From Candidatus Pandoraea novymonadis (GTDB lineage Bacteria; Pseudomonadota; Gammaproteobacteria; Burkholderiales; Burkholderiaceae), in the NCBI RefSeq assembly GCF_003004665.1, contig NZ_MUHY01000001.1:372001-436000 (forward strand): 64,000 bases of DNA, written 5' to 3'. Every line of letters starts with the position of its first letter. Positions within the stretch are counted from its first letter, which is position 1. Below the pieces are notes generated by a model, which did no database searches, was not told where the DNA came from, and saw nothing but the letters and a program-made list of their open reading frames with translations. This document shows positions 1 to 64,000 of the stretch, one piece after another. Made by a program: the position numbers and the translations under genes.

Positions 1-707
1 TCCCGCACACCGGTGCCGTCTGGCGTAGGCCAATCACAACCGAACACCTGCAATTTCGGCAAATGTCCCGCTGCTACGCGAGCAACAAATGGCATCAGAT
101 TACTTGGGATACCCAAAGGATGTTCACCCAACAAACCACTTTCATGTGCACCAACCGGATTAAAATACCTTAGTGTCGCAATACGCCACGTTGGATCAGC
201 TGAAGCGAGATCAGAAAGAATTTTTTCTCCAATCAGCTTTGTCTGACCGTAGGGATTAGTTGCGAAAAGTGGGGAAGACTCATAAATAGGTACAGTCACA
301 GGATTACCATAAACATTAGCTGACGAACTAAACACAAGCGTTTTGACATTGCTTACTATCATCGTTTCGATCAAAGTAAGCAAGCTATCAATGTTGTTGC
401 GATAATAGACAATGGGTTTGATGACTGACTCACCCACTGCTTTAAGGGCAGCCAAATGAATTACTCCAGTGATATGGTACCGATCAAAGATGTTTAACAA
501 AATCGCGCGAGAACAGGCATCGCCTTCCACAAAAATAAGCTCCCGTCCCGTGATACAACTAACACGCTTCAGTGAATTAGGATGGCTATTAGTAAGATTA
601 TCAAGCACTAGCACTTGATATCCATGATTGAGCAGTTCAACGCAGGTATGTGAGCCGATAAATCCGGCGCCACCGGTCACGAGAATAGTCCCCTGAGTAT
701 TCTTCAT
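1..707 (-). CDS. galE: UDP-glucose 4-epimerase GalE, 5' part (runs off the left edge)
   Basis: It interconverts UDP-glucose and UDP-galactose for surface polysaccharide synthesis in the cytoplasm. The minus-strand frame from the ATG at 705-707 stays open to the window edge, about 235 codons. It shows the NAD-binding Rossmann motif TGGAGFIGSH (residues 11-20), the FSSSANVYG segment (about 127-134) holding the catalytic serine region, and the YGQTK motif with Tyr153 and Lys157 of the short-chain dehydrogenase family. Near the edge it reads DGTGVR, which in GalE precedes the DYIHV motif, so roughly the last third of the protein lies outside the window. No strong Shine-Dalgarno is seen before the ATG. 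No other nucleotide-sugar gene is adjacent; rmlD lies 33 kb away. Confidence 0.95.
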   Translation of the reverse strand, partial: MKNTQGTILVTGGAGFIGSHTCVELLNHGYQVLVLDNLTNSHPNSLKRVSCITGRELIFVEGDACSRAILLNIFDRYHITGVIHLAALKAVGESVIKPIVYYRNNIDSLLTLIETMIVSNVKTLVFSSSANVYGNPVTVPIYESSPLFATNPYGQTKLIGEKILSDLASADPTWRIATLRYFNPVGAHESGLLGEHPLGIPSNLMPFVARVAAGHLPKLQVFGCDWPTPDGTGVR

Positions 708-1139
708 ATGCTATAGAATGTCTCTCTGCTTAGATACCCAAAAAAGGGGTTCAAAGTATCAGTGGAGAATCTCTTAGACCCTCCACTGAATGACTTTAAA
801 AAATAATTAATCCTAAAATATTACTCAACACAATTCTCAAGAAAGTGCAAAAAGCGAGACTTTCTTTTATATTACATACAGAAAATAATATAACTCACAA
901 TCACACTCTGCTCACAAAGTATCTAAGGCTCTATAATGTACTCATTTTCGACTAGCATCGGTGCCAGACAATTCCTCACAGACTTATTTACTAATTGAGT
1001 GAGGACGGCTTTGAAACAATAGCCATAAGACGCCACTAAGCATGTATTATGGCGCAAATAGAACACCATCTCCCCAAATTTGGGAAGTGTTGAAGTTGCT
1101 GTTGTCGCGGTAATCACTACCACTCAAGGGAAAACAGAT
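708..1139. other. Intergenic region between galE and the HU gene
   Basis: About 430 bases with no frame that resembles a protein and no RNA gene recognised. In Burkholderia the HU gene usually follows the lon protease gene; no lon remnant could be recognised here. The region must hold the divergent promoters of galE and HU, but no convincing -35/-10 pair was found. Confidence 0.5.
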
Positions 1140-1421
1140 ATGAATAAACAAGAATTGATCGACGCCATCGCAAGCCAAACTGGGCAAAGTAAAGCTCAAA
1201 CAGGCGAAACTCTTGACACAGCGCTAGATGTCATTAGAAAAAATGTTGCCAAAGGCGGTAGTGTACAGGTGATCGGCTTCGGTTCGTTCAGCTCGGGTAA
1301 GCGAGCCGCACGTATCGGCCGTAATCCAAAAACCGGAGAAGAGATAAAGATTCCGGCTGCAAAAACTGTTAAGTTTACCGCTGGTAAAGCATTCAAGGAT
1401 GCGGTCAACGAAAAGAAATAG
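1140..1421 (+). CDS. hupB: DNA-binding protein HU (beta type)
   Basis: A histone-like nucleoid protein that dimerises and bends DNA. The 93-residue product begins [11 protein letters not shown] and carries the family signature [21 protein letters not shown] (shortened here to its key part, about residues 46-66) with the DNA-contacting beta-arm residues RNP. Length matches the HU family (90-95). An in-frame upstream extension to 1080 exists, but homology and the typical MNK start support the ATG at 1140. The C-terminus [10 protein letters not shown] is typical. It is a single gene followed by a terminator-like hairpin. Confidence 0.95.
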
Positions 1422-1789
1422 ATGCCCCCCCTCCACAATTCGTTTTGGATAGGCTTAGGCTTAGACTTAGGTTTGGGCTGGCCTATTTTTTCTCTAAATA
1501 AGGTGATACCCATAATCTGCTATTAGGGTTTTCTATTTCTTCAAATTTTCCTCTCTCTATTTTTAAGATATCGCATCTTCATATCCCAGATATATCTAGC
1601 CAATTTTCCCGCAGCATCGGGATATCACCACTCTACTAAATTTATGATCTCGCTCGAAGCTAATCTTTTATAGCAATAACTAACACTCGAAAAATATCTT
1701 CAACTATAATTCAGCAGTTATATAAATTGCGACAGCGAACAGCGAAATGAAATAATTTTTGAATTGATCTTATAATTCTAGTTACAATA
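1422..1789. other. Intergenic region downstream of HU
   Basis: No gene recognised. Positions 1451-1474 hold four imperfect copies of the hexamer AGGCTT, a low-complexity stretch overlapping the terminator-like hairpin. The rest is AT-rich with no visible structure. Confidence 0.45.
1449..1492 (+). terminator. Possible intrinsic terminator of the HU gene
   Basis: ATAGGC at 1449-1454 is complementary to GCCTAT at 1481-1486, and the second arm runs into a six-T tract (1486-1491). The loop is long (26 nt), so the hairpin is weak; the position 28 nt after the HU stop is the main support. Confidence 0.35.
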
Positions 1790-1969
1790 ATGTCAAAACT
1801 CCACGATCTCCTAGACAGCCCTTGCATCGGGGTTTGCTCTACCCTTTTTGACGAAATCTGTAAAGGCTGCCACCGTACTGCTTTCGAAGTCAGTAATTGG
1901 GTTTTCTTCAGTGAAGAGGAGAAAGCTCTAGTGTGGGAACGTATCAAACGCGAAGGTTATTCCATGTAA
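1790..1969 (+). CDS. Small DUF1289-family cysteine protein
   Basis: A 59-residue protein starting MSKLHDLLDSPCIGVC and ending with WERIKREGYSM. It carries four cysteines, Cys12, Cys16, Cys24 and Cys27, in the CX3C-X7-CX2C pattern of DUF1289 (YdhL-like) proteins, along with the family's SPCIGVC and CKGCHR motifs and the C-terminal SEEEK-W pattern. These proteins are predicted to bind a metal or Fe-S cluster, but no function is established. It is short and was identified by reading the frame directly. The gene stands alone between long intergenic stretches. No clear ribosome-binding site is present; the sequence before the ATG is AT-rich. Confidence 0.85.
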   Translation: MSKLHDLLDSPCIGVCSTLFDEICKGCHRTAFEVSNWVFFSEEEKALVWERIKREGYSM

Positions 1970-2330
1970 TATCCGTTTAGCAAGGATACAATAGAATCAG
2001 TCGAACCAATTTCATTCTCTTTCTTCTGAAAAACTTCTCACTATTTATAATAATAGGCTGCTACGCTATTAAGAACGATTAGGTTGCCGTCAATGACACC
2101 TGGGTTTTGCGTATTTTAATAACGCTAAAGTAGCATATAGCGAATCTTATCGCCCTTGATACTCAAAGCCTTTTTATAAAAGGCAATTTCAGAATATTTT
2201 TCCCCCAATGCTAAAATCACAGTGTTTACAGCTAAGCAATAAAATTAAGAAAAAATAATTTTATTATAAAATAGAATTCTCTTAGCAATCACGCGAATGT
2301 TCTCAACGATTTGCCAAATAAATTAATCAG
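1970..2330. other. Intergenic region
   Basis: About 360 AT-rich bases between convergent genes. No coding frame, RNA gene or strong hairpin recognised. Confidence 0.5.
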
Positions 2331-3086
2331 TCAGTTACTATCCACGGATAATCGAGCGCTTATCAATGCATGGTCCGAAATACGTGACCATGGCCGACCA
2401 TGCAGTACTTCAGCACTTTCAATATAAGATCCCCTTGCATAAATTCGGTCCAGTCGAAGCAAAGGCAGCACACTCGGAAAACTACGTGCAGGGCGCCCTA
2501 CAGTTGGTTGAAAGACTTCTGTGAGTGCTAGACGGTCGACGAAAAAACGGTTAGCCTGGTTACTCCAATCATTGAAGTCACCCGCAATAATCAGCGGTGC
2601 ATCGATAGGAATTGCCTCAGCTACGCGAGCCGTCAGCATATCGAACTGACAGCGCCGCCCAGATCCACTAAGTGATAGATGTACACACAAACAATGAAGC
2701 GGCTCAGACCTCCCAGGTAAAGCCACTTCAGCGTGTAACATTCCACGTCTCTCAAAACTATGGGTTGTGATATCGTGATTATCCGAACGTAAGATCGGAT
2801 ACCGACTTAGGATCGCATTCCCATGATGGCCGTGATCATAAATTGCAGTCCGCCCGTACACATGAGCACCCCATGTCGTTCCCGCCAAAAATTCGTGTTG
2901 TGGTTGAATAGGCCAGTTGCTATGGCGTAGCGCATTATGTTGATGCAATCCCTGGACTTCTTGAAGAAAAATAATATCTGGCGAAAGTTCTTCCAATGCT
3001 TTACGCAATTCATGTACACGTAAACGATTGAAGGCAGAAAAACCCTTATGAATGTTATAACTTACAATGTGTAAAGTATTCGACAT
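2331..3086 (-). CDS. Endonuclease/exonuclease/phosphatase (EEP) family protein, YbhP-like
   Basis: A 251-residue member of the EEP metal-dependent phosphoesterase fold. Visible motifs in order are the start SYNIHKG (Asn ligand), FLQEVQG (metal-binding Glu), IIAGDFNDW (Asp/Asn) and the C-terminal SDHALISA with the catalytic His. This is the set expected for a complete active site. The closest type is the E. coli YbhP / Burkholderia EEP protein usually found next to a cardiolipin synthase gene, which is absent here. The substrate is unknown. The ATG at 3086 (MSNTLHIVSYN) is preferred over one six codons upstream because the family starts just before the first motif; a weak GAAGATC precedes it. 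Confidence 0.85.
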   Translation of the reverse strand: MSNTLHIVSYNIHKGFSAFNRLRVHELRKALEELSPDIIFLQEVQGLHQHNALRHSNWPIQPQHEFLAGTTWGAHVYGRTAIYDHGHHGNAILSRYPILRSDNHDITTHSFERRGMLHAEVALPGRSEPLHCLCVHLSLSGSGRRCQFDMLTARVAEAIPIDAPLIIAGDFNDWSNQANRFFVDRLALTEVFQPTVGRPARSFPSVLPLLRLDRIYARGSYIESAEVLHGRPWSRISDHALISARLSVDSN

Positions 3087-3430
3087 GATCTTCGACACGT
3101 ACATGGTTATCGAATAAAAATGATGCTTGTGACTCGTTTTTCACACGTTTCAGTGGTCAAATGCTCTAAAACGATAACATTTGCAACTTTCTAATATAAA
3201 TTACATTCAATCTGACAACGTCAACAATAGTAATCACATAATTTAATGAACACGACAAAACATCCGAAGATGTACTCACAACCAAAAAATATAGTCTTTA
3301 CTAAAACGCTTACTAGGATTAAATATGAAAAATTAGTGGATTATCTCCATGGGATATTCTTCCCATCTCACTTTGGTGAGAAATATCATCCTATGGATAC
3401 TGTTAAACTAAGTCTAAACAAAAGAACCCA
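3087..3430. other. Intergenic region
   Basis: About 340 bases with no recognised gene. It separates the EEP gene from the stop of the antiporter gene, both on the minus strand. A plus-strand open frame from 3246 runs into the antisense of the antiporter and is not protein-like. Confidence 0.5.
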
Positions 3431-5206
3431 CTATGAATGGCCACCATTCTGTATATCATTTTGTTGTTCTAGCGTTTCCTTTAAAGCAATCTGGAGTTTC
3501 GCATGCATCTTCACAAACCAGCTTCGCAGTACCACTGCTAGGCAAACAGCAGCAATACCTGTAAGAAGTAGCATTTCTGTCGACGGCAAAATACTGGCCG
3601 ACAATACCGCCAGCAATAACATGACCCCAACCATCGCGGCAATTGGCAAAATTTCCGCAACGACACGTCTCACGTGCAACGTATAGCGTCCAGCCAAATT
3701 GCTGGGCACCGACAACTCAACAAGCAGTAAACTCAACGACTTCAGCTTACGATAAACAGCAACAAGAAATGGTAATGATAGCAACAAAGCTCCTCCCCAC
3801 ACGACTGTACTCTGCGCAGCTACAGCCAGAATCCATGGTGACATGAGCTTCGCAAACTGTTTAAAGAAAAACGCTCCCCCGAGAAAAATTGCTACAACAA
3901 TCGCTAAATTCACAGCGACATTCAACAAAATACGTCTCACGACTGCCATCAAAGCTGCACTATCTCCCGACAAATGGATACTCTGAAGCCATTTTGTGTA
4001 CTGTGTGAGTACATAACTGACACGCCCAGGCATCATACGACCCAACCACTGTGTAAATGGATCGGCTCCGCGAATCAAATAAGGTGTAAGCAGTGTAGTA
4101 ATCACTGAAACTGCAACTGCAACAGGGTAGAGAAAATCGCTTGTAACCTTAAGTGATAGTCCTAAAGCAGCAATAATGAACGAAAATTCACCAATCTGTG
4201 ATAGCCCCATGCCAACACGCATTGATGTGCGACCATCCTGACCCGACAAAAAAGAACCCACACTACACGATACGATCTTGCCAATAACAACCGCAACTGT
4301 AATGATAGCAATTGGCCCCAGATAACTAATAATTACATTAGGATCTAACAAAAAACCGATAGTTACAAAGAAAATGGCACTGAACATATCACGTAGCGGT
4401 GCCACCAATCGTTCAATCATATGCAACTGACGGGCCTCTGCGATAATTGCTCCAATTAAGAATGCCCCAAGCGCAACGCTGTAACCAAGCTTAATCACCA
4501 AAAGACAAAAACCAAAACATAACCCAAGTACGGTCACAAGTAACATCTCGGAACTCTTGAACTTCGCAACATACGCAATAGCACGGGGTACAAGCAAGAT
4601 ACCAACAACAAGAGATACCACCATAAACAATAATAGTTTGCCAAGTGTAAAAGTTGCTTCACTGGTATCAACTGAGCCAGTGATTGCAATACCAGATAGC
4701 AATGCAATCATCCCAATCGCTAAAATATCTTCAACAATCAACACGCCAAAAATTAGCTGTGCGAATTTTTCCCGTTTCAAACCAAGTTCATCAAGTGCCT
4801 TAACGATAATTGTTGTCGAAGAAATCGCGAGCATGGCGCCTAGAAACAAGGAATCCATTAATTTCCATTCGAAGAAACGGCCAATTTCAAAGCCAATCCA
4901 TAGCATCAATATGATTTCCGTCAATGCTGCGACAACTGCTGTCACACCAACCCTCGCTAGCTTACGTAAGCTAAACTCAAGGCCGAGGGAAAACATTAAA
5001 AATACCACACCAAGTTCAGCCAAAATACTGATAGTTTTCTCATCATGTATCAGAGAGAATGGCGGTGTATAAGAACCAATAATCACGCCCGCGACAATGT
5101 AGCCAAGGACTACTGGTTGACGAAAACGATTAAAAATAACTGTAACAATACCGGCCAACAGCATAATTACAGCAAGATCCTGAATGAAGTCGACGGCGTG
5201 GTGCAT
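3431..5206 (-). CDS. Monovalent cation:proton antiporter-2 (CPA2, KefB-like) family protein
   Basis: A 591-residue inner-membrane protein. The first ~385 residues form the Na+/H+ exchanger domain with about twelve hydrophobic segments, including the family sequences VVLGYIVAGVIIG, ELGVVFLMFSLGLEFS and GVLIVEDILAIG (the ED pair of the ion site). The remaining ~200 residues hold further hydrophobic segments (about 435-485 and 525-560) but no GXGXXG nucleotide motif, so a KTN/RCK regulatory domain is not visible, unlike KefB/KefC. The likely role is K+ or Na+ exchange for protons. A strong GGAGG lies ten bases before the ATG, and just upstream a GGCGC/GCGCC hairpin (5223-5236) sits in the leader. 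The ion and the function of the C-terminal part are not determined. Confidence 0.85.
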   Translation of the reverse strand: MHHAVDFIQDLAVIMLLAGIVTVIFNRFRQPVVLGYIVAGVIIGSYTPPFSLIHDEKTISILAELGVVFLMFSLGLEFSLRKLARVGVTAVVAALTEIILMLWIGFEIGRFFEWKLMDSLFLGAMLAISSTTIIVKALDELGLKREKFAQLIFGVLIVEDILAIGMIALLSGIAITGSVDTSEATFTLGKLLLFMVVSLVVGILLVPRAIAYVAKFKSSEMLLVTVLGLCFGFCLLVIKLGYSVALGAFLIGAIIAEARQLHMIERLVAPLRDMFSAIFFVTIGFLLDPNVIISYLGPIAIITVAVVIGKIVSCSVGSFLSGQDGRTSMRVGMGLSQIGEFSFIIAALGLSLKVTSDFLYPVAVAVSVITTLLTPYLIRGADPFTQWLGRMMPGRVSYVLTQYTKWLQSIHLSGDSAALMAVVRRILLNVAVNLAIVVAIFLGGAFFFKQFAKLMSPWILAVAAQSTVVWGGALLLSLPFLVAVYRKLKSLSLLLVELSVPSNLAGRYTLHVRRVVAEILPIAAMVGVMLLLAVLSASILPSTEMLLLTGIAAVCLAVVLRSWFVKMHAKLQIALKETLEQQNDIQNGGHS

Positions 5207-5512
5207 CCGATAATTTCCTCCGAGGCGCCTTTGCGCCGATATTTATTTATGTACTTGACTTCATGCCGCTTACGTCTCCGAACTGCGGTGACGAATAGAA
5301 TATCATGTATGGAGGAGAGCCAGTTTTCTGACATTGACATTCAAGTGTTCAAGAAATTTGACTTTCACTGGTCAATAAATATCACTCCCCCAATACCTAT
5401 ATAACGCCAGATCCATAGAGCATGAAACAATATATACAATTATTTCGTACTTCTAAGCAACTTCCAATTGCTACTTGTAATTGGAAGAAAATACTATCAA
5501 CTTTTTTCATTA
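5207..5512. other. Intergenic region upstream of the antiporter
   Basis: Contains the antiporter's Shine-Dalgarno and a five-base-pair GC hairpin, GGCGC-CTTT-GCGCC at 5223-5236, which on the minus strand would lie in the antiporter leader a few bases upstream of GGAGG. Nothing else is recognised; the part near 5400-5512 is AT-rich and lies downstream of the LysR gene. Confidence 0.45.
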
Positions 5513-6406
5513 CTATTTCGTTAAAAAATTCACCAAAGCCAACTCGGTTGCACTGAGTGAATCATGGGACGGAAATGCTAACCAGAGCTGACGTGAAGCC
5601 CAATCATCCAATAAAGGATGCACCACGATATCGAGCACATCGACATATAGTTGGCCAACCTGGTGTGGAACAATAGCAATCCCTAACCCCGCATGTACCA
5701 TACGACAAAGCGCATCTAGACTTGAGACCCGCACCTTCACCCGCGGCGAACTGCCGAGTAGCACCGCTTGCCCATAAATCATTTGCATTAAAGCACTTTT
5801 ATCTTGTAGTCCGACGAAAATTTCATCCGCTATCAGTTCGAATGCTAATTCCCTATCAGATGCTAACGGATGTGAAATAGGTAGTACCACCGCCAATCGA
5901 TCGGTACGGTAAGGTACAGTTTCAAATAATTCAATACCACTTACCTCATTACAGATACCAAGACCCACCATCCGTTCAGAAACACGCTTCAAAACCTCAT
6001 GGCTATGTTGTTCGTCTAACTCAACGTTCACTGCAGGAAAAACTCGTTCAAAAGCAGCTAAATCTTCCGGCAAAAACTGAACAATCGCCGAAAGATTTGC
6101 AGCAATCCTGACGTTGCCACGCACCCCCTCATGAAATTGAGACAATGCGGCACCCAGTGATTCGATCGTTCCAAGAATTTTTTTCGCATACCCGTACAAC
6201 GTCTCTCCAGCTGAAGTCACTGTAATACCACGCTGGTGCCGATGTATCAACGGCAGTCCAATTATCGACTCCAAATCAGCAATACGACGACTGATTGCTG
6301 ATGGCGCGATGAACTCCCTTTCTGCAGCCCGTGTAATACTTTTTTCATGACATACTGCGACAAACAACCTCAGTGAGGTCAAATCAAGTTTTCTGAGAAG
6401 ATTTTC
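5513..6406 (-). CDS. LysR-family transcriptional regulator
   Basis: A 297-residue LysR-type regulator. The N-terminal winged helix-turn-helix (about residues 8-67) is clear: LRLFVAVCHEKSITRAAE followed by PSAISRRIADLE and GLPLIHRHQRGITVTSAGE. The remainder is the periplasmic-binding-like effector domain. It is divergent from pyrB with 96 bases between them, the arrangement typical of a LysR regulator and its target, though no T-N11-A box was confirmed and the effector is unknown. The ATG at 6406 matches the family start, but TAGGA abuts it too closely to be an ideal ribosome site; an upstream in-frame ATG at 6433 is an alternative. It is one of the few regulators left in the window. Confidence 0.9.
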   Translation of the reverse strand, partial: ENLLRKLDLTSLRLFVAVCHEKSITRAAEREFIAPSAISRRIADLESIIGLPLIHRHQRGITVTSAGETLYGYAKKILGTIESLGAALSQFHEGVRGNVRIAANLSAIVQFLPEDLAAFERVFPAVNVELDEQHSHEVLKRVSERMVGLGICNEVSGIELFETVPYRTDRLAVVLPISHPLASDRELAFELIADEIFVGLQDKSALMQMIYGQAVLLGSSPRVKVRVSSLDALCRMVHAGLGIAIVPHQVGQLYVDVLDIVVHPLLDDWASRQLWLAFPSHDSLSATELALVNFLTK

Positions 6407-6502
6407 CATTCCTAATAAGAATTTCCAAAACATAAATCTTTTGCTGGACAAACAGCATTTCGATACATATTATGCGCATAGCGTATATACAATAACCCAA
6501 CC

Positions 6503-7789
6503 ATGAGCGCACAGCAAACATTTCTGCGCGACGCGATGCGTCGCCTCAATATGACTCGCGATGGCTTTTCCAAGCGTATTGGAGTCCGAAGAAGAGCACT
6601 TGACACGTGGTTATTACCCGAAGATTCGAGTGAATATCGTACTATGCCAAGTATCGTTAAAAAATTCGTCAGTGAAATCATCGGACGTGAAATTCTAATG
6701 ACTGAATATACGCAAAGCGCACATGAATCACTCGCTGAAAAAATTGGTATTTCGGGAAAACCGCATCTCCTATCCGTTGACCAGTTAACGCGCGACTCGC
6801 TGGAAGAACTCTTCCATGTATCAGATATCATGCAGCCTATTGCTCGACGCCAAAAAATTTCACGCGTGCTCGAAGGTGCAGTCCTCGGTAACCTTTTTTT
6901 TGAAGCAAGTACCCGCACTCGCGTTTCTTTTGGAGCCGCTTTTTGCCGACTCGGTGGTTCCGTTTGTGATACCACTGGATTCACCTTTTCTTCCATGGTA
7001 AAAGGAGAATCGATTTACGATACCAGTCGTGTCATGAGTGGCTATGTCGACGCCCTCGTCATACGTCACCCAGAGAAAGGCTCAGTAGCAGAATTTTCCC
7101 GTGCCACCAACATTCCTGTCATTAACGGTGGTGATGGCCCTGGCGAACATCCAAGTCAAGCTATACTTGACTTATATAGCATGAGTCGAGAGTTTTCTCG
7201 GCTAGGTAAACTTATTGACGGGGCGCATATTGCCATGGTCGGTGATCTACGCTATGGTCGAACGGTTCATTCACTCATCAAACTTCTGGCCAATTATCGC
7301 AGGTTAAAGTTTACACTGATCTCACCGCCATCTCTCGAAATGCCTATTTATATTCTTGATTCAGTTACTAAGCATGGGCACGTAATTCAACAAAGCACTT
7401 CACTTACCGACCTAAAGCAAGTTGACGTTGTCTATGCAACTCGCATTCAAAAAGAGCGTTTTGCCGACGAAGCTATCGAAGGTTATACCCCTGAATTTCA
7501 GATCAACCAAGCACTAATCAACACTTATTGCGATAAACATACTATTATCATGCACCCGCTTCCTCGTGACAGTCGGGCAGGTGCAAACGATTTGTCTACC
7601 GACCTCAACAACGACCCGCGACTTGCGATTTTCCGCCAAACAGACAATGGTATTCCGGTTCGTATGGCGATATTTGCCGTGCTAATGGGAGTCGATAAAC
7701 AAGTGGCACACAGCATGCGAGACGCTAAATGGAATGTACCATCTCATATCGGACCAGACGATGCATACTTCGATGCACTTCTTGATTGA
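6503..7789 (+). CDS. pyrB: Aspartate carbamoyltransferase with N-terminal HTH-like extension
   Basis: Catalyses carbamoyl phosphate + aspartate to N-carbamoylaspartate, the committed step of pyrimidine synthesis. The 428-residue protein is about 110 longer than the usual ~310-residue catalytic chain. Residues 1 to ~60 look like a lambda-repressor-type helix-turn-helix (MTRDGFSKRIGVRRRALDTW). The transferase domain has the carbamoyl-phosphate motif STRTR (136-140), RHPEKGS (189-195), the GDGPGEHPSQ motif (210-219) and the C-terminal HPLPR (351-355). This extended form is known from Burkholderia, so it is a family trait rather than a local fusion. It lacks an obvious ribosome site. No pyrI or pyrC neighbour is present. 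Confidence 0.92.
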   Translation: MSAQQTFLRDAMRRLNMTRDGFSKRIGVRRRALDTWLLPEDSSEYRTMPSIVKKFVSEIIGREILMTEYTQSAHESLAEKIGISGKPHLLSVDQLTRDSLEELFHVSDIMQPIARRQKISRVLEGAVLGNLFFEASTRTRVSFGAAFCRLGGSVCDTTGFTFSSMVKGESIYDTSRVMSGYVDALVIRHPEKGSVAEFSRATNIPVINGGDGPGEHPSQAILDLYSMSREFSRLGKLIDGAHIAMVGDLRYGRTVHSLIKLLANYRRLKFTLISPPSLEMPIYILDSVTKHGHVIQQSTSLTDLKQVDVVYATRIQKERFADEAIEGYTPEFQINQALINTYCDKHTIIMHPLPRDSRAGANDLSTDLNNDPRLAIFRQTDNGIPVRMAIFAVLMGVDKQVAHSMRDAKWNVPSHIGPDDAYFDALLD

Positions 7790-7902
7790 TACCATAGGTA
7801 GAAGATACTTTTACACGTTCAGCAAGATCTCAAAGAAAATAACTAGAATTTCGAGTTACCAGATGTAGAATCGTCTATAGACATTTTTTCTTTGGAGGCA
7901 TC

Positions 7903-8907
7903 ATGCGGAATAAGACTCTCACGCAATATCTCATTGAGCAACAGCGAGAGTTCAACAGCATCCCACCTACGCTTCGCTTCCTTATCGAGGTTTTTGCTTG
8001 CTCATGTCAGTCGATTAGCAATATCGTTTCCAAAGGTGCACTAGGGGGAGTACTCGGCATTGCTGGCAGCAAAAATATACAAGGCGAAACTCAAAAGAAA
8101 CTAGATATCATCTCCAACGAAATTTTGATCAAAGCTAACGAATGGGGGGGGCATCTCGCAGCCATAGCTTCAGAAGAAATGGAAAATATTTTTCATATTC
8201 CAAATCGATTTCCTAAAGGCGAGTACCTGATGATGTTTGATCCACTCGATGGTTCTTCAAACATAGATGTAAATATATCTATCGGCACCATCTTCTCCGT
8301 ACTGCGCTGCCCAAAGGAAGTGACACAACCAAGCGAGAAGGACTTCTTACAAGCTGGTACAGAGCAAGTGGCTGCAGGCTATGCAGTGTATGGTCCACAA
8401 ACAGACTTTGTTCTGACAACAGGCCACGGTGTAAATTGTTTCACACTCGACCGTGAAATAGGCTCATGGGTACTTAGCCAAGAAAATATCCGAATTCCGG
8501 AAGAGACGCAACAATTCGCTATCAATGCATCGAATTCACGACATTGGTATCCGCCTGTACAACGGTACATCGATGAAATTCTAGCTGGCCAGGATGGTGT
8601 GCGTGGCAAAAACTTTAATATGCGCTGGGTTGGATCGATGGTCGCTGACGTGCATCGCATTATAAATCATGGTGGAATTTTCATATATCCAGCAGACAAA
8701 CGTGAGCCAAACAAGCCCGGTAAGCTACGACTAATGTATGAGGCCAATCCAATCAGCTTCATCGTAGAACAAGCAGGTGGCTCAGCAACTAACGGAAGTC
8801 AACGTATTCTTGATCTTCAACCAATAGAACTGCACGAGCGTGTTGCCGTATTTATTGGATCAAAGAATGAAGTTGAACGAGTGACACGCTACCACATCGA
8901 TATATAG
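7903..8907 (+). CDS. fbp: Fructose-1,6-bisphosphatase class 1
   Basis: Hydrolyses fructose 1,6-bisphosphate to fructose 6-phosphate in gluconeogenesis and the pentose-phosphate cycle. The 334-residue length is standard. The metal-binding signature DPLDGSSN lies at residues 113-120, preceded by EEMEN (91-95, usually EE), and the C-terminal substrate motif appears as [22 protein letters not shown] good GGAGG is located seven bases before the ATG. It follows pyrB by 113 bases and is read in the same direction. Confidence 0.95.
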
Positions 8908-8958
8908 GAATTAGCTGGCTAAGTATGAAATATCATCAAAATTTTTTAGATAAAGTTA

Positions 8959-8987
8959 GTGACAACATGTCAACAGAAAAGTATTAT
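8959..8987 (+). promoter_or_regulatory. Predicted sigma-70 promoter of tRNA-Thr
   Basis: GTGACA (8959-8964) and TATTAT (8982-8987) are separated by exactly 17 bases, and the -10 box ends 16 bases before the mature tRNA 5' end. One mismatch in each hexamer relative to TTGACA/TATAAT. Confidence 0.65.
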
Positions 8988-9003
8988 TCTTCCTCTTCGC
9001 ATA

Positions 9004-9079
9004 GCCGGAGTAGCTCAATTGGTAGAGCAGCTCATTCGTAATGAGAAGGTCGGAGGTTCAATTCCTCTCTCCGGCACCA
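9004..9079 (+). tRNA. tRNA-Thr (anticodon CGT)
   Basis: A 76-base cloverleaf with encoded CCA. Acceptor arms GCCGGAG / CTCCGGC pair fully. The D stem GCTC/GAGC, anticodon stem GCTCA/TGAGA (first pair mismatched, G-A), loop TTCGTAA and T arm GGAGG-TTCAATT-CCTCT are all visible. Anticodon CGT reads ACG. The sequence closely resembles the Burkholderia tRNA-Thr with the same anticodon. Confidence 0.97.
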
Positions 9080-9700
9080 GAAGTTCATTTTTGGTAATTA
9101 TGCACCCAAAGAGAAGCATGGGAACGGCGATCGTGAAACACCTATTCCTATCTGGAGAAACAGAGTAGCTAGTCTGGATTCTGTTTCGAAAAAAATCAGA
9201 CTAGAAAAATAAGATGAACTACTCGGTCATATATGCATTTTCAGATTGAAGCCCAGTTCTGGTAGAAACGTCGTTTATAAAATATTCGTTTTACATATAT
9301 GATATAGCGCAAAAATGGCTTTTTTGCATTTTAATATCAAGTTATTTAAAGTTATTTATTCTTGAACGTTTTGGAATGTTATTTCATACGAAAATGTTCT
9401 TTATTTGACGTAGTAAGTATGATCAAAATTTCAGTTAAATATTGAGATAATTTTAATCAAGCGATTATATTTTTATATTGATCACTTCATCGATCTACCA
9501 AGTATTCTTCGATTTTTCTTTCTGAGTATTTCGCATAGACGATTTCTATAAATTATTTATAATAATCACCATACAGGTGTTTTAATCTCTAAAAAATAAA
9601 GTGTATTTTTTGATTCTATAGATACAGAAATCCCATATGGTCATGCGGATGACGTCGCATAGACGATCGAAAATCCCCAAAGGAAAGGATCCTCCATAGA
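9080..9700. other. Long AT-rich region upstream of the biotin operon
   Basis: About 620 bases with no recognised gene. It contains interleaved inverted repeats just after the tRNA (9157-9204), a 7-bp hairpin GCAAAAA/TTTTTGC at 9309-9327, and two exact copies of the 13-mer TCGCATAGACGAT at 9531-9543 and 9655-9667. The second copy is 34 bases before the P450 start. The near-palindrome TTATTTATAA at 9553-9562 lies between the copies. The operon promoter should be here but was not resolved. Confidence 0.45.
9157..9204. repeat. Interleaved inverted repeats downstream of tRNA-Thr
   Basis: GAAACAG (9157-9163) pairs with CTGTTTC (9181-9187), and CTAGTCTG (9169-9176) pairs with CAGACTAG (9197-9204). 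The pairs cross one another, so in RNA they would be mutually exclusive hairpins or a pseudoknot. The second stem is not followed by T residues on the plus strand, but on the minus strand the sequence beyond its arm is T-rich. Confidence 0.45.
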
Positions 9701-10978
9701 ATGAATCTCATCACAGGCACTAAGGTACATTCGCATCCTCTTAATGAATCATGGGAAGAAGCTCCTGTTTGGAGCGAAGTATATTGCAAGGGTGCATGGG
9801 TATTGAGTAGCTATCGTGATGTTGCCGCGGCCCTGCGCGACCCGCGATTTTCTGTAGCCCGTGCGGCACGCTGGGTCAACAGCAGCATTGATCCAACCAA
9901 AATCGCTGATCAACATCAGCGTCAAGATAAGAATGCATTGCGTGAATTCAAGCGTCTCCTCTCTCGCTCTCTGCTATTTATTGACGGTCATGCTCATATT
10001 CGACTACGTCGCGCAATTGCCGGCGAGTTTAACAGTACTGCTTTGCAGAAGCGAGCTCCCAGAATTTCTGGGATTGTGGATCAACTTATCAAAAATATTA
10101 TTTCTAAAGCGACACTAGATTCAACTGGTAGACAGACGATCCATTTCGACTATATCAGCGAGTTTGCCCAACCGATTCCTGCATTAGTAATTGCTGACTT
10201 GATGGGCGTTACTCCAGAGATTCAATCACAATTTATAAAGTCAGCAAGCAGCATTGCCACTTTCATCGGAAGTCCTATACCAACGATAGAACAAGCCTTT
10301 GCTGCACAGGAAGCTTTAGTAAAAATACGTGACTACTTCAACCAGATGCTGAATCAACCCAACTTACTAGATAGTGAAAGCATAACTGCCAAGCTTTTGA
10401 AAAAAAAACAAAAAGGTCAGATTTCAACAGTTGAGATGTTAGCTCAATCCTGCACTTTACTCTTTGCTGGTTATGAAACGACTCGTCATCTTCTTGGGAA
10501 TGGAATGCTGGCTTTACTTCGTCACCCAGCGCAATGGAAATCATTACAGAATTCACCGGAGCTCCTACCAAGGGCGTTGCGAGAATTGTTGCGTTACGAT
10601 AGCCCAATCCAATACACTGGGCGCCGGCTACGGCAGGATGTCTCTATCCAAGGATGCCTTCTACGCAAAGGACAACTTGCCATCTTAGATATTGCATCAG
10701 CTAATCGTGATCCAAGATGCTTCATTTCACCAAATCGACTAGATATCAACCGCGATGAAAGAAATCATCTGTCGTTTGGTTATGGTCCTCACGCCTGCGT
10801 TGGTGCCACACTCACTTATATGGAAGCTAACATTGCTTTCCAAAGTTTAATGAAAGCTCTTCCTCGTCTTCAGCTCACTTCTGATAAGCCGCTATGGCAA
10901 AGCAACAAGGCATACCACGGGTTAACATCACTTCCACTGACTTGTGTTTTAACACCTCAAATATCCTTAGCTTCCTAA
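9701..10978 (+). CDS. Cytochrome P450 heading the biotin operon (possible BioI-like role)
   Basis: A soluble 425-residue P450 with no N-terminal membrane segment. Diagnostic motifs: I-helix oxygen-activation AGYETT (256-261), K-helix ELLR (Glu295-Arg298), and the heme loop FGYGPHACVG (359-368) with the cysteinate ligand Cys366. It ends 27 bases before bioF, which has its own ribosome site, so it is almost certainly co-transcribed with bioF-bioA-bioD. In Bacillus the P450 BioI cleaves acyl-ACP to pimeloyl-ACP, the acyl substrate of BioF; a similar job is inferred here from position only. The redox partner is unknown. AGGAAAGG lies rather far (about 14 bases) from the chosen ATG. An unrelated oxidation is possible. 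Confidence 0.85.
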   Translation: MNLITGTKVHSHPLNESWEEAPVWSEVYCKGAWVLSSYRDVAAALRDPRFSVARAARWVNSSIDPTKIADQHQRQDKNALREFKRLLSRSLLFIDGHAHIRLRRAIAGEFNSTALQKRAPRISGIVDQLIKNIISKATLDSTGRQTIHFDYISEFAQPIPALVIADLMGVTPEIQSQFIKSASSIATFIGSPIPTIEQAFAAQEALVKIRDYFNQMLNQPNLLDSESITAKLLKKKQKGQISTVEMLAQSCTLLFAGYETTRHLLGNGMLALLRHPAQWKSLQNSPELLPRALRELLRYDSPIQYTGRRLRQDVSIQGCLLRKGQLAILDIASANRDPRCFISPNRLDINRDERNHLSFGYGPHACVGATLTYMEANIAFQSLMKALPRLQLTSDKPLWQSNKAYHGLTSLPLTCVLTPQISLAS

Positions 10979-11005
10979 TAAAGGATTTATTAGAGGAGAA
11001 TTGCT

Positions 11006-12172
11006 ATGAATGATTTTCAGGCAATGCTCATGCGTATGGAGTCACAATGTTTGTTACGCACACGTCGCATCATTGAAGGCCCACAGAACCCTTCTTTACG
11101 TGTCAATAATCAATCCTTTCTTTCATTTTGTAGCAATGACTATCTCGGCCTAGCAAATCATCCTAACCTAATTGCAGCGATAATAACCGGTATGTCTGAA
11201 TTCGGTGTAGGTAGCTCATCCTCAGCCCTTATTTGTGGACATACAAAGGCTCATGAAGATTTGGAGCAAACATTAGCTGCATTTCTCGAGATACCAAGGG
11301 TCATTTATTTTTCAAACGGATACATGGCTAATCTTGGTGTAATCAGTGCACTTGTGGGGCCTGGAGATACAATATTCTGCGACCGTCTGAATCATGCTTC
11401 CTTAATTGATGGAGCCCGACTTTCCCGTGCTGAATTCAAGGTATATGCGCACAGTGATGTTTTCAAGCTAGAAAAGCTTCTACAGAAATGCAAAAGTCCT
11501 AGTAAACTTGTGGTAACCGATGCCGTTTTTAGTATGGATGGAGATATCGCTCATTTAGCAGAATTGATTACTATTTGCGAGCGTTACGATGCATGGTTAC
11601 TCGTCGATGATGCTCACGGTTTTGGTGTTCTTGGCCCGCATGGGAAGGGCAGCCTGCATCACTTTGGGTTGAAATCGGAGCAGCTTCTTTACATGGGTAC
11701 GCTAGGGAAAGCAGCAGGGGTTGCTGGTGCATTTGTTGCAGCCAATCGACATATCTCAGATTGGCTTCTTCAGCGAGCGCGTACTTATATGTACACCACA
11801 TCTAACCCTGCGCTTCTCGCCACAGCAGCATCTGCGGCACTGCCTCTAATTTACGAAGAGGAATGGCGACGTATTAGGCTCCGGACGTTAGGCAAAAAAT
11901 TACAAAAAGTCTTGTATGGGCTGCCATGGCCATTAATACATTCGAAAACTGCCATCCACCCAATAATCATAGGCGATAATCAGACCACCCAAACTTTAGC
12001 AAGCATGCTGAAAAATCAAGGCATTTGGGTACCTGCAATCTGTCCACCCACTGTCCCTGATGGAACAGCACGTTTACGTATTTCCCTCAGTGCATTGCAT
12101 ACAGAGGACGATGTGATATGCCTAGCAAAGGCACTGATGAAGATCGCAACTGTCCTAAAGGTTGAGCGATAA
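11006..12172 (+). CDS. bioF: 8-amino-7-oxononanoate synthase BioF
   Basis: A PLP enzyme that condenses pimeloyl-ACP (or -CoA) with L-alanine to give KAPA, the first biotin-ring step. The 388 residues have the alpha-oxoamine synthase pattern: SNDYLGLA (43-50), the glycine-rich GSSSSALICGHT (69-80), DDAHGFGVLG (201-210), and the PLP lysine in TLGKAAGVAG (Lys235). AGAGGAGAA lies seven bases before the ATG. The stop is one base short of the bioA ATG, indicating translational coupling. The sequence shows no break or missing residue. Confidence 0.96.
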   Translation: MNDFQAMLMRMESQCLLRTRRIIEGPQNPSLRVNNQSFLSFCSNDYLGLANHPNLIAAIITGMSEFGVGSSSSALICGHTKAHEDLEQTLAAFLEIPRVIYFSNGYMANLGVISALVGPGDTIFCDRLNHASLIDGARLSRAEFKVYAHSDVFKLEKLLQKCKSPSKLVVTDAVFSMDGDIAHLAELITICERYDAWLLVDDAHGFGVLGPHGKGSLHHFGLKSEQLLYMGTLGKAAGVAGAFVAANRHISDWLLQRARTYMYTTSNPALLATAASAALPLIYEEEWRRIRLRTLGKKLQKVLYGLPWPLIHSKTAIHPIIIGDNQTTQTLASMLKNQGIWVPAICPPTVPDGTARLRISLSALHTEDDVICLAKALMKIATVLKVER

Positions 12173-12173
12173 T

Positions 12174-13517
12174 ATGAACACCTCAAAATCTTCTGCTCTC
12201 ATTCTACGTAGTTTGCGTAGTGTTTGGCATCCCTGCACACAGATGCAACATCATGAAACTATGCCACTCATTCCTATCGTCCGTGGGAAAGGCGCATGGC
12301 TCTATGATGCTGATGGTCGGCGATATCTGGATGCAATCAGCTCATGGTGGGTCAATCTATTCGGTCATGCTAATGATCGGATCAATAACTCGATCAAGGA
12401 GCAACTCGATTATCTGGAACATGTCATGCTAGCTGGTTTTACTCACGAGCCAGTTGTCACTCTGTCAGAAAAACTCTCAGCACTGACCAGCAATGCCTTA
12501 GGGCACTGCTTTTATGCGTCAGATGGTGCTTCCGCCGTTGAGATCTCGCTCAAAATGAGCGCACATGCCTGGCGCAACATAGGATATTCGAAGAAGCAGG
12601 AATTTGTCTGTCTACAGGGCAGTTACCACGGAGAAACGCTTGGTGCACTGGGAATCACCGATACCTCATTGTTTCGAGAGGCCTATGAGCCGCTAATTCG
12701 AGCTGCTCATGTCGTCCCCTCACCTGATTCACGTCAGGCTCGTGACGGCCAAACACCTAATGATGTTCTTCAACATGCGCTAGATACACTTCAATCTCTT
12801 TTAGAAAGACGTGCAAACCACATTGCTGCAGTAATTGTAGAGCCAATGGTCATGTGTGCTAATTCTATGGCAATGTATGATGCTTCATACCTACAAGGAT
12901 TACGTTCTTTGTGTAATCGTTATCATGTCCACCTCATCGCTGATGAAATCGCTGTCGGATGTGGACGAACAGGGAAATTTTTTGCCTGCGAGCAAGCCGG
13001 TATTTGGCCAGATTTGCTTTGTCTATCTAAAGGTATCAGTGGAGGTTATCTTCCGCTATCCTTAGTCATGGCAAGCGCTGATATATATAGCGCATTCTAC
13101 GATACAGATTTACATCGTGGTTTTTTACATTCCCATTCCTACACAGGTAATCCACTAGCATGCCGCGCGGCCCTTGCAACGCTATCCATATTTGAAGAAG
13201 ACAACATCATCGAACGCAACCGTGTCTTAGCAGAATATATTAACGTTGCACTACAGCCCCTCGCCCAACATCCAGACTTTCATCATTTCCGCCAGCAGGG
13301 TATGATTTGGGCATGTGATGCGATCATCAACGATTCAGAAAATACCAGAACGTTTGCTCACCGGTTTTATACAGAGGCAACTAAGCAGGAACTCCTCATT
13401 CGTCCAATTCGGAAAACCGTTTACCTCATGCCTCCGTACATTCTAGATACCGAAGAAATTGATATCCTTGCATCGCGCATAAAGCGAGTCGCTGATAATG
13501 TCATGTATGGGGTTTAA
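12174..13517 (+). CDS. bioA: Adenosylmethionine--8-amino-7-oxononanoate transaminase BioA
   Basis: Transfers the amino group of S-adenosylmethionine to KAPA to form DAPA. The product has 447 residues from the ATG at 12174, chosen over an in-frame TTG at 12162 inside bioF. Seen: WHPCTQMQ (18-25), the substrate-site ISSWW (55-59), YHGETLGALG (151-160), IADEIAVGCGRTG (255-267) and the PLP lysine in LSKGISGGYLPLS (Lys286), all typical of Burkholderia-type BioA. It is the third gene of the P450-bioF-bioA-bioD unit; two bases separate its stop from bioD. Confidence 0.96.
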   Translation: MNTSKSSALILRSLRSVWHPCTQMQHHETMPLIPIVRGKGAWLYDADGRRYLDAISSWWVNLFGHANDRINNSIKEQLDYLEHVMLAGFTHEPVVTLSEKLSALTSNALGHCFYASDGASAVEISLKMSAHAWRNIGYSKKQEFVCLQGSYHGETLGALGITDTSLFREAYEPLIRAAHVVPSPDSRQARDGQTPNDVLQHALDTLQSLLERRANHIAAVIVEPMVMCANSMAMYDASYLQGLRSLCNRYHVHLIADEIAVGCGRTGKFFACEQAGIWPDLLCLSKGISGGYLPLSLVMASADIYSAFYDTDLHRGFLHSHSYTGNPLACRAALATLSIFEEDNIIERNRVLAEYINVALQPLAQHPDFHHFRQQGMIWACDAIINDSENTRTFAHRFYTEATKQELLIRPIRKTVYLMPPYILDTEEIDILASRIKRVADNVMYGV

Positions 13518-13519
13518 CC

Positions 13520-14197
13520 ATGTCTTCTAAGTATAAAGGTTATTTTGTCGTAGGCACGGACACAGGAGTAGGTAAAACATTAGTCAGTACAGGGCTCCTC
13601 CATCACTTCGCGAATAAAGGATATCGTGCTGTAGGTATGAAACCAGTAGCATCAGGCGCCGTTTTTAATTCCGGAGCTTGGCAAAATGACGACGTAACGG
13701 CTTTGCGAGAAGCTTCTAATGTAGATGTGCCAATCGCCTTAAATAATCCCTATCTGCTACGCGAACCCACGGCCCCACATATCGCAGCAGCCACAGAAGG
13801 GATTCAAATCAAAGTTAATCACATACAACATTGCTATCGTGCTCTTCAGAAATATGCTGACTCAGTTATTGTGGAGGGTATTGGCGGATTCCTTGTTCCG
13901 CTCAATGAAAACGTTCACATGGGTCATCTCGTCACGATACTTGAATTACCTGTTATTTTGGTCGTTGGGATTCGGTTAGGATGTATTAATCATACTTTAC
14001 TAACCACCGAGGCAATTTCCGCCAGAGGCATCAGCATGGTCGGCTGGATTGCTAATATTGTCGATGCCGAAATGAGACAGATTGACGCCACAATCAATTG
14101 TCTAAAAAAACGCATTCAATCACCAATGCTTGGATACATTCCTTGGCTATCTAGCTCAAAAGCGACTAATGTTGCCCAATTTATTAGGTTACCGTAA
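13520..14197 (+). CDS. bioD: Dethiobiotin synthetase BioD
   Basis: ATP-dependent closure of the ureido ring of DAPA to dethiobiotin. The 225-residue protein begins with the P-loop GTDTGVGKT (12-20), then has GMKPVASGA (the substrate/phosphate lysine) and VEGIGGFLVPL, the family's second conserved block. It is the last gene of the operon. BioB, needed for the final sulphur insertion, does not follow as it does in many Burkholderia, so it must be elsewhere or absent. Confidence 0.95.
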   Translation: MSSKYKGYFVVGTDTGVGKTLVSTGLLHHFANKGYRAVGMKPVASGAVFNSGAWQNDDVTALREASNVDVPIALNNPYLLREPTAPHIAAATEGIQIKVNHIQHCYRALQKYADSVIVEGIGGFLVPLNENVHMGHLVTILELPVILVVGIRLGCINHTLLTTEAISARGISMVGWIANIVDAEMRQIDATINCLKKRIQSPMLGYIPWLSSSKATNVAQFIRLP

Positions 14198-14338
14198 TAA
14201 AAATTTTGCAGTAAAAAGTAACGCTAATATGATGAAATTAGCTGCCAATGTGTTTATTAGGTGCATATGAGGCAAACGATAATGCCAATCCGACCTACAG
14301 GCTATCTAAGCCTACATAAATTTTCAACAGATAAACTC

Positions 14339-15100
14339 CTAGATTTTAGTGAAAATCTCGCCGTGAGACGCAGATCGTGAACCTGGCATTGGTAGATTGC
14401 TACTACCACGATAAGCAAAAACCACGGAAAATTTTGTATTTTTACCTTCATTTCGGCTTGCTTCATGAAACAAACCACTGTGGAAAAGGACAACATCGCC
14501 TTGTGAAAGTTCTACTTGGATACTATGTTCAAAAAGTTTCCGATTCTCCGGAACTTCAGGCCGTAGAAAATCAAGCGCATCAAGTTGATAAGGAGCAATC
14601 ATCTCATGATGTGAACCTGGGATGAAACGCAATGCCCCATTGGTAGCAGTCTCAGTGCCAAGTGCGAGCCACACGGACACAAGATCGTTGCGATTGAAAA
14701 ACCAGTATCTAATGTCACGATGCCACCCTGTCGCCGTACCGAAATTAGGATGTTTAGTCATTACACAATTATGATGTGCAAGTGTTAGAACAACATCTTC
14801 TAAAAAGATTTGTTCGAGGGACTGAATAAGATCAGGATGAGTGGCCCAATGACGTAGATTATCGCTCCGATCATAAGCTTTAAGTAATCGCCGCACAGTT
14901 AGCCCGCCTTCTGCTTGTCGAGAATTCGGTGCACCCTCATAGCCTAGATCTGCTTCATATTCCAATGGTCCTCGACTTTGTTCTAGCTCCTGTCTTACAT
15001 CTGACAAAATATCTTCACAGTAATCCACCGAAGCATAGCGTGGCAAAATCAAGAAGCCTTTATCTTTAAACTCGGCGAGTTGGTGTGCGGTAAGCGCCAT
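14339..15100 (-). CDS. Phytanoyl-CoA dioxygenase (PhyH) family protein
   Basis: A 253-residue Fe(II)/2-oxoglutarate-dependent oxygenase. The iron triad is visible as WHRD (His127, Asp129) and a distal histidine in HSGLFHEASRN (His207 or His212), with the nearby arginine expected to bind 2-oxoglutarate. A closely similar protein is common in Burkholderia; its substrate is not known. It is convergent with bioD, 141 bases away. The ATG at 15100 (MALTAHQLAE) is preferred over an upstream start at 15151 because the family begins with this segment. A link with biotin synthesis is not shown. Confidence 0.88.
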   Translation of the reverse strand: MALTAHQLAEFKDKGFLILPRYASVDYCEDILSDVRQELEQSRGPLEYEADLGYEGAPNSRQAEGGLTVRRLLKAYDRSDNLRHWATHPDLIQSLEQIFLEDVVLTLAHHNCVMTKHPNFGTATGWHRDIRYWFFNRNDLVSVWLALGTETATNGALRFIPGSHHEMIAPYQLDALDFLRPEVPENRKLFEHSIQVELSQGDVVLFHSGLFHEASRNEGKNTKFSVVFAYRGSSNLPMPGSRSASHGEIFTKI

Positions 15101-15796
15101 AATAGACGATAAGTGTCGTATAGAAAAAGTACAAAATAGCACCCTCTGCAACGGAAACGGCTTATCATAAATCTGACTGAGGTCTGTAACGGTCTATAAT
15201 GCCTTGGAACACAAATCAATTTGTACATTGCAGAAAGAACCACCTAAACTTACAATATCAGAAAGGGATTGTCGAGGAAAAAATTGATTGCGAAAATCGT
15301 CAGTTTAAAGAAAAATCATGTAATTTTAGTAGTTCGCTCCCAGAAACGTACACTCGACCAAGCACCGCTTAGAAGGCAGTTAATTATTTAGTATGCTTAC
15401 ACTGGGCCATCAAAAAAAGTGATAAAATTCTGCAAAGTGGAAAACATAAGCAAGATATTATTTTAATAAATAAATTAAATATTAAGAATTAATAAAAATT
15501 CATAGATATGAATTACCAAAATTAGAAAATGGAGCTATCAGCTCCATTTTGGGTATTTAAGCGAATACCTAGCACTATTAAAATTTTATCCATTTACATC
15601 TCAAACACATCACAGATTTTCTAAAAATAATTAGCATATCCCCACTACCCTTACCCGGGTAGCTGAATAAGCTCAGTGTATAAGCAAGTGGTCAATTGTA
15701 CGAATAGAGAAGGAATACACCAATTACTCCCCTGGTATGCCCCTTAGTTAAATGATTTAAATTTAGGTATGCTTAAGATTGCTCCTACCAAAATCA
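15101..15796. other. Intergenic region containing an orphan terminator
   Basis: About 700 bases with no gene recognised in any frame. A perfect terminator-like hairpin stands at 15526-15550, more than 400 bases from the PhyH start and 246 bases from the tatD stop, perhaps left over from a lost gene. Confidence 0.45.
15526..15550. terminator. Orphan bidirectional terminator hairpin
   Basis: A perfect 11-bp stem, AAAATGGAGCT (15526-15536) and AGCTCCATTTT (15540-15550), with the three-base loop ATC. The A and T ends of the stem make it terminator-like on either strand. No gene ends close to it. Confidence 0.6.
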
Positions 15797-16570
15797 TCAA
15801 ACAGAAAAAAGTGCATGAAAATTATCAGAAGTTGCTTCTGCAATTGCCTCTACTGATTCACCACGCAATTTTGCGATAAATTCCGCGACATATTTAACAT
15901 AACTCGGTTGATTTAGCTTACCCCGATATGGGACTGGTGCGAGGTAAGGTGAATCCGTCTCGATCAACATTTTATTCAGCGGTACACGACGCACAACGTG
16001 CGTCAATTCTCCTGCATTCTTGAATGTGATAATACCTGAAAAGGAAATGTAAAAATTCTCTGCCAGTACCGCAGCAGCAAATTCCCAGCTTTCGGTAAAA
16101 CAATGTACAACTCCTCCGACTTCGCTCGCTTTTTCCTCGCGCATTAACCGTAGAGTATCTTGAGCTGCTGAACGAGTGTGAATAATCAGTGGTTTTTTTG
16201 CAATTTTCGCCGCCTGAATATGACGGCGAAAACGATTACGCTGCCATTCCATAGCCTCAATAGAATGGCTCTCCAAGCGGTAATAATCAAGCCCAGTTTC
16301 ACCGATAGCAACCACTTTTGGCATATTAGAAAGACGAATTAAATCGTTGACCGATGGCTCAAGCATATCCTTATGATCAGGATGTACACCAACAGATGCA
16401 TATATATTCTCATGTGAGGAGGCAATTGCCAGTACATCCGGTAGTGTTAATAAATCAACGGAAACACACAATGCATGACTCACCTGAGCCTCTCGCATTT
16501 TAGCTAGCAACTCAGGCATCTGAGTCGCTAGCTCTTGAAAATTAAGGTGACAGTGCGAATCAATAAACAT
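15797..16570 (-). CDS. tatD: TatD-family metal-dependent deoxyribonuclease/hydrolase (YcfH-like)
   Basis: A 257-residue TIM-barrel hydrolase. Metal ligands appear in DSHCHL (His6, His8), GETGLDYY (Glu of the conserved GEtGLD motif), HTRSA, VVHCFTES and ETDSPYLAP. The nearest E. coli relative is YcfH, which likewise sits after holB and tmk. The family has 3'-5' DNase activity and, for some members, D-aminoacyl-tRNA deacylase-like roles; the exact role here is not determined. It is the last gene of the mltG-tmk-holB-tatD set, separated from holB by 214 bases in which no pilZ-like gene was recognised. Confidence 0.92.
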   Translation of the reverse strand: MFIDSHCHLNFQELATQMPELLAKMREAQVSHALCVSVDLLTLPDVLAIASSHENIYASVGVHPDHKDMLEPSVNDLIRLSNMPKVVAIGETGLDYYRLESHSIEAMEWQRNRFRRHIQAAKIAKKPLIIHTRSAAQDTLRLMREEKASEVGGVVHCFTESWEFAAAVLAENFYISFSGIITFKNAGELTHVVRRVPLNKMLIETDSPYLAPVPYRGKLNQPSYVKYVAEFIAKLRGESVEAIAEATSDNFHALFSV

Positions 16571-16784
16571 TCTATATTAAATTTTATAAACGAAGTTTGA
16601 TGCGTGTACCAGTAAAAGTAGACTACACGACGAGGTTAAAATCAGAGTAGTTTAAAAATAAAAGTATCACTTGTAGCTCCGAGCTAATACGCACAAATAT
16701 GCTAGTAGCCTTGTTCCAATTCTCATCGACCTAGGGATAAAGCTGATAGCGACAATCATGGTTTTGGTAGCGTATGAGAGGTAA

Positions 16785-17822
16785 TTAGACACTACCTACA
16801 TCTGTAAAAAGTTGTTGATACTTCAAAAATAATGCCTCGAGTAATACATTTTTATTCAGTGGATGATTTTGGAATTCACGTTGCTGCTCAAGCTCACGTA
16901 AAAATCCAAGTAAACGGAGATTGTCGGTATTATGCCCACAGCGTTCTAACTGTTCTATACGAGCAGGGAAAAATCGTATTACACCAGTCATACGAGCCGA
17001 AAGCAAATCAAAACACCATCGTTGCAATGTAACAAGAATATCTATCAAACTTCGTTTATACAATTTTTCGGCGCAAGTGAATACGTCGAGTGCTGCCCCT
17101 TTCTCTAGCTGTATGAGCAAATGATTGCGCCAAAGACGTTCCTCAGGAGTGCTTAGTAGAAGTGCGTGCAGTGGAGCGCCTCCAGCTTCTGTTAAAATGG
17201 ACATCGCTTCCCCATAATCAAGGACAGCCGAAGACATTAACCATTGCGTACTAGATTCTATATCTGGACGAGACAACACTATACGACGGCAACGACTGAG
17301 GATTGTCGGTAACAAGAGATTTCGCCCTGTCGTTACAAGAATAAAAATAACACCTTCAGGTGGTTCTTCCAACGTCTTAAGCAAAGCGTTGGCAGCGTTC
17401 ATGTTCAAAGACTCTGCAGGATAAAGCACAGCAACACGATTTCCATGTCGATGACTACCTAAGTTTGCAAAATCGATTAAATGACGCACCTGCTCAATTT
17501 TTATCTCTTTACTGAGAATATTCGGTTTCTTTTTCATGTTGTTATCCGACTTTGCCTCCTCAGATAACAACCCAATGAATATTTCAGGATAAACAGCTCG
17601 AAAATCAGGATGGTTTCCCTTAATGAACCATTGGCATGCGGTACATTTACCACAGGGTTGTAGATCACTCCGTACTGCTTCGCAAAGGAGTCCTTGTGCG
17701 AAGTGGAATGCCAACTCAATCTCACCGGTGCCAGGCAGAGCTTGTAACAACAGTGCGTGAGGTAAATGATCACGAAGATTAGCCAATCGAGACCAGTCAC
17801 GAGATTGCCACGAATACAGCAT
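16785..17822 (-). CDS. holB: DNA polymerase III delta' subunit
   Basis: A clamp-loader subunit of the replicative polymerase. The 345 residues start MLYSWQSRDW and include the zinc module with Cys47, Cys57, Cys60 and Cys63 (CGKCTAC at 57-63), the NAANALLKTLEEPP motif and ILSRCRRI (SRC motif). The P-loop region, LPGTGEIE, lacks the ATP-binding lysine, as is normal for delta'. It lies between tmk (75 bases upstream) and tatD in the conserved order. Confidence 0.93.
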   Translation of the reverse strand: MLYSWQSRDWSRLANLRDHLPHALLLQALPGTGEIELAFHFAQGLLCEAVRSDLQPCGKCTACQWFIKGNHPDFRAVYPEIFIGLLSEEAKSDNNMKKKPNILSKEIKIEQVRHLIDFANLGSHRHGNRVAVLYPAESLNMNAANALLKTLEEPPEGVIFILVTTGRNLLLPTILSRCRRIVLSRPDIESSTQWLMSSAVLDYGEAMSILTEAGGAPLHALLLSTPEERLWRNHLLIQLEKGAALDVFTCAEKLYKRSLIDILVTLQRWCFDLLSARMTGVIRFFPARIEQLERCGHNTDNLRLLGFLRELEQQREFQNHPLNKNVLLEALFLKYQQLFTDVGSV

Positions 17823-17897
17823 GCATCCCCTTATCTAACGAATTTAGGAGCAATAAATAGCGAGTGGAAGTTATCAAGTGCATCTATAAAATTATTC

Positions 17898-18557
17898 TTA
17901 TAATGCAGGTATTTTACTCCTATCCAGCTCATCCAAAATTTGCAAGGCGATCGCTTCGACAGATTTTGTAGCATCAATCACGACAAAACGTTCTGGCGCC
18001 ACCGAAACTCGGCGCAAATATTCTGCTCGCACTCGAGCAAAAAAAATGATCGATTCACGCTCGAATTTGTCGGGAAACCTGGTTCTAGCCATCCGCCTTG
18101 CAGCGATTTCAGGAGCTAAATCAAATAAAAAAGTCAAGTCAGGCTGACGTTCGCCCTGCACCCAAGTTTCAAGCGTAACCAACTTATCAAGCGACAAACC
18201 ACGTCCACCACCTTGATACGCAAAAGTCGCATCCGTGAAACGATCTGAGACAACCCAATCACCGCGTGCAAGGGCTGGTTCAATTACGCGTGTAAGATGC
18301 TCACGCCGTCCCGCGAACATTAACAATGCTTCAGTCTCTAAATGCATAGTTTCATGAAGCAGTAATGTTCTTAGCTTTTCTCCTAAAGGGGTGCCTCCTG
18401 GCTCGCGGGTGTCAATCACCTGCAGACCAAGCGGCGCAAGTCGCATACGTAATACTTGAACAAAATTCTTCAAATGGGTGCTTTTCCCAGCACCATCAAT
18501 TCCTTCGAAGGTGATAAATCGACCTGGTAGTATCATACGAGAATTAATTTTACCCAT
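17898..18557 (-). CDS. tmk: Thymidylate kinase
   Basis: Phosphorylates dTMP to dTDP. The 219-residue protein has the P-loop in [11 protein letters not shown] (about 17-27), the [10 protein letters not shown] motif and [16 protein letters not shown] (DRY/F and lid region). Its ATG overlaps the stop of mltG by one base (TAATG), which indicates translational coupling and decides the start, although a second in-frame ATG lies seven codons later. Confidence 0.95.
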
Positions 18558-19558
18558 TATTGCCGAGCTCGTTGATATTTTTCCACAGCACGATTATGTT
18601 CCTGCAAGTTAAGTGAAAAATGACTGGTTCCGTCACCACATGCCACAAAATATAAAGCATCCGTTTTGGCAGGATTCAGAACTGCACTCAACGATGCATG
18701 TCCTGGCAAGGCAATTGGTGTTGGCAGGAGACCTGCTCTTGTATAAGAGTTATAGGGTGTATCTCTGATCAAATCTCGCTTACGAATACGTCCTGTATAT
18801 AGTTTTCCCATACCGTAAATTACTGTTGAGTCTGTTTGCAGCAGCATTCCTTTTTTTAACCGATTGATGAGCACGGCAGCAACTTTCGATCGTTCATCAA
18901 GTTGTCCTGTCTCTTTTTCCACAAGAGATGCCATAATCAAAGCCTCGTATGGTACATTAAACGGCAGGCCAGGCACACGAGATGCCCAGGCTTCGTTCAA
19001 GCGTTTTTGCATCAAACGATAGGCACGTTGATACAATTCCAAATCTGTTGATCCTTTGGTAAAAAGATATGTATCAGGGAAAAACATTCCCTCTGCCATG
19101 AGGCCATCAGCACCTATTCGGTGCATCAATTCAGCATCACTCATTCCTATCGATTCGTGCTTCAAAGCAGGATGCAAATCAACTTCGGCACGCATCTGTT
19201 TAAACGTCCATCCCTCGATTACTGTGATCCCATAGTGATTTACTTCACCTCTGGCGATTTTTTCTATGACTTCATAGAGTGAAACCCCGTTCAAAAACTC
19301 GTAACTGCCAGATTTTAGCTTTGTAGAAACACCCATTACACGTGTCAAGAAATTAAAAAAAAGTGGATGAATAGGTAGACCACCATCTCGCAATTGTGCC
19401 GCGACACTAGGCACAGCACTGTGCGGTTTTACCGTAACCTCAATTAAGGGAGATGTAAGCACCATCTTGAACGTAGCCCAATAATATGCAGCACAACCAG
19501 CCACACATCCGGCAATTATAAGCAATAAGAATATACGTTTGAAAAACATGCGAAACAT
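18557..19558 (-). CDS. mltG: Endolytic murein transglycosylase MltG (YceG-like)
   Basis: Cleaves nascent glycan strands at the inner membrane, thereby limiting their length. The 333 residues start with a basic stretch and one membrane segment (about 8-28), then a LysM-like region, and the catalytic YceG domain with ASLVEKETG (catalytic Glu), [24 protein letters not shown] and [15 protein letters not shown]. It is divergent from ygfZ with 141 bases between. An internal ATG three codons downstream is an alternative start. The first gene of the mltG-tmk-holB-tatD operon. Confidence 0.94.
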
Positions 19559-19699
19559 AATTACCCAAATACTGTGCTAATCAAGCTAGAATGGTTCTAT
19601 ATATGAACGTGAACAAAGATTACTGGTACTTCCATACACTAAAGACAATATAATACTTGCACTAACGAAACTCTCACAGATTGACAGGCTAATTCATTT

Positions 19700-20737
19700 A
19701 TGAATCCACGTTGGTGTAATTTTCTTCCGGATATTCCGCATCATTCAGAAGCAACACAAGCTGCACAATTTGACGCGTTAAAGCACGGAAGTTTTGCCAC
19801 AATTTCGACTGATTCGGGGATCATCACCTGTAGTGGTACCGATGCTATAGCTTTCATACAAAGCCAGCTGACCGCTAATATTACACAGTCACTAACTCAC
19901 ACGGCTACTTTAGCTGGGTATTGCTCGCCAAAGGGACGTTTACTGGCTACTTTCCTTGTTTGGAAGGATGAAAACTGTATTTCTCTAATATGTTCAGCCG
20001 ATGTACGAGTTTCGATACAAAAACGTTTGTCGATGTTCCTATTACGGGCAAAAGCAAAACTTGCTGATGGCACAAACGATCGCGCCTTACTTCGAGTCGG
20101 CGGTCATTCAGTTGAATTAGTATTGAAACAATATTTTTCAACACTGCCCATCACACCACTCTCTATCACACATAGTCAAACAGCCGGCACACTCGTTTGC
20201 TTGCCAAATGCAAGCACCGCAGCACGGGCACGAGCACACTACCTCTGGAGTATCCCCGTCGAGGTAGTTAAGCATGTGTGGGAAAACTTGTTAAATGTCC
20301 CCAATCTCGAAATTATCGCACCAGAGCTCGTCCATTGGCTTGATGTACAAAGTGGAGTACCCAAAATCGTCGCTGTCACCCAGGAACAATTTGTGCCTCA
20401 AATGATCAACTTAGAACTTATTGGAGGTGTGAGTTTTCGTAAAGGCTGCTATCCAGGTCAAGAAATTGTAGCTCGGAGCCAGTATCGCGGCACGATCAAA
20501 CGCCGGTTATTTCTTGCGCATCTCGACGATGGTCAACCCAAACCAGGCCAAGAACTTTTCGAAAGCTCAGACAAACAGCAACCATGTGGGCATGTTCTAA
20601 ACGTATCTCATTCACCAGAAGGAGGATGGGACTGCTTGGTAGAAGTAAAATTAATGGCACGTGCTGCTGACGACGTACATCTTGGACAAGTAGACGGCAC
20701 TCGTCTGAAGTTCTTGGCACTACCTTATGCCCTATGA
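19700..20737 (+). CDS. ygfZ: tRNA-modifying / Fe-S maintenance protein YgfZ
   Basis: A folate-binding protein of the GcvT fold that supports certain Fe-S enzymes such as MiaB. The 345 residues carry the diagnostic KGCYPGQEIVAR motif with the conserved cysteine, followed by the RGTIKRRL segment. In many proteobacteria it is divergent from mltG exactly as here. It is complete, with no odd features. Presence of a folate-dependent Fe-S repair factor fits the retained Fe-S enzymes (sdhB, apbC). Confidence 0.93.
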   Translation: MNPRWCNFLPDIPHHSEATQAAQFDALKHGSFATISTDSGIITCSGTDAIAFIQSQLTANITQSLTHTATLAGYCSPKGRLLATFLVWKDENCISLICSADVRVSIQKRLSMFLLRAKAKLADGTNDRALLRVGGHSVELVLKQYFSTLPITPLSITHSQTAGTLVCLPNASTAARARAHYLWSIPVEVVKHVWENLLNVPNLEIIAPELVHWLDVQSGVPKIVAVTQEQFVPQMINLELIGGVSFRKGCYPGQEIVARSQYRGTIKRRLFLAHLDDGQPKPGQELFESSDKQQPCGHVLNVSHSPEGGWDCLVEVKLMARAADDVHLGQVDGTRLKFLALPYAL

Positions 20738-21234
20738 AATCTCACAGCTACCAAAACCCAAACCTTTAGGATACTATGCATAAGGTTATACGTCACTTCA
20801 AAAAATACCAATATACAATGCGGTGTGGGGGATTACCTTTGCTTATCAGGACTACTTAAATGCTTAGTATAGTACGATGGGCATTCGAAAATTTGACTAC
20901 CAAGATAAGGTAACTTAATGAGATTATCCTTACTCATCAATTTGTTTGAAACTGATCAAAAAAGTCTAGCAAAATAAAATTAACTGTCCACATGCAGGAA
21001 ATAGAACTTATTGAAAAACCCACTGCAGAAAACTACACTAATGCAAATATTTCTCTAGCCAATTGTTCGAATGGTCCTACATGAAATACGTAGGTTGGAT
21101 TCTATTAACTCAGCATCACTCCTCTTTAAAATTATGAGGAGATTCCCATTACGTCGAAATATAGAAATCAAAAATATCATTTAAAATGATAATATGAAGA
21201 TGATCATTGATATTTCTCTTTTTGTCGAGAATGT
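20738..21234. other. Intergenic region
   Basis: About 500 AT-rich bases between ygfZ and yciB, both on the plus strand. No coding frame, RNA or hairpin was recognised. Confidence 0.5.
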
Positions 21235-21768
21235 ATGAAATTTTTATTCGACCTTCTCCCCCTAATTCTTTTTTTCATTGTCTTTAAATTTGCCGGTATT
21301 TATGTCGCCACTGGTACTATCATCATCGTCACGTTAATTCAGATCATCTGGATGTGCTTTCATCGCCGTAAGATTGAGTCAATGCAGTGGATCAGTTTCG
21401 CAATCATTGTAATTTTTGGTGGTGCCACGATTTGGTTCCACAACGAAGCATTCATTAAATGGAAGCCAACAGTCCTTTATTGGTTATTTGGTGTGACACT
21501 TTTTATTACAGAGCACTTCTTCAACCGCAACTTGATTCACGCCATGATGGGAGAGAAAATAACCTTAACCGAATCTATCTGGCAGAAGCTTAGCTATAGC
21601 TGGACGCTATTTTTTATTGCGATTGGAGCTTTGAATCTATTGATTGCCTACAATTTTTCTACAGACCTCTGGGTTAATTTTAAATTATTCGGTGGTATGG
21701 GATTAATGCTTATATTCTTTATTTTACAAAGCATTTGGCTATCTAAACATATGAAATCAGATGAATAA
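21235..21768 (+). CDS. yciB: Inner membrane-spanning septation protein A (YciB)
   Basis: A 177-residue membrane protein with five to six hydrophobic segments starting at the N-terminus (FDLLPLILFFIVFKFAGIY). Typical YciB/IspZ features are the MKFLFDLLP start, WKPTVLYWLFG and the C-terminal FKLFGGMGLMLIFFILQ. It is involved in cell-envelope integrity and septation. Two bases separate its stop from bolA, and the yciB-bolA-ppiC order is the one usual in Burkholderia. Confidence 0.93.
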   Translation: MKFLFDLLPLILFFIVFKFAGIYVATGTIIIVTLIQIIWMCFHRRKIESMQWISFAIIVIFGGATIWFHNEAFIKWKPTVLYWLFGVTLFITEHFFNRNLIHAMMGEKITLTESIWQKLSYSWTLFFIAIGALNLLIAYNFSTDLWVNFKLFGGMGLMLIFFILQSIWLSKHMKSDE

Positions 21769-21770
21769 TC

Positions 21771-22037
21771 ATGTCGAATATCGAAGATGTTATCGAAACA
21801 CGCTTACGAACCACTTTAAGGCCGATTGAATTTACACTCAAAAATGACAGCTCTCGTCACACTGGTCATGCTAGTGCAGCAGCTGGCGGGCATTATCAGA
21901 TACGTATCGTATCTGCAGCTTTCATCGGTCAAAATCATGTAGAACGGCATCGCTTAGTGTACGATGCACTTGCTGATTTGATGGAAAATGGCATTCATGC
22001 ACTTGTAATCAAAGCACTATCGCCTAATGAAGGTTAA
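21771..22037 (+). CDS. bolA: BolA family protein
   Basis: An 88-residue protein with the BolA fold: ETRLRTTLRPIEFTLKNDSSRHTGHA, containing the conserved His region, and HRLVYDALADLM toward the C-terminus. BolA proteins partner with monothiol glutaredoxins in Fe-S handling and in stress-related regulation. Which paralogue type it is cannot be told from the sequence alone. It is coupled to yciB. Confidence 0.9.
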   Translation: MSNIEDVIETRLRTTLRPIEFTLKNDSSRHTGHASAAAGGHYQIRIVSAAFIGQNHVERHRLVYDALADLMENGIHALVIKALSPNEG

Positions 22038-22098
22038 GTTGCAAATGTCAAATATTTATAAAGTTCTGTTCTCCTCGTAAAATGTTAGGAAAATTAGC

Positions 22099-22875
22099 AT
22101 GGCATTGAACTTTGCTCATATAGCTCTCTCGCTCACCGCAATAGTATCTTTGTCTACTTTTGCCCAAAATGTTGCCATCGTAAATGGCTCACCTATACCC
22201 ACATCGCGGGTCAATGTAATGCTCAATGAAATGGTGCAGCAAGGTTATTCAGATTCACCTGAATTGCGGCAGCAAATCCGAGGAGAATTGGTCAAGCGTG
22301 AAATTCTAGCTCAAGAGGCAATTCGTCGGGGCATTGCAGCCCGTGCAGACGTAAAAACGCAAGTTGAATTGACAAAACAAACCGTCTTAATCCGTGCACT
22401 AGTCACTGATATTGTAAAATCTCCCATCAGTGACGATGAGTTACAGGCTCGCTACGACGAAATTAAACAGCAAATTGGTGATAAGGAATATCGCCCTAGC
22501 CACATTCTGTTAGAAGATGAAGATACTGCCAAAAAAATCATTATCAAACTCAAAAATGGAGTCAATTTCTCAAAATTAGCCAAACAGTATTCAAAAGACA
22601 AGGGTTCAGCAAAGAATGGTGGTAGACTGGAATGGTCATCAGCTAGCTCATATGTATCAGAATTTAAAGAAGTATTACTACAGCTAAAAAAGGGGCAAAT
22701 CATCGAAACGCCTGTGAAAACAAATTTTGGCTACCATGTTATCAAGCTCGATGATCTAAGGAACATACAAGTTCCATCACTGGCAGAACTCAAACCTCAA
22801 TTAGAGCATCGCGCCCGTGAAGAAAGAATGCATCTTCTCGAAGAAAATTTAATAGAAAAATCAAAAATTCGATAA
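22099..22875 (+). CDS. Peptidyl-prolyl cis-trans isomerase, parvulin type (periplasmic)
   Basis: A 258-residue periplasmic foldase. The N-terminus (about 1-22) is a signal peptide ending near FAQ-NVA. Residues ~25-125 are the SurA-like chaperone region, and the rotamase domain begins with YRPSHILL, followed by FSKLAKQYSKD, SAKNGGRLEW and TNFGYHVIKLDD. It is the third gene in the yciB-bolA-ppiC group. It is most like the Burkholderia PpiC-type protein and is smaller than SurA. Confidence 0.92.
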   Translation: MALNFAHIALSLTAIVSLSTFAQNVAIVNGSPIPTSRVNVMLNEMVQQGYSDSPELRQQIRGELVKREILAQEAIRRGIAARADVKTQVELTKQTVLIRALVTDIVKSPISDDELQARYDEIKQQIGDKEYRPSHILLEDEDTAKKIIIKLKNGVNFSKLAKQYSKDKGSAKNGGRLEWSSASSYVSEFKEVLLQLKKGQIIETPVKTNFGYHVIKLDDLRNIQVPSLAELKPQLEHRAREERMHLLEENLIEKSKIR

Positions 22876-23047
22876 AGAAATTTGAGTGATTCCACTAATC
22901 ACAGTTCAAATTTTATTACCTAACCTTAATCTGTAAGCCTGCATCACTCGCACTCATAGTAATCGGTGTCCTTCCTTGACAAGCTAGAGAAGTAATCATA
23001 GTTGAAAAAAGTTAAGGTTAAAAAATACTTCGCTAAACAGCTCGACG

Positions 23048-26000
23048 TTAGCCAATCCAGCAGCGCGCGTTACGGAACATCCTCATCCATGGGGTATCTG
23101 CTTCCCATGATTTCGGTGCCCAGCTCATCTGTACTGTGCGGAAGACTCGCTCTGGATGAGGCATCATGACCGTGAAACGGCCATCTAATGTGGTGAACGA
23201 GGTCAATCCACGAGGCGATCCATTTGGATTGAATGGATACACTTGTGTAGCCACTCCATGGTGATCCACAAAACGAAGTGCTGGGATAGCATTTTCAATA
23301 TCACCTTGTAGATTAAAATTTGCAAAACCCTCACCATGAGAAATTACGATTGGTGCTTGCGTACCTGCCATACCGCTGAAAAAAATCGAAGGCGAATCAA
23401 GAACCTCGACCTGTACTAGACGTGCCTCATACTTCGAATTATTGAACGTAAACTTCGGCCAATGAATTGCTCCAGGAATCATATTGGATAAATTGCTCAT
23501 CATCTGACAACCGTTACATACTCCAAGGGCAAAGGTATCAAGACGATTAAAAAAATCCGAGAACTGATCTGCCAGCGCTGAATTAAAGAGAATCGTTTTA
23601 GCCCAACCTTCCCCCGCACCCAGAACATCTCCATAAGAGAAACCACCACAGGCAATAAAACCTTGAAAATCAACAAGTTTCGCTTCACCACTGAGCAAAT
23701 CGCTCATATGTACGTCATATGTTGCAAATCCTGCACGGTCGAATGCATAAGCCATCTCAAGATGAGAATTTACACCCTGCTCACGCAAAATTGCGAGCTT
23801 GGGCCGTACACCCGTGGAGATAAAAGGTTTTGCAATGTCCACCCTAGAATCAAAGGTAAGTCTCGAACTTAAGCCAGGATCTGATGTATTATTCAGGGCA
23901 TCAAATTCCGCATCAGCACACGCTGGTGTATCTCGCAGCTTGGAGATACGCCAGCTAACCTCGTTCCACAAGCGATGCAATTCAACACGTGGAGCACTAA
24001 AAATTTTCTTGGCATCACGATAAATCTCAATCACATCACCTGTATTTAGCTTACCAATCACATGACTACAAGCCGCTAGGCCGTTTTCACGCAAAACTTG
24101 TAATACACCATCACGATCTTCAGCGCGAACTTGTATCACACCTCCCAGCTCTTCGCTAAACAATACCCGTAATGTTTTATCTTCACGACGACCAATCGTT
24201 TGTTTCACCCAATCTTTAGCGTCACCGTAATCTGATTCAAAATCCTTATCAATCGTGAGGATATCAATATTTAGCGAAACACCAACGTGTCCGGCAAACG
24301 CCATTTCTGCAACGGTCACAAAAAGTCCGCCATCGGAGCGGTCATGGTAAGCTAGCAACCTACCGGTCCGATTCAATAACTGAATAGCATTGAAAAAATA
24401 TTTGAGGTCAATTGGATCATCAACATCTGGTGTTTCATTACCAATCTGCTGCGTAACCTGCGCCAAAATGCTACCAGCCATGCGATACTGGTTCCGACCA
24501 AGGTCAATCGCGATCAAGACTGTTTCACCAACTTCTTTAATGCTATGCAGCTGCGGTGTCAATTGGTAACGAACATCCTCAACAGAGGCAAACGTTGAGA
24601 CAATCAATGAAACGGGCGGGACAACTTCCTTAAGTTGACCATTTTCTTGCCATTGTGTACGCATGGACAACGAGTCTTTCCCAACAGGAATCGATATACC
24701 TAATGCTGGACATAGTTCAATACCAACCGCTTTGACCATATCGAACAAGGCTGCATCCTCGCCTTCACTCCCACAAGCAGCCATCCAATTGGCGGAAAGT
24801 TTTAATTGATCCAATGAGATGATTGGTGCTGCCATAATATTCGTGATCGCCTCTCCAACAGCCATGCGGCCTGATGCATGAGGATTAATCACAGCCAGTG
24901 GAGTACGCTCACCCATGGCCATTGCTTCCCCACGATAACTCGTATAATCCATCAGAGAGATAGCGCAATCCGCGACCGGCACTTGCCATGGACCAACCAT
25001 CTGATCTCGAGTAGTTAACCCTCCTACTGTTCGATCACTGATCGTAATCAAAAAAGACTTTGAAGCTACCGTTGGATGCCGCAGCACAGCACGTGCCACA
25101 TCATCAAGTACCAAACCAGTCAGATCAACGTCAGGGAACACAGGGATAATGCGCTTAACATCACGATGCATCCGTGGGGGTTTACCCAGTAATATATCCA
25201 TCGGGATATCCACAGGGTCTGGAAACTCAGGATGCAAAGCATCAACAAGTCTTAATTGACGCTCATCCGTAGAGACCCCAACCACTGCTACCGGACAGCG
25301 CTCCCTTTTACACACTGCCTCAAAAACAGAAAAATTATCCGGCGCAATCGCCAATACATAGCGCTCCTGTGCTTCGTTGCTCCAAATTTCAGCAGGTGAC
25401 ATGCCAGACTCTTCGAGTTGCACATTACGTAAATTAAATAATGCACCCTTATCCGCACCATCAACGAGCTCTGGAAAAGCATTCGATAATCCACCTGCAC
25501 CTACGTCATGAATAGATAGAATGGGGTTCTGATCACTCTGTGCCCAACACCAGTTGATTACCTCCTGTGCCCGACGTTGAATTTCTGGATTACCACGCTG
25601 GACTGAATTAAAATCAAGCTCTGAAATGTTAGTACCCGTAGCCATCGAACTAGCTGCACCTCCGCCTATACCGATACGCATTCCTGGTCCACCAATTTGT
25701 ATCAACAACGTACCAGCTGGTAGATCATCCTTATGCGTATGTTTGGCGGAGATGTTTCCCATACCACCAGCAATCATGATTGGCTTGTGATAACCACGCA
25801 TACGCCCTGCTACATTTTGCTCATAAGTACGGAAATAACCACCAATATTCGGACGGCCAAACTCATTATTAAACGCAGCGGCACCGATAGGACCCTCAGT
25901 CATTATTTGTAGTGGAGATGCGATGTTACTAGGATAGCCATACACTTGTGTATGATCTTTTGATTCGCGTAATGACAACGGAATCGTGACATCACCATCG

Positions 26001-27085
26001 TTCTCCCAAATCTCGAGTGCGCCAGGCAATGTCAAGTTAGATACCGTAAAACCAGCCAGTCCACATTTCGGTGTCGAACCACGACCAGTTGCACCCTCGT
26101 CCCTAATTTCTCCCCCTACTCCTGTACTTGCACCAGAAAATGGAGAAATTACAGTTGGATGATTGTGTGTTTCTACTTTCATCAAGGTATGTATTAACTC
26201 AAGGCTGCGGCCATAAAGACGACCACTTCCAGCATTACCAGGATACCAACGCTCAACAGAGGCACCTTCCATAACCGCAGCATTATCTGAATAAGCGACG
26301 ATCGTACCTGTCGGATGCTGTTGATGAGTATTCTTAATCATCTGGAACAATGATTTTTCTTGTTTTACACCATCAATCGTCCAACTTGCATTGAAAATCT
26401 TGTGGCGACAGTGCTCGCTATTAGCCTGCGCAAACATCATCAACTCAACATTGGTCGGATTGCGTTTCAGACCAACGAAAGCATCAACAAGATAATCCAT
26501 TTCATCGTCCGCCAGGGCGAGCCCCCAATCACGATTCGCGACCTCGAGTGTACTACGTCCAGCACCAATTACATCGACAGTAAGCAATGGCTTAGGAGGC
26601 AATTCGGCAAACAAGGCTTCTGCATCCTTCCGACTGGCAACGATTGTTTCCGTCATACGATCATGCAAAGCAAAAGAAACTCGACGAAGTGTTTCAAACG
26701 ATAGTTTTTTCTTAGAATCAAATAATCCTGCCTTCAGAGTGAGCTTGAATTCAATCCCGCGCTCAATAAGGTGCACGTGAACAATGCCACAGTTGTGTGC
26801 AATGTTAGTTGCTTTACTTGACCACGGAGAAATCGTACCGAGCCGGGGAATCACAAGCAGCGTATCACCTTCAGTATTGTCTGTAGAAGGTTCGCCGTAG
26901 GTAAGCAGTCCATTGAGACGATCAACATCCTCACAAGAAAGTGACTCCGTACTGGCGACGAAATGAACATAACGCGCATGAATACGAACGATAGAATCAT
27001 CAATTTCTTGCAAGATCTGCAAAAAACGTTTCAGGCGGGATTCGGAGAGCGCTACAGCGCCGGGAAAGCAGGCAATCTGAGTCAT
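23048..27085 (-). CDS. purL: Phosphoribosylformylglycinamidine synthase (large single-chain)
   Basis: Converts FGAR, glutamine and ATP to FGAM in de novo purine synthesis. The 1345-residue length matches the large proteobacterial form. In order it holds the N-terminal domain, the ATP-binding synthetase halves (HNHPT at the [17 protein letters not shown] region, [15 protein letters not shown], and a second half with [11 protein letters not shown]), and a C-terminal glutamine amidotransferase with GVCNGCQMM (nucleophile Cys), SHGEGFA and PHPERVFR (His/Glu). The ATG at 27085 ([10 protein letters not shown]) is preferred over an in-frame start at 27169 because the family begins with this segment. 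It is followed downstream, convergently, by ppiC. Confidence 0.97.
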
Positions 27086-28037
27086 GGAAAAGATAGAAGA
27101 CGTATAGCTGTTGGCAAGGTCAACACTTGATGGAAGATCCCAGAAAAAACAGTACTGATTGTACCGCATCTAAGTTTATATCTCAGATATAAACACTGAA
27201 TAGTGATTAATGATTTTAATCTCACAATCAGTTTAGATCGATACAAATCACTACAGCGACAACATCTAGTAAAAATACAACATAAGACACCCATGTTGAC
27301 AAACTGACGCAACCCAAAGGCATCATTGTCACCCCACCAGTGCATACATCAAAAAATGCAACACGATACTAAGTCTTCCAATAACTCTGTTTTATGGTCA
27401 AAAATCATGTACAAGTTCATTAAAAATGAATCAAAATACTGATGCCAAATCAGCCTGCATTGGTTGATGATATGATGGGACTTATCAAATTTATCTAAGT
27501 CAACCACACTGCATCGAATCTTGACATAAGATTCGCATAAAAAGATTTGCATAAAACATCGAAAATTCCCGCTACATTGGTGATCATACCGAATTAAAAT
27601 ACACTCAGACGGCCGCGTATTCATGCCAAAAATTCCAATCACCCACCTTCATAGAATTGAAAATAGCCCCAACGACCTAAAAGGGTTGTCCATCGACATT
27701 CTCATCACGTACTTTCTTTGACAGATGGAACATGGTGATGCTGGCCCCGTGTCTACGTCGGCTTTTCAATTGAGCTACCAACCCTATGATTCCTCTCAAT
27801 CAAAACTCACGTTTTCAAGTATTAGATTCCATTCCGGATGAAAATTATTAACCTCAAAATCTACCATTCCGTATGAGATTCAATTACAAATTATTCATTT
27901 TAAAAATGTAGTAGATTCAAGTGAGTATAGTGCTGCACTTCATGTATGCCGACCCAGTAAATGGATTGACTATACAGCTATACTGCAATTATTGTGCCTA
28001 ACGATTACCGGCCCTCTACCGTATTGGATTAACATCA
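27086..28037. other. Long region between purL and pgi with a possible tRNA remnant
   Basis: About 950 bases, divergent genes on both sides. No protein-like frame was recognised. Positions 27730-27790 hold fragments resembling a minus-strand tRNA. Near 27967, TTGACT is followed by AT-rich sequence, a candidate -35 for pgi, but no -10 at proper spacing could be fixed. Confidence 0.4.
27730..27790 (-). pseudogene. Possible degraded tRNA
   Basis: On the minus strand the sequence reads GGTAGCTCAATTG, like the D-arm start of many tRNAs, followed by ATTGAAAA as in a tRNA-Phe anticodon loop, and then CGTAGACACGGGG. No cloverleaf can be drawn: the D-arm is cut short and the acceptor and T arms are not recognisable. 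It may be a deleted tRNA-Phe-like gene or chance similarity. Confidence 0.2.
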
Positions 28038-29690
28038 GTGGCTATAACGTCTTCGACGCCTTTCCGTTTGGATCATTTGCCTGCATGGCATGAACTTTCC
28101 ATACATCGCACTGAAATCGCCACACAACATATGCGCGATTGGTTTTCTTCCCCTAGTTCACAGAGTCGCGTTGAGCGATTTTCCCTATCAGCAGCAGGCC
28201 TATATCTCGACTACTCAAAGAATCGTATCACCGATAAAACTATTACACTACTAGCTCAGCTGGCTCGTGATTGTGACGTTGTAGCAAGGCGTGATGCAAT
28301 GTGGCATGGAGCCCCAGTCAATACTAGCGAGAACCGTGCCGCCTTACATATTGCATTACGTGCCCCTGACGATAGTGCATTTCGCTATCTTCCAAATAGC
28401 GTCAGCGACATGGTTCGCAGTAGCCTTGCACGCATGAGAAAATTTGCATATGCAGTACGTGATGGGACATGGCCTGGGGCGATAGGTAAACGCATCAGGC
28501 ATATTGTCAATATTGGCATTGGCGGCTCTGACCTCGGACCACGTATGGTGTGTGATGCATTAACTCCCTTTGGTTCGCCACAACTGACTATGCATTTCAT
28601 CGCTAACATCGATGCCACTGAGTTAGCTCGCACTCTACCTCAATTAGACGCCGAAGCAACGCTCGTCGTCGTTTGCTCAAAAACATTCACGACAATGGAG
28701 ACAATGACTAATGCTCACACTTTGCGTACCTGGTTTATTGAACAAGGTATTCCAGAACAAGAAGTGGGACAACATTTTGTTGCCGTATCAAATCATGTTG
28801 ATGCAGCCTTAGCTTTCGGAATCACCCGTAATCACGTTTTTGAATTTGGGGAATGGGTTGGTGGGCGATACTCCCTTTGGTCACCGATTGGACTCAGCAT
28901 TATGCTGTACTTAGGTCCTGAACATTTTGATGCATTGCTGGCAGGTGCACATGCGATGGATCAGCACTTCCATGATGCTCCGCTCGAAGCTAATATGCCC
29001 GTCCTTCTTGCGCTTATTGGAATCTGGTACCGCAACTTTTTTGATGCTCAAACGCTTTCAATTGCCCCATACACAGATGCCCTCTTACATCTACCCCCAT
29101 ATTTGCAACAATTGGATATGGAAAGTAATGGAAAATCCATGCAGATTGATGGACGACCCGTCGCCTGGCAAACGGCGCCAGTCATTTGGGGGCAACCAGG
29201 TTCAAATGGTCAGCACGCCTACTTTCAAATGCTACATCAAGGCACCTCGCTGGTACCAGTCGACTTTATCGCTGTACTAACACCCCAGTACCCCTACGAC
29301 ACTCATCATCGAAAACTACTGGCCAACTGCTTTGCTCAAAGTCAAGCACTCATGCTAGGAGGATCGATAGACACATCAGTTCAAGCGAAAAGCTCATTGG
29401 CGGCACAACGTTGTTTCGAAGGCAATCGTCCAAGCAATACCCTGCTTATAGATGCGCTGACGCCTGAGCGGATGGGAGCATTAATCGCGTTATATGAGCA
29501 CAAAGTCTTTGTGCAAGCGACAATTTGGCACATCAATCCGTTCGATCAATGGGGCGTCGAATTAGGGAAAACCTTGTCTTTTGCCATCGAGCCTGCACTT
29601 GTTTCACTTGACTTATTAACTCACGGAACGCACGATGCTTCAACTGAGTCCCTAATACGCCGAGCTGCTGCTGCTCTTAATCAGACCTAA
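28038..29690 (+). CDS. pgi: Glucose-6-phosphate isomerase
   Basis: Interconverts glucose 6-phosphate and fructose 6-phosphate. The 550-residue length is normal. SIS domain and signatures are clear: GIGGSDLGPRMV, SKTFTTMETMTNA, MESNGKSM (catalytic Glu nearby), QPGSNGQHAYFQMLHQGT (His) and NPFDQWGVELGKTLS (Lys). It appears to start at the GTG at 28038 (product MAITSSTPFRL); no ATG lies closer to the conserved start and no strong ribosome site is seen. With fbp it connects gluconeogenesis to the pentose-phosphate and envelope-sugar pathways. Confidence 0.94.
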   Translation: MAITSSTPFRLDHLPAWHELSIHRTEIATQHMRDWFSSPSSQSRVERFSLSAAGLYLDYSKNRITDKTITLLAQLARDCDVVARRDAMWHGAPVNTSENRAALHIALRAPDDSAFRYLPNSVSDMVRSSLARMRKFAYAVRDGTWPGAIGKRIRHIVNIGIGGSDLGPRMVCDALTPFGSPQLTMHFIANIDATELARTLPQLDAEATLVVVCSKTFTTMETMTNAHTLRTWFIEQGIPEQEVGQHFVAVSNHVDAALAFGITRNHVFEFGEWVGGRYSLWSPIGLSIMLYLGPEHFDALLAGAHAMDQHFHDAPLEANMPVLLALIGIWYRNFFDAQTLSIAPYTDALLHLPPYLQQLDMESNGKSMQIDGRPVAWQTAPVIWGQPGSNGQHAYFQMLHQGTSLVPVDFIAVLTPQYPYDTHHRKLLANCFAQSQALMLGGSIDTSVQAKSSLAAQRCFEGNRPSNTLLIDALTPERMGALIALYEHKVFVQATIWHINPFDQWGVELGKTLSFAIEPALVSLDLLTHGTHDASTESLIRRAAAALNQT

Positions 29691-29900
29691 AGATACAAAA
29701 TAAAATGATATAACCTATCTATTACCTAATATGTGCAGTAAAAGACAAAAACTGGTGATGCTAACAAGTTTGACCCCAATCAAAGAGCTATTTCGCCAGA
29801 CAGCACAATAATATTCGTTAGTTAGTGGCGCATAGAAAACCAATTCCACTAAAACCCATTTATGGTTATCTGGTATTTTTATTTTCTTGAAACTCTTACC

Positions 29901-29985
<85 letters not shown>

Positions 29986-29994
29986 CCTATCCTG

Positions 29995-30023
29995 ACTTCT
30001 TCAGAATTGACTCATGAAGAAGT
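29995..30023 (-). repeat. Hairpin in the tRNA-Leu leader
   Basis: ACTTCTTCA (29995-30003) is perfectly complementary to TGAAGAAGT (30015-30023), with an 11-base loop. It lies between the predicted -10 box and the mature tRNA 5' end. It is not followed by a T tract on either strand, so it is not a simple terminator; it may affect processing. Confidence 0.5.
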
Positions 30024-30027
30024 GTAA

Positions 30028-30056
30028 ATTATTCTTAATATAATACAACATGTCAA
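30028..30056 (-). promoter_or_regulatory. Predicted sigma-70 promoter of tRNA-Leu
   Basis: On the minus strand a perfect TTGACA (30051-30056) and AATAAT (30028-30033) are separated by 17 bases. The -10 box is about 42 bases from the mature tRNA end, leaving a leader that contains the hairpin at 29995-30023. Confidence 0.6.
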
Positions 30057-30452
30057 CTACATACGAAAATATCTAGTATGAATCTTTTACTGCATCGGGA
30101 ATATTTTACTAATATCCAATCCATCCAAAATCAGTAAGCATATCATTACGATAATGACCCATCGGTGCCACTGAAACGGCTATTAAGATGAGAAACACTC
30201 GGCTGTAGGAAATTATTTTGGCGAAAGTTGATGAGATCTGAATACAGGAATACAGTCCAAATCATCTTGTGTAGATGAAAAGAATCTCCACAAGATGTCC
30301 ATAGTGAATGGATTCATTTTAAAGGGTAAGGCAGTAACTATCAAAAAATATATGTAATGCTAGATAAATCAACAGCTATAACCCTCACTCAGCATAACAC
30401 ATAGTAAAGTTATGCAAGGCCATTTGCTCTTGATTCGTCTACGCTAACGTGA

Positions 30453-31307
30453 TCATCCTTCGCCTTCCAACACAAACTCAGCTTTCCCATCTTGACTACA
30501 AACTTTTGTCAACCATGGCATAGTTTCCTTTAGGATCATCATTAATGTAAACGGCGGATTAATTATAAACATCCCACTACCATGCAAGCCCATTTCACCC
30601 TGCTTCGGACTGCTAACTGTCATCGATACATTCAACCAATTTTTCAAAGGCAAACGCTTTAGCTTTTCCGTTAATTGTACTGCCTCTCGACGTTGAATTT
30701 TGGGATACCAAATAGCATAAGTACCTGTAGCAAATCGCTTGATCGCTTCTTGCAACGTTTTCACCACCCGACCGTAATCCAACTTATCTTCATAGGAAGG
30801 ATCGATCAACGTATATGCACGGCGGGACGATGGCGGTAACAATGCCTTAAGCCCAGTAAATCCATCGTCCAAAAAAATCATGGTGCGACGCTTCACATTT
30901 TTTCCTTGTATGGCAAAATTTTCAGATAAAATGCGATTTTCCTTCGGATGCTTCTCAAACAACCGTAACCGATCACCGTCACCCAGCAATTGCAAAGCAA
31001 AATATGGTGAACCTGGGTAATAACGTAATTGCCCATTTTTATTAAATTTACGAACCAAAAAAACATAGGACTTGAGGGCTTGCGGCAAGTCTTTACGTGT
31101 CCACAAGCGAGCAATACCCGTCTCGTATTCTGCTGTTTTTTCAGCCCAGTGTCCATCGAGAGCATAAACGCCCGCACCTGCGTGCGTATCGATATACCAG
31201 AAAGAACTGTCTTTTTGCCGCATATAATCAATACACTGGATAGAAATCATGTGCTTGAGTACATCAGCATGGTTGCCAGCGTGGAAAGCATGGCGATAAC
31301 TAAACAT
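30453..31307 (-). CDS. rlmJ: 23S rRNA (adenine(2030)-N6)-methyltransferase
   Basis: Methylates A2030 in 23S rRNA. The 284 residues begin with the characteristic MFSYRHAFHAGNHADVLKH, followed by IDTHAGAGVYAL (SAM-binding motif I) and LIDPSYEDK, the DPPY-type catalytic motif with S in the third position as usual for RlmJ. It is complete. The next gene upstream on the same strand is tag, 17 bases away, so they probably form a pair. Confidence 0.93.
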   Translation of the reverse strand: MFSYRHAFHAGNHADVLKHMISIQCIDYMRQKDSSFWYIDTHAGAGVYALDGHWAEKTAEYETGIARLWTRKDLPQALKSYVFLVRKFNKNGQLRYYPGSPYFALQLLGDGDRLRLFEKHPKENRILSENFAIQGKNVKRRTMIFLDDGFTGLKALLPPSSRRAYTLIDPSYEDKLDYGRVVKTLQEAIKRFATGTYAIWYPKIQRREAVQLTEKLKRLPLKNWLNVSMTVSSPKQGEMGLHGSGMFIINPPFTLMMILKETMPWLTKVCSQDGKAEFVLEGEG

Positions 31308-31324
31308 GGAATATTCCTAATTCA

Positions 31325-31918
31325 TCAATTGCAGTTGGCAACCAAATGGCTATCAGTGGATGAAACTATCTGATGCCAAGGACAATTAATAAGATGGTCA
31401 TTAACCATACCACTCGCCTGCATAAAGGCATAGCAAATGGTAGAGCCAACAAAAGTAAAGCCCACTTTCTTCAAAGCACAACTCATATTATCGGATTCGA
31501 ATGTGCGAGTAGGCACTTCATCGAGTTTTCTCCAGAAATTCTGGATCGGCTTATTACCCACGAACTGCCAAACAAAATCTTCAAATCGTATACCCAGCGC
31601 TTGCAAGGCGAGATAAGAATTTGAGCCTTTCACAACTCCAGAAATTTTTAAACTATTACGTACTATCCCCTCATTATTCATCAGGCGAGCTTGATCCTCT
31701 TCCTTATAAGATGCAATCTTTACAGGGTCAAAATTGTCGAATGCCAGACGATAATTATCACGCTTCTTCAAAATAGTAGCCCACGAAAGCCCAGCTTGCG
31801 CACCCTCAAGCATTAATAGCTCGAATAACATCCGAGAATCACGGAGTGGCACACCCCACTCCTCATCATGGTATTGTCTATACTCTTTGAAACCCTCACT
31901 CCATGGACAGCGTTTCAT
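31325..31918 (-). CDS. tag: DNA-3-methyladenine glycosylase I
   Basis: Removes 3-methyladenine from alkylated DNA. The 197-residue protein keeps all known functional residues: the zinc ligands Cys4, His17, His175 and Cys179 and the catalytic-site Glu38, in MKRCPW, YHDEEWG, LEGAQAGLSW and HLINC contexts. It ends with a short tail beyond the zinc site. It is 17 bases upstream of rlmJ. Alkylation repair is kept although the SOS repressor gene is broken. Confidence 0.94.
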   Translation of the reverse strand: MKRCPWSEGFKEYRQYHDEEWGVPLRDSRMLFELLMLEGAQAGLSWATILKKRDNYRLAFDNFDPVKIASYKEEDQARLMNNEGIVRNSLKISGVVKGSNSYLALQALGIRFEDFVWQFVGNKPIQNFWRKLDEVPTRTFESDNMSCALKKVGFTFVGSTICYAFMQASGMVNDHLINCPWHQIVSSTDSHLVANCN

Positions 31919-32504
31919 TTTTTATCCCGGACCTGTTAGAAAACTCTCCCCGTGTATATATATGCTCTTGCTTTATGGAAAAACACCATTCACAATTGCC
32001 CCGAAAAATTATTACTCTATATATTAACGAAAAATTTAAGACTGCCTTTTTATTCTCTTTTAACTAGTGTTCCAACATCATCTATTCGACGATAGCCATC
32101 CATTTTCCACTGCATACTCATAAAGAGAATCAATTACTACCTGCTAATATCTGAACTCTGAAGTAACTTAATAACTCCCTGCATTTCCAAAAAATTTTAT
32201 CCCCCTACAAAATCAAGACAATGTGGGACATATATGATTAATCTTCAAACTCTTCTGGAAAAATAATTGATAGTCAAGCTGGCTAATAATGCGTATAGAT
32301 ATGCAACTATCCATCTAAAAAAGCAAGAGGGTATGGCCCAATGTCAGTGAATCAAGCCGATCCCTGTCAATTAGGTTAGCCGCACAAGGTAACCCATAGC
32401 ACGTTAAAAATCTACCATGTTTTTTACATCAACACGGCATAAGCCCCATAGTGGTAGCAAGACAAGAATAAGCAGATTCGGATCATAGAAAAAATCATCA
32501 ATTT
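31919..32504. other. Intergenic region between divergent tag and xthA
   Basis: About 590 bases. In relatives pyrE may lie near xthA, but no recognisable remnant was found here. No tRNA or hairpin seen. Confidence 0.45.
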
Positions 32505-33287
32505 ATGAAAATTGCAACCTGGAATGTCAACTCCCTCAGAATCCGCCTGAGACACGTACAAGAATGGCTAAAACTCAATTCAATCGATGTACTTTGCCTT
32601 CAGGAATTAAAGTTGAGCGATGAAAAATTCCCAATCGATGAACTTGCCAACTCAGGATATAACGCTTACTTCACGGGACAAAAAACTTATAACGGTGTTG
32701 CAATCCTTATCAATCAGAAAAGTATAGGTCAAGCGACTGATGTTATCCACAACTTACCTAATTTTCAGGATGATCAAAAACGTCTTATCGCGGTCACGGT
32801 TGCCGGGATACGCATCGTTTGCGGATATTTTCCAAATGGACAATCTCTAGAATCAGAGAAGTTCATCTATAAGATGAAATGGCTGAATGCCATAACTTAT
32901 TGGCTATTTGAAGAAATGAAAAAATACCCCCGCTTAGCTTTACTCGGTGACTACAACATTGCACCAGAAGATCGTGATGTACACGACCCACAAAAATGGG
33001 AAGGACAAAATCTTGTGTCACCACAAGAACGCAAGGCATTTTCACGCTTAGAAAACCTAGGCCTACACGATGCGTTTCGCTTATTTAAACAACCAGAAAA
33101 AACTTTCAGTTGGTGGGACTATCGAATGAACGCATTCCGTCGTAATGCAGGCATGCGCATAGACCATATCCTCCTTAGTCAAGCACTCACCGAAGTTTGT
33201 ATCGACTGCAAGGTTGATCGAACACCTCGCACATGGGAAAAACCCTCCGATCATGCTCCTGTCATCACAACGCTCAAATATTTTTAA
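32505..33287 (+). CDS. xthA: Exodeoxyribonuclease III
   Basis: A major AP endonuclease and 3'-5' exonuclease in base-excision repair. The 260 residues have MKIATWNVNSLR (Asn7), CLQELK (Glu34, metal), YNGVAI, GDYNIAPEDRD (Asp/Asn), MRIDHIL and the C-terminal SDHAPV with the catalytic His. Length and motifs are normal. It belongs to the same EEP superfamily as the protein at 2331-3086 but is the ExoIII type. Confidence 0.95.
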   Translation: MKIATWNVNSLRIRLRHVQEWLKLNSIDVLCLQELKLSDEKFPIDELANSGYNAYFTGQKTYNGVAILINQKSIGQATDVIHNLPNFQDDQKRLIAVTVAGIRIVCGYFPNGQSLESEKFIYKMKWLNAITYWLFEEMKKYPRLALLGDYNIAPEDRDVHDPQKWEGQNLVSPQERKAFSRLENLGLHDAFRLFKQPEKTFSWWDYRMNAFRRNAGMRIDHILLSQALTEVCIDCKVDRTPRTWEKPSDHAPVITTLKYF

Positions 33288-33343
33288 GTCAAGCAAAAAA
33301 CGTACAAAAAAATTTCGATAGCACAAAAACTAAATACCTTTAT

Positions 33344-34225
33344 TTATCGCAAACAAAGATCCAATGCAGCACACCAATGAGGTGCACGTAACCCAAACGT
33401 TCGAGCAAGCTTATCGGTATTCAACACAGAATAGGCAGGCCGCTTTGCAGCCGATATGTAATCAGCAGTGCTAATAGAGTTGATTACAGGTTGTATCGAG
33501 AATGCAGTACGAGAAAGTATAGCTTTAGCAAAACCATACCAAGAGGTTTGGCCTTGCGATGTGAGATGATAGATACCTCCATTAACCTGCCAAAAATTAG
33601 GGTCGATTCCGCCATCACGAAAACCCTGAACAATGATCTGTGCGGTCATTTCCGCAAGTGTACGACACCACGTTGGAACTCCAATCTGATCAGCAACAAT
33701 TCGAAGCTCCCTCCCCTCACGGGCGACACGTAAAACTTTCAGTAGAAAATTATTGCCTCGCATACCGTAAACCCAACTGGTACGTAGGATCAGGTAATTA
33801 GCACCGCTTTGAACAATAGCAGCCTCACCAGCAAGTTTCGTATGCCCATAAACGCTCTGTGGTGCAGCAGCATTGTCTTCCCGATATGCAATCTTAGCTG
33901 TCCCAGCGAAAACATAATCCGTCGAATAATGCACCAATAATGCACCAATTTTCTTAGCCTCATCGGCAAGTACACCCGGAGCCTCCCCGTTAATTCGATA
34001 TGCATCCTCCTGTGACTGCTCAGCACGATCGACGGCCGTGTATGCTGCGGTATTAACAATCAAATGTGGTTGGTATGCGTGAATCACACGCACCATATTG
34101 TCAAAATCATTAAGATCAAATTGTGTGTGTGTCGGCGCATGTACATCACCTACGCCTTGCAGCGTTCTTTTCAGTTCCCAACCAACCTGCCCAGTTGCAC
34201 CCGTGATAAGAATTCGTCTAACCAT
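33344..34225 (-). CDS. rmlD: dTDP-4-dehydrorhamnose reductase
   Basis: Last step in dTDP-L-rhamnose synthesis. The 293-residue protein has GATGQVGWEL (NADPH-binding), NTAAYTAVDRAE, STDYVFAG and YGHTKLAGE with the catalytic Tyr and Lys. The ATG at 34225 is preferred over a GTG at 34237 because a GGAG lies 11 bases before it. The rmlA, rmlB and rmlC genes normally adjacent are absent, so rmlD is an orphan within this window; the whole pathway may or may not persist elsewhere. Confidence 0.92.
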   Translation of the reverse strand: MVRRILITGATGQVGWELKRTLQGVGDVHAPTHTQFDLNDFDNMVRVIHAYQPHLIVNTAAYTAVDRAEQSQEDAYRINGEAPGVLADEAKKIGALLVHYSTDYVFAGTAKIAYREDNAAAPQSVYGHTKLAGEAAIVQSGANYLILRTSWVYGMRGNNFLLKVLRVAREGRELRIVADQIGVPTWCRTLAEMTAQIIVQGFRDGGIDPNFWQVNGGIYHLTSQGQTSWYGFAKAILSRTAFSIQPVINSISTADYISAAKRPAYSVLNTDKLARTFGLRAPHWCAALDLCLR

Positions 34226-34501
34226 TAACGCCGCCACTCCAAATCAAAAGATTTTTTTGAAAATTTGGTAAAGCATCAAAACTCGCACATAGGAACTCCA
34301 AAACCAATTCCTAAATTTTACTCATCATTGATAGTGACATTGGTCGATTACCCTAAACTTCAATTTTTTATGTAATGGAAGCATTATTTTAGCCATTGTC
34401 ATAAAAAGTATCTCTACCAAAATAACATTTGGTATTTGTTCTATAGGAAACAGGAAAAAATCGAATCTACGAGATCATCCCAAAAGCACCAGTCACGAAG
34501 T

Positions 34502-35917
34502 TTATAACGAATAGTAAATTTCAAATTCGAGAGGATGCGTTGTCATAGAAATTCGACGCGATTCTTCAATCTTCAGTGCTATGTATGAATCCAGTATTGC
34601 ATCGGTAAACACACCACCACGAGTCAGAAATTCACGTTCTTCGTTTAAATAGTTCAAAGCTTGTTCAAGACTCGAACAAATAGTTGGAATTTTTGCATCT
34701 TCTTCAGGCGGAAAATCATGCAAATTTTTATCTATAGCTTCACCCGGATCGATCTTATTCTGCACACCATCAAGACCAGCCATCAACATAGCGGAAAAAG
34801 CCAAGTATGGATTAGCCATCGAATCAGGAAAACAAGCTTCAATTCGACAGTCCTTGGGATTGGCTGTATAAGGAATCCTAATCGATGCTGAACGATTACG
34901 GGCTGAGTACGCCAACTTTACAGGTGCTTCGAAGTGTGGAAGCAAGCGCTTATACGAATTCGTCGACGGATTCACGATGGCATTAAGGGAGCGCGCGTGT
35001 TTAATTATACCGCCAATGTAGTACAGCGCGAATTCTGACAACCCACCATAACCATTACCCGCAAAAAGGTTTTTACCATCCTTCCAGACAGACTGGTGAA
35101 TATGCATACCTGAACCGTTATCGCCAACAATCGGCTTAGGCATAAACGTAGCTGTCTTTCCATAGTTGTGCGCAACATTATGGACAACATACTTCAAAAT
35201 CTGAGTCCAGTCAGCCCGTTGAACCAATGTCGAAAACTTAGTTCTGATTTTATTTTTACCTTCTACGGCAACTTCATGATGATGCAGTTGGACTGGCACC
35301 CCCATTTGCTCCAATAATATACACATTTCTGAACGCATATCTTGGAATTTATCCACTGGCGCAACTGAAAAATATCCACTTTTCACACCCGAACGGTAAC
35401 CTGTATTAACTCCATTGAAATCGTTCCATGATGACCACGAAGCTTCTTCTGAATTAATGCGAAAAAAAGTTCCAGACATATCGGTGTTCCACTGAACTGA
35501 ATCGAAAATAAAAAACTCTGGTTCTGGACCGAAGAAAGCCGTATCACCCAAACCGGTGCTCTTCAGATATAATTCTGCTCGTTTACCAAGCGAACGCGGG
35601 TCACACTCATAAGCGTTACTATCCGAGGGTTCAATTACGTCACAAACTAATACTAATGTACTTTCTTCATAAAATGGATCAATGTAGCCACTGTTAGGAT
35701 CTGGCATTAGCAACATATCTGAAACTTGAACGTCTTGCCAACCGTCTATGGATGAGCTATCGAAGGCATGTCCAGTTTTAAAGTTGTCCGCATCGAAATG
35801 TAATGAAGGTACCGAAACGTGCTGCTCTTTTCCACGTGTATCGGTAAATCGGAAGTCAATAAATTTGACATCCTCTTCCTTAATCAACTTGATTACATCT
35901 GCTATTGATTTGCCCAT
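34502..35917 (-). CDS. glnA: Glutamine synthetase type I with altered adenylylation site
   Basis: ATP-dependent formation of glutamine from glutamate and ammonia. The 471 residues align along their full length with GlnA of Burkholderia and E. coli. Conserved blocks: [10 protein letters not shown] (130-139), [14 protein letters not shown] (261-274) and NRSASIRIP (341-349). Two departures stand out. The GlnE adenylylation-site tyrosine (Tyr397 in E. coli, NLYDLPPEE) is His400 here (NLHDFPPEE, codon CAT at 34718-34720). The ammonium-site motif FDGSS reads FDSSS (52-56), keeping its aspartate. The start is fixed by GGGAG seven bases before the ATG. It is divergent from a rhodanese gene. No glnB, glnL or glnG is adjacent. 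Confidence 0.97.
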
Positions 35918-36158
35918 AATATCTCCCGAAAGATCCAGCCCAGGGTTCTAGGCAGATTAAGCAACCGAACGATCACAATCTCACATATTCTATAAATTTT
36001 AAAAGCAAGACATCAACTCACCTCTTGAAGACCATGACATGGTAGTGTCTTAAGAAGATATAGGCAAAAAATGTTCATTGTTACTTTCGTTCAATATCTC
36101 TCTTCAAAACAATATTCAACTACCAACTGAAGGCTATCGCTGTATAGACTACGTTATT

Positions 36159-36629
36159 ATGAAAAAATCAAACGATAATAGTCCTCAAAAAAAAGCTGAT
36201 TATCATTGCGATACAAAAAATTTAAACTACGTCAGTTCAATAACACCGCAAAAAGCACTCGCTTGGCTCCAAGCAGACCCTTATACGCAACTTATTGATG
36301 TTCGTACACGGGCAGAACTGGATTGGGTTGGTCGTCCACTGATTCCTAAGAATCAATATTTCTGGATCGAATGGTTACGTTACCCCGGAGGGACACCAAA
36401 TGGAAAATTTATTGAACAATTGAAAGAGCAAACTCCACTTGATATTCCGGTGCTTTTTTTATGCCGTAGCGCTGCTCGCTCCGAAGAAGCTGCCAATGCT
36501 GCTGCCCAAGCAGGGTTTATGAATGCCTATAACGTACTTGAAGGATTTGAAGGCGAGAAAGACCACAAAGGGCATCGAAAATCGATCAATGGTTGGTGCT
36601 TCCAAGGGCTTCCATGGATTGGTGCTTAG
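36159..36629 (+). CDS. Rhodanese-like domain protein
   Basis: A 156-residue single rhodanese domain protein. LIDVRTRAELDWVG (45-58) and the active-site loop LCRSAARS (101-108) with the persulfide cysteine Cys102 are clear, as is GFEGEKDHKGHR with the family's C-terminal GWCFQGLPW. Sulfur transfer is presumed, but the acceptor is unknown. The ATG at 36159 (MKKSNDN) is preferred to one at 36078, since the first 27 residues of the longer frame do not look like this family. It is divergent from glnA, with 241 bases between, as in related genomes. Confidence 0.9.
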   Translation: MKKSNDNSPQKKADYHCDTKNLNYVSSITPQKALAWLQADPYTQLIDVRTRAELDWVGRPLIPKNQYFWIEWLRYPGGTPNGKFIEQLKEQTPLDIPVLFLCRSAARSEEAANAAAQAGFMNAYNVLEGFEGEKDHKGHRKSINGWCFQGLPWIGA

Positions 36630-37110
36630 GCAAATTTAGCCCATTTCAGAACTTTTCATTGATAGCCTCATAGGCACACCTGATTCTAATTCTTATTAGA
36701 AATATAAAGGTTTCCTATTGCATAAAAAGAATTTATTCAACAGGCTCAAAAAAAAGTCACCTTAACGCCGAATATCACAGCTCACATGTAAGAAGAAAAC
36801 GCATGTACAACATATTACATAAATTAACAATCCGAGACTTCATAACTCCACTTATTTATCGAGATAATGTAGATATGCGAATAGTAAATTTCAAGAAATT
36901 TTTCATTGCTCATCGACATAGAGTGATAAGTACATAAAAAACGATTTCCGCCGAAAAATAACAGCCACTGGAACGTGCAACTTTTTAAAATCATTAAGCC
37001 TACCTTCCATGCGCCCCAGAAAAAATATCGGGCATTGCTGCATCATTTTTCTAATTTAACTAATAGCAATTGACTCATAAGAATAAAATCGATATCATCA
37101 TCGATTCTTT
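36630..37110. other. Intergenic region upstream of tRNA-Lys
   Basis: About 480 bases with only the tRNA-Lys promoter (37070-37098). In Burkholderia the ntrB/glnL and ntrC/glnG genes often occur near glnA; none is recognisable here. Confidence 0.45.
37070..37098 (+). promoter_or_regulatory. Predicted sigma-70 promoter of tRNA-Lys
   Basis: TTGACT (37070-37075) and TATCAT (37093-37098) are separated by exactly 17 bases; the -10 box ends 12 bases before the mature tRNA 5' end. Confidence 0.7.
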
Positions 37111-37186
37111 GGGGCGTTAGCTCAGTTGGTAGAGCAGCGGACTCTTAATCCGTAGGTCGAGTGTTCGAGTCACTCACGCCCCACCA
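37111..37186 (+). tRNA. tRNA-Lys (anticodon CTT)
   Basis: A 76-base cloverleaf with encoded CCA. Acceptor GGGGCGT/ACGCCCC, D stem GCTC/GAGC, anticodon stem GCGGA/TCCGT with loop CTCTTAA, and T arm GAGTG-TTCGAGT-CACTC are complete. CTT reads AAG only, so a TTT lysine tRNA must exist elsewhere. Confidence 0.97.
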
Positions 37187-37324
37187 TAAAATCATCTTTT
37201 TTAAAAAATTAAGAATCAATAGACCCCTCCTGCTCTCTTATCCTACACAATTGCCTAGTAAAAACTTGTCATTCTATTCAAAAAATCAGGAAGCTAAGGA
37301 CAAGAAAAGAAGAAGCGTCTGGGG

Positions 37325-38827
37325 TTACTGAAATGCGACCTCATTAAAACAACGTAGTTTCCGACTATGCAAACGATCCAACCCGCTATCACGTAGCAGT
37401 TCCATCGTTTTAATACCAATCTTTAAGTGTTGATCCACTCGCTCACGATAAAATCGATCGGCCATGCCTGGTAACTTCAGCTCCCCATGTAAAGGTTTAT
37501 CCGATACACATAATAACGTGCCATAGGGAACACGAAAACGAAAACCGTTTGCCGCAATGGTCGCACTTTCCATATCAAGTCCGATAGCGCGACTCTGACT
37601 CATACGCTGTACTGGTTCACGATGATCACACAATTCCCAATTACGATTATCAACCGTCATAACAGTCCCTGTACGCATCACACGCTTTAGTTCATAATCA
37701 CCCAACTGTGTCACTTCTGCAACTGCATTCTCTATCGCTACCTGTACTTCAGCTAGCGGAGGCACAGGCACCCAAAGCGGCAAATCTGCATCAAGCACGT
37801 GATCTTCGCGAACATATCCATGCGCCAACACATAATCTCCTAAGCGTTGAGAATTACGGAGCCCAGCACAGTGGCCAAGCATAATCCAAGCATGTGGACG
37901 CAGTACAGCAATATGGTCTGTGATTGTTTTAGCATTTGACGGACCAACACCAATATTAACCATCGTAATACCAGAACCATCGGATCGAACCAAATGATAG
38001 GCCGGCATCTGCGGCAAACGTGATGGCGCCATACCCTCTGAGGTGCGCACTTCGATATTAGCATTCCATGTCGTAACATTGCCCGGCTCAACAAATGAAG
38101 AATACTGGCTGCGGTAAGCACGCTCGTCAGGATCATTCGTAGCGCTCATTAATTGATGGCCTAACTCAACAAATTCATCGATATAGAACTGATAATTTGT
38201 GAATAATACGTAGTTCTGAAAGTTTTCAGGCGATGTAGCCGTGTAGTGACGAAGTCGGTGTAATGAATAATCAACCCGTGGACCTGTAAACAAAGCTAGA
38301 GGCCGTACATCATCCCCACTATCAGCGTAAGTGCCATTCACGATACTATCGTCCATACTGCGCAGATCAGGCACATCAAATACAGTACGCATAGCACGCA
38401 AATGCATTTGGTCAAGCCCTCCCTCCAAATAAACGCCATTTTTATAAGCGAAATGAACGGGAATTAATTCGTTTGAAACACCGATCTCAAAGGAAACACC
38501 ATGATTAATGGTTAATCGACGCAATTGCTCAACGTAATAGTTAGCAAATAAATCAGGACGGGTGACAGTAGTTTGGTAAGTGCCTGGACCAGACACAAAT
38601 CCATATGACAACCGTGTATCAAGTTGTGTAATGTCTTCCGTAGTAATTCGAATAAATGGATAGCGCCCAGAAATGCGACGTGTAACATGCGCATCTTCGC
38701 CGGAAAACGAATCAAACGCAGCGCGCAGATAGGCCGTATTGGCTTCGTAAATTTTCTTCAAATATTCGACCGCTTCGACCGGATCGGAAATCAATCGTGT
38801 TGGATGGACCGGTTCTTTTTCGGACAT
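37325..38827 (-). CDS. amn: AMP nucleosidase
   Basis: Hydrolyses AMP to adenine and ribose 5-phosphate, regulating the adenylate pool. The 500-residue length is normal. The N-terminal regulatory domain has FSGEDAHVTRRISGRYPFIRI; the C-terminal nucleosidase domain shows NIGVGPSNAKTITDH, HAWIMLGHCAGLR and GLDMESATIAANGFRF (Met-Glu and the catalytic Asp region). No break is seen. It is an unusual gene to keep in a small genome, since it removes AMP, but is common in Burkholderia. Confidence 0.95.
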   Translation of the reverse strand: MSEKEPVHPTRLISDPVEAVEYLKKIYEANTAYLRAAFDSFSGEDAHVTRRISGRYPFIRITTEDITQLDTRLSYGFVSGPGTYQTTVTRPDLFANYYVEQLRRLTINHGVSFEIGVSNELIPVHFAYKNGVYLEGGLDQMHLRAMRTVFDVPDLRSMDDSIVNGTYADSGDDVRPLALFTGPRVDYSLHRLRHYTATSPENFQNYVLFTNYQFYIDEFVELGHQLMSATNDPDERAYRSQYSSFVEPGNVTTWNANIEVRTSEGMAPSRLPQMPAYHLVRSDGSGITMVNIGVGPSNAKTITDHIAVLRPHAWIMLGHCAGLRNSQRLGDYVLAHGYVREDHVLDADLPLWVPVPPLAEVQVAIENAVAEVTQLGDYELKRVMRTGTVMTVDNRNWELCDHREPVQRMSQSRAIGLDMESATIAANGFRFRVPYGTLLCVSDKPLHGELKLPGMADRFYRERVDQHLKIGIKTMELLRDSGLDRLHSRKLRCFNEVAFQ

Positions 38828-39926
38828 GTTACCTCAATCTCGTGATTCGTCAGAGGACGAATATTACCGTGTATTCGAAAATATCTAACTTTTTTTACAG
38901 TATTGCTGCGCTGTATACACCTGTATGCATATACAGCCCACGTAAAAGCGTTCACTGTTAAAAACACACATGTGAAATCTGAACTGACAATTAACCACCT
39001 TGCCATTTCCAATATAAATGTGTACCCACAATAATTTATTTCAATTAATTCAAACGCAATTTATAAAACTCAACTCTTGCTTTCTGAAGCTAGGTAACTC
39101 TTAAGCAGACAACCCCCTCAATGGACCGAGGAAACCCCGTCACTATACCATGTAATGTATTATTAGCTATCCCTCAAAAAACGTCTACTATGTATCTACT
39201 AATAAGGCGACACTACAATTCGCAAAGGAAACTTGAAGCCATACGTTTAGAAAACTAATGAAAGTATAAATTTTTGCAAGATAATTGATAATCGTTGCTT
39301 TCTTTTTTCTTCGTACTGGCCGAAGAAAAAATGAGCACAATCACCAATTACTCGAATAAATGATAAACGGAAATATTCGGTCATATCATCAATGCACCAA
39401 ATCCTCCACCTGAGCCGCAAATTCTATCGTAGAAATGATTTTTAATTTCTGTCCATTACATTTAAATTTCGAAAGCCTTCATAAAGGTAGTTATCTATTA
39501 AATTACAAATACTGGGGAATACTCAGCGTCAAATTCAAAAAAATCAATTTTATCAAAAATAATCAAAGATAATTTTTTAAATACACATTGCATGTGCAAA
39601 GATCAAGAATTGCACGCTCCATGCCAAATGAGTGAGCTATTTTTGATATGTAGACTTTATCTAAGACAAAGTGCAAGGAACATCTTTCCCATTTCAAAAA
39701 ACAGTTTTACCTTCCATACACTTCGATGCTAAATATCATCAAATCAAGACAGATAACAAAGAGAAAACGGGCTATTTACTCTAGCTAGATTTTAAAGATA
39801 GATTGCCGTCATTATTCATTTATATAGCACTACGTATCTATAGTTCAACTATGCATTTAATCACGCCCAACAATAGTTGGGTTAACTTGACAGTGAATTG
39901 TGCCACTACATTATTTTTCTCGTCTC
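38828..39926. other. Long intergenic region upstream of the PAP2 gene
   Basis: About 1.1 kb, AT-rich, with no protein-like frame on either strand and no RNA gene recognised. Amn and the PAP2 gene are divergent, so both promoters lie here. A gene lost by decay is the likeliest source of this space, but no remnant could be named. Confidence 0.45.
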
Positions 39927-40529
39927 ATGGAAAACCTAAATAAGGCGCTATTTCTTTGGATTAATGCCTCTGCATACAGCAGTCCTAAAGAGATCACTAT
40001 TGCGATAGGCATTGCAGAGTACTTAATTTTCATCATACCAATTGGGCTCTTAGTACTCTGGCTATTAGGTAGAAAATGTCGTTTGAATGCTGTGCATTGC
40101 TTATTGGGACTCCTTCTCGCATTGGCGATCAACAAAATGATTAGCCTCTTTTGGATCGAGGCACGCCCATTTATCTTAGGTGTTGGAACACATTGGCTTC
40201 CACACAAGTCAACACCCGCATTCCCAAGTAATCACGGTACTCTTATGTTTTCTTCTGCATTTTTATTGCTAAATACAGCAGAGCGCTTCTCACGAATATT
40301 AGGCTGGTTATCAATCCTATGCGCGTTGCCGGTCGCTTGGGCTCGCATTTATCTGGGTGTGCATTGGCCGATTGATATGCTGGGAGCACTAACTGTCGCT
40401 GTTGTAGTGGCACTGATCATGCGAACGACCATAACAGGGGAAATCAGCCACATTACATGTGTAATATTAGAGAGAATTTACCGAAAAATACTCGCGGGGC
40501 CGATCACTAGAGGTTGGTTACGACCCTAA
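39927..40529 (+). CDS. PAP2-family undecaprenyl-diphosphatase (YbjG/BcrC-like)
   Basis: A 200-residue inner-membrane phosphatase. The type-2 phosphatidic acid phosphatase residues are Lys70 with Arg80-Pro81 (an unusually long gap), PSNH (100-103, His103) and Arg140, His146 and Asp150 in WARIYLGVHWPID. Five to six hydrophobic segments surround these. The N-terminus MENLNKALFLWIN resembles YbjG, so it probably recycles undecaprenyl pyrophosphate for peptidoglycan synthesis. An in-frame GTG at 39900 is an alternative; neither start has a good ribosome site. A broader lipid phosphatase role cannot be excluded. Confidence 0.88.
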   Translation: MENLNKALFLWINASAYSSPKEITIAIGIAEYLIFIIPIGLLVLWLLGRKCRLNAVHCLLGLLLALAINKMISLFWIEARPFILGVGTHWLPHKSTPAFPSNHGTLMFSSAFLLLNTAERFSRILGWLSILCALPVAWARIYLGVHWPIDMLGALTVAVVVALIMRTTITGEISHITCVILERIYRKILAGPITRGWLRP

Positions 40530-40800
40530 ATAAAATGGAATGTACTACGCGCCAGCGTTCTCCACCATTCTGACAATGACTTTTTTATAAACTCTTACGC
40601 AACCAATTAATATTGGTAATCACTCCCTTAGGAAAACGATATTTTTGATGGATTAATTCTTTTTATTGGTAACAAATAGAAGTTGAAAAATTCAAAATCA
40701 AAAAATATTAATCGGAAAATAACATCACAAAATTCTGATAGCTTCCGTTAAAATAAAAGCCATACTTTTTATAATCGCCTTTTTTAATCTTTGGATTAGC

Positions 40801-42099
40801 ATGTCTAGCAATCAACAGTTATTCAAGCGAGCTCAGCAAACCATTCCTGGTGGCGTCAATTCTCCGGTCCGCGCCTTCCGTTCAGTTGGTGGGACACCAA
40901 GCTTTATTCAGCGAGCACAAGGTCCCTATATGTGGGATGTTGAAGGCACACGCTATATTGATTACATTGGATCCTGGGGGCCAATGATCCTCGGTCATTT
41001 ACATCCAGAGGTTGTCGAAGCTGTTGAGACAGCATTGCATTCAGGATTCTCATTCGGCGCACCGACTGCTGCCGAAGTACTAATAGCTGAGGAGATCAGT
41101 AAACTAATGCCGTCCATCGAGCAAGTACGGCTAGTATCCTCAGGGACGGAAGCTACAATGAGCGCCTTACGCCTAGCACGTGGTTTCACCCAACGCAATA
41201 AGATCATCAAGTTTGAAGGTTGTTATCATGGACACGCCGACAGTTTGCTCGTAAAAGCGGGCTCAGGTCTACTAACTTTTGCTGATTCAACGCGTAACGC
41301 GCCATCATCAGCTGGCGTGCCAGAAACAGTCACACGTGACACATTGGTATTAGAGTACAACAATGTAGAACAATTGAGAAGTATCTTTGAGAGCGAAGGA
41401 AATGAAATTGCAGCGGTAATCGTCGAACCAGTGGCTGGCAATATGAACCTTGTACGCGCCACATCTGATTTCCTAAGAAAAGCACAGGAATTATGTAATA
41501 CACATGGCTCTATTTTAATTTTTGACGAGGTTATGTGTGGGTTCCGGGTAAGTCTAGGGGGGGCACAAAGTTTATACAACATCACCCCGGATCTAACTTG
41601 CCTTGGAAAAATTATTGGTGGTGGCATGCCGGCTGCAGCATTTGGTGGTCGTCGGGATATCATGGCCCATCTCGCGCCACTAGGCGCGGTCTATCAAGCA
41701 GGTACGTTATCTGGGAATCCACTTGCCGTCGCTGCAGGTATTGCGACGCTCAGATTGATTCAAGCTCCAGGCTTCCATGAACAACTTAGTTCACAAACTA
41801 TGAAACTTGTCAATGGACTAACACAAGCAGCACATGCCGCCGGTATTCAGTTTAGTGCGGACAGCGTAGGTGGTATGTTCGGTTTGTATTTCCGCAGCAC
41901 AGTGCCGACAAGTTTTTCTGAAGTAACAACGAGCAACGTCGCACAGTTCAATAAGTTCTTTCACGCAATGCTCGCTCGAGGCATCTACTTGGCTCCAAGT
42001 CCATTCGAAGCCGGCTTCGTATCAGCTACACATGACGATGCAATCCTTGAAGCTACATTCAGCGCAGCTTATGAAGCATTTGCCTCAATTTTGGCGTAA
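40801..42099 (+). CDS. hemL: Glutamate-1-semialdehyde 2,1-aminomutase
   Basis: Forms 5-aminolevulinate for heme by the C5 route. The 432-residue PLP enzyme begins at the ATG with [23 protein letters not shown] and has the PLP lysine in [11 protein letters not shown] (Lys270), [16 protein letters not shown] (113-128) and FDEVMCGFR (241-249). TTTGGA precedes the ATG by five bases. It is complete. Riboflavin genes follow after a 670-base space. Confidence 0.96.
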
Positions 42100-42769
42100 T
42101 CAACACGAATCCTCATAAAAGTCATTCAGGATTGAATAATAAACAGGATTTTTTCTAATCTACGGTAATCTATAGTAAAAAATTAGAACGTTTTTCTACT
42201 CCATGCCCTATTTTTTTCCTAAAACTATCACTATCCACTGCACTTGATTTATGTCGATGGTTGATATTATGTATGTTTTCTACATTACATGTCCCTATGC
42301 GGATATGAGCAATTAAAAAAGATGAGGCTGTCCAATTAGATTGAAGACCTAAAAAAATCAGGGGGTGTAACAATTTCATCTCAAACCTAGTAAAACGGGA
42401 GGGAGGTCGAATTTTAATCCATGTAGGGAAAATTCTGCCTCATAGGAAAGATTGGAATCTTGTAGCAAAAAATCACCATTCTCTGGAAATCGCTTAATAC
42501 GCTGTAAAAATAGCTTCTAATAATCTTTTAAAGATTGATAATTTATATCGGAAAACTATTCAAACTTGGAATTAAAACTAGAAAGCATAGAAAAGCTTAC
42601 CCCCCCACACGACATAGCCCCATCTTTTCGATCAAGATAATAGTTTCGTGCCAGATTCATAAACAATCCAGTATGCTCTTTACATTTTACATAGATAAAC
42701 GCTCAATCACATAAATACGGTAAGCTTGCTATTTTGGGCGAAGCTAATGCATCGCCGTTGGAATCTCTT
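42100..42769. other. Intergenic region between hemL and ribD
   Basis: About 670 bases. Relatives often have rubredoxin or thiamine genes near hemL; none is recognisable. No FMN riboswitch sequence could be seen here. A seven-base AT-rich inverted repeat (TTCTAAT near 42153 and ATTAGAA near 42182) is too weak to call. Confidence 0.45.
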
Positions 42770-43867
42770 ATGTTTTCAGATCAAGATTTCGATTTCATGC
42801 GCCGCGCACTCTCACTAGCTGAGCAAAGTTTGTGGACGGCATCACCAAATCCACGCGTCGGGTGTGTTATCGTCTCGCAAGGTCGTATTATCGGAGAAGG
42901 TTGGACACAACCGCCTGGAAAAGATCACGCAGAAATTCACGCAATTAAGGATGCAAAAGCCAAGGGTTTCAGTGTTTATAATTCCACAGCCTATGTAACC
43001 CTCGAACCCTGTAGCCATTTTGGCCGCACACCACCCTGCGCGGATACACTAATAAACTACAGGATTCAACGAGTGATTGCAGCAATGGAAGATCCAAATC
43101 CGCAAGTTGCTGGTAGAGGTCTAGCACGCTTGCGTGCAGCAGGAATCCAAGTCCATTGCGGGTTGCTTGAAAAAGAAGCCCACACACTTAACATAGGTTT
43201 CGTCTCGCGCATGCTACATGGTCGACCATGGGTACGTATAAAAATAGCCGCCAGTCTCGATGGAAAAACTGCACTACATAACGGTGTAAGTCAATGGATA
43301 ACAGGTGAAGCAGCCCGTGTCGATGGACATGCATGGCGCGCTCGGTCCTGTGCAATCTTGACCGGCATCGGTACGGTACGCCAGGATGATCCGGCCATGA
43401 CCGTGCGTGCTGTCAATACCTCTCGCCATCCACTACGAGTTCTCGTTGATAGCCAACTCTCCGTTGCACCCTTTGCCCGTATCCTAGCCGATAGGAATGT
43501 ACTCGTGGTATGCGCAAATGCCTTACCGAATCGTATAGCATTTTTTCGCTCACTCGGAATCGAATTACTCAATCTGCCAAATGCCGATGGCAAAGTAGAT
43601 TTACCTAAATTAATTTACATATTAGGCGAACGTCAGGTCAACGAACTACACGTAGAAGCTGGTTTCAAGCTAAGCGGCTCACTATTACGTGAAAAATGCG
43701 TCGACGAAATATTGACCTATTTCGCCCCATGCCTATTAGGTGATGCACAGGGTATGTTCAATCTGCAAGCAGTAGCAGAACTCAATTCACGTGTGTCATT
43801 GCAAATTCATGATGCCCGGATGATAGGAGATGATCTGCGTATCCTAGCGCGTGTACGTCGTACTTAA
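42770..43867 (+). CDS. ribD: Bifunctional diaminohydroxyphosphoribosylaminopyrimidine deaminase / 5-amino-6-(5-phosphoribosylamino)uracil reductase
   Basis: Catalyses two successive riboflavin steps. Residues ~5-150 form the deaminase with zinc motifs HAEIHAI (His/Glu) and CSHFGRTPPCADTLI (two Cys). Residues ~150-365 form the reductase with RIKIAASLDGKTAL and GIGTVRQDDPAMTVR. The 365-residue length is standard. The ATG at 42770 (MFSDQDFDFMRRAL) is preferred to a TTG at 42734 because homologues begin MFSD; GTTGGA lies upstream. Thirty-five bases separate it from ribE. Confidence 0.95.
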   Translation: MFSDQDFDFMRRALSLAEQSLWTASPNPRVGCVIVSQGRIIGEGWTQPPGKDHAEIHAIKDAKAKGFSVYNSTAYVTLEPCSHFGRTPPCADTLINYRIQRVIAAMEDPNPQVAGRGLARLRAAGIQVHCGLLEKEAHTLNIGFVSRMLHGRPWVRIKIAASLDGKTALHNGVSQWITGEAARVDGHAWRARSCAILTGIGTVRQDDPAMTVRAVNTSRHPLRVLVDSQLSVAPFARILADRNVLVVCANALPNRIAFFRSLGIELLNLPNADGKVDLPKLIYILGERQVNELHVEAGFKLSGSLLREKCVDEILTYFAPCLLGDAQGMFNLQAVAELNSRVSLQIHDARMIGDDLRILARVRRT

Positions 43868-43902
43868 CACCGTGGCTTCGACCGATATAAAGGAGTATTT
43901 TC

Positions 43903-44559
43903 ATGTTTACTGGGATCATTACCGCGGTAGGCCGCATCAATAGTGTCACACAAATCGATAGCAATCCCAACTTTGGCGTTCGCCTAAACGTTTTTGCTCC
44001 TGCCCTGGATCTCTCAGATGTGGTCATTGGAGACAGTATCGCAATACAAGGTGCTTGCATGACTGTCATCGCTAAGGATAAAACATCATTCAACGTTGAC
44101 GTATCGCGTGAAAGTTTATCGAAAACTAAAAAACTCAATAATAACGACGAAGTGAATCTCGAAAAAGCACTTCGCCCACAAGATCGTCTAGGCGGCCATA
44201 TCGTGGCAGGCCATATCGATGGACTTGGTCGTGTGACTTACTTCTCTACAGTCGGCGAGTCTCACGAATTACATATTCTCGCACCAAAAGGAATAAGCGA
44301 GTATCTAACTTATAAAGGATCTATAACGGTTAATGGTGTGAGTTTGACTATCAATCGGATTAATGATCTAGTTTACGGCTGCGAGTTCTCTATTAATATC
44401 ATTCCCCATACGATGAAAATTACAACTCTCAAATATTTGAAAGTAGGCGACGAGGTCAATCTGGAGATTGACCTCGTCGCCCGCTATGTAGAACGAATGT
44501 TATTCTCAACTAAACATCTAGAAACTTCCTCCTATATTAAAAATGAGAGAAAAAAGTAA
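43903..44559 (+). CDS. ribE: Riboflavin synthase alpha subunit
   Basis: Dismutates two 6,7-dimethyl-8-ribityllumazines to riboflavin. The 218 residues show the duplicated lumazine-binding barrels: MFTGIITAVG at the start, GACMTV (first barrel), VAGHIDGLG between barrels, and VNGVSLTI in the second. AAGGAG is eight bases before the ATG. The terminal residues are a lysine-rich tail. The gene directly follows ribD and is in the same operon. Confidence 0.95.
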   Translation: MFTGIITAVGRINSVTQIDSNPNFGVRLNVFAPALDLSDVVIGDSIAIQGACMTVIAKDKTSFNVDVSRESLSKTKKLNNNDEVNLEKALRPQDRLGGHIVAGHIDGLGRVTYFSTVGESHELHILAPKGISEYLTYKGSITVNGVSLTINRINDLVYGCEFSINIIPHTMKITTLKYLKVGDEVNLEIDLVARYVERMLFSTKHLETSSYIKNERKK

Positions 44560-45060
44560 TTTCTATTCTCAGAAGAAATGAAATTCTTCAAGAATTTCTA
44601 GATCATATATTTATAGTTTCTGCTTTTCAAAAAGCGGGAGGATATCGAAATCAAATAAGTTGATATACGCTTCTTTTTTTCAAAAGAACTCAAAAAAACT
44701 TGGTGTGGCGATCCATTCGAGAGAAACAGATCACGACTAATCAAAGAGAATGCCCCCAAAATCCCCTAGAGAGGGCTCATTATAGTTAGGATTTTGGGTT
44801 GGATGTGTCGCGCCAATTAGTCAGTTCAGAAAAAATTTACAAGTCAACTACGATATCAAATATCCTACTTACATTTTGTGTGCTTGATTGTAGAAACGCT
44901 ATCATTTTACTCATACAATCTATTTACTATCATTAAGATAGCTACTACCCCATCAGTAAGCATCTATTTTCGATGAGATTGCAGACAAGAATCGAACGCT
45001 AACTAATACTAGCTTAGCGTAAAATAGAGTCCTTCTAAATTCAGCCATTTGCTATTCCTT
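44560..45060. other. Intergenic region between ribE and ribBA
   Basis: About 500 bases. The most likely location for an FMN riboswitch in this cluster, yet the conserved RFN blocks are not visible. It does contain a palindrome, GAAATTCTT-C-AAGAATTTC (44580-44598), and a strong inverted repeat at 44755-44798. No protein-like frame. Confidence 0.45.
44755..44798. repeat. Perfect inverted repeat upstream of ribBA
   Basis: CCCAAAATCC (44755-44764) and GGATTTTGGG (44789-44798) form a perfect 10-bp stem around a 24-base loop. The loop contains CCCT and AGGG, which could pair with each other as an alternative. It is not followed by a T tract. Function unknown; it may be part of a leader structure about 260 bases upstream of ribBA. 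Confidence 0.55.
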
Positions 45061-46185
45061 ATGCTCACTACATCCCTCTCTACTACTGAAGAAATCCTCA
45101 CTGAGCTCAAGGCCGGTCGGATGGTTATCCTAGTTGACGAGGAAGACCGTGAAAACGAAGGTGACCTGATCATTGCTGCTGAATTCACTACACCTGAATC
45201 GATCAACTTCATGGCTAAGTTCGGCCGCGGCCTGATTTGCCTTACCCTCACTGAAGCTCAGTGCAAACGGTTGAATCTCGGGCTAATGACACAGCACAAT
45301 GGTACTCGATACGGTACTGCCTTTACGCAGTCCATCGAAGCTGCTCAAGGCGTGACAACAGGAATTTCAGCAAATGACCGAGCACACACAGTGCTGACAG
45401 CTATAGCTAAAAATGCACGTCCAGAGGATATCGTCCAACCAGGACATGTGTTCCCAATCATCGCTCAGCCTGGTGGAGTTTTAGCGCGTGCGGGACATAC
45501 AGAAGCTGGATGTGATCTAGCTGGAATAGCCAAACTGCAACCTGCTGCAGTGATATGTGAGGTTATGAACGACGATGGTACCATGGCACGTCTGCCAGAA
45601 TTGTTAATATTTGCCCAGGAGCACAAGATCAAAATCGGCACTATCATCGATCTGATTGATTACCGACTTCGCAATGAATCAGTAATCGAAATGGTAGCTA
45701 CACGAGAGATAAAAACAGATCATTACGGTACTTTTCAAGCTAAGCTATACCTCGATAAACTAGGTGGCAGAGAACACATGGCTCTGATCCAGGGTACGCT
45801 GCGCTCGCAGAAAGAAATATTGGTGGGTGTACACGAAGCATTTTCGATACTCGACCTACTCGAAAGTAACACAAAAAAAGAATCATGGACTCTCAGTGAG
45901 AGCATGAAAGAAATCGCTCGTATAGGTCAAGGTGTCATAATTCTACTCAACTGCACAGACCATGCAAATCATCTTTTTTCACAATTCACAACATTGAACG
46001 GATGCGAACCTATAACAACCAAATCTCGCACATGTCGAACAGGTAAATTACGAACACATGGCGCAGGAGTACAAATCCTCCGTGACCTTGGTGTAGGTAA
46101 AATACGGCTGATAGAAACACCATTGAAGATTCACAACATAGGTGAGTATGGCTTAGAAATCACAGGTTTTCATCAAAAAACCTAG
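45061..46185 (+). CDS. ribB: 3,4-dihydroxy-2-butanone 4-phosphate synthase fused to a degenerate GTP cyclohydrolase II domain
   Basis: The first ~205 residues are a full RibB domain with the [15 protein letters not shown] metal/substrate loop, [19 protein letters not shown] and HTEAGCDLA. The second domain aligns with RibA ([27 protein letters not shown]) but lacks the HSECLTGD-LRCDCG stretch whose cysteines bind zinc. It therefore probably has no GTP cyclohydrolase II activity, as for the RibBX-type hybrids known in proteobacteria; a separate RibA would be needed. The ATG at 45061 ([11 protein letters not shown]) is chosen; another in-frame ATG lies four codons upstream. Often annotated ribBA. 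Confidence 0.93.
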
Positions 46186-46308
46186 TGATACAGGCAAATA
46201 TCATGACATGCGTATTTTCATATCGAAAAATGATAGCCTATACTCGGAACTATAATATAGTTGTAATTGGTTTCATCTATCTAAAGGCATTTTTTGAGAA
46301 AATACAGT

Positions 46309-46809
46309 ATGAAAATTAGAGAATTTCAACCAGAACTCAAGGGTAATGGTCTACGCATCGGTATTGTACAATCTCGTTTTAACAACTCTATCTGTCTACA
46401 ACTACGCGATTCTGCCGTGACCGAACTCAAACGACTCGGTGTCACCGACAAAGACGTAATACTAGTTACAGTTCCAGGTGCACTCGAAATTCCACTTGCA
46501 CTGCAACGTATGGCTAAATCAAAACAATTTAATGCTCTTATTGCACTAGGCACAGTCATCCGCGGCGAAACATATCACTTTGAGCTAGTGTCCACAGGAA
46601 GCGCGACCAACATCACTAATCTAAGCCTCGAATTCAATTTGCCCATTGCAAATGCGGTACTGACAACAGAAAACGAAGAACAAGCGGAAATTCGTGCCAA
46701 CGAAAAAGGAAGAGACGCAGCCCGTGTAGCAGTAGAAATGGCAAACCTTATCGACAAACTCAACATGATGAGTATTCTTAGTAAAAATACTAAAGAGGAA
46801 AACTTGTAA
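46309..46809 (+). CDS. ribH: 6,7-dimethyl-8-ribityllumazine synthase
   Basis: Condenses the pyrimidine and butanone phosphate to lumazine, the substrate of RibE. The 166-residue protein starts [12 protein letters not shown] and shows [36 protein letters not shown] with the catalytic His, and [14 protein letters not shown]. The ATG at 46309 is chosen over a TTG five codons upstream. Its stop overlaps the nusB ATG by one base (TAATG), the usual coupling. Confidence 0.95.
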
Positions 46810-47255
46810 TGAAAAGTGCTCGCCGCCGTTCACGCGAATTTGCGATGCAAGGTTTATATCAGTGGCTAATCTCGCATGGTGATGCGAACGATATCAACGC
46901 ATATTTGTGCACCACTCCAGGCTATGACAAAGCTGATCGTGTCCATCTTAATACTCTCCTCGAAGGTAGTATTAAACAATCTGACAATTTATCAAAACAG
47001 CTTCAATCTTATCTAGACCGCCCATATACTGAATTATCACCTGTCGAACATGCTGTACTATTAGTGGGAGCCTACGAGCTGGTTTATCAACCCAATATCC
47101 CATATCGTGTGGTTATCAACGAAGCCGTGGAATTAGCAAAAACCTTCGGGGGTATCGATGGCTTCCGCTATGTCAATGGTGTACTAGATAAATTTGCTGC
47201 TAATGCTCGCCCAGAAGAAGTCGGTGCCAAACGGAATATCGACTGTAGACACTAA
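46809..47255 (+). CDS. nusB: Transcription antitermination protein NusB
   Basis: Binds rRNA boxA with S10 and supports rRNA antitermination. The 148 residues have the typical start SARRRSREFAMQGLYQWL and the C-terminal half SPVEHAVLLVGAYELV ... PYRVVINEAVELAKTFGG..GFRYVNGVLDK. It completes the ribD-ribE-ribBA-ribH-nusB order and is translationally coupled to ribH. Confidence 0.95.
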   Translation: MKSARRRSREFAMQGLYQWLISHGDANDINAYLCTTPGYDKADRVHLNTLLEGSIKQSDNLSKQLQSYLDRPYTELSPVEHAVLLVGAYELVYQPNIPYRVVINEAVELAKTFGGIDGFRYVNGVLDKFAANARPEEVGAKRNIDCRH

Positions 47256-47865
47256 GAATAGAAGCACCTTCCTAGGCTTAGCACAACCACCACCACATAA
47301 AGTCGATTAATTTTTTTATTAAGATCAGAACGACTTCGAGATTATTCTTAAAAGAGGAAGAATACCTAACGTGACTAAAATGTACCGTTATATTTCAAAT
47401 ATTTCTCCGTATAGGTCAAGATAGAAATTGATGTGGATTGTGCAATCTACTTGATTGACTCTCCTGCTGATATTAAAAAAAATCTCATCTGCATAATACC
47501 GCTTACATAAAAAATCATCTCCTCATCGCGATTCCAGCAGCTGGTATTCTGGTCAAATTGAATGTTTTATCTGTCTAAATTATTCTCCGCAGAAAATAAT
47601 TCTTGTCAGTGCAAACAGGCAAAAAACTCGCCTACACTTCATAGTTAACCAGGTTACTCTAGCATTCTCCAATGTGATAGTTACAGTATCCATCACTGAC
47701 ATCCAAATCATCGACCGATGATACTTTCTCTCAGAAGAATTAATAAAATCTGACTGAATCTCTAAAAATCCACATAATATAAATCAGTATAATTTCACAA
47801 ATTTTTCAAAAACTAAGAAAGTTAGTAATATATTTTTTAAAAATATTCATCAAAATTTTATATTT
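47256..47865. other. Intergenic region between nusB and ubiD
   Basis: About 610 bases with no recognised gene. Around 47370 a GTG preceded by AGAGGAAG opens a frame of only 17 codons, which is not supported. No hairpin or RNA was identified. Confidence 0.45.
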
Positions 47866-49413
47866 ATGAAATATCGTGATCTACGTGATTTCGCTACACG
47901 CTTAGAGCACTCCGGTGAACTTCGGCGTATTGAGGTCCCTGTCTCGCCAGTGTTGGAAATGACTGCGCTAACAGATCGCGTCCTCAAATCTGGTGGCCCC
48001 GCATTATGGTTCGAGCATCCAACTGACTATGATATCCCTGTATTGGCAAATCTTTTTGGAACACCCAAACGCGTAGCCTTTGGTATGGGTGTTGAAGACA
48101 GTGACAATGCTCTTAATTCTCTACGCGATATCGGTCATCTACTCTCAGCGTTGAAGGAACCAGAACCTCCACGTAGCATCAAGGATTCGAGAAAGTTTCT
48201 CTCTCTAATCAAAGCCATATGGGATATGGCGCCAAAAAACGTTAGTAGTCCTGTGTGCCAAGAAATTGTCTGGGAAAGTAATGATGTCGATCTCGCCAAG
48301 CTACCTATTCAAACTTGCTGGCCAGGTGATGCAGCACCATTAATTACATGGGGGCTCGTCATCACAAAAGGACCATACAAAAAGCGTCAGAATCTTGGTA
48401 TCTATCGTCAACAGGTCATCAACCATAATCAGGTCATTATGCGTTGGTTAGCTCATCGGGGCGGTGCTCTAGATTTCCGAGAATTTGCATTGGCCAATCC
48501 GGGCAAACCATTTCCGATTGCCGTAGCACTTGGAGCCGATCCTGCAACCATGCTTGGCGCAATAACGCCTGTACCTGATACGCTTTCAGAATATCAATTT
48601 TCAGGCCTGCTACGTGGTGCTCGCACTGAGCTTGCCAAATGTCTAACACCTGGACTGAACGAATTACGGGTCCCGGCACGTGCTGAAATCGTGCTTGAAG
48701 GTTTTATTTATCCATCACAACTACAACCCAATGTCCCTCAGGGAGTTCCTCCTCCATCCGAAGGCGCTACAGCAAATTATGAACATGCACTCGAAGGCCC
48801 ATATGGTGATCATACTGGTTATTATAATGAGCAAGAATGGTTCCCCGTTTTTACGATCGAGCGCATCACATTACGTCGAAACAGTATCTATCACTCAACC
48901 TATACTGGAAAGCCGCCTGACGAACCGGCGATTCTCGGCATCGCACTCAATGAAGTTTTCATTCCCTTACTGCAAAAACAATTTTCAGAGATTACCGATT
49001 TTTATCTCCCACCTGAAGGTTGTAGTTACCGGATGGCTATCGTCCAGATAAAAAAAGCTTATCCCGGACACGCAAAACGCATAATGTTCGGTGTCTGGAG
49101 CTTCCTTCGGCAGTTTATGTATACAAAATTTATCGTGGTAGTTGATCAAGATGTCAATATTCGTGACTGGAAAGAAGTAATTTGGGCAATCACGACACGC
49201 GTCGATCCAAGTCGTGATACGACACTCGTTTCCGAGACCCCAATCGATTATCTTGACTTCGCCTCACCAGTACCTGGACTCGGTTCAAAAATGGGTATTG
49301 ATGCTACCAATAAATGGCGAGGAGAAACATCGCGAGAATGGGGTATACCCATTGAAATGACACCGGATATCGATATACGGATGGCTACACTCTATAAGCA
49401 GTTGAAATTTTAA
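47866..49413 (+). CDS. ubiD: 4-hydroxy-3-polyprenylbenzoate decarboxylase UbiD
   Basis: Prenylated-FMN-dependent decarboxylation step in ubiquinone synthesis. The 515-residue length matches the family. It begins [22 protein letters not shown] and includes [20 protein letters not shown] (conserved HRG) and AEIVLEG with the catalytic acid region, and [10 protein letters not shown] near the end. No UbiX is adjacent. It is complete. Confidence 0.95.
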
Positions 49414-49809
49414 CGTTGTTACCTTACTCTTAAGCTGTCAGTAGAATTTTTCATACCAATTAACTAAACATTCCACCAGATCTAGTACAATTGCTTAGTT
49501 TGTTTATCCGTTGTTTTTCAAGTAAAAAAAGTATGTTTTATAGCTGAATTTGTTACAAACTTCTACAAGCATCTAATAAGTCAGGTAGAATCAGGGCATT
49601 TTTCGTGGGTAAGGTAAGTTCACCAGTGCCACTCCTCTCCCATCTTAACGAGTGCAGCACAAAATTCTCGCGAAAGTTCGATAAAACCTAAGCAATGCCA
49701 GATGAAGTGATCACCATCATACGGTATTACTTTTCTGGCCAGCGTTGACCTCCGTATGCAACGTCCTTCCCAAACAATTTGCCATCCACGGCCGGAGAAA
49801 GACTGAATA
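49414..49809. other. Intergenic region between ubiD and the APC permease
   Basis: About 400 bases with no gene recognised. A minus-strand open frame from 49620 continues as the antisense of the permease and is not protein-like. Confidence 0.45.
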
Positions 49810-51408
49810 ATGGAAAATAAACTTCTCATGCGTAACATCGGTCCGTTCGCACTGATGTTGACGGGCCTCGGCTCGATTATCGGTTCAGGCTGGCTATTCG
49901 GCGCTTGGCAAGCCGCAAAGATTGCTGGTCCAGCAGCTTTGCTGGCTTGGGTAATCGGTGCGGTAATGATTATGACCATCGCACTCACTTATAGCGAGCT
50001 CGGTGCCATGTTCCCAGAATCTGGCGGCATGGTGCGGTATTCACGTTATTCACATGGCAGTTTAGTAGGTTTTATAAGCGCCTGGGCTAACTGGATAGCG
50101 ATTGTATCGGTAATCCCAATTGAAGCAGAAGCCTCCATCCAATATATGAGCACATGGCCCTACGCCTGGGCAGGCCAACTATTCTTAAATGGAGAGCTAA
50201 CCACTAGCGGAGTCCTACTATCAGCAATTTTGGTAATTGTGTACTTCCTCCTTAATTATTGGGGCGTTAAGTTCTTCGCCAAAGCGAATACAGCCATCAC
50301 ACTTATAAAATTTGCTATTCCTGTAGCAACCATCGCTGCTCTACTCATCGCGAGCTTTAATATCGAGAACTTCACTGCGCCTCAGCTTGGTGGATTTGCA
50401 CCGAATGGCTGGTCAGCTGTGTTAACAGCAGTAGCAACTAGCGGCATTGTATTTGCGTTCAATGGATTCCAAAGTCCAATCAATCTTGCAGGTGAGGCAC
50501 GTAATCCAGGCCGCAGCATCCCTTTAGCCGTAATCTGCTCAATTCTACTGGCAACTATAATTTACATTCTACTGCAAATCGCATTCTTGGGAGGTTTATC
50601 ACCAAACCAATTGGCCAATGGATGGCATATGGTAACTTTTAGCTCACCATTCGCAGAATTGGCTATTGCTCTTGGATTGAATTGGCTTGCTATCGTCCTA
50701 TATTTTGACGCCTTCTTAAGCCCGAGTGGCACAGGCACAACGTATATGGCAACCACAAGTCGTATGATTTATGCAATGGAGCGTAACGGTACACTACCTG
50801 CCATCTTCGGCCGGGTCCACCCTATCTATGGTGTCCCCCGTCAGGCGATGTGGTTCAATCTAGCAGTAGCCCTAGTCTTCATGTTCTTTTTCCGTGGATG
50901 GGATTCGCTGGCAGCGGTTATTTCGGTAGCCACAGTAATTTCCTATCTGACTGGCCCGATCAGCGTAATGGCCCTCCGTCTCTCAGCACCAGATCTTCCA
51001 CGTCCGCTTCGCCTACCAGGCCTCTCTTTGATTGCGCCCTTTGCATTCGTGTGTGCCTCACTGATTCTCTACTGGGCCCGCTGGCCTCTAACGGGAGAGA
51101 TTATCTTACTTGTAGTAGTGGCACTTCCTGTCTATTTCTACTACATGGCAAAAGCTGGATGGAAGGGGTTTGGACGTGATCTAAAAGCAGCTTGGTGGAT
51201 GATCGGATACTTGCCAACTCTTGCTCTATGCTCGTATATTGGTAGTCGTGAATTCGGTGGGCTAGGCCTCTTTCCATATGGTTTGGATATGCTGATAGTA
51301 GCGTCACTCTCACTAGGATTCTATTATTGGGGTGTTAAAAGCGGATCACATATGTGTCATCACACTGGTGAAAACGAGGTGAATGATGTCGCTAACGTGC
51401 CTTCATAA
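49810..51408 (+). CDS. APC-family amino acid permease
   Basis: A 532-residue inner-membrane transporter with about twelve hydrophobic segments. The APC signature is seen in the first segment (LTGLGSIIGSGWLFGAW), the conserved FAFNGFQSPINLAGEARNPGRSIP at segment 6-7, and the following helical pairs. The substrate is not predictable; close Burkholderia relatives are annotated as general amino-acid permeases. A strong terminator follows 73 bases after the stop. For a host-dependent bacterium it might serve to take up host amino acids. Confidence 0.9.
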   Translation: MENKLLMRNIGPFALMLTGLGSIIGSGWLFGAWQAAKIAGPAALLAWVIGAVMIMTIALTYSELGAMFPESGGMVRYSRYSHGSLVGFISAWANWIAIVSVIPIEAEASIQYMSTWPYAWAGQLFLNGELTTSGVLLSAILVIVYFLLNYWGVKFFAKANTAITLIKFAIPVATIAALLIASFNIENFTAPQLGGFAPNGWSAVLTAVATSGIVFAFNGFQSPINLAGEARNPGRSIPLAVICSILLATIIYILLQIAFLGGLSPNQLANGWHMVTFSSPFAELAIALGLNWLAIVLYFDAFLSPSGTGTTYMATTSRMIYAMERNGTLPAIFGRVHPIYGVPRQAMWFNLAVALVFMFFFRGWDSLAAVISVATVISYLTGPISVMALRLSAPDLPRPLRLPGLSLIAPFAFVCASLILYWARWPLTGEIILLVVVALPVYFYYMAKAGWKGFGRDLKAAWWMIGYLPTLALCSYIGSREFGGLGLFPYGLDMLIVASLSLGFYYWGVKSGSHMCHHTGENEVNDVANVPS

Positions 51409-52611
51409 TTACTGAGCTGAGTTGACCGACAGTTTTTCATTGTTAAACTAACAAATTCATTCTCTAGTTTTAGCCAGCTAGGCCTATCCCCTAATGGGAT
51501 AGGCCCATTTTAATTATCGAACAGGTTGCGCGACTCAAGTCGACTAAGAAAACTCTAGAACGGAGTATTCATCAAAAAAAATTACTAAGAGATAGAGATT
51601 TTTCGTAAGGTCAGAACCAGAAAATATGCTCACTATGCTACAACTACCGAGCCTTTGAATTAAAATTTCAATAAATGCTTGTACTGTGAAAGTATCGAGC
51701 ACCTTGAACAACTTCACCTCCAGTTTAATCTCTCTTCCATCGATAATGGCAAATTCAGTGTCAAGATAGAAAATCAACGATAAACCACCTAAATGGAATC
51801 ACGGCTACAAGCAAAATAGTAAATGGCCTTGGAAACGGCCGCATTCACAACAACGCCAATAACACGATTAAAAGTAAATTTTTCAATGCACTGCTATCCT
51901 GACTTTCATCATGAATATGAAGAAAAAATACTTGATTTTACTAACTTCTTCGTCTGTCACTCATCACTTTCCTTGTAAAAATTAAAGGATCTGAACACCA
52001 TAACTGCGATACGGAATCAGTAAATTTGAATAGACGCAAGATGTCCTAGCACAACTCGTTAGCAAGATTATTGTCACTAATCAAGTAACAAAAAGTTACA
52101 GACATGAACAGCAATAATCTCATAATAATGACCCATACAGCATGGTGCTTTTCTGAGTTCGATTCCTGTTAGAAAAGAGATTTTTCAGCAAACGCTACGC
52201 TCAAAGTCTATAGAACACGTAATAAGCATAATGAACTACCCTAGGTTAGGCATCTCATTAATCAAAATAGCATTTTCCAAATTTGAAATCTGGATCGAGA
52301 ATAATCGTTCTTTAGGATATGACTAAAATACACGCTTGACCATCGATAAGCAGCCACTCCGGTAGAATAAGAGATTTAACCAGATATCTGAGTAAATTGC
52401 ACAAGAAATGCTAGCTTCGAGAAGAAAGTAAGCTTCGATGGTACGAAACCCCGTAGCGATTCGTAATACTGTCAAAAAACAAGAAGACATGTACCGGAAC
52501 ATCAAGCACCACATACCACACGTCGACAAAAAGGCCCTCATAGATAAATACAGCTTACTAAAAGCTTTTTAGCTATTGTTTCGTCTAATTTTTCATTTTT
52601 TGGATCATAGT
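51409..52611. other. Long region between the permease and the flavin reductase
   Basis: About 1.2 kb with a strong terminator at 51481-51512. Two small open frames are present but not recognised: 51544-51777 on the minus strand (77 codons, begins MIFYLDTEF) and 52438-52572 on the plus strand (44 codons, basic, MVRNPVAIRN). Neither is supported by homology recall. A tRNA T-arm-like GAGTTCGATTCCTG near 52155 has no cloverleaf around it. Probably decayed sequence. Confidence 0.4.
51481..51512 (+). terminator. Strong intrinsic terminator after the permease gene
   Basis: GGCCTATCCC (51481-51490), loop CTAAT, GGGATAGGCC (51496-51505): a perfect 10-bp GC-rich stem followed by CATTTTAA. This is the strongest terminator in the window. 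Confidence 0.85.
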
Positions 52612-53676
52612 ATGGTTTACAACATCACCCTTGTCCCCAGTGGACGTCAATTTCAGACTGAATCCGGCGAACTGGTACTATCTGCTGCCATACGCCATGG
52701 CATCAACCTACCTTATGGTTGTAAAAATGGTGGTTGCGGCTCATGCAAAGCCAAGGTTATCGATGGTGAAATAGTGCATAGCACCCACTCTCATGCAGCG
52801 CTCACAAACGAAGAAAAAATGGAAGGACTTACTCTGCTGTGCTGCGCACATGCCAAAAGTGATCTAACCATTCAAAGTCGAGAAATTAAAATAGCAGATG
52901 ATATTCGCATTAAACGCCTACCATGTCGTGTTTCAACCCTTGAACGTGTGGTAGATGACGTAATAGTTATGCGTTTACAGCTACCAGCTAACGAACGATT
53001 ACAATATCTAGCTGGCCAATATATCGAATTCATCCTTAAGGATGGTCAACGGCGCAGCTACTCTATAGCGACTCCTCCTCACGAAGAAGGTGAATTGGAA
53101 CTACACCTACGTCATTTTCCTGGCGGACGATTTACGGATTATGTCTTCCAAACGATGAAGGAACGCGAAATTCTTAGATTTGAAGGACCACTTGGTACTT
53201 TTTTCCTACGGGAAGAGAGTGAAAAGCCGATTATACTCGTTGCTTCTGGAACAGGTTTCGCACCAATAAAAGCCATAGTCAAGCATACAATTCATAAGCA
53301 AATAACTCGCCCGATAACATTCTACTGGGGTGCACATACACGTAAGGACCTTTACCAATATGAACTGGCAAAACAATGGGTGGATGACATGCCAAATTTC
53401 CAGTTCGTCCCAGTCCTATCAAACGTCACTCTCGAAGACCACTGGAATGGTCGTACTGGTTTCGTACATCATGCGGTAATGAAAGATCTGCCTGATCTAT
53501 CGAATTATGAAGTTTATGCTTGCGGTGCTCCTATAATGGTCGACTCCGCTCGACGAGACTTTATCCAAAAAAATGGCTTACCTAAGGAATCATTTTTCGC
53601 CGATGCCTTCACAACAGAAGCAGATATCTCCACTAGCCTTACTTATATAAATAAAGTTGAGCCCAACATCAGTTAG
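52612..53676 (+). CDS. CDP-6-deoxy-delta-3,4-glucoseen reductase-like 2Fe-2S/FAD oxidoreductase
   Basis: A 354-residue electron-transfer flavoprotein. Residues 1-90 form a plant-type ferredoxin domain with Cys37, Cys42, Cys45 and Cys77/78 (CKNGGCGSC). Then come an FAD-binding domain with RSYSIATPP and an NAD-binding domain with ASGTGFAPIKAI and CGAPIMVDSARRDF. In Burkholderia the same protein is annotated as CDP-6-deoxy-delta-3,4-glucoseen reductase and is found near ubiD. The natural acceptor is unknown; flavin or ubiquinone-related reduction are both possible. The ATG at 52612 is chosen over one at 52576 on the family's start. Confidence 0.88.
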   Translation: MVYNITLVPSGRQFQTESGELVLSAAIRHGINLPYGCKNGGCGSCKAKVIDGEIVHSTHSHAALTNEEKMEGLTLLCCAHAKSDLTIQSREIKIADDIRIKRLPCRVSTLERVVDDVIVMRLQLPANERLQYLAGQYIEFILKDGQRRSYSIATPPHEEGELELHLRHFPGGRFTDYVFQTMKEREILRFEGPLGTFFLREESEKPIILVASGTGFAPIKAIVKHTIHKQITRPITFYWGAHTRKDLYQYELAKQWVDDMPNFQFVPVLSNVTLEDHWNGRTGFVHHAVMKDLPDLSNYEVYACGAPIMVDSARRDFIQKNGLPKESFFADAFTTEADISTSLTYINKVEPNIS

Positions 53677-54011
53677 AGAATATTCTGATGCTAATCACAA
53701 TAGCTCGCATTGCTGCACAATACAATATAAATATATCTTTCGACCTATAAATAGAAAATATTTTTACGATCCATGTATGTCTTCGTCTGAAAAAAATTCA
53801 TTTTTGCAGAGGGAAAGAGATGACTTGATGTATTTTATGAAGAGGAAATCATCAGTTTTCTGAAAGAAACTCATCCTTACTGAACATTGGAGAAATTCTC
53901 CTAAAAATTTTTTATATCGCAAAAAAATCTGAATCGTTATTCATCTCATTAACTAAAATGCAAAAATGGTCTCAACGCTTTCGCATTCAGACCATTTTCA
54001 AAACTAAAAAC
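53677..54011. other. Intergenic region with the tRNA-Arg terminator
   Basis: About 335 AT-rich bases between the flavin reductase and tRNA-Arg. The only feature seen is the minus-strand hairpin at 53962-53998. Confidence 0.45.
53962..53998 (-). terminator. Intrinsic terminator of tRNA-Arg
   Basis: On the minus strand AAAATGGTCT (53989-53998) pairs with AGACCATTTT (53963-53972). Inside, AATGC-GAAA-GCGTT forms a second stem with a GNRA tetraloop, after one G-G mismatch. The last arm ends in a five-T tract. It lies 14 bases beyond the tRNA 3' end. Confidence 0.75.
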
Positions 54012-54088
54012 TGGCGCGGCTGGCAGGATTCGAACCCACGACCCCTTGGTTCGTAGCCAAGTACTCTATCCAACTGAGCTACAGCCGC
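54012..54088 (-). tRNA. tRNA-Arg (anticodon ACG)
   Basis: A 77-base cloverleaf on the minus strand with encoded CCA. Acceptor GCGGCTG/CAGCCGC, D arm GCTC-AGTTGGATA-GAGT, anticodon stem CTTGG/CCAAG with loop CTACGAA, and T arm GTGGG-TTCGAAT-CCTGC are present. The anticodon adenine is presumably converted to inosine to read CGU/CGC/CGA, which requires TadA. Confidence 0.97.
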
Positions 54089-54102
54089 GCATTAAAGTGA
54101 AC

Positions 54103-54131
54103 ATTATCTATAATTCTTACTAGTTACGCAA
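54103..54131 (-). promoter_or_regulatory. Predicted sigma-70 promoter of tRNA-Arg
   Basis: On the minus strand TTGCGT (54126-54131) and GATAAT (54103-54108) are separated by 17 bases, with the -10 box 14 bases before the mature tRNA end. Confidence 0.55.
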
Positions 54132-54316
54132 GCGCTTTTATAAACTTTAACTACTAAAACCTGTCAGTATCCGATACAAAATATGTGCACTTCTAACAAG
54201 AACAGGATTGCTACTCTCATCAACGATGTTTAAGAAAAATAAGATATTATTACCATAGGGCTGTATTTTTAGATATTCAATTACCTTGAATAGTGATCTG
54301 TAAAATATGTCCATTT

Positions 54317-55102
54317 TTAGCATCCCGTTAATTTTCGCAGCACATAAGCACTAGCAGCCATACCAAAAGCAGCAGTCACGCACATACTAGATCCAAAACC
54401 CGCACAATTCAGCCCTTGAGGTGTCTTAATATTCATAAGTGGACGTTCGACTTGAGGTATTTCTGGATAAATAAGTGGTTCATCTGAATACACTGCAGGC
54501 ACATTGAATTTAGCTTTTGGGTCCCGCTTAAAACCATACTGTCTGCGAAGCTTTGCACGGACTTTGGATAACAATGGATCCTGAATAGTCCGCACCAAAT
54601 CATCAATGCGAATACGAGTCGGATCTACCTGCCCACCCGCACCACCTACAGTAATCAATTTTTGTTTGCGTTCCACACACCATGCAATAAGCGCTGTCTT
54701 GACATGAACATTATCAATAGCATCGACTATCCAATCATGGCCGGAACCAAGTATAGTATCGAGATTATCGACTTCTACAAAATCTTCAATCTCTATGACT
54801 GAACACAATGGATTAATTGCTAGGATACGTTCAGCCATCGCCATCACTTTCGACTTACCGTAATTACCATTCAGAGCGTTATTCTGGCGGTTTGTATTAC
54901 TTTCCATGACATTATCGAGATCGATCAATGTCAATTTACCAACGGCACTACGTGCCAGAGCTTCGGCGACCCAAGATCCAACACCGCCGATACCAATAAT
55001 AGCAACATCGGCACACCGCAGAATGCTCAAACCCAACTCACCATAAAGCCTGGCAATACCACCGAAGCGACGCTTAGTATCAAAATCATCAATCTCTTTC
55101 AT
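54317..55102 (-). CDS. tcdA: tRNA threonylcarbamoyladenosine dehydratase TcdA (CsdL)
   Basis: Cyclises t6A to ct6A in ANN-reading tRNAs in an ATP-dependent E1-like reaction. The 261 residues have FGGIARLYGELGL, the nucleotide-binding IIGIGGVGSWVAEALARS, LIDLDNVMESNTNRQ and the GGAGGQVDPTRI segment typical of TcdA rather than MoeB/ThiF. The ATG at 55102 (MKEIDDFDTKRRF) is chosen over one six codons upstream. Next upstream on the strand is the lexA pseudogene. Confidence 0.93.
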   Translation of the reverse strand: MKEIDDFDTKRRFGGIARLYGELGLSILRCADVAIIGIGGVGSWVAEALARSAVGKLTLIDLDNVMESNTNRQNNALNGNYGKSKVMAMAERILAINPLCSVIEIEDFVEVDNLDTILGSGHDWIVDAIDNVHVKTALIAWCVERKQKLITVGGAGGQVDPTRIRIDDLVRTIQDPLLSKVRAKLRRQYGFKRDPKAKFNVPAVYSDEPLIYPEIPQVERPLMNIKTPQGLNCAGFGSSMCVTAAFGMAASAYVLRKLTGC

Positions 55103-55290
55103 GATAAAAAACCATACCAATATAAAAAACTAGCTAATTATGGCTAAAATGACAAAAAAATTGACCAAACTCAACTGAGTTTTTACAACCTTAATCGTAA
55201 GTTCGAATAGCTACGAATGACAAAATTAGTTAGAAAAAAGTAAATCTAACCATAGCTATTATGATGTTTATGACATGAGGATTCACGGTA

Positions 55291-55895
55291 GAAAAATCTC
55301 ATGTCCCGGATCAGTCCAACAGCAATACTTTCAAGAGAGAATTTATTACTATTCTCCTGGACAAAAATATTCGAAATATCATGATATTCGACGATCAATT
55401 CAATACAATCGCTCACACGATGCAAATACTTCACACAGTGATAACGTCGCCAAGACGTACCACAACTATTTGACATTCCAATTGCATCCGTAGTGCATTG
55501 CACTGGCCAGTAGATCACCATCTAACATACCTGAATCACGAATTGAAATGCCAGATGTTTGCAACAAGTTCAAGAGTTCGAAAGAATGGGAATACCTCCT
55601 GCCGGCCACAAGTTGACATACAAGAGGTAACGATAGCCGAATCGGCCGCATATGAGGCAAGATAAAGTATATCTCCGGTTTAATCGATTCGATTCAGGCA
55701 AATACCACGTAATTGCCATGCTGCAGGCTCAATGACACCTTTTCTTGCTAATTCACGCAAATGCCCTTCTGCAAAATTGGTAGACAAAAAAAGTTTGGAG
55801 GAAATTCCAGCTCGTGTTAAAGGAAATCTTGTACGTTCAATGGCTTGATGAACAAGTTTTTAAACTTACTTCTGCCGTGCAGTGAGTTTAATCAT
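55291..55895 (-). pseudogene. lexA: lexA pseudogene (SOS repressor, several stops and frameshifts)
   Basis: Reading the minus strand from the ATG at 55895 gives MIKLTARQK and then stops at codons 10 (TAA, 55866-55868) and 12 (TAA, 55860-55862). The frame continues with [14 protein letters not shown] and [17 protein letters not shown], clearly the LexA winged-helix domain (RTGFPPTRAEIA and [12 protein letters not shown] in functional LexA). After another stop and frame changes come LSLPLVCQLVAG, still showing the Ala-Gly cleavage site, then SIRDSGMLDGDLLA with the catalytic serine region. Farther on are LIVEYHDISNIFVQ and LESIAVGLIRDM, matching the LexA C-terminus. The catalytic lysine region is lost. 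No functional repressor can be made from this copy. It begins seven bases after the stop of the decarboxylase gene. Confidence 0.92.
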
Positions 55896-55901
55896 GACAT
55901 T

Positions 55902-58187
55902 TTATTCACGTACACAATCGACAAAATACTCATAATGCCCATCTATTTCTTCAACGACAAGTCCATGAACATCTGTATAGAAACCGGGGAAACACTCATT
56001 AAAATCACGCGCAAAACGTAAGTATTGCACAATATTGGCATTGAAAATTTCACCAGGAATTAAAAGTGGGATACCAGGCGGATAAGGCGTAAGCAGGACA
56101 CTCGTGACACGCCCCTCAAGATCATCAATAGGGACGCGGTCAATGTGGCGGTGAGCAAGCTTGGAAAATGCATCCGTTGGTTTCATTCCAGGTTGCACGT
56201 TAGTTAGGTACATCTTCGTGGTAACGCGCGCCACATCGTTGATCTTATAAAGGTTATGGATCTGATCACACAGATCACGCAAACCGATACGTTCATAACG
56301 CGGAAACTTCTGAACAAATTCAGGTAACACACGCCATAGGGGACGATTGTAATCGTAGTCGTCCTTAAATTGCTGCAGTTCAGTCACCATTGAGTTCCAA
56401 CGACCTTTAGTAATACCAATGGTGAACATAATAAAGAACGAGTAAAAACCAGTTTTTTCAACAATAATACCGTTTTCTGCCAAGTATTTCGTGACAATTG
56501 CAGCGGGAATACCCGATTCACCAAACTCTCCCTCAACATCAAGTCCTGGAGTGATAATTGTTGCTTTTATCGGATCAAGCATATTAAAGCCATCTGTCAA
56601 TGGACCAAAACCGTGCCACCGTTCATTCGCACGTAATATCCAATCATCACGATTACCAATGCCTTCCTCAGAAAGATATTGCGGTCCCCAGACTGAGAAC
56701 CACCACGAGTTACCATACTCACTGGCCACCTTGCGCATCGCACGGCGAAAGTCTATCGCTTCAAGAATTGACTCTTCGACTAACGCCGTACCACCTGGTG
56801 GCTCCATCATTGCGGCAGCAACATCACACGAAGCGATGATAGCGTACTGTGGAGATGTCGATGCATGCATCAGATACGCCTCGTTGAAACGATGCATATC
56901 GAAGCTTTCTTCCTTAGAATCTTGAACCAAAATTTGTGATGCTTGAGAAATTCCCGCTAATAATTTATGTGTCGAATGCGTCGCATAGACAATTGTTTTT
57001 GATGAACGAGGGCGACCTTCTCCAATCGCATGCATATCACGATAAAATTCGTGAAAGGTAGCATGAGGTAACCAAGCCTCGTCAAAGTGTAGTGTATCAA
57101 TCGTATTGCCCAGTACGTCTTTAATCATTTCAACGTTATACAGCACACCATCATACGTGCTTTGGGTTATGGTCAGAATACGAGGTTTGATATCAGGATT
57201 CTTTTTTAGCGCTTCTCGAGCAAATGGATTCGACTCAATCTTACGGCGAATGTTTTCCGGTTCAAACTCCGACTTCGGAATCGGTCCAATGATACCCAGA
57301 TAGTTGCGCGTCGGCATCAAGAACAATGGTATAGCCCCTGTCATAGTTATTGCGTGCAAAATTGATTTATGACAATTCCTGTCAACTACGACAATATCTC
57401 CTGGCGCCACAGTAGCATGCCAAACAATTTTATTCGATGTGGAGGTCCCATTCGTCACAAAGAATAGATAATCTGAGTTAAAAATTCGGGCAGCATTACG
57501 CTCAGATGCAGCAACTGGACCAGTGTGATCAAGCAGCTGACCAAGTTCCTCAACGGCATTACAGACATCCGCTCGCAGCATATTTTCACCAAAGAATTGA
57601 TGGAACATCTGTCCCACAGGACTCTTCAAGAAAGCTACTCCGCCTGAGTGGCCTGGGCAATGCCAAGAGTAAGAACCATCAACTGCATAGTGCGTGAGAG
57701 CACGAAAAAAAGGCGGTGGCAATGAGTCAAGATATACACGGGCCTCCCGAATAATATGACGAGCAACAAACTCCGACGTATCTTCAAACATATGAATAAA
57801 ACCATGCAACTCACGCAGAATATCGTTCGGAATATGATGAGACGTACGGGTCTCTCCATACAAAAAAATCGGAATATCTGGATTACGACGGCGGACCTCC
57901 TTAACAAAAGCATGCAGATTAACAATAGCTAAGGCAAGCTCACCTTCCAATTCTGCAGACGAATTACTATTGAAGGGGCCAAATTCATCATCATCAATCG
58001 ACAAAATAAAACTAGATGCCCGGCTAGCCTGCTGGGCGAATGATGTTAGGTCACCATAGCTAGTCAAACCTAGCACTTCCATACCTTCTGCTTCAATAGC
58101 CTCAGCTAGTGACCGAATCCCAGAACCGGAAATATTTTCTGAGCGAAAGTCCTCATCAATGATGACGATCGGAAAACGGAATTTCAT
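55902..58187 (-). CDS. Orn/Lys/Arg decarboxylase class-I family protein
   Basis: A 761-residue fold-type I PLP decarboxylase. Residues ~1-130 are the response-regulator-like wing domain (FPIVIIDEDF), followed by the PLP domain with SWHCPGHSGG (175-183), HFDEAW (367-372) and the PLP lysine in STHKLLAGIS (Lys408), and a C-terminal domain ending about 761. Lysine, arginine or ornithine cannot be told apart from this sequence; Burkholderia homologues next to dcd are usually called arginine/lysine/ornithine decarboxylase. It could supply polyamines or acid resistance. Its start has no competing ATG. It lies 111 bases downstream of dcd. Confidence 0.92.
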   Translation of the reverse strand: MKFRFPIVIIDEDFRSENISGSGIRSLAEAIEAEGMEVLGLTSYGDLTSFAQQASRASSFILSIDDDEFGPFNSNSSAELEGELALAIVNLHAFVKEVRRRNPDIPIFLYGETRTSHHIPNDILRELHGFIHMFEDTSEFVARHIIREARVYLDSLPPPFFRALTHYAVDGSYSWHCPGHSGGVAFLKSPVGQMFHQFFGENMLRADVCNAVEELGQLLDHTGPVAASERNAARIFNSDYLFFVTNGTSTSNKIVWHATVAPGDIVVVDRNCHKSILHAITMTGAIPLFLMPTRNYLGIIGPIPKSEFEPENIRRKIESNPFAREALKKNPDIKPRILTITQSTYDGVLYNVEMIKDVLGNTIDTLHFDEAWLPHATFHEFYRDMHAIGEGRPRSSKTIVYATHSTHKLLAGISQASQILVQDSKEESFDMHRFNEAYLMHASTSPQYAIIASCDVAAAMMEPPGGTALVEESILEAIDFRRAMRKVASEYGNSWWFSVWGPQYLSEEGIGNRDDWILRANERWHGFGPLTDGFNMLDPIKATIITPGLDVEGEFGESGIPAAIVTKYLAENGIIVEKTGFYSFFIMFTIGITKGRWNSMVTELQQFKDDYDYNRPLWRVLPEFVQKFPRYERIGLRDLCDQIHNLYKINDVARVTTKMYLTNVQPGMKPTDAFSKLAHRHIDRVPIDDLEGRVTSVLLTPYPPGIPLLIPGEIFNANIVQYLRFARDFNECFPGFYTDVHGLVVEEIDGHYEYFVDCVRE

Positions 58188-58298
58188 GAGTATTCCTCAA
58201 AGACAAGAGCCAAACGCGTGATCAAAGGTGGCTCATTTTATTTTAAAAAAATTACAATCGAATTCACGTCAGCAAAAGTCCTGAAGTCTCGTCAAATT

Positions 58299-58868
58299 TT
58301 AAATTTTTGGCAAAGTAACGCCACATTGGCCTTGATATTTTCCATGACGATCCTTATAAGAAGTTTCACAAACTTCATTAGCCTCAAAAAATAGCACTTG
58401 TGCCACTCCTTCATTGGCATAAATTTTTGCTGGGAGCGGAGTGGTATTTGAAAACTCCAAAGTGACGTAACCTTCCCATTCCGGTTCAAAAGGCGTAACG
58501 TTGACGATGATACCGCAGCGAGCATAAGTTGATTTGCCGAGACAAATAGTTAAAACATTGCGCGGAATACGGAAGTACTCAATCGTGCGTGCAAGCGCGA
58601 AAGAATTCGGTGGAATAATGCAAACGTCACCTAAAAAATCAACAAAAGATTTTTCATCAAATTTTTTGGGATCAACAATCGTTGAATTAATATTCGTGAA
58701 AATCTTAAATTCGGCAGCACATCGAATGTCGTAGCCATAACTCGACATACCATAACTGACAATTCTCTGGCCATCCTGCGTAGCGCGAACTTGGCATGGT
58801 TCAAAAGGGTCAATCATGCCCTGCTCTTTAGCCATGCGGAGAATCCATTTATCGGACTTAATGCTCAT
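58299..58868 (-). CDS. dcd: dCTP deaminase
   Basis: Converts dCTP to dUTP for thymidylate synthesis. The 189 residues start [19 protein letters not shown] and hold [13 protein letters not shown], the [11 protein letters not shown] core, [27 protein letters not shown] (with the catalytic Glu in the family motif) and the C-terminal [13 protein letters not shown]. The ATG at 58868 is preferred over one at 58910. The neighbouring decarboxylase gene follows downstream as in Burkholderia. Confidence 0.95.
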
Positions 58869-58952
58869 ATTGAACGGAAACTCAGAAATTCGTAAAAGGA
58901 AAAATTGCACGTGATTATTCTCATGTTCATGAGAAAGTATGTCCAGTCGATA

Positions 58953-60056
58953 TCACTCATTATCGTATTTTTTTTTCACTACAATGGGTGGAAATTTACT
59001 TGTCATATCCTTGGCGATCCCCATCAATTTTGCTGTCATCTTGCGAGCAATAGCCCGATAAACTTCAGCAACCCTACCATCAGGCTCAGCAATCACGCTG
59101 GGCAATCCAGCATCGGCATGCATACGGATGCTCATTTCTAAAGGTAGTTTGCCAAGTAAATCAATACCTAAATCTTGACATATTCGCTCACCACCAGAAG
59201 TGCCAAAAATCGCCTCTTTATAGCCACAATTGGAACAAATATGAACACTCATATTTTCAATTAAACCTAAGATCGGCACGTCAACCTTCTGAAACATTTT
59301 CAGGCCTTTACGCGCATCAAGCAAAGCCAGATCCTGTGGTGTGGTGACAATTACAGCACCAGTCACAGGGACTTTTTGAGATAACGTCAATTGAACATCG
59401 CCAGTGCCCGGAGGCATATCGATAATCAAATAGTCGAGATCTTGCCAATGTGTCTGACTTACTAATTGCCAAAGTGCCTGCGCAACTAGAGGACCACGCC
59501 AAACTAAGGGATTATCAGTTTCAATAAGAAACCCAATGGAATTCGCTTGTAAACCATGAGCAACCAAAGGTTGCATCATTTTTCCATCTTTTGTTTGCGG
59601 TTTATCACAGATGCCCAGCAATGTTGGTAAAGAGGGACCATAAATATCGGCATCTAAAATACCAACACTGGCTCCTTCATATGAAAGCGCCAAGGCAAGA
59701 TTAACTGCTGTGGTGCTCTTCCCAACACCACCCTTACCAGAAGCAACTACAACAATATTTTTCACGCCAGGCAATAACTTGATACCCCGTCGCACAGCAC
59801 GGGCTGCAATCTTTTGATTAACTCTGACATTGACACTTACTACACCAGGTATCCTTGAAACCTCCCCCACAATATGCTCACGTATTTCCTCAAATCGGCG
59901 CATTGCAGGATATCCAAACTCAATTTCAATATTAACATTTCCCCCGTTTTCAGTTATAACTCGTTTAACAAAATTGTCATTCCCATTGATCAGATTAATC
60001 CCGCTATCACGATCAATAGTGTTACACACTATCCTAGTGATGCTTTCAATATTCAT
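58953..60056 (-). CDS. apbC: Iron-sulfur cluster carrier protein ApbC/Mrp
   Basis: A P-loop ATPase that carries Fe-S clusters to target proteins. The 367 residues have an N-terminal DUF59 (MIP18) domain (about 1-90), then VASGKGGVGKST (deviant Walker A), LDADIYGPS, IDMPPGTGDVQL and the cluster-binding CXXC in HICSNCGYKE. It fits the retained need for Fe-S enzymes such as SdhB. In Burkholderia it is often divergent from metG, which is not present in the adjacent 1.2 kb. Confidence 0.95.
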   Translation of the reverse strand: MNIESITRIVCNTIDRDSGINLINGNDNFVKRVITENGGNVNIEIEFGYPAMRRFEEIREHIVGEVSRIPGVVSVNVRVNQKIAARAVRRGIKLLPGVKNIVVVASGKGGVGKSTTAVNLALALSYEGASVGILDADIYGPSLPTLLGICDKPQTKDGKMMQPLVAHGLQANSIGFLIETDNPLVWRGPLVAQALWQLVSQTHWQDLDYLIIDMPPGTGDVQLTLSQKVPVTGAVIVTTPQDLALLDARKGLKMFQKVDVPILGLIENMSVHICSNCGYKEAIFGTSGGERICQDLGIDLLGKLPLEMSIRMHADAGLPSVIAEPDGRVAEVYRAIARKMTAKLMGIAKDMTSKFPPIVVKKKYDNE

Positions 60057-61238
60057 TTAAATCTCTCATCTTTTTCAATTCAGATATCATTGCGCATCAA
60101 TCACAAGCAGAAAATAACACTTAACTTTCTTCTTCAATAGAGCGACAGAAATTTCTAGCAAAAAATTCATTAGTACAAGGTAATTCAATTACAATGTACT
60201 ATTAAGATAGCGCGCACTGATATCAAAAAGCTCTTAAATTGGCGCTTTAGCGTACGAGATTTGATACACGTATTCATCCGAAGCGCGCGCTCATTGAAAA
60301 GAAGCAGTTAAAAAATATTGATGTATCACTGACTTGCTTGGGCCAGAGTGTTTTTATAATAATTCAACACCTCAAAACTTCCATATCCAGATATAAAGAA
60401 TCGTTTAATCAAAATAATTCACCCAAAGGTTCCAGTATGTAGGGGCCTATATAAGCTCAAAGTGTCCAAACCATTATCAATGCTTATAGGCACCAAATTA
60501 AGTATTTGCAAATACTCTTACTGTCCCAAAAAACATAAGAAAAAAATTCCCCGTTCAAATAAAGCGATAAGCAAAACTCATTGTATTCGTCAATAAGATC
60601 AGTGCTTAACATAATCAGGTGAATGCACTGCTGTATCTAAAGTCATATACGAATTCCATTCAGAAAATATTGTCTGATGATAAAAATCCTCGCTAGGACT
60701 CCACATCATTGGATGACCTAGATAGACTAAAAAACACTATAATTTCTCAGTGAGACTAGAAGTCTGCGTAGACGCCATCTTGCGAAAAATTACCCCAACG
60801 GATAACACATCCTCTTAGATTGTGCTAAGAAACATTAATTGCTGAGGATTACCAAGGGTAATATGATAAAAATCAGTTTTTGATATCATCAAAAATGAGA
60901 TTATTTACTGATTTTATATCATCTTATTAACTTAGAAGTTAATATAGATTATGCGAACTAATTCTGACGGATTTTTGCAAGTTCTCTAAGATATTGACTA
61001 GCCTCTTAATATCTTAGAGAATTTAGATAGCTTCAGGCAGCACATAAAATTATGCTTACTCCATTAAGTCCGACTTTTCATTTATTTCCGAGAAGTATAA
61101 TCGCTTTTTGTAGGCGGTCGTGGTCCAATATCAGGATATTTTTATTAGCCAACTACAAAAAATAACGGCAGCAATTGCCATCATTTTTTGTGAGAGAACA
61201 ATTTAATAGAATAGATACATTCTTTAGCACCAAGTGAA
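60057..61238. other. Long intergenic region upstream of apbC
   Basis: About 1.2 kb, AT-rich, with no protein-like frame and no RNA gene. metG is expected next to apbC in relatives, but no fragment of it was recognised. An AATTAAC-GCTT-GTTAATT palindrome overlaps the end of gltA and is not followed by a T tract. Confidence 0.45.
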
Positions 61239-62540
61239 TTAACGCTTGTTAATTGGCTTAACTTCACGAGGAACATGACCTACAAACAACTGACGCGGAC
61301 GACCAATCTTCTGATCTGGCTCAGCTATCATTTCTGTCCACTGGGCAATCCAGCCTACCGTACGAGCCAGTGCAAAGATACAGGTAAACATCGAGGTAGG
61401 AATACCCAAGGCTCGCTGCACAATGCCAGAATAAAAATCAACATTCGGGTACAACTTGCGTGATACAAAGTATTCATCTTCCAAAGCAATCTTTTCAAGT
61501 TTCATTGCAAGCTTGAACAATGCATCATCATGCAGGCCCAATTCATTGAGAACTTCGTAACATGTCTCACGCATCAACTTAGCACGAGGATCATAATTCT
61601 TATAGACACGGTGTCCAAAACCCATCAATTTAACACCTGAATTTTTATCCTTCACTTGCTTGATGAACTCAGGAATTCTGTCTGGTGAAGCAATCTGTTC
61701 CAGCATGTTAAGGGCCGCTTCATTTGCCCCACCGTGTGCGGGGCCCCATAAACAAGCAATACCTGCTGCGATGCATGCAAATGGATTTGCACCGGATGAT
61801 CCCGACAATCGCACTGTGGAGGTTGATGCATTTTGCTCATGATCGGCATGTAAAATTAGGATACGGTCGAGGGCACGTACCAGCACATCATTGACCTTAT
61901 AGTCTTCACAAGGATTCGCAAACATCATACGCATAAAGTTTGCAGTGTATGAAAGATCATTACTTGGATACACGAATGGTTGACCAATACTATATTTGTA
62001 TGCCATAGCAACCAATGTAGGTAACTTAGCAATCAAACGAATAGCCGAAACCTCACGATGGATCGCATTATTGATATCCAGTGAATCATGATAAAATGCG
62101 GAAAGAGCACCAACCGAACCTGTTAATACAGCCATTGGATGTGCATCACGTCGGAAACCACGAAAAAAGAAATTCATTTGCTCATGTACCATCGTATGAC
62201 GAGTTACAGTATCAACAAATGATCTTTTTTGAGCTTCGTTGGGCAAATCACCCTTAAGCAACAAATAAGCCGATTCAAGAAAATCACAGCCAGTAGCAAG
62301 TTGTTCAATTGAATAGCCACGATACAACAACTCACCCTTGTCGCCATCAATATATGTAATCGCTGAATTACATGCAGCTGTCGACATGAACCCCGGGTCA
62401 TACGTGAATTTTCCCGTTTGACCACACAGCTTACGGATATCGATTACATCCGGGCCCATCGTCCCCATATAAATAGGCAATTCGACGCTTGGCGAACCGT
62501 CAGAAAAAGATAAGGTGGCTTTAACATCAGACGGAGTCAT
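61239..62540 (-). CDS. gltA: Citrate synthase
   Basis: Condenses oxaloacetate and acetyl-CoA, entering the TCA cycle. The 433-residue type II (Gram-negative) form has [53 protein letters not shown] and [14 protein letters not shown], with the catalytic histidines and aspartate. It is 25 bases downstream of sdhE in the sdh operon, the standard Burkholderia order. Confidence 0.97.
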
Positions 62541-62565
62541 ATCCCTTCCTCAAAAAATACTAAAC

Positions 62566-62835
62566 CTACACTGCACGCAACAGAACCAGCAAACGCTGGA
62601 CAGCCAGCCCGTTCGAATTTTCTTCAGGGTCTTTACGGGCCATTAGTAACTCCATTAAATCGACGTCACTCAAATCGAGTAATTCAGTCAAAGCACCCAC
62701 GTCTTCATCTGTGAGCGATGTTTCGTACTTCGCAAAAAATCGCTCCAAAATAAGATCATTTTCGAGCAAACCGCGACGAGCACGCCATCGAAGACGAGCA
62801 CGCTTGACAGGATCCGCCTGGTGATTATGAGTCAT
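62566..62835 (-). CDS. sdhE: FAD assembly factor SdhE
   Basis: Helps covalent attachment of FAD to SdhA. The 89-residue protein has the family signature RARRGLLENDLIL (about residues 17-30), with the RGxxE motif visible as RRGLLEND, and a typical LLDLSDVDLMELL helix. Ten bases separate it from sdhB upstream. Its retention next to sdhA and sdhB argues for a working succinate dehydrogenase. Confidence 0.93.
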   Translation of the reverse strand: MTHNHQADPVKRARLRWRARRGLLENDLILERFFAKYETSLTDEDVGALTELLDLSDVDLMELLMARKDPEENSNGLAVQRLLVLLRAV

Positions 62836-62845
62836 AAAATATCTA

Positions 62846-63550
62846 TCACACTGAACGACGAACCATCAGCTCTTTGATTTTACCAATAGCTTTCGTCGGA
62901 TTCAGTCCTTTTGGGCAGACGTCAACACAATTCATGATTGTATGACAACGGAATAAACGATAGGGGTCTTCCAAATCATCAAGTCTCTGGCCAGTGGTAC
63001 GATCACGGCTATCCGCGATAAATCGGTAAGCTTGCAATAAGCCCGCAGGACCAACAAATTTATCCGGATTCCACCAAAAACTTGGACATGACGTGGAACA
63101 TGATGCACATAAAATACATTCATACAAACCATCCAATTCTTCACGCTCTTCTGGTGACTGCAAGCGTTCCTTCTCTGGGGGTGGCTCGTAGTTGATCAGA
63201 AATGGTTTAATCGAATTATACTGATTAAAGAAATCCGTCATATCAACAATCAAGTCACGAATCACAGGTAGACCTGGCAATGGCTTAAGCACAATCTTAT
63301 CCGGCAAATCATTCATGTTAGTGAGACACGCCAGACCATTCTTACCATTGATATTCATAGCGTCCGAACCACAAACACCCTCACGGCATGAACGGCGGAA
63401 AGAAATACCTTCATCGAGTTTCTTCAGCTTAACCAATGCATCAAGCAACATTCGTTCGTGACCATCGAGCTCAACGTCGTAATTCTGCATGTATGGGAGT
63501 GCATCCTTGTCAGGATCATACCGATAGACTTCAAAAATACGTTTTATCAT
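62846..63550 (-). CDS. sdhB: Succinate dehydrogenase iron-sulfur subunit
   Basis: Carries electrons from SdhA to quinone. The 234 residues hold a 2Fe-2S motif CREGVCGSDAMNING, a 4Fe-4S motif CILCASCSTSCPS and the 3Fe-4S region CHTIMNCVDVCPKGLNP. AAGGG lies eight bases before the ATG. It is 12 bases after the sdhA stop. Confidence 0.97.
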   Translation of the reverse strand: MIKRIFEVYRYDPDKDALPYMQNYDVELDGHERMLLDALVKLKKLDEGISFRRSCREGVCGSDAMNINGKNGLACLTNMNDLPDKIVLKPLPGLPVIRDLIVDMTDFFNQYNSIKPFLINYEPPPEKERLQSPEEREELDGLYECILCASCSTSCPSFWWNPDKFVGPAGLLQAYRFIADSRDRTTGQRLDDLEDPYRLFRCHTIMNCVDVCPKGLNPTKAIGKIKELMVRRSV

Positions 63551-63562
63551 GTTATAGATCCC

Positions 63563-64000
63563 TTAGAACGTCCTTGCCTTAGGTGGAACCGAATCAACAG
63601 TCAGTGGCTTCATCATCACCGGCTTGTATTCCAAACGGTTATCTTCGCTAAAGTAGAGAGAGTGGCGCATCCAGTTCATATCGTCACGGTCAGGATAATC
63701 ACGATGCGCATGTGCACCACGGCTTTCCTTACGGGCTTCCGCAGCAATTATTGTCGCCTTAGCCACTTCGATCAGATTATCTACTTCCAGTGCTTCCATG
63801 CGAGCTGTGTTGAAAACCTTCGATTTATCCTTTAGATGAATGTTGGCGACACGTTGAGCGACTTGCTTGATTTTCTTAACACCTTCGGCCAGAAGGTCCA
63901 TGGTACGGAACACTCCTGCATGCGTTTGCATGATTTTACGAATATCGTTGGCCACATCTTGAGGGTACTCACCAGCGGACGATTTTTCGAGACGATCCAA
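63563..64000 (-). CDS. sdhA: Succinate dehydrogenase flavoprotein subunit, C-terminal part (runs off the right edge)
   Basis: The last ~146 codons of SdhA are present, and the start lies outside the window. The visible segment includes ANDIRKIMQTHAGVFR, NTARMEALEVDNLIEVAK, ARKESRGAHAHRDYPDRDD (with the helical RGAHxRxDxPxRDD motif near the substrate site) and the C-terminus DNRLEYKPV. It leads directly into sdhB, sdhE and gltA. Confidence 0.95.
   Translation of the reverse strand: MDRLEKSSAGEYPQDVANDIRKIMQTHAGVFRTMDLLAEGVKKIKQVAQRVANIHLKDKSKVFNTARMEALEVDNLIEVAKATIIAAEARKESRGAHAHRDYPDRDDMNWMRHSLYFSEDNRLEYKPVMMKPLTVDSVPPKARTF

Follow-up and report, generated by a model that had tools for sequence, protein, structure and literature searches.

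A P450-led biotin operon of foreign origin in Candidatus Pandoraea novymonadis and a probable oxidative route to pimeloyl-ACP

Results

A cytochrome P450 gene heads bioF, bioA and bioD

The window analyzed here, a stretch of 64,000 nucleotides, belongs to the 1.16-Mb genome of the trypanosomatid endosymbiont Candidatus Pandoraea novymonadis. Its plus strand carries four consecutive genes: a P450 of 425 amino acids (9701-10978), bioF (11006-12172), bioA, encoding adenosylmethionine-8-amino-7-oxononanoate transaminase (12174-13517), and bioD, encoding dethiobiotin synthase (13520-14197). Both the open reading frame coordinates and family searches confirmed the order P450-bioF-bioA-bioD and the gaps of 27, 1 and 2 bases given in a preliminary description of this DNA; the bioA start is taken here as the ATG at 12174, where the ORF list instead has a TTG at 12162. 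The P450 matched PF00067 with 80.9 bits (cut-off 22.8), bioF matched TIGR00858 with 457.7 (426.45), bioA matched TIGR00508 with 518.6 (405) and bioD matched TIGR00347 with 164.2 (83.3). No NCBIfam P450 family scored over its own cut-off for the operon P450. The PDB entries closest to BioF are 8-amino-7-oxononanoate synthases, including the E. coli enzyme (1bs0). E. coli BioF accepts pimeloyl-ACP as a substrate, according to passages of PMC11089781. Promoter and terminator predictions in the operon region did not rise above the level of shuffled sequence. The four genes are presumably co-transcribed.

The P450 motifs described earlier as intact are indeed all present, with the ExxR pair at E295-R298, the I-helix motif AGYETT at 256-261 and the heme-thiolate motif FGYGPHACVG containing Cys366. 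Within the endosymbiont genome this protein matched only itself (E 0.001).

The operon was acquired horizontally

An AT-rich leader (9080-9700, no strand assigned, 31% GC) lies upstream of the operon, preceded by a tRNA-Thr (CGT) gene (9004-9079, plus strand), the last native gene before the foreign genes. The order pyrB-fbp-tRNA-Thr is common to the window and three other Pandoraea. Other Pandoraea carry bioA-bioF-bioD-bioB, and the operon's bioF and bioA fall outside the Pandoraea sequences: the P450, BioF and BioA of the window cluster with sequences of Herbaspirillum autotrophicum and its relatives, and AU tests rejected a Pandoraea grouping for both BioF (p 8.8e-111) and BioA (p 5.8e-6). 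For bioA, identity was 72% to H. autotrophicum as compared to 61-65% to 24 other Pandoraea. For bioD, whose origin was judged by pairwise identities rather than a tree, H. autotrophicum gave 54%, two Pandoraea that aligned over most of the gene gave 47 and 50%, and Pandoraea matched in pieces gave 46-52%. The BioB and BioC of the endosymbiont are Pandoraea-like, and its genome holds no second bioA. By these comparisons the operon is horizontally acquired and of Oxalobacteraceae type. It would substitute for bioA, bioF and bioD of the lineage itself, the latter two presumably lost, while native bioB and bioC were retained.

We also looked for traces of the insertion itself. No relic of a donor bioB was detected between fbp and the P450 or 3′ of bioD. 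Site-specific integration at the tRNA was set aside, as the window holds no second tRNA 3′ end at up to 3 mismatches, and no convincing flanking repeats were found around the operon (8900-15800). A PhyH gene (14339-15151) was dropped from the putative acquired block because, at 1e-5, its only tblastn match in the loci compared was the window's own DNA (L131).

The P450 belongs to a biotin-linked Burkholderiales family

A search of genome contigs with the single window P450 returned no named relatives, and a four-row P450 alignment returned 62 loci. The window P450 falls in a Burkholderiales clade that stands apart from other P450s (SH-aLRT 100%, 39 rows), and within it pairs with the H. autotrophicum P450 (SH-aLRT 94%). 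Scores against the clade profile were 439.6-718.2 inside the clade, leaving aside one broken copy (L097, 135.5), versus at most 360.5 outside it. The protein also retains 66 of the 70 positions that are invariant across 31 other clade members.

Linkage was counted on loci that had been retrieved by P450s alone. In 35 of 42 named clade loci a bio gene shares the strand of the P450 and lies no more than 400 bases away, as compared to none of 18 non-clade P450 loci. Since the linkage recurs in genomes found by a P450-only search, the arrangement in the endosymbiont is more than chance. The linked loci display several gene orders, and bioA-F-D-B-P450 accounts for 12 of the 42 clade loci. By the same rule seven of the 42 have no bio gene next to the P450. 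None was seen in the stretches examined of the two outermost clade genomes, and bio genes are also missing around the P450 at three Cupriavidus loci. At the two of these that were read (L052 and L055) the P450 adjoins a 1199-residue ORF that, judged by eye, starts like biotin carboxylase. Polaromonas P2-4 has two P450 copies, each broken in frame.

The clade is a little-known P450 family adjoining biotin genes in many Burkholderiales. Among the open-licence PMC articles listed, we found no report of a biotin-operon P450 in Burkholderiales. Those listed for Ca. P. novymonadis show none either, and the term "P450" is missing from the main texts of the articles on that organism that were consulted. 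The preliminary description had considered an oxidative source of the seven-carbon unit unusual for a Burkholderia-group symbiont. That expectation does not hold, since the P450 family is spread over the Burkholderiales, and the operon here was acquired from outside the lineage.

BioI is the nearest solved structure, with kinship left open

Against PDB sequences the family profile placed Bacillus subtilis BioI (3ejb) first with 319.7 bits, the runner-up scoring 316.0. Foldseek likewise returned BioI chains at ranks 1-10, 12 and 13, and VIA-align put the three BioI entries on top (Z 43.4-43.5, rmsd 2.3-2.5 over 370-375 aligned positions), ahead of the next structure at Z 42.0. With the window P450 alone as query, PksS (172.5 bits) exceeded BioI (170.1 bits). 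A quick tree recovered no clade joining the window P450 clade with Bacillus BioI, and an AU test with one BioI sequence gave p 0.438 for the clade with BioI, 0.371 with PksS and 0.483 with 8yhn, so that the phylogenetic check proposed earlier neither recovered nor rejected union with BioI. Membership of the same CYP family requires more than 40% identity to the type. Identity to 12 BioI chains is 28-29% over 386-391 columns, below that level for CYP107H, and at such identity the P450 should not be named BioI or CYP107H.

What the window P450 has in common with B. subtilis BioI (CYP107H1; 3ejb, 3ejd, 3eje) is its fold, the AGxETT and heme motifs, and linkage to bio genes. The Bacillus gene order is bioW-A-F-D-B-I, which without bioW corresponds to the bioA-F-D-B-P450 order in the clade. 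In contrast, the clade P450s reside in Gram-negative hosts, are 29% identical to BioI and have no resolved sister relation to it, and a TIGR00858-type BioF lies downstream of the window P450. Passages of the literature describe BioI as "unique to B. subtilis" (PMC12915131) and as "an enigma", since B. subtilis can do without it and B. subtilis BioF does not use what it makes (PMC7645780).

BioB and BioC persist elsewhere in the genome

The preliminary description saw no bioB, bioC or bioH beside the operon and asked for a genome-wide check. BioB (G000:C2:42318-43229, 404 bits) and a BioC ortholog (G000:C2:72272-73036, 166.8 bits against a cut-off of 184.95; next best 44) both map to C2, away from the operon. 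A gene named by eye as trmL-like adjoins BioC in seven of the eight relatives' loci looked at and in two Pandoraea. In the endosymbiont, SAM motif I of BioC reads LDAGCSTG, with one change (G to S), and the protein retains 60 of 63 positions invariant among intact orthologs.

A BioC-model match at 1e-15 was present in 39 of 39 genomes searched, and a simple anti-correlation between P450 and BioC presence was rejected. Low BioC scores also occur in genomes lacking the clade P450, and BioC decay thus does not go hand in hand with the P450. The genomes could be told apart by BioC only once the SAM motif itself was read. Among 31 P450-bearing genomes read in this way, SAM motif I is gone from the BioC ortholog of 14, each with a P450 adjoining bio genes, and the BioC route looks dead in these carriers; 13 of them have a whole P450, since the other is Polaromonas P2-4 with both copies broken. 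LDxGCG is intact in another 14 of the 31, and those carriers read that belong to Oxalobacteraceae, Alcaligenaceae or Cupriavidus have an intact BioC. Given these carriers and the mostly intact BioC of the endosymbiont, the BioC route may still run.

BioH (TIGR01738) scored over cut-off in none of 33 genomes searched, the best endosymbiont match (E 2.1e-5) being under it. Weak matches to the model number one in the endosymbiont versus 16-31 in eight other Pandoraea, and three PF12697 alpha/beta hydrolases are encoded in the endosymbiont. Free-living Pandoraea have neither BioH over cut-off nor the P450. The endosymbiont shares a BioC ortholog with the E. coli BioC-BioH pathway, from which the 33 genomes differ in BioH and 14 of 31 P450 carriers in SAM motif I. 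An intact bioC together with an esterase elsewhere had been put forward as evidence against a BioI-like route; the first half of that pair is nearly present, and the second has no counterpart over the BioH cut-off.

Discussion

We consider it likely that the foreign P450-bioFAD operon replaced the native bioA, bioF and bioD and that its P450 works like BioI, yielding pimeloyl-ACP for BioF. Fatty acid cleavage by the P450 is the probable source of the seven-carbon unit from which biotin is built. In such a route, ferredoxin or flavodoxin with an NADP reductase would feed electrons to the P450, which would oxidize a long acyl-ACP at two neighboring carbons and cut the chain to pimeloyl-ACP. BioF would then condense pimeloyl-ACP with alanine, and BioA, BioD and the distant BioB would complete biotin. 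One candidate electron source is a Fer2-FAD-NAD(P) reductase in the window (52576-53676, plus strand), among three PF00175 reductases in the endosymbiont. The substrate, product and electron donors of the P450, and use of the route, are all inferred. The BioI-like pimelate route proposed earlier gains partial support from recurrent bio linkage, from the nearest solved structure and from the 14 of 31 carriers read whose BioC is degenerate; the 29% identity stands against it. Also counted against it are the mostly intact endosymbiont BioC and the observation that PksS and 8yhn may be nearer kin.

The P450 might instead have arrived with bioFAD and add little, as an auxiliary source of the seven-carbon unit, while BioC and an unrecognized esterase make most pimeloyl-ACP. 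The near-intact BioC of the endosymbiont and the intact BioC of other carriers are in keeping with this, as are the three hydrolases, which remain as possible de-esterifiers, and the precedent of B. subtilis, which can dispense with BioI according to passages of PMC7645780 and PMC12915131. We nevertheless regard it as unlikely, in that the P450 and its conserved positions were retained despite genome reduction and that SAM motif I is missing from the BioC of 14 carriers. Oxidation of another compound that benefits from biotin co-regulation, such as a biotin catabolite, a vitamer or a lipid, with no seven-carbon unit made, would suit the Cupriavidus loci without bio genes, including the two beside the carboxylase-like ORF; repeated siting beside bioA, bioF, bioD or bioB and the likeness to BioI make it quite improbable. 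Still more improbable is that the P450 acts after BioC, oxidatively demethylating pimeloyl-ACP methyl ester in BioH's stead, for although BioH was under cut-off throughout and the SAM motif is intact in 14 carriers, the BioC of 14 others should not bind SAM and thus supply no methyl ester, the closest solved structure is an acyl-chain cleaver, and the absence of BioH says little when free-living Pandoraea lack both BioH over cut-off and the P450.

The acyl-chain-cleaving reading invites comparison with other biotin systems. Horizontally acquired biotin operons occur in the endosymbionts Wolbachia, Cardinium and Megaera and are likewise foreign genes in intracellular symbionts. Unlike them, the operon described here has a P450 and only bioF, bioA and bioD, the lineage's own bioB having stayed. 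The diiron oxygenase BioE, reported also from Burkholderiaceae in passages of PMC12915131, shares with the proposed P450 route the oxidative cutting of long acyl-ACP to pimeloyl-ACP, but is a non-heme ferritin-like enzyme, a protein unrelated to P450.

More speculatively, and with the balance of our judgment somewhat against it, P450-made pimeloyl-ACP could be the main physiological entry to biotin across much of the Burkholderiales rather than a Bacillus curiosity. BioC would have been replaced in Comamonadaceae and Azohydromonas, persisting as a conserved pseudo-methyltransferase. The P450 would move with bio genes between genera, with Mesorhizobium and a Pandoraea relative among its recipients, and the trypanosomatid endosymbiont would have taken it up and discarded its own bioA, bioF and bioD. 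A P450 family in biotin operons of genomes many of which have a dead-looking BioC offers a setting where BioI-type chemistry could be essential, and makes that chemistry testable in culturable P450-carrying strains. If the proposed route is true, a vitamin-supplying protist endosymbiont has rebuilt its biotin pathway with a foreign operon, and molecular oxygen would be a new need of that pathway.

The biotin operon and its genome

The P450 (9701-10978), bioF (11006-12172), bioA (12174-13517) and bioD (13520-14197) all lie on the forward strand, and reanalysis reproduced the four reading frames, the gaps of 27, 1 and 2 bases, and the gene families of the preliminary description. That description also placed no bioC, bioH or bioB beside the operon; BioB and a BioC ortholog are both encoded on another contig. 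The assembly (G000) comprises 1,157,259 bases in six contigs, with the window at 372001-436000 of contig C1 (844,906 bases); searched against all of it, the window P450 matched only itself. Directly 3′ of the operon, on the reverse strand, lies a PhyH-type dioxygenase gene (14339-15151), without a match in the other loci compared save the window's own DNA in locus L131. Ca. Pandoraea novymonadis has been described as prototrophic for all vitamins (Kostygov et al., PMC5632650) and its host as able to make B7 thanks to the endosymbiont (PMC8406214); the P450 is absent from the main texts of both papers.

A foreign operon in Pandoraea

Phylogeny and gene order indicate that the P450-bioF-bioA-bioD operon is foreign to the Pandoraea lineage. 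Among 61 genomes (our own and 60 relatives), the window P450 had a match at 1e-30 in 16 and, own genome aside, exceeded 40% identity only in G043 (Collimonas-like), G035 (probably Burkholderiaceae bacterium PBA) and G023 (a Pandoraea MAG). All 24 other Pandoraea searched, with genomes of 4.4 to 6.5 Mb and assumed from size to be free-living, carry bioA (61-65%) with bioF (47-51%) behind it, and both Pandoraea stretches read through have the order bioA-bioF-bioD-bioB. The closest relatives of the window genes are instead those of Herbaspirillum autotrophicum (P450 57%, BioF 71%, BioA 72%, BioD 54%), ordered bioB-P450-bioF-bioA-bioD. In BioF and BioA trees, from which 18 of 63 rows were omitted as near-identical or spare, the window is nested within P450-bioFAD operons, paired with H. 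autotrophicum for BioF (support 93) and in an unresolved four-row group including that species for BioA (support 99). Constraining the window with 13 Pandoraea rows was rejected (AU p 8.8e-111 for BioF, 5.8e-6 for BioA), and the P450 tree is concordant (window plus H. autotrophicum 94; four-row group 100). In contrast, the endosymbiont's BioB clustered, at support 94, with two Pandoraea rows to which it is 76% identical, and its BioC is 59-66% identical to those of eight Pandoraea and retains two neighbours, read by eye as trmL and gpsA.

The order of pyrB, fbp and tRNA-Thr(CGT) is common to three other Pandoraea, in which the operon is absent from the 14-16 kb past the tRNA. Because a search of the whole own genome at 1e-60 with the window bioA found only itself, no native bioA remains. 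Across 139 kb of the endosymbiont's sequence, 14 kb around bioB included, Pandoraea bioF and bioD queries matched no genes but those of the window. The operon and the neighbouring pyrB and fbp have similar codon-position GC, and the operon has therefore been resident long enough to adopt the composition of the genome.

A P450 clade linked to biotin genes

A profile scan of genome contigs with four P450s yielded 62 loci. Counting bio genes that aligned over 150 residues or more and lay at most 400 bases away on the same strand, 35 of 42 clade loci had one as compared to none of 18 non-clade P450 loci; the partial loci L098 and L099 were left out of this count. Clade loci from a single genus or genome are non-independent (L061/L063, L073/L074 and L078/L097 each share a genome). 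The seven without an adjacent bio gene (L049, L050, L052, L055, L057, L070, L071) include L070, with a bioB piece truncated by the contig end, and L050, with a bioF fragment. Gene orders include P450-F-A-D-B (8), B-P450-F-A-D (4), A-F-D-B-P450 (12, broken L097 included) and A-F-D-P450 (4). Clade support is 100, and the window P450 keeps 66 of 70 positions invariant across the other 31 rows, which break 0 to 6 by the same count.

Of 300 Burkholderiales genomes drawn evenly across the order, 29 had a match at 1e-80 and five exceeded 400 bits (G043, G000, G213, G252, G312), and the clade is therefore widespread, though far from universal. G213 has the order bioB-P450-bioF-bioA-bioD, and G252 and G312, on the outermost branch, have no bio gene in the stretches around the P450. 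We found no report of a Burkholderiales biotin-operon P450 family among the open-licence papers surveyed, and the available text of a proteobacterial P450 survey (PMC9148083) is silent on biotin.

Individual loci vary further. In the Pandoraea MAG (L033, 7990-10274) a second bioB overlaps the P450 by 4 bases and the pair adjoins an ORF that by eye resembles a biotin-dependent carboxylase subunit; a native bioA-F-D-B cluster is also present, and this is a second P450 gain within the genus. Mesorhizobium norvegicum, an alphaproteobacterium (L050, 7980-9515), has a clade P450 (46%) followed by the bioF fragment, with upstream ORF fragments resembling panC by eye. In two Cupriavidus loci (L052 and L055, 7755-12845) bio genes are missing, and the clade P450 is convergent with an ORF of 1199 aa whose start resembles, again by eye, biotin carboxylase. 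Polaromonas sp. P2-4 has two P450-bearing bio clusters on one chromosome (L097, L078), with both P450 copies, and the L097 bio genes, broken.

Likeness to BioI and proposed function

BioI has been regarded as confined to Bacillus or a few microbes and as dispensable there, in the passages available (PMC12915131, PMC7645780, PMC11089781). Against 177,635 PDB sequences, a 32-row clade profile ranked BioI first (319.7 bits; PksS 316.0, 8yhn 312.8), as did a four-row profile (289.3 versus 288.4 for PksS), while the window protein alone placed PksS above BioI (172.5 versus 170.1). With a template-free AlphaFold2 model (pLDDT 81.8, pTM 0.84), Foldseek returned BioI chains at ranks 1-10, 12 and 13 (28-29% identity, rmsd 3.2-3.7), and VIA-align put three BioI entries on top (Z 43.4-43.5 and rmsd 2.3-2.5 over 370-375 aligned positions, against Z 42.0 and rmsd 2.5 over 366 for the next entry). 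These margins are small. Trees joining the clade to BioI, PksS or 8yhn gave AU p values of 0.438, 0.371 and 0.483, respectively. By context and likeness, we propose that the window P450 works like BioI; since the margins are small and the tree leaves kinship unsettled, it is not filed as CYP107H. It is reasonably probable that this enzyme forms pimeloyl-ACP by cleaving acyl-ACP.

Three endosymbiont proteins with an NAD-binding reductase domain could be electron donors for the P450; for two of the three the closest family is ferredoxin-NADP reductase, although they score below its cut-off.

BioC among P450 carriers

Of 63 positions that are invariant across 21 strong BioC orthologs, the endosymbiont's protein has retained 60. 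The BioH model had one weak match in the endosymbiont (E 2.1e-5) as compared to 16-31 in each of eight other Pandoraea, and BioH exceeded the cut-off in no genome of the 33 searched. At E up to 1, PF12697 found three endosymbiont proteins, all below NCBIfam cut-offs: a YqiA-like esterase, a hydrolase that we take to be YheT-like, and a small hydrolase that no curated name fits. Given the weak BioH match and these three proteins, the esterase of the BioC route may have been lost, or one of the three may be used instead.

A trmL-like gene adjoins the BioC ortholog in seven of eight relatives' loci, of which four are of Comamonadaceae or Thiomonas type, and also in another two Pandoraea; the eighth locus (L172) has no such neighbour in the stretch examined. 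The BioC SAM motif was read in 38 genomes, and one further locus (L233) yielded no ORF. LDxGCG is present in all seven Pandoraea lacking a clade P450 and in 14 of 31 P450 carriers; its last glycine is changed in three carriers (GCS in the endosymbiont, GCA in two Thiomonas-type genomes). In the other 14 (L184-L189, L226-L232 and L234, from P450-bearing Comamonadaceae, Azohydromonas and unclassified Burkholderiales, with Polaromonas, Rhodoferax, Limnohabitans and Variovorax among them), neither motif I nor the acidic motif after it survives, while the protein end (FExxYGHA) is kept. Weak BioC scores also occur in order-draw genomes without a clade P450, and BioC decay is therefore independent of the P450.

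All 14 motif-less BioCs, which are conserved putative pseudo-methyltransferases, come from genomes with a P450 beside bio genes, although Polaromonas P2-4, one of these, has frame breaks in both of its P450 copies. Unless another route (BioE, BioZ or BioW) exists in these genomes, the P450 is the sole candidate in sight for the C7 unit of biotin.
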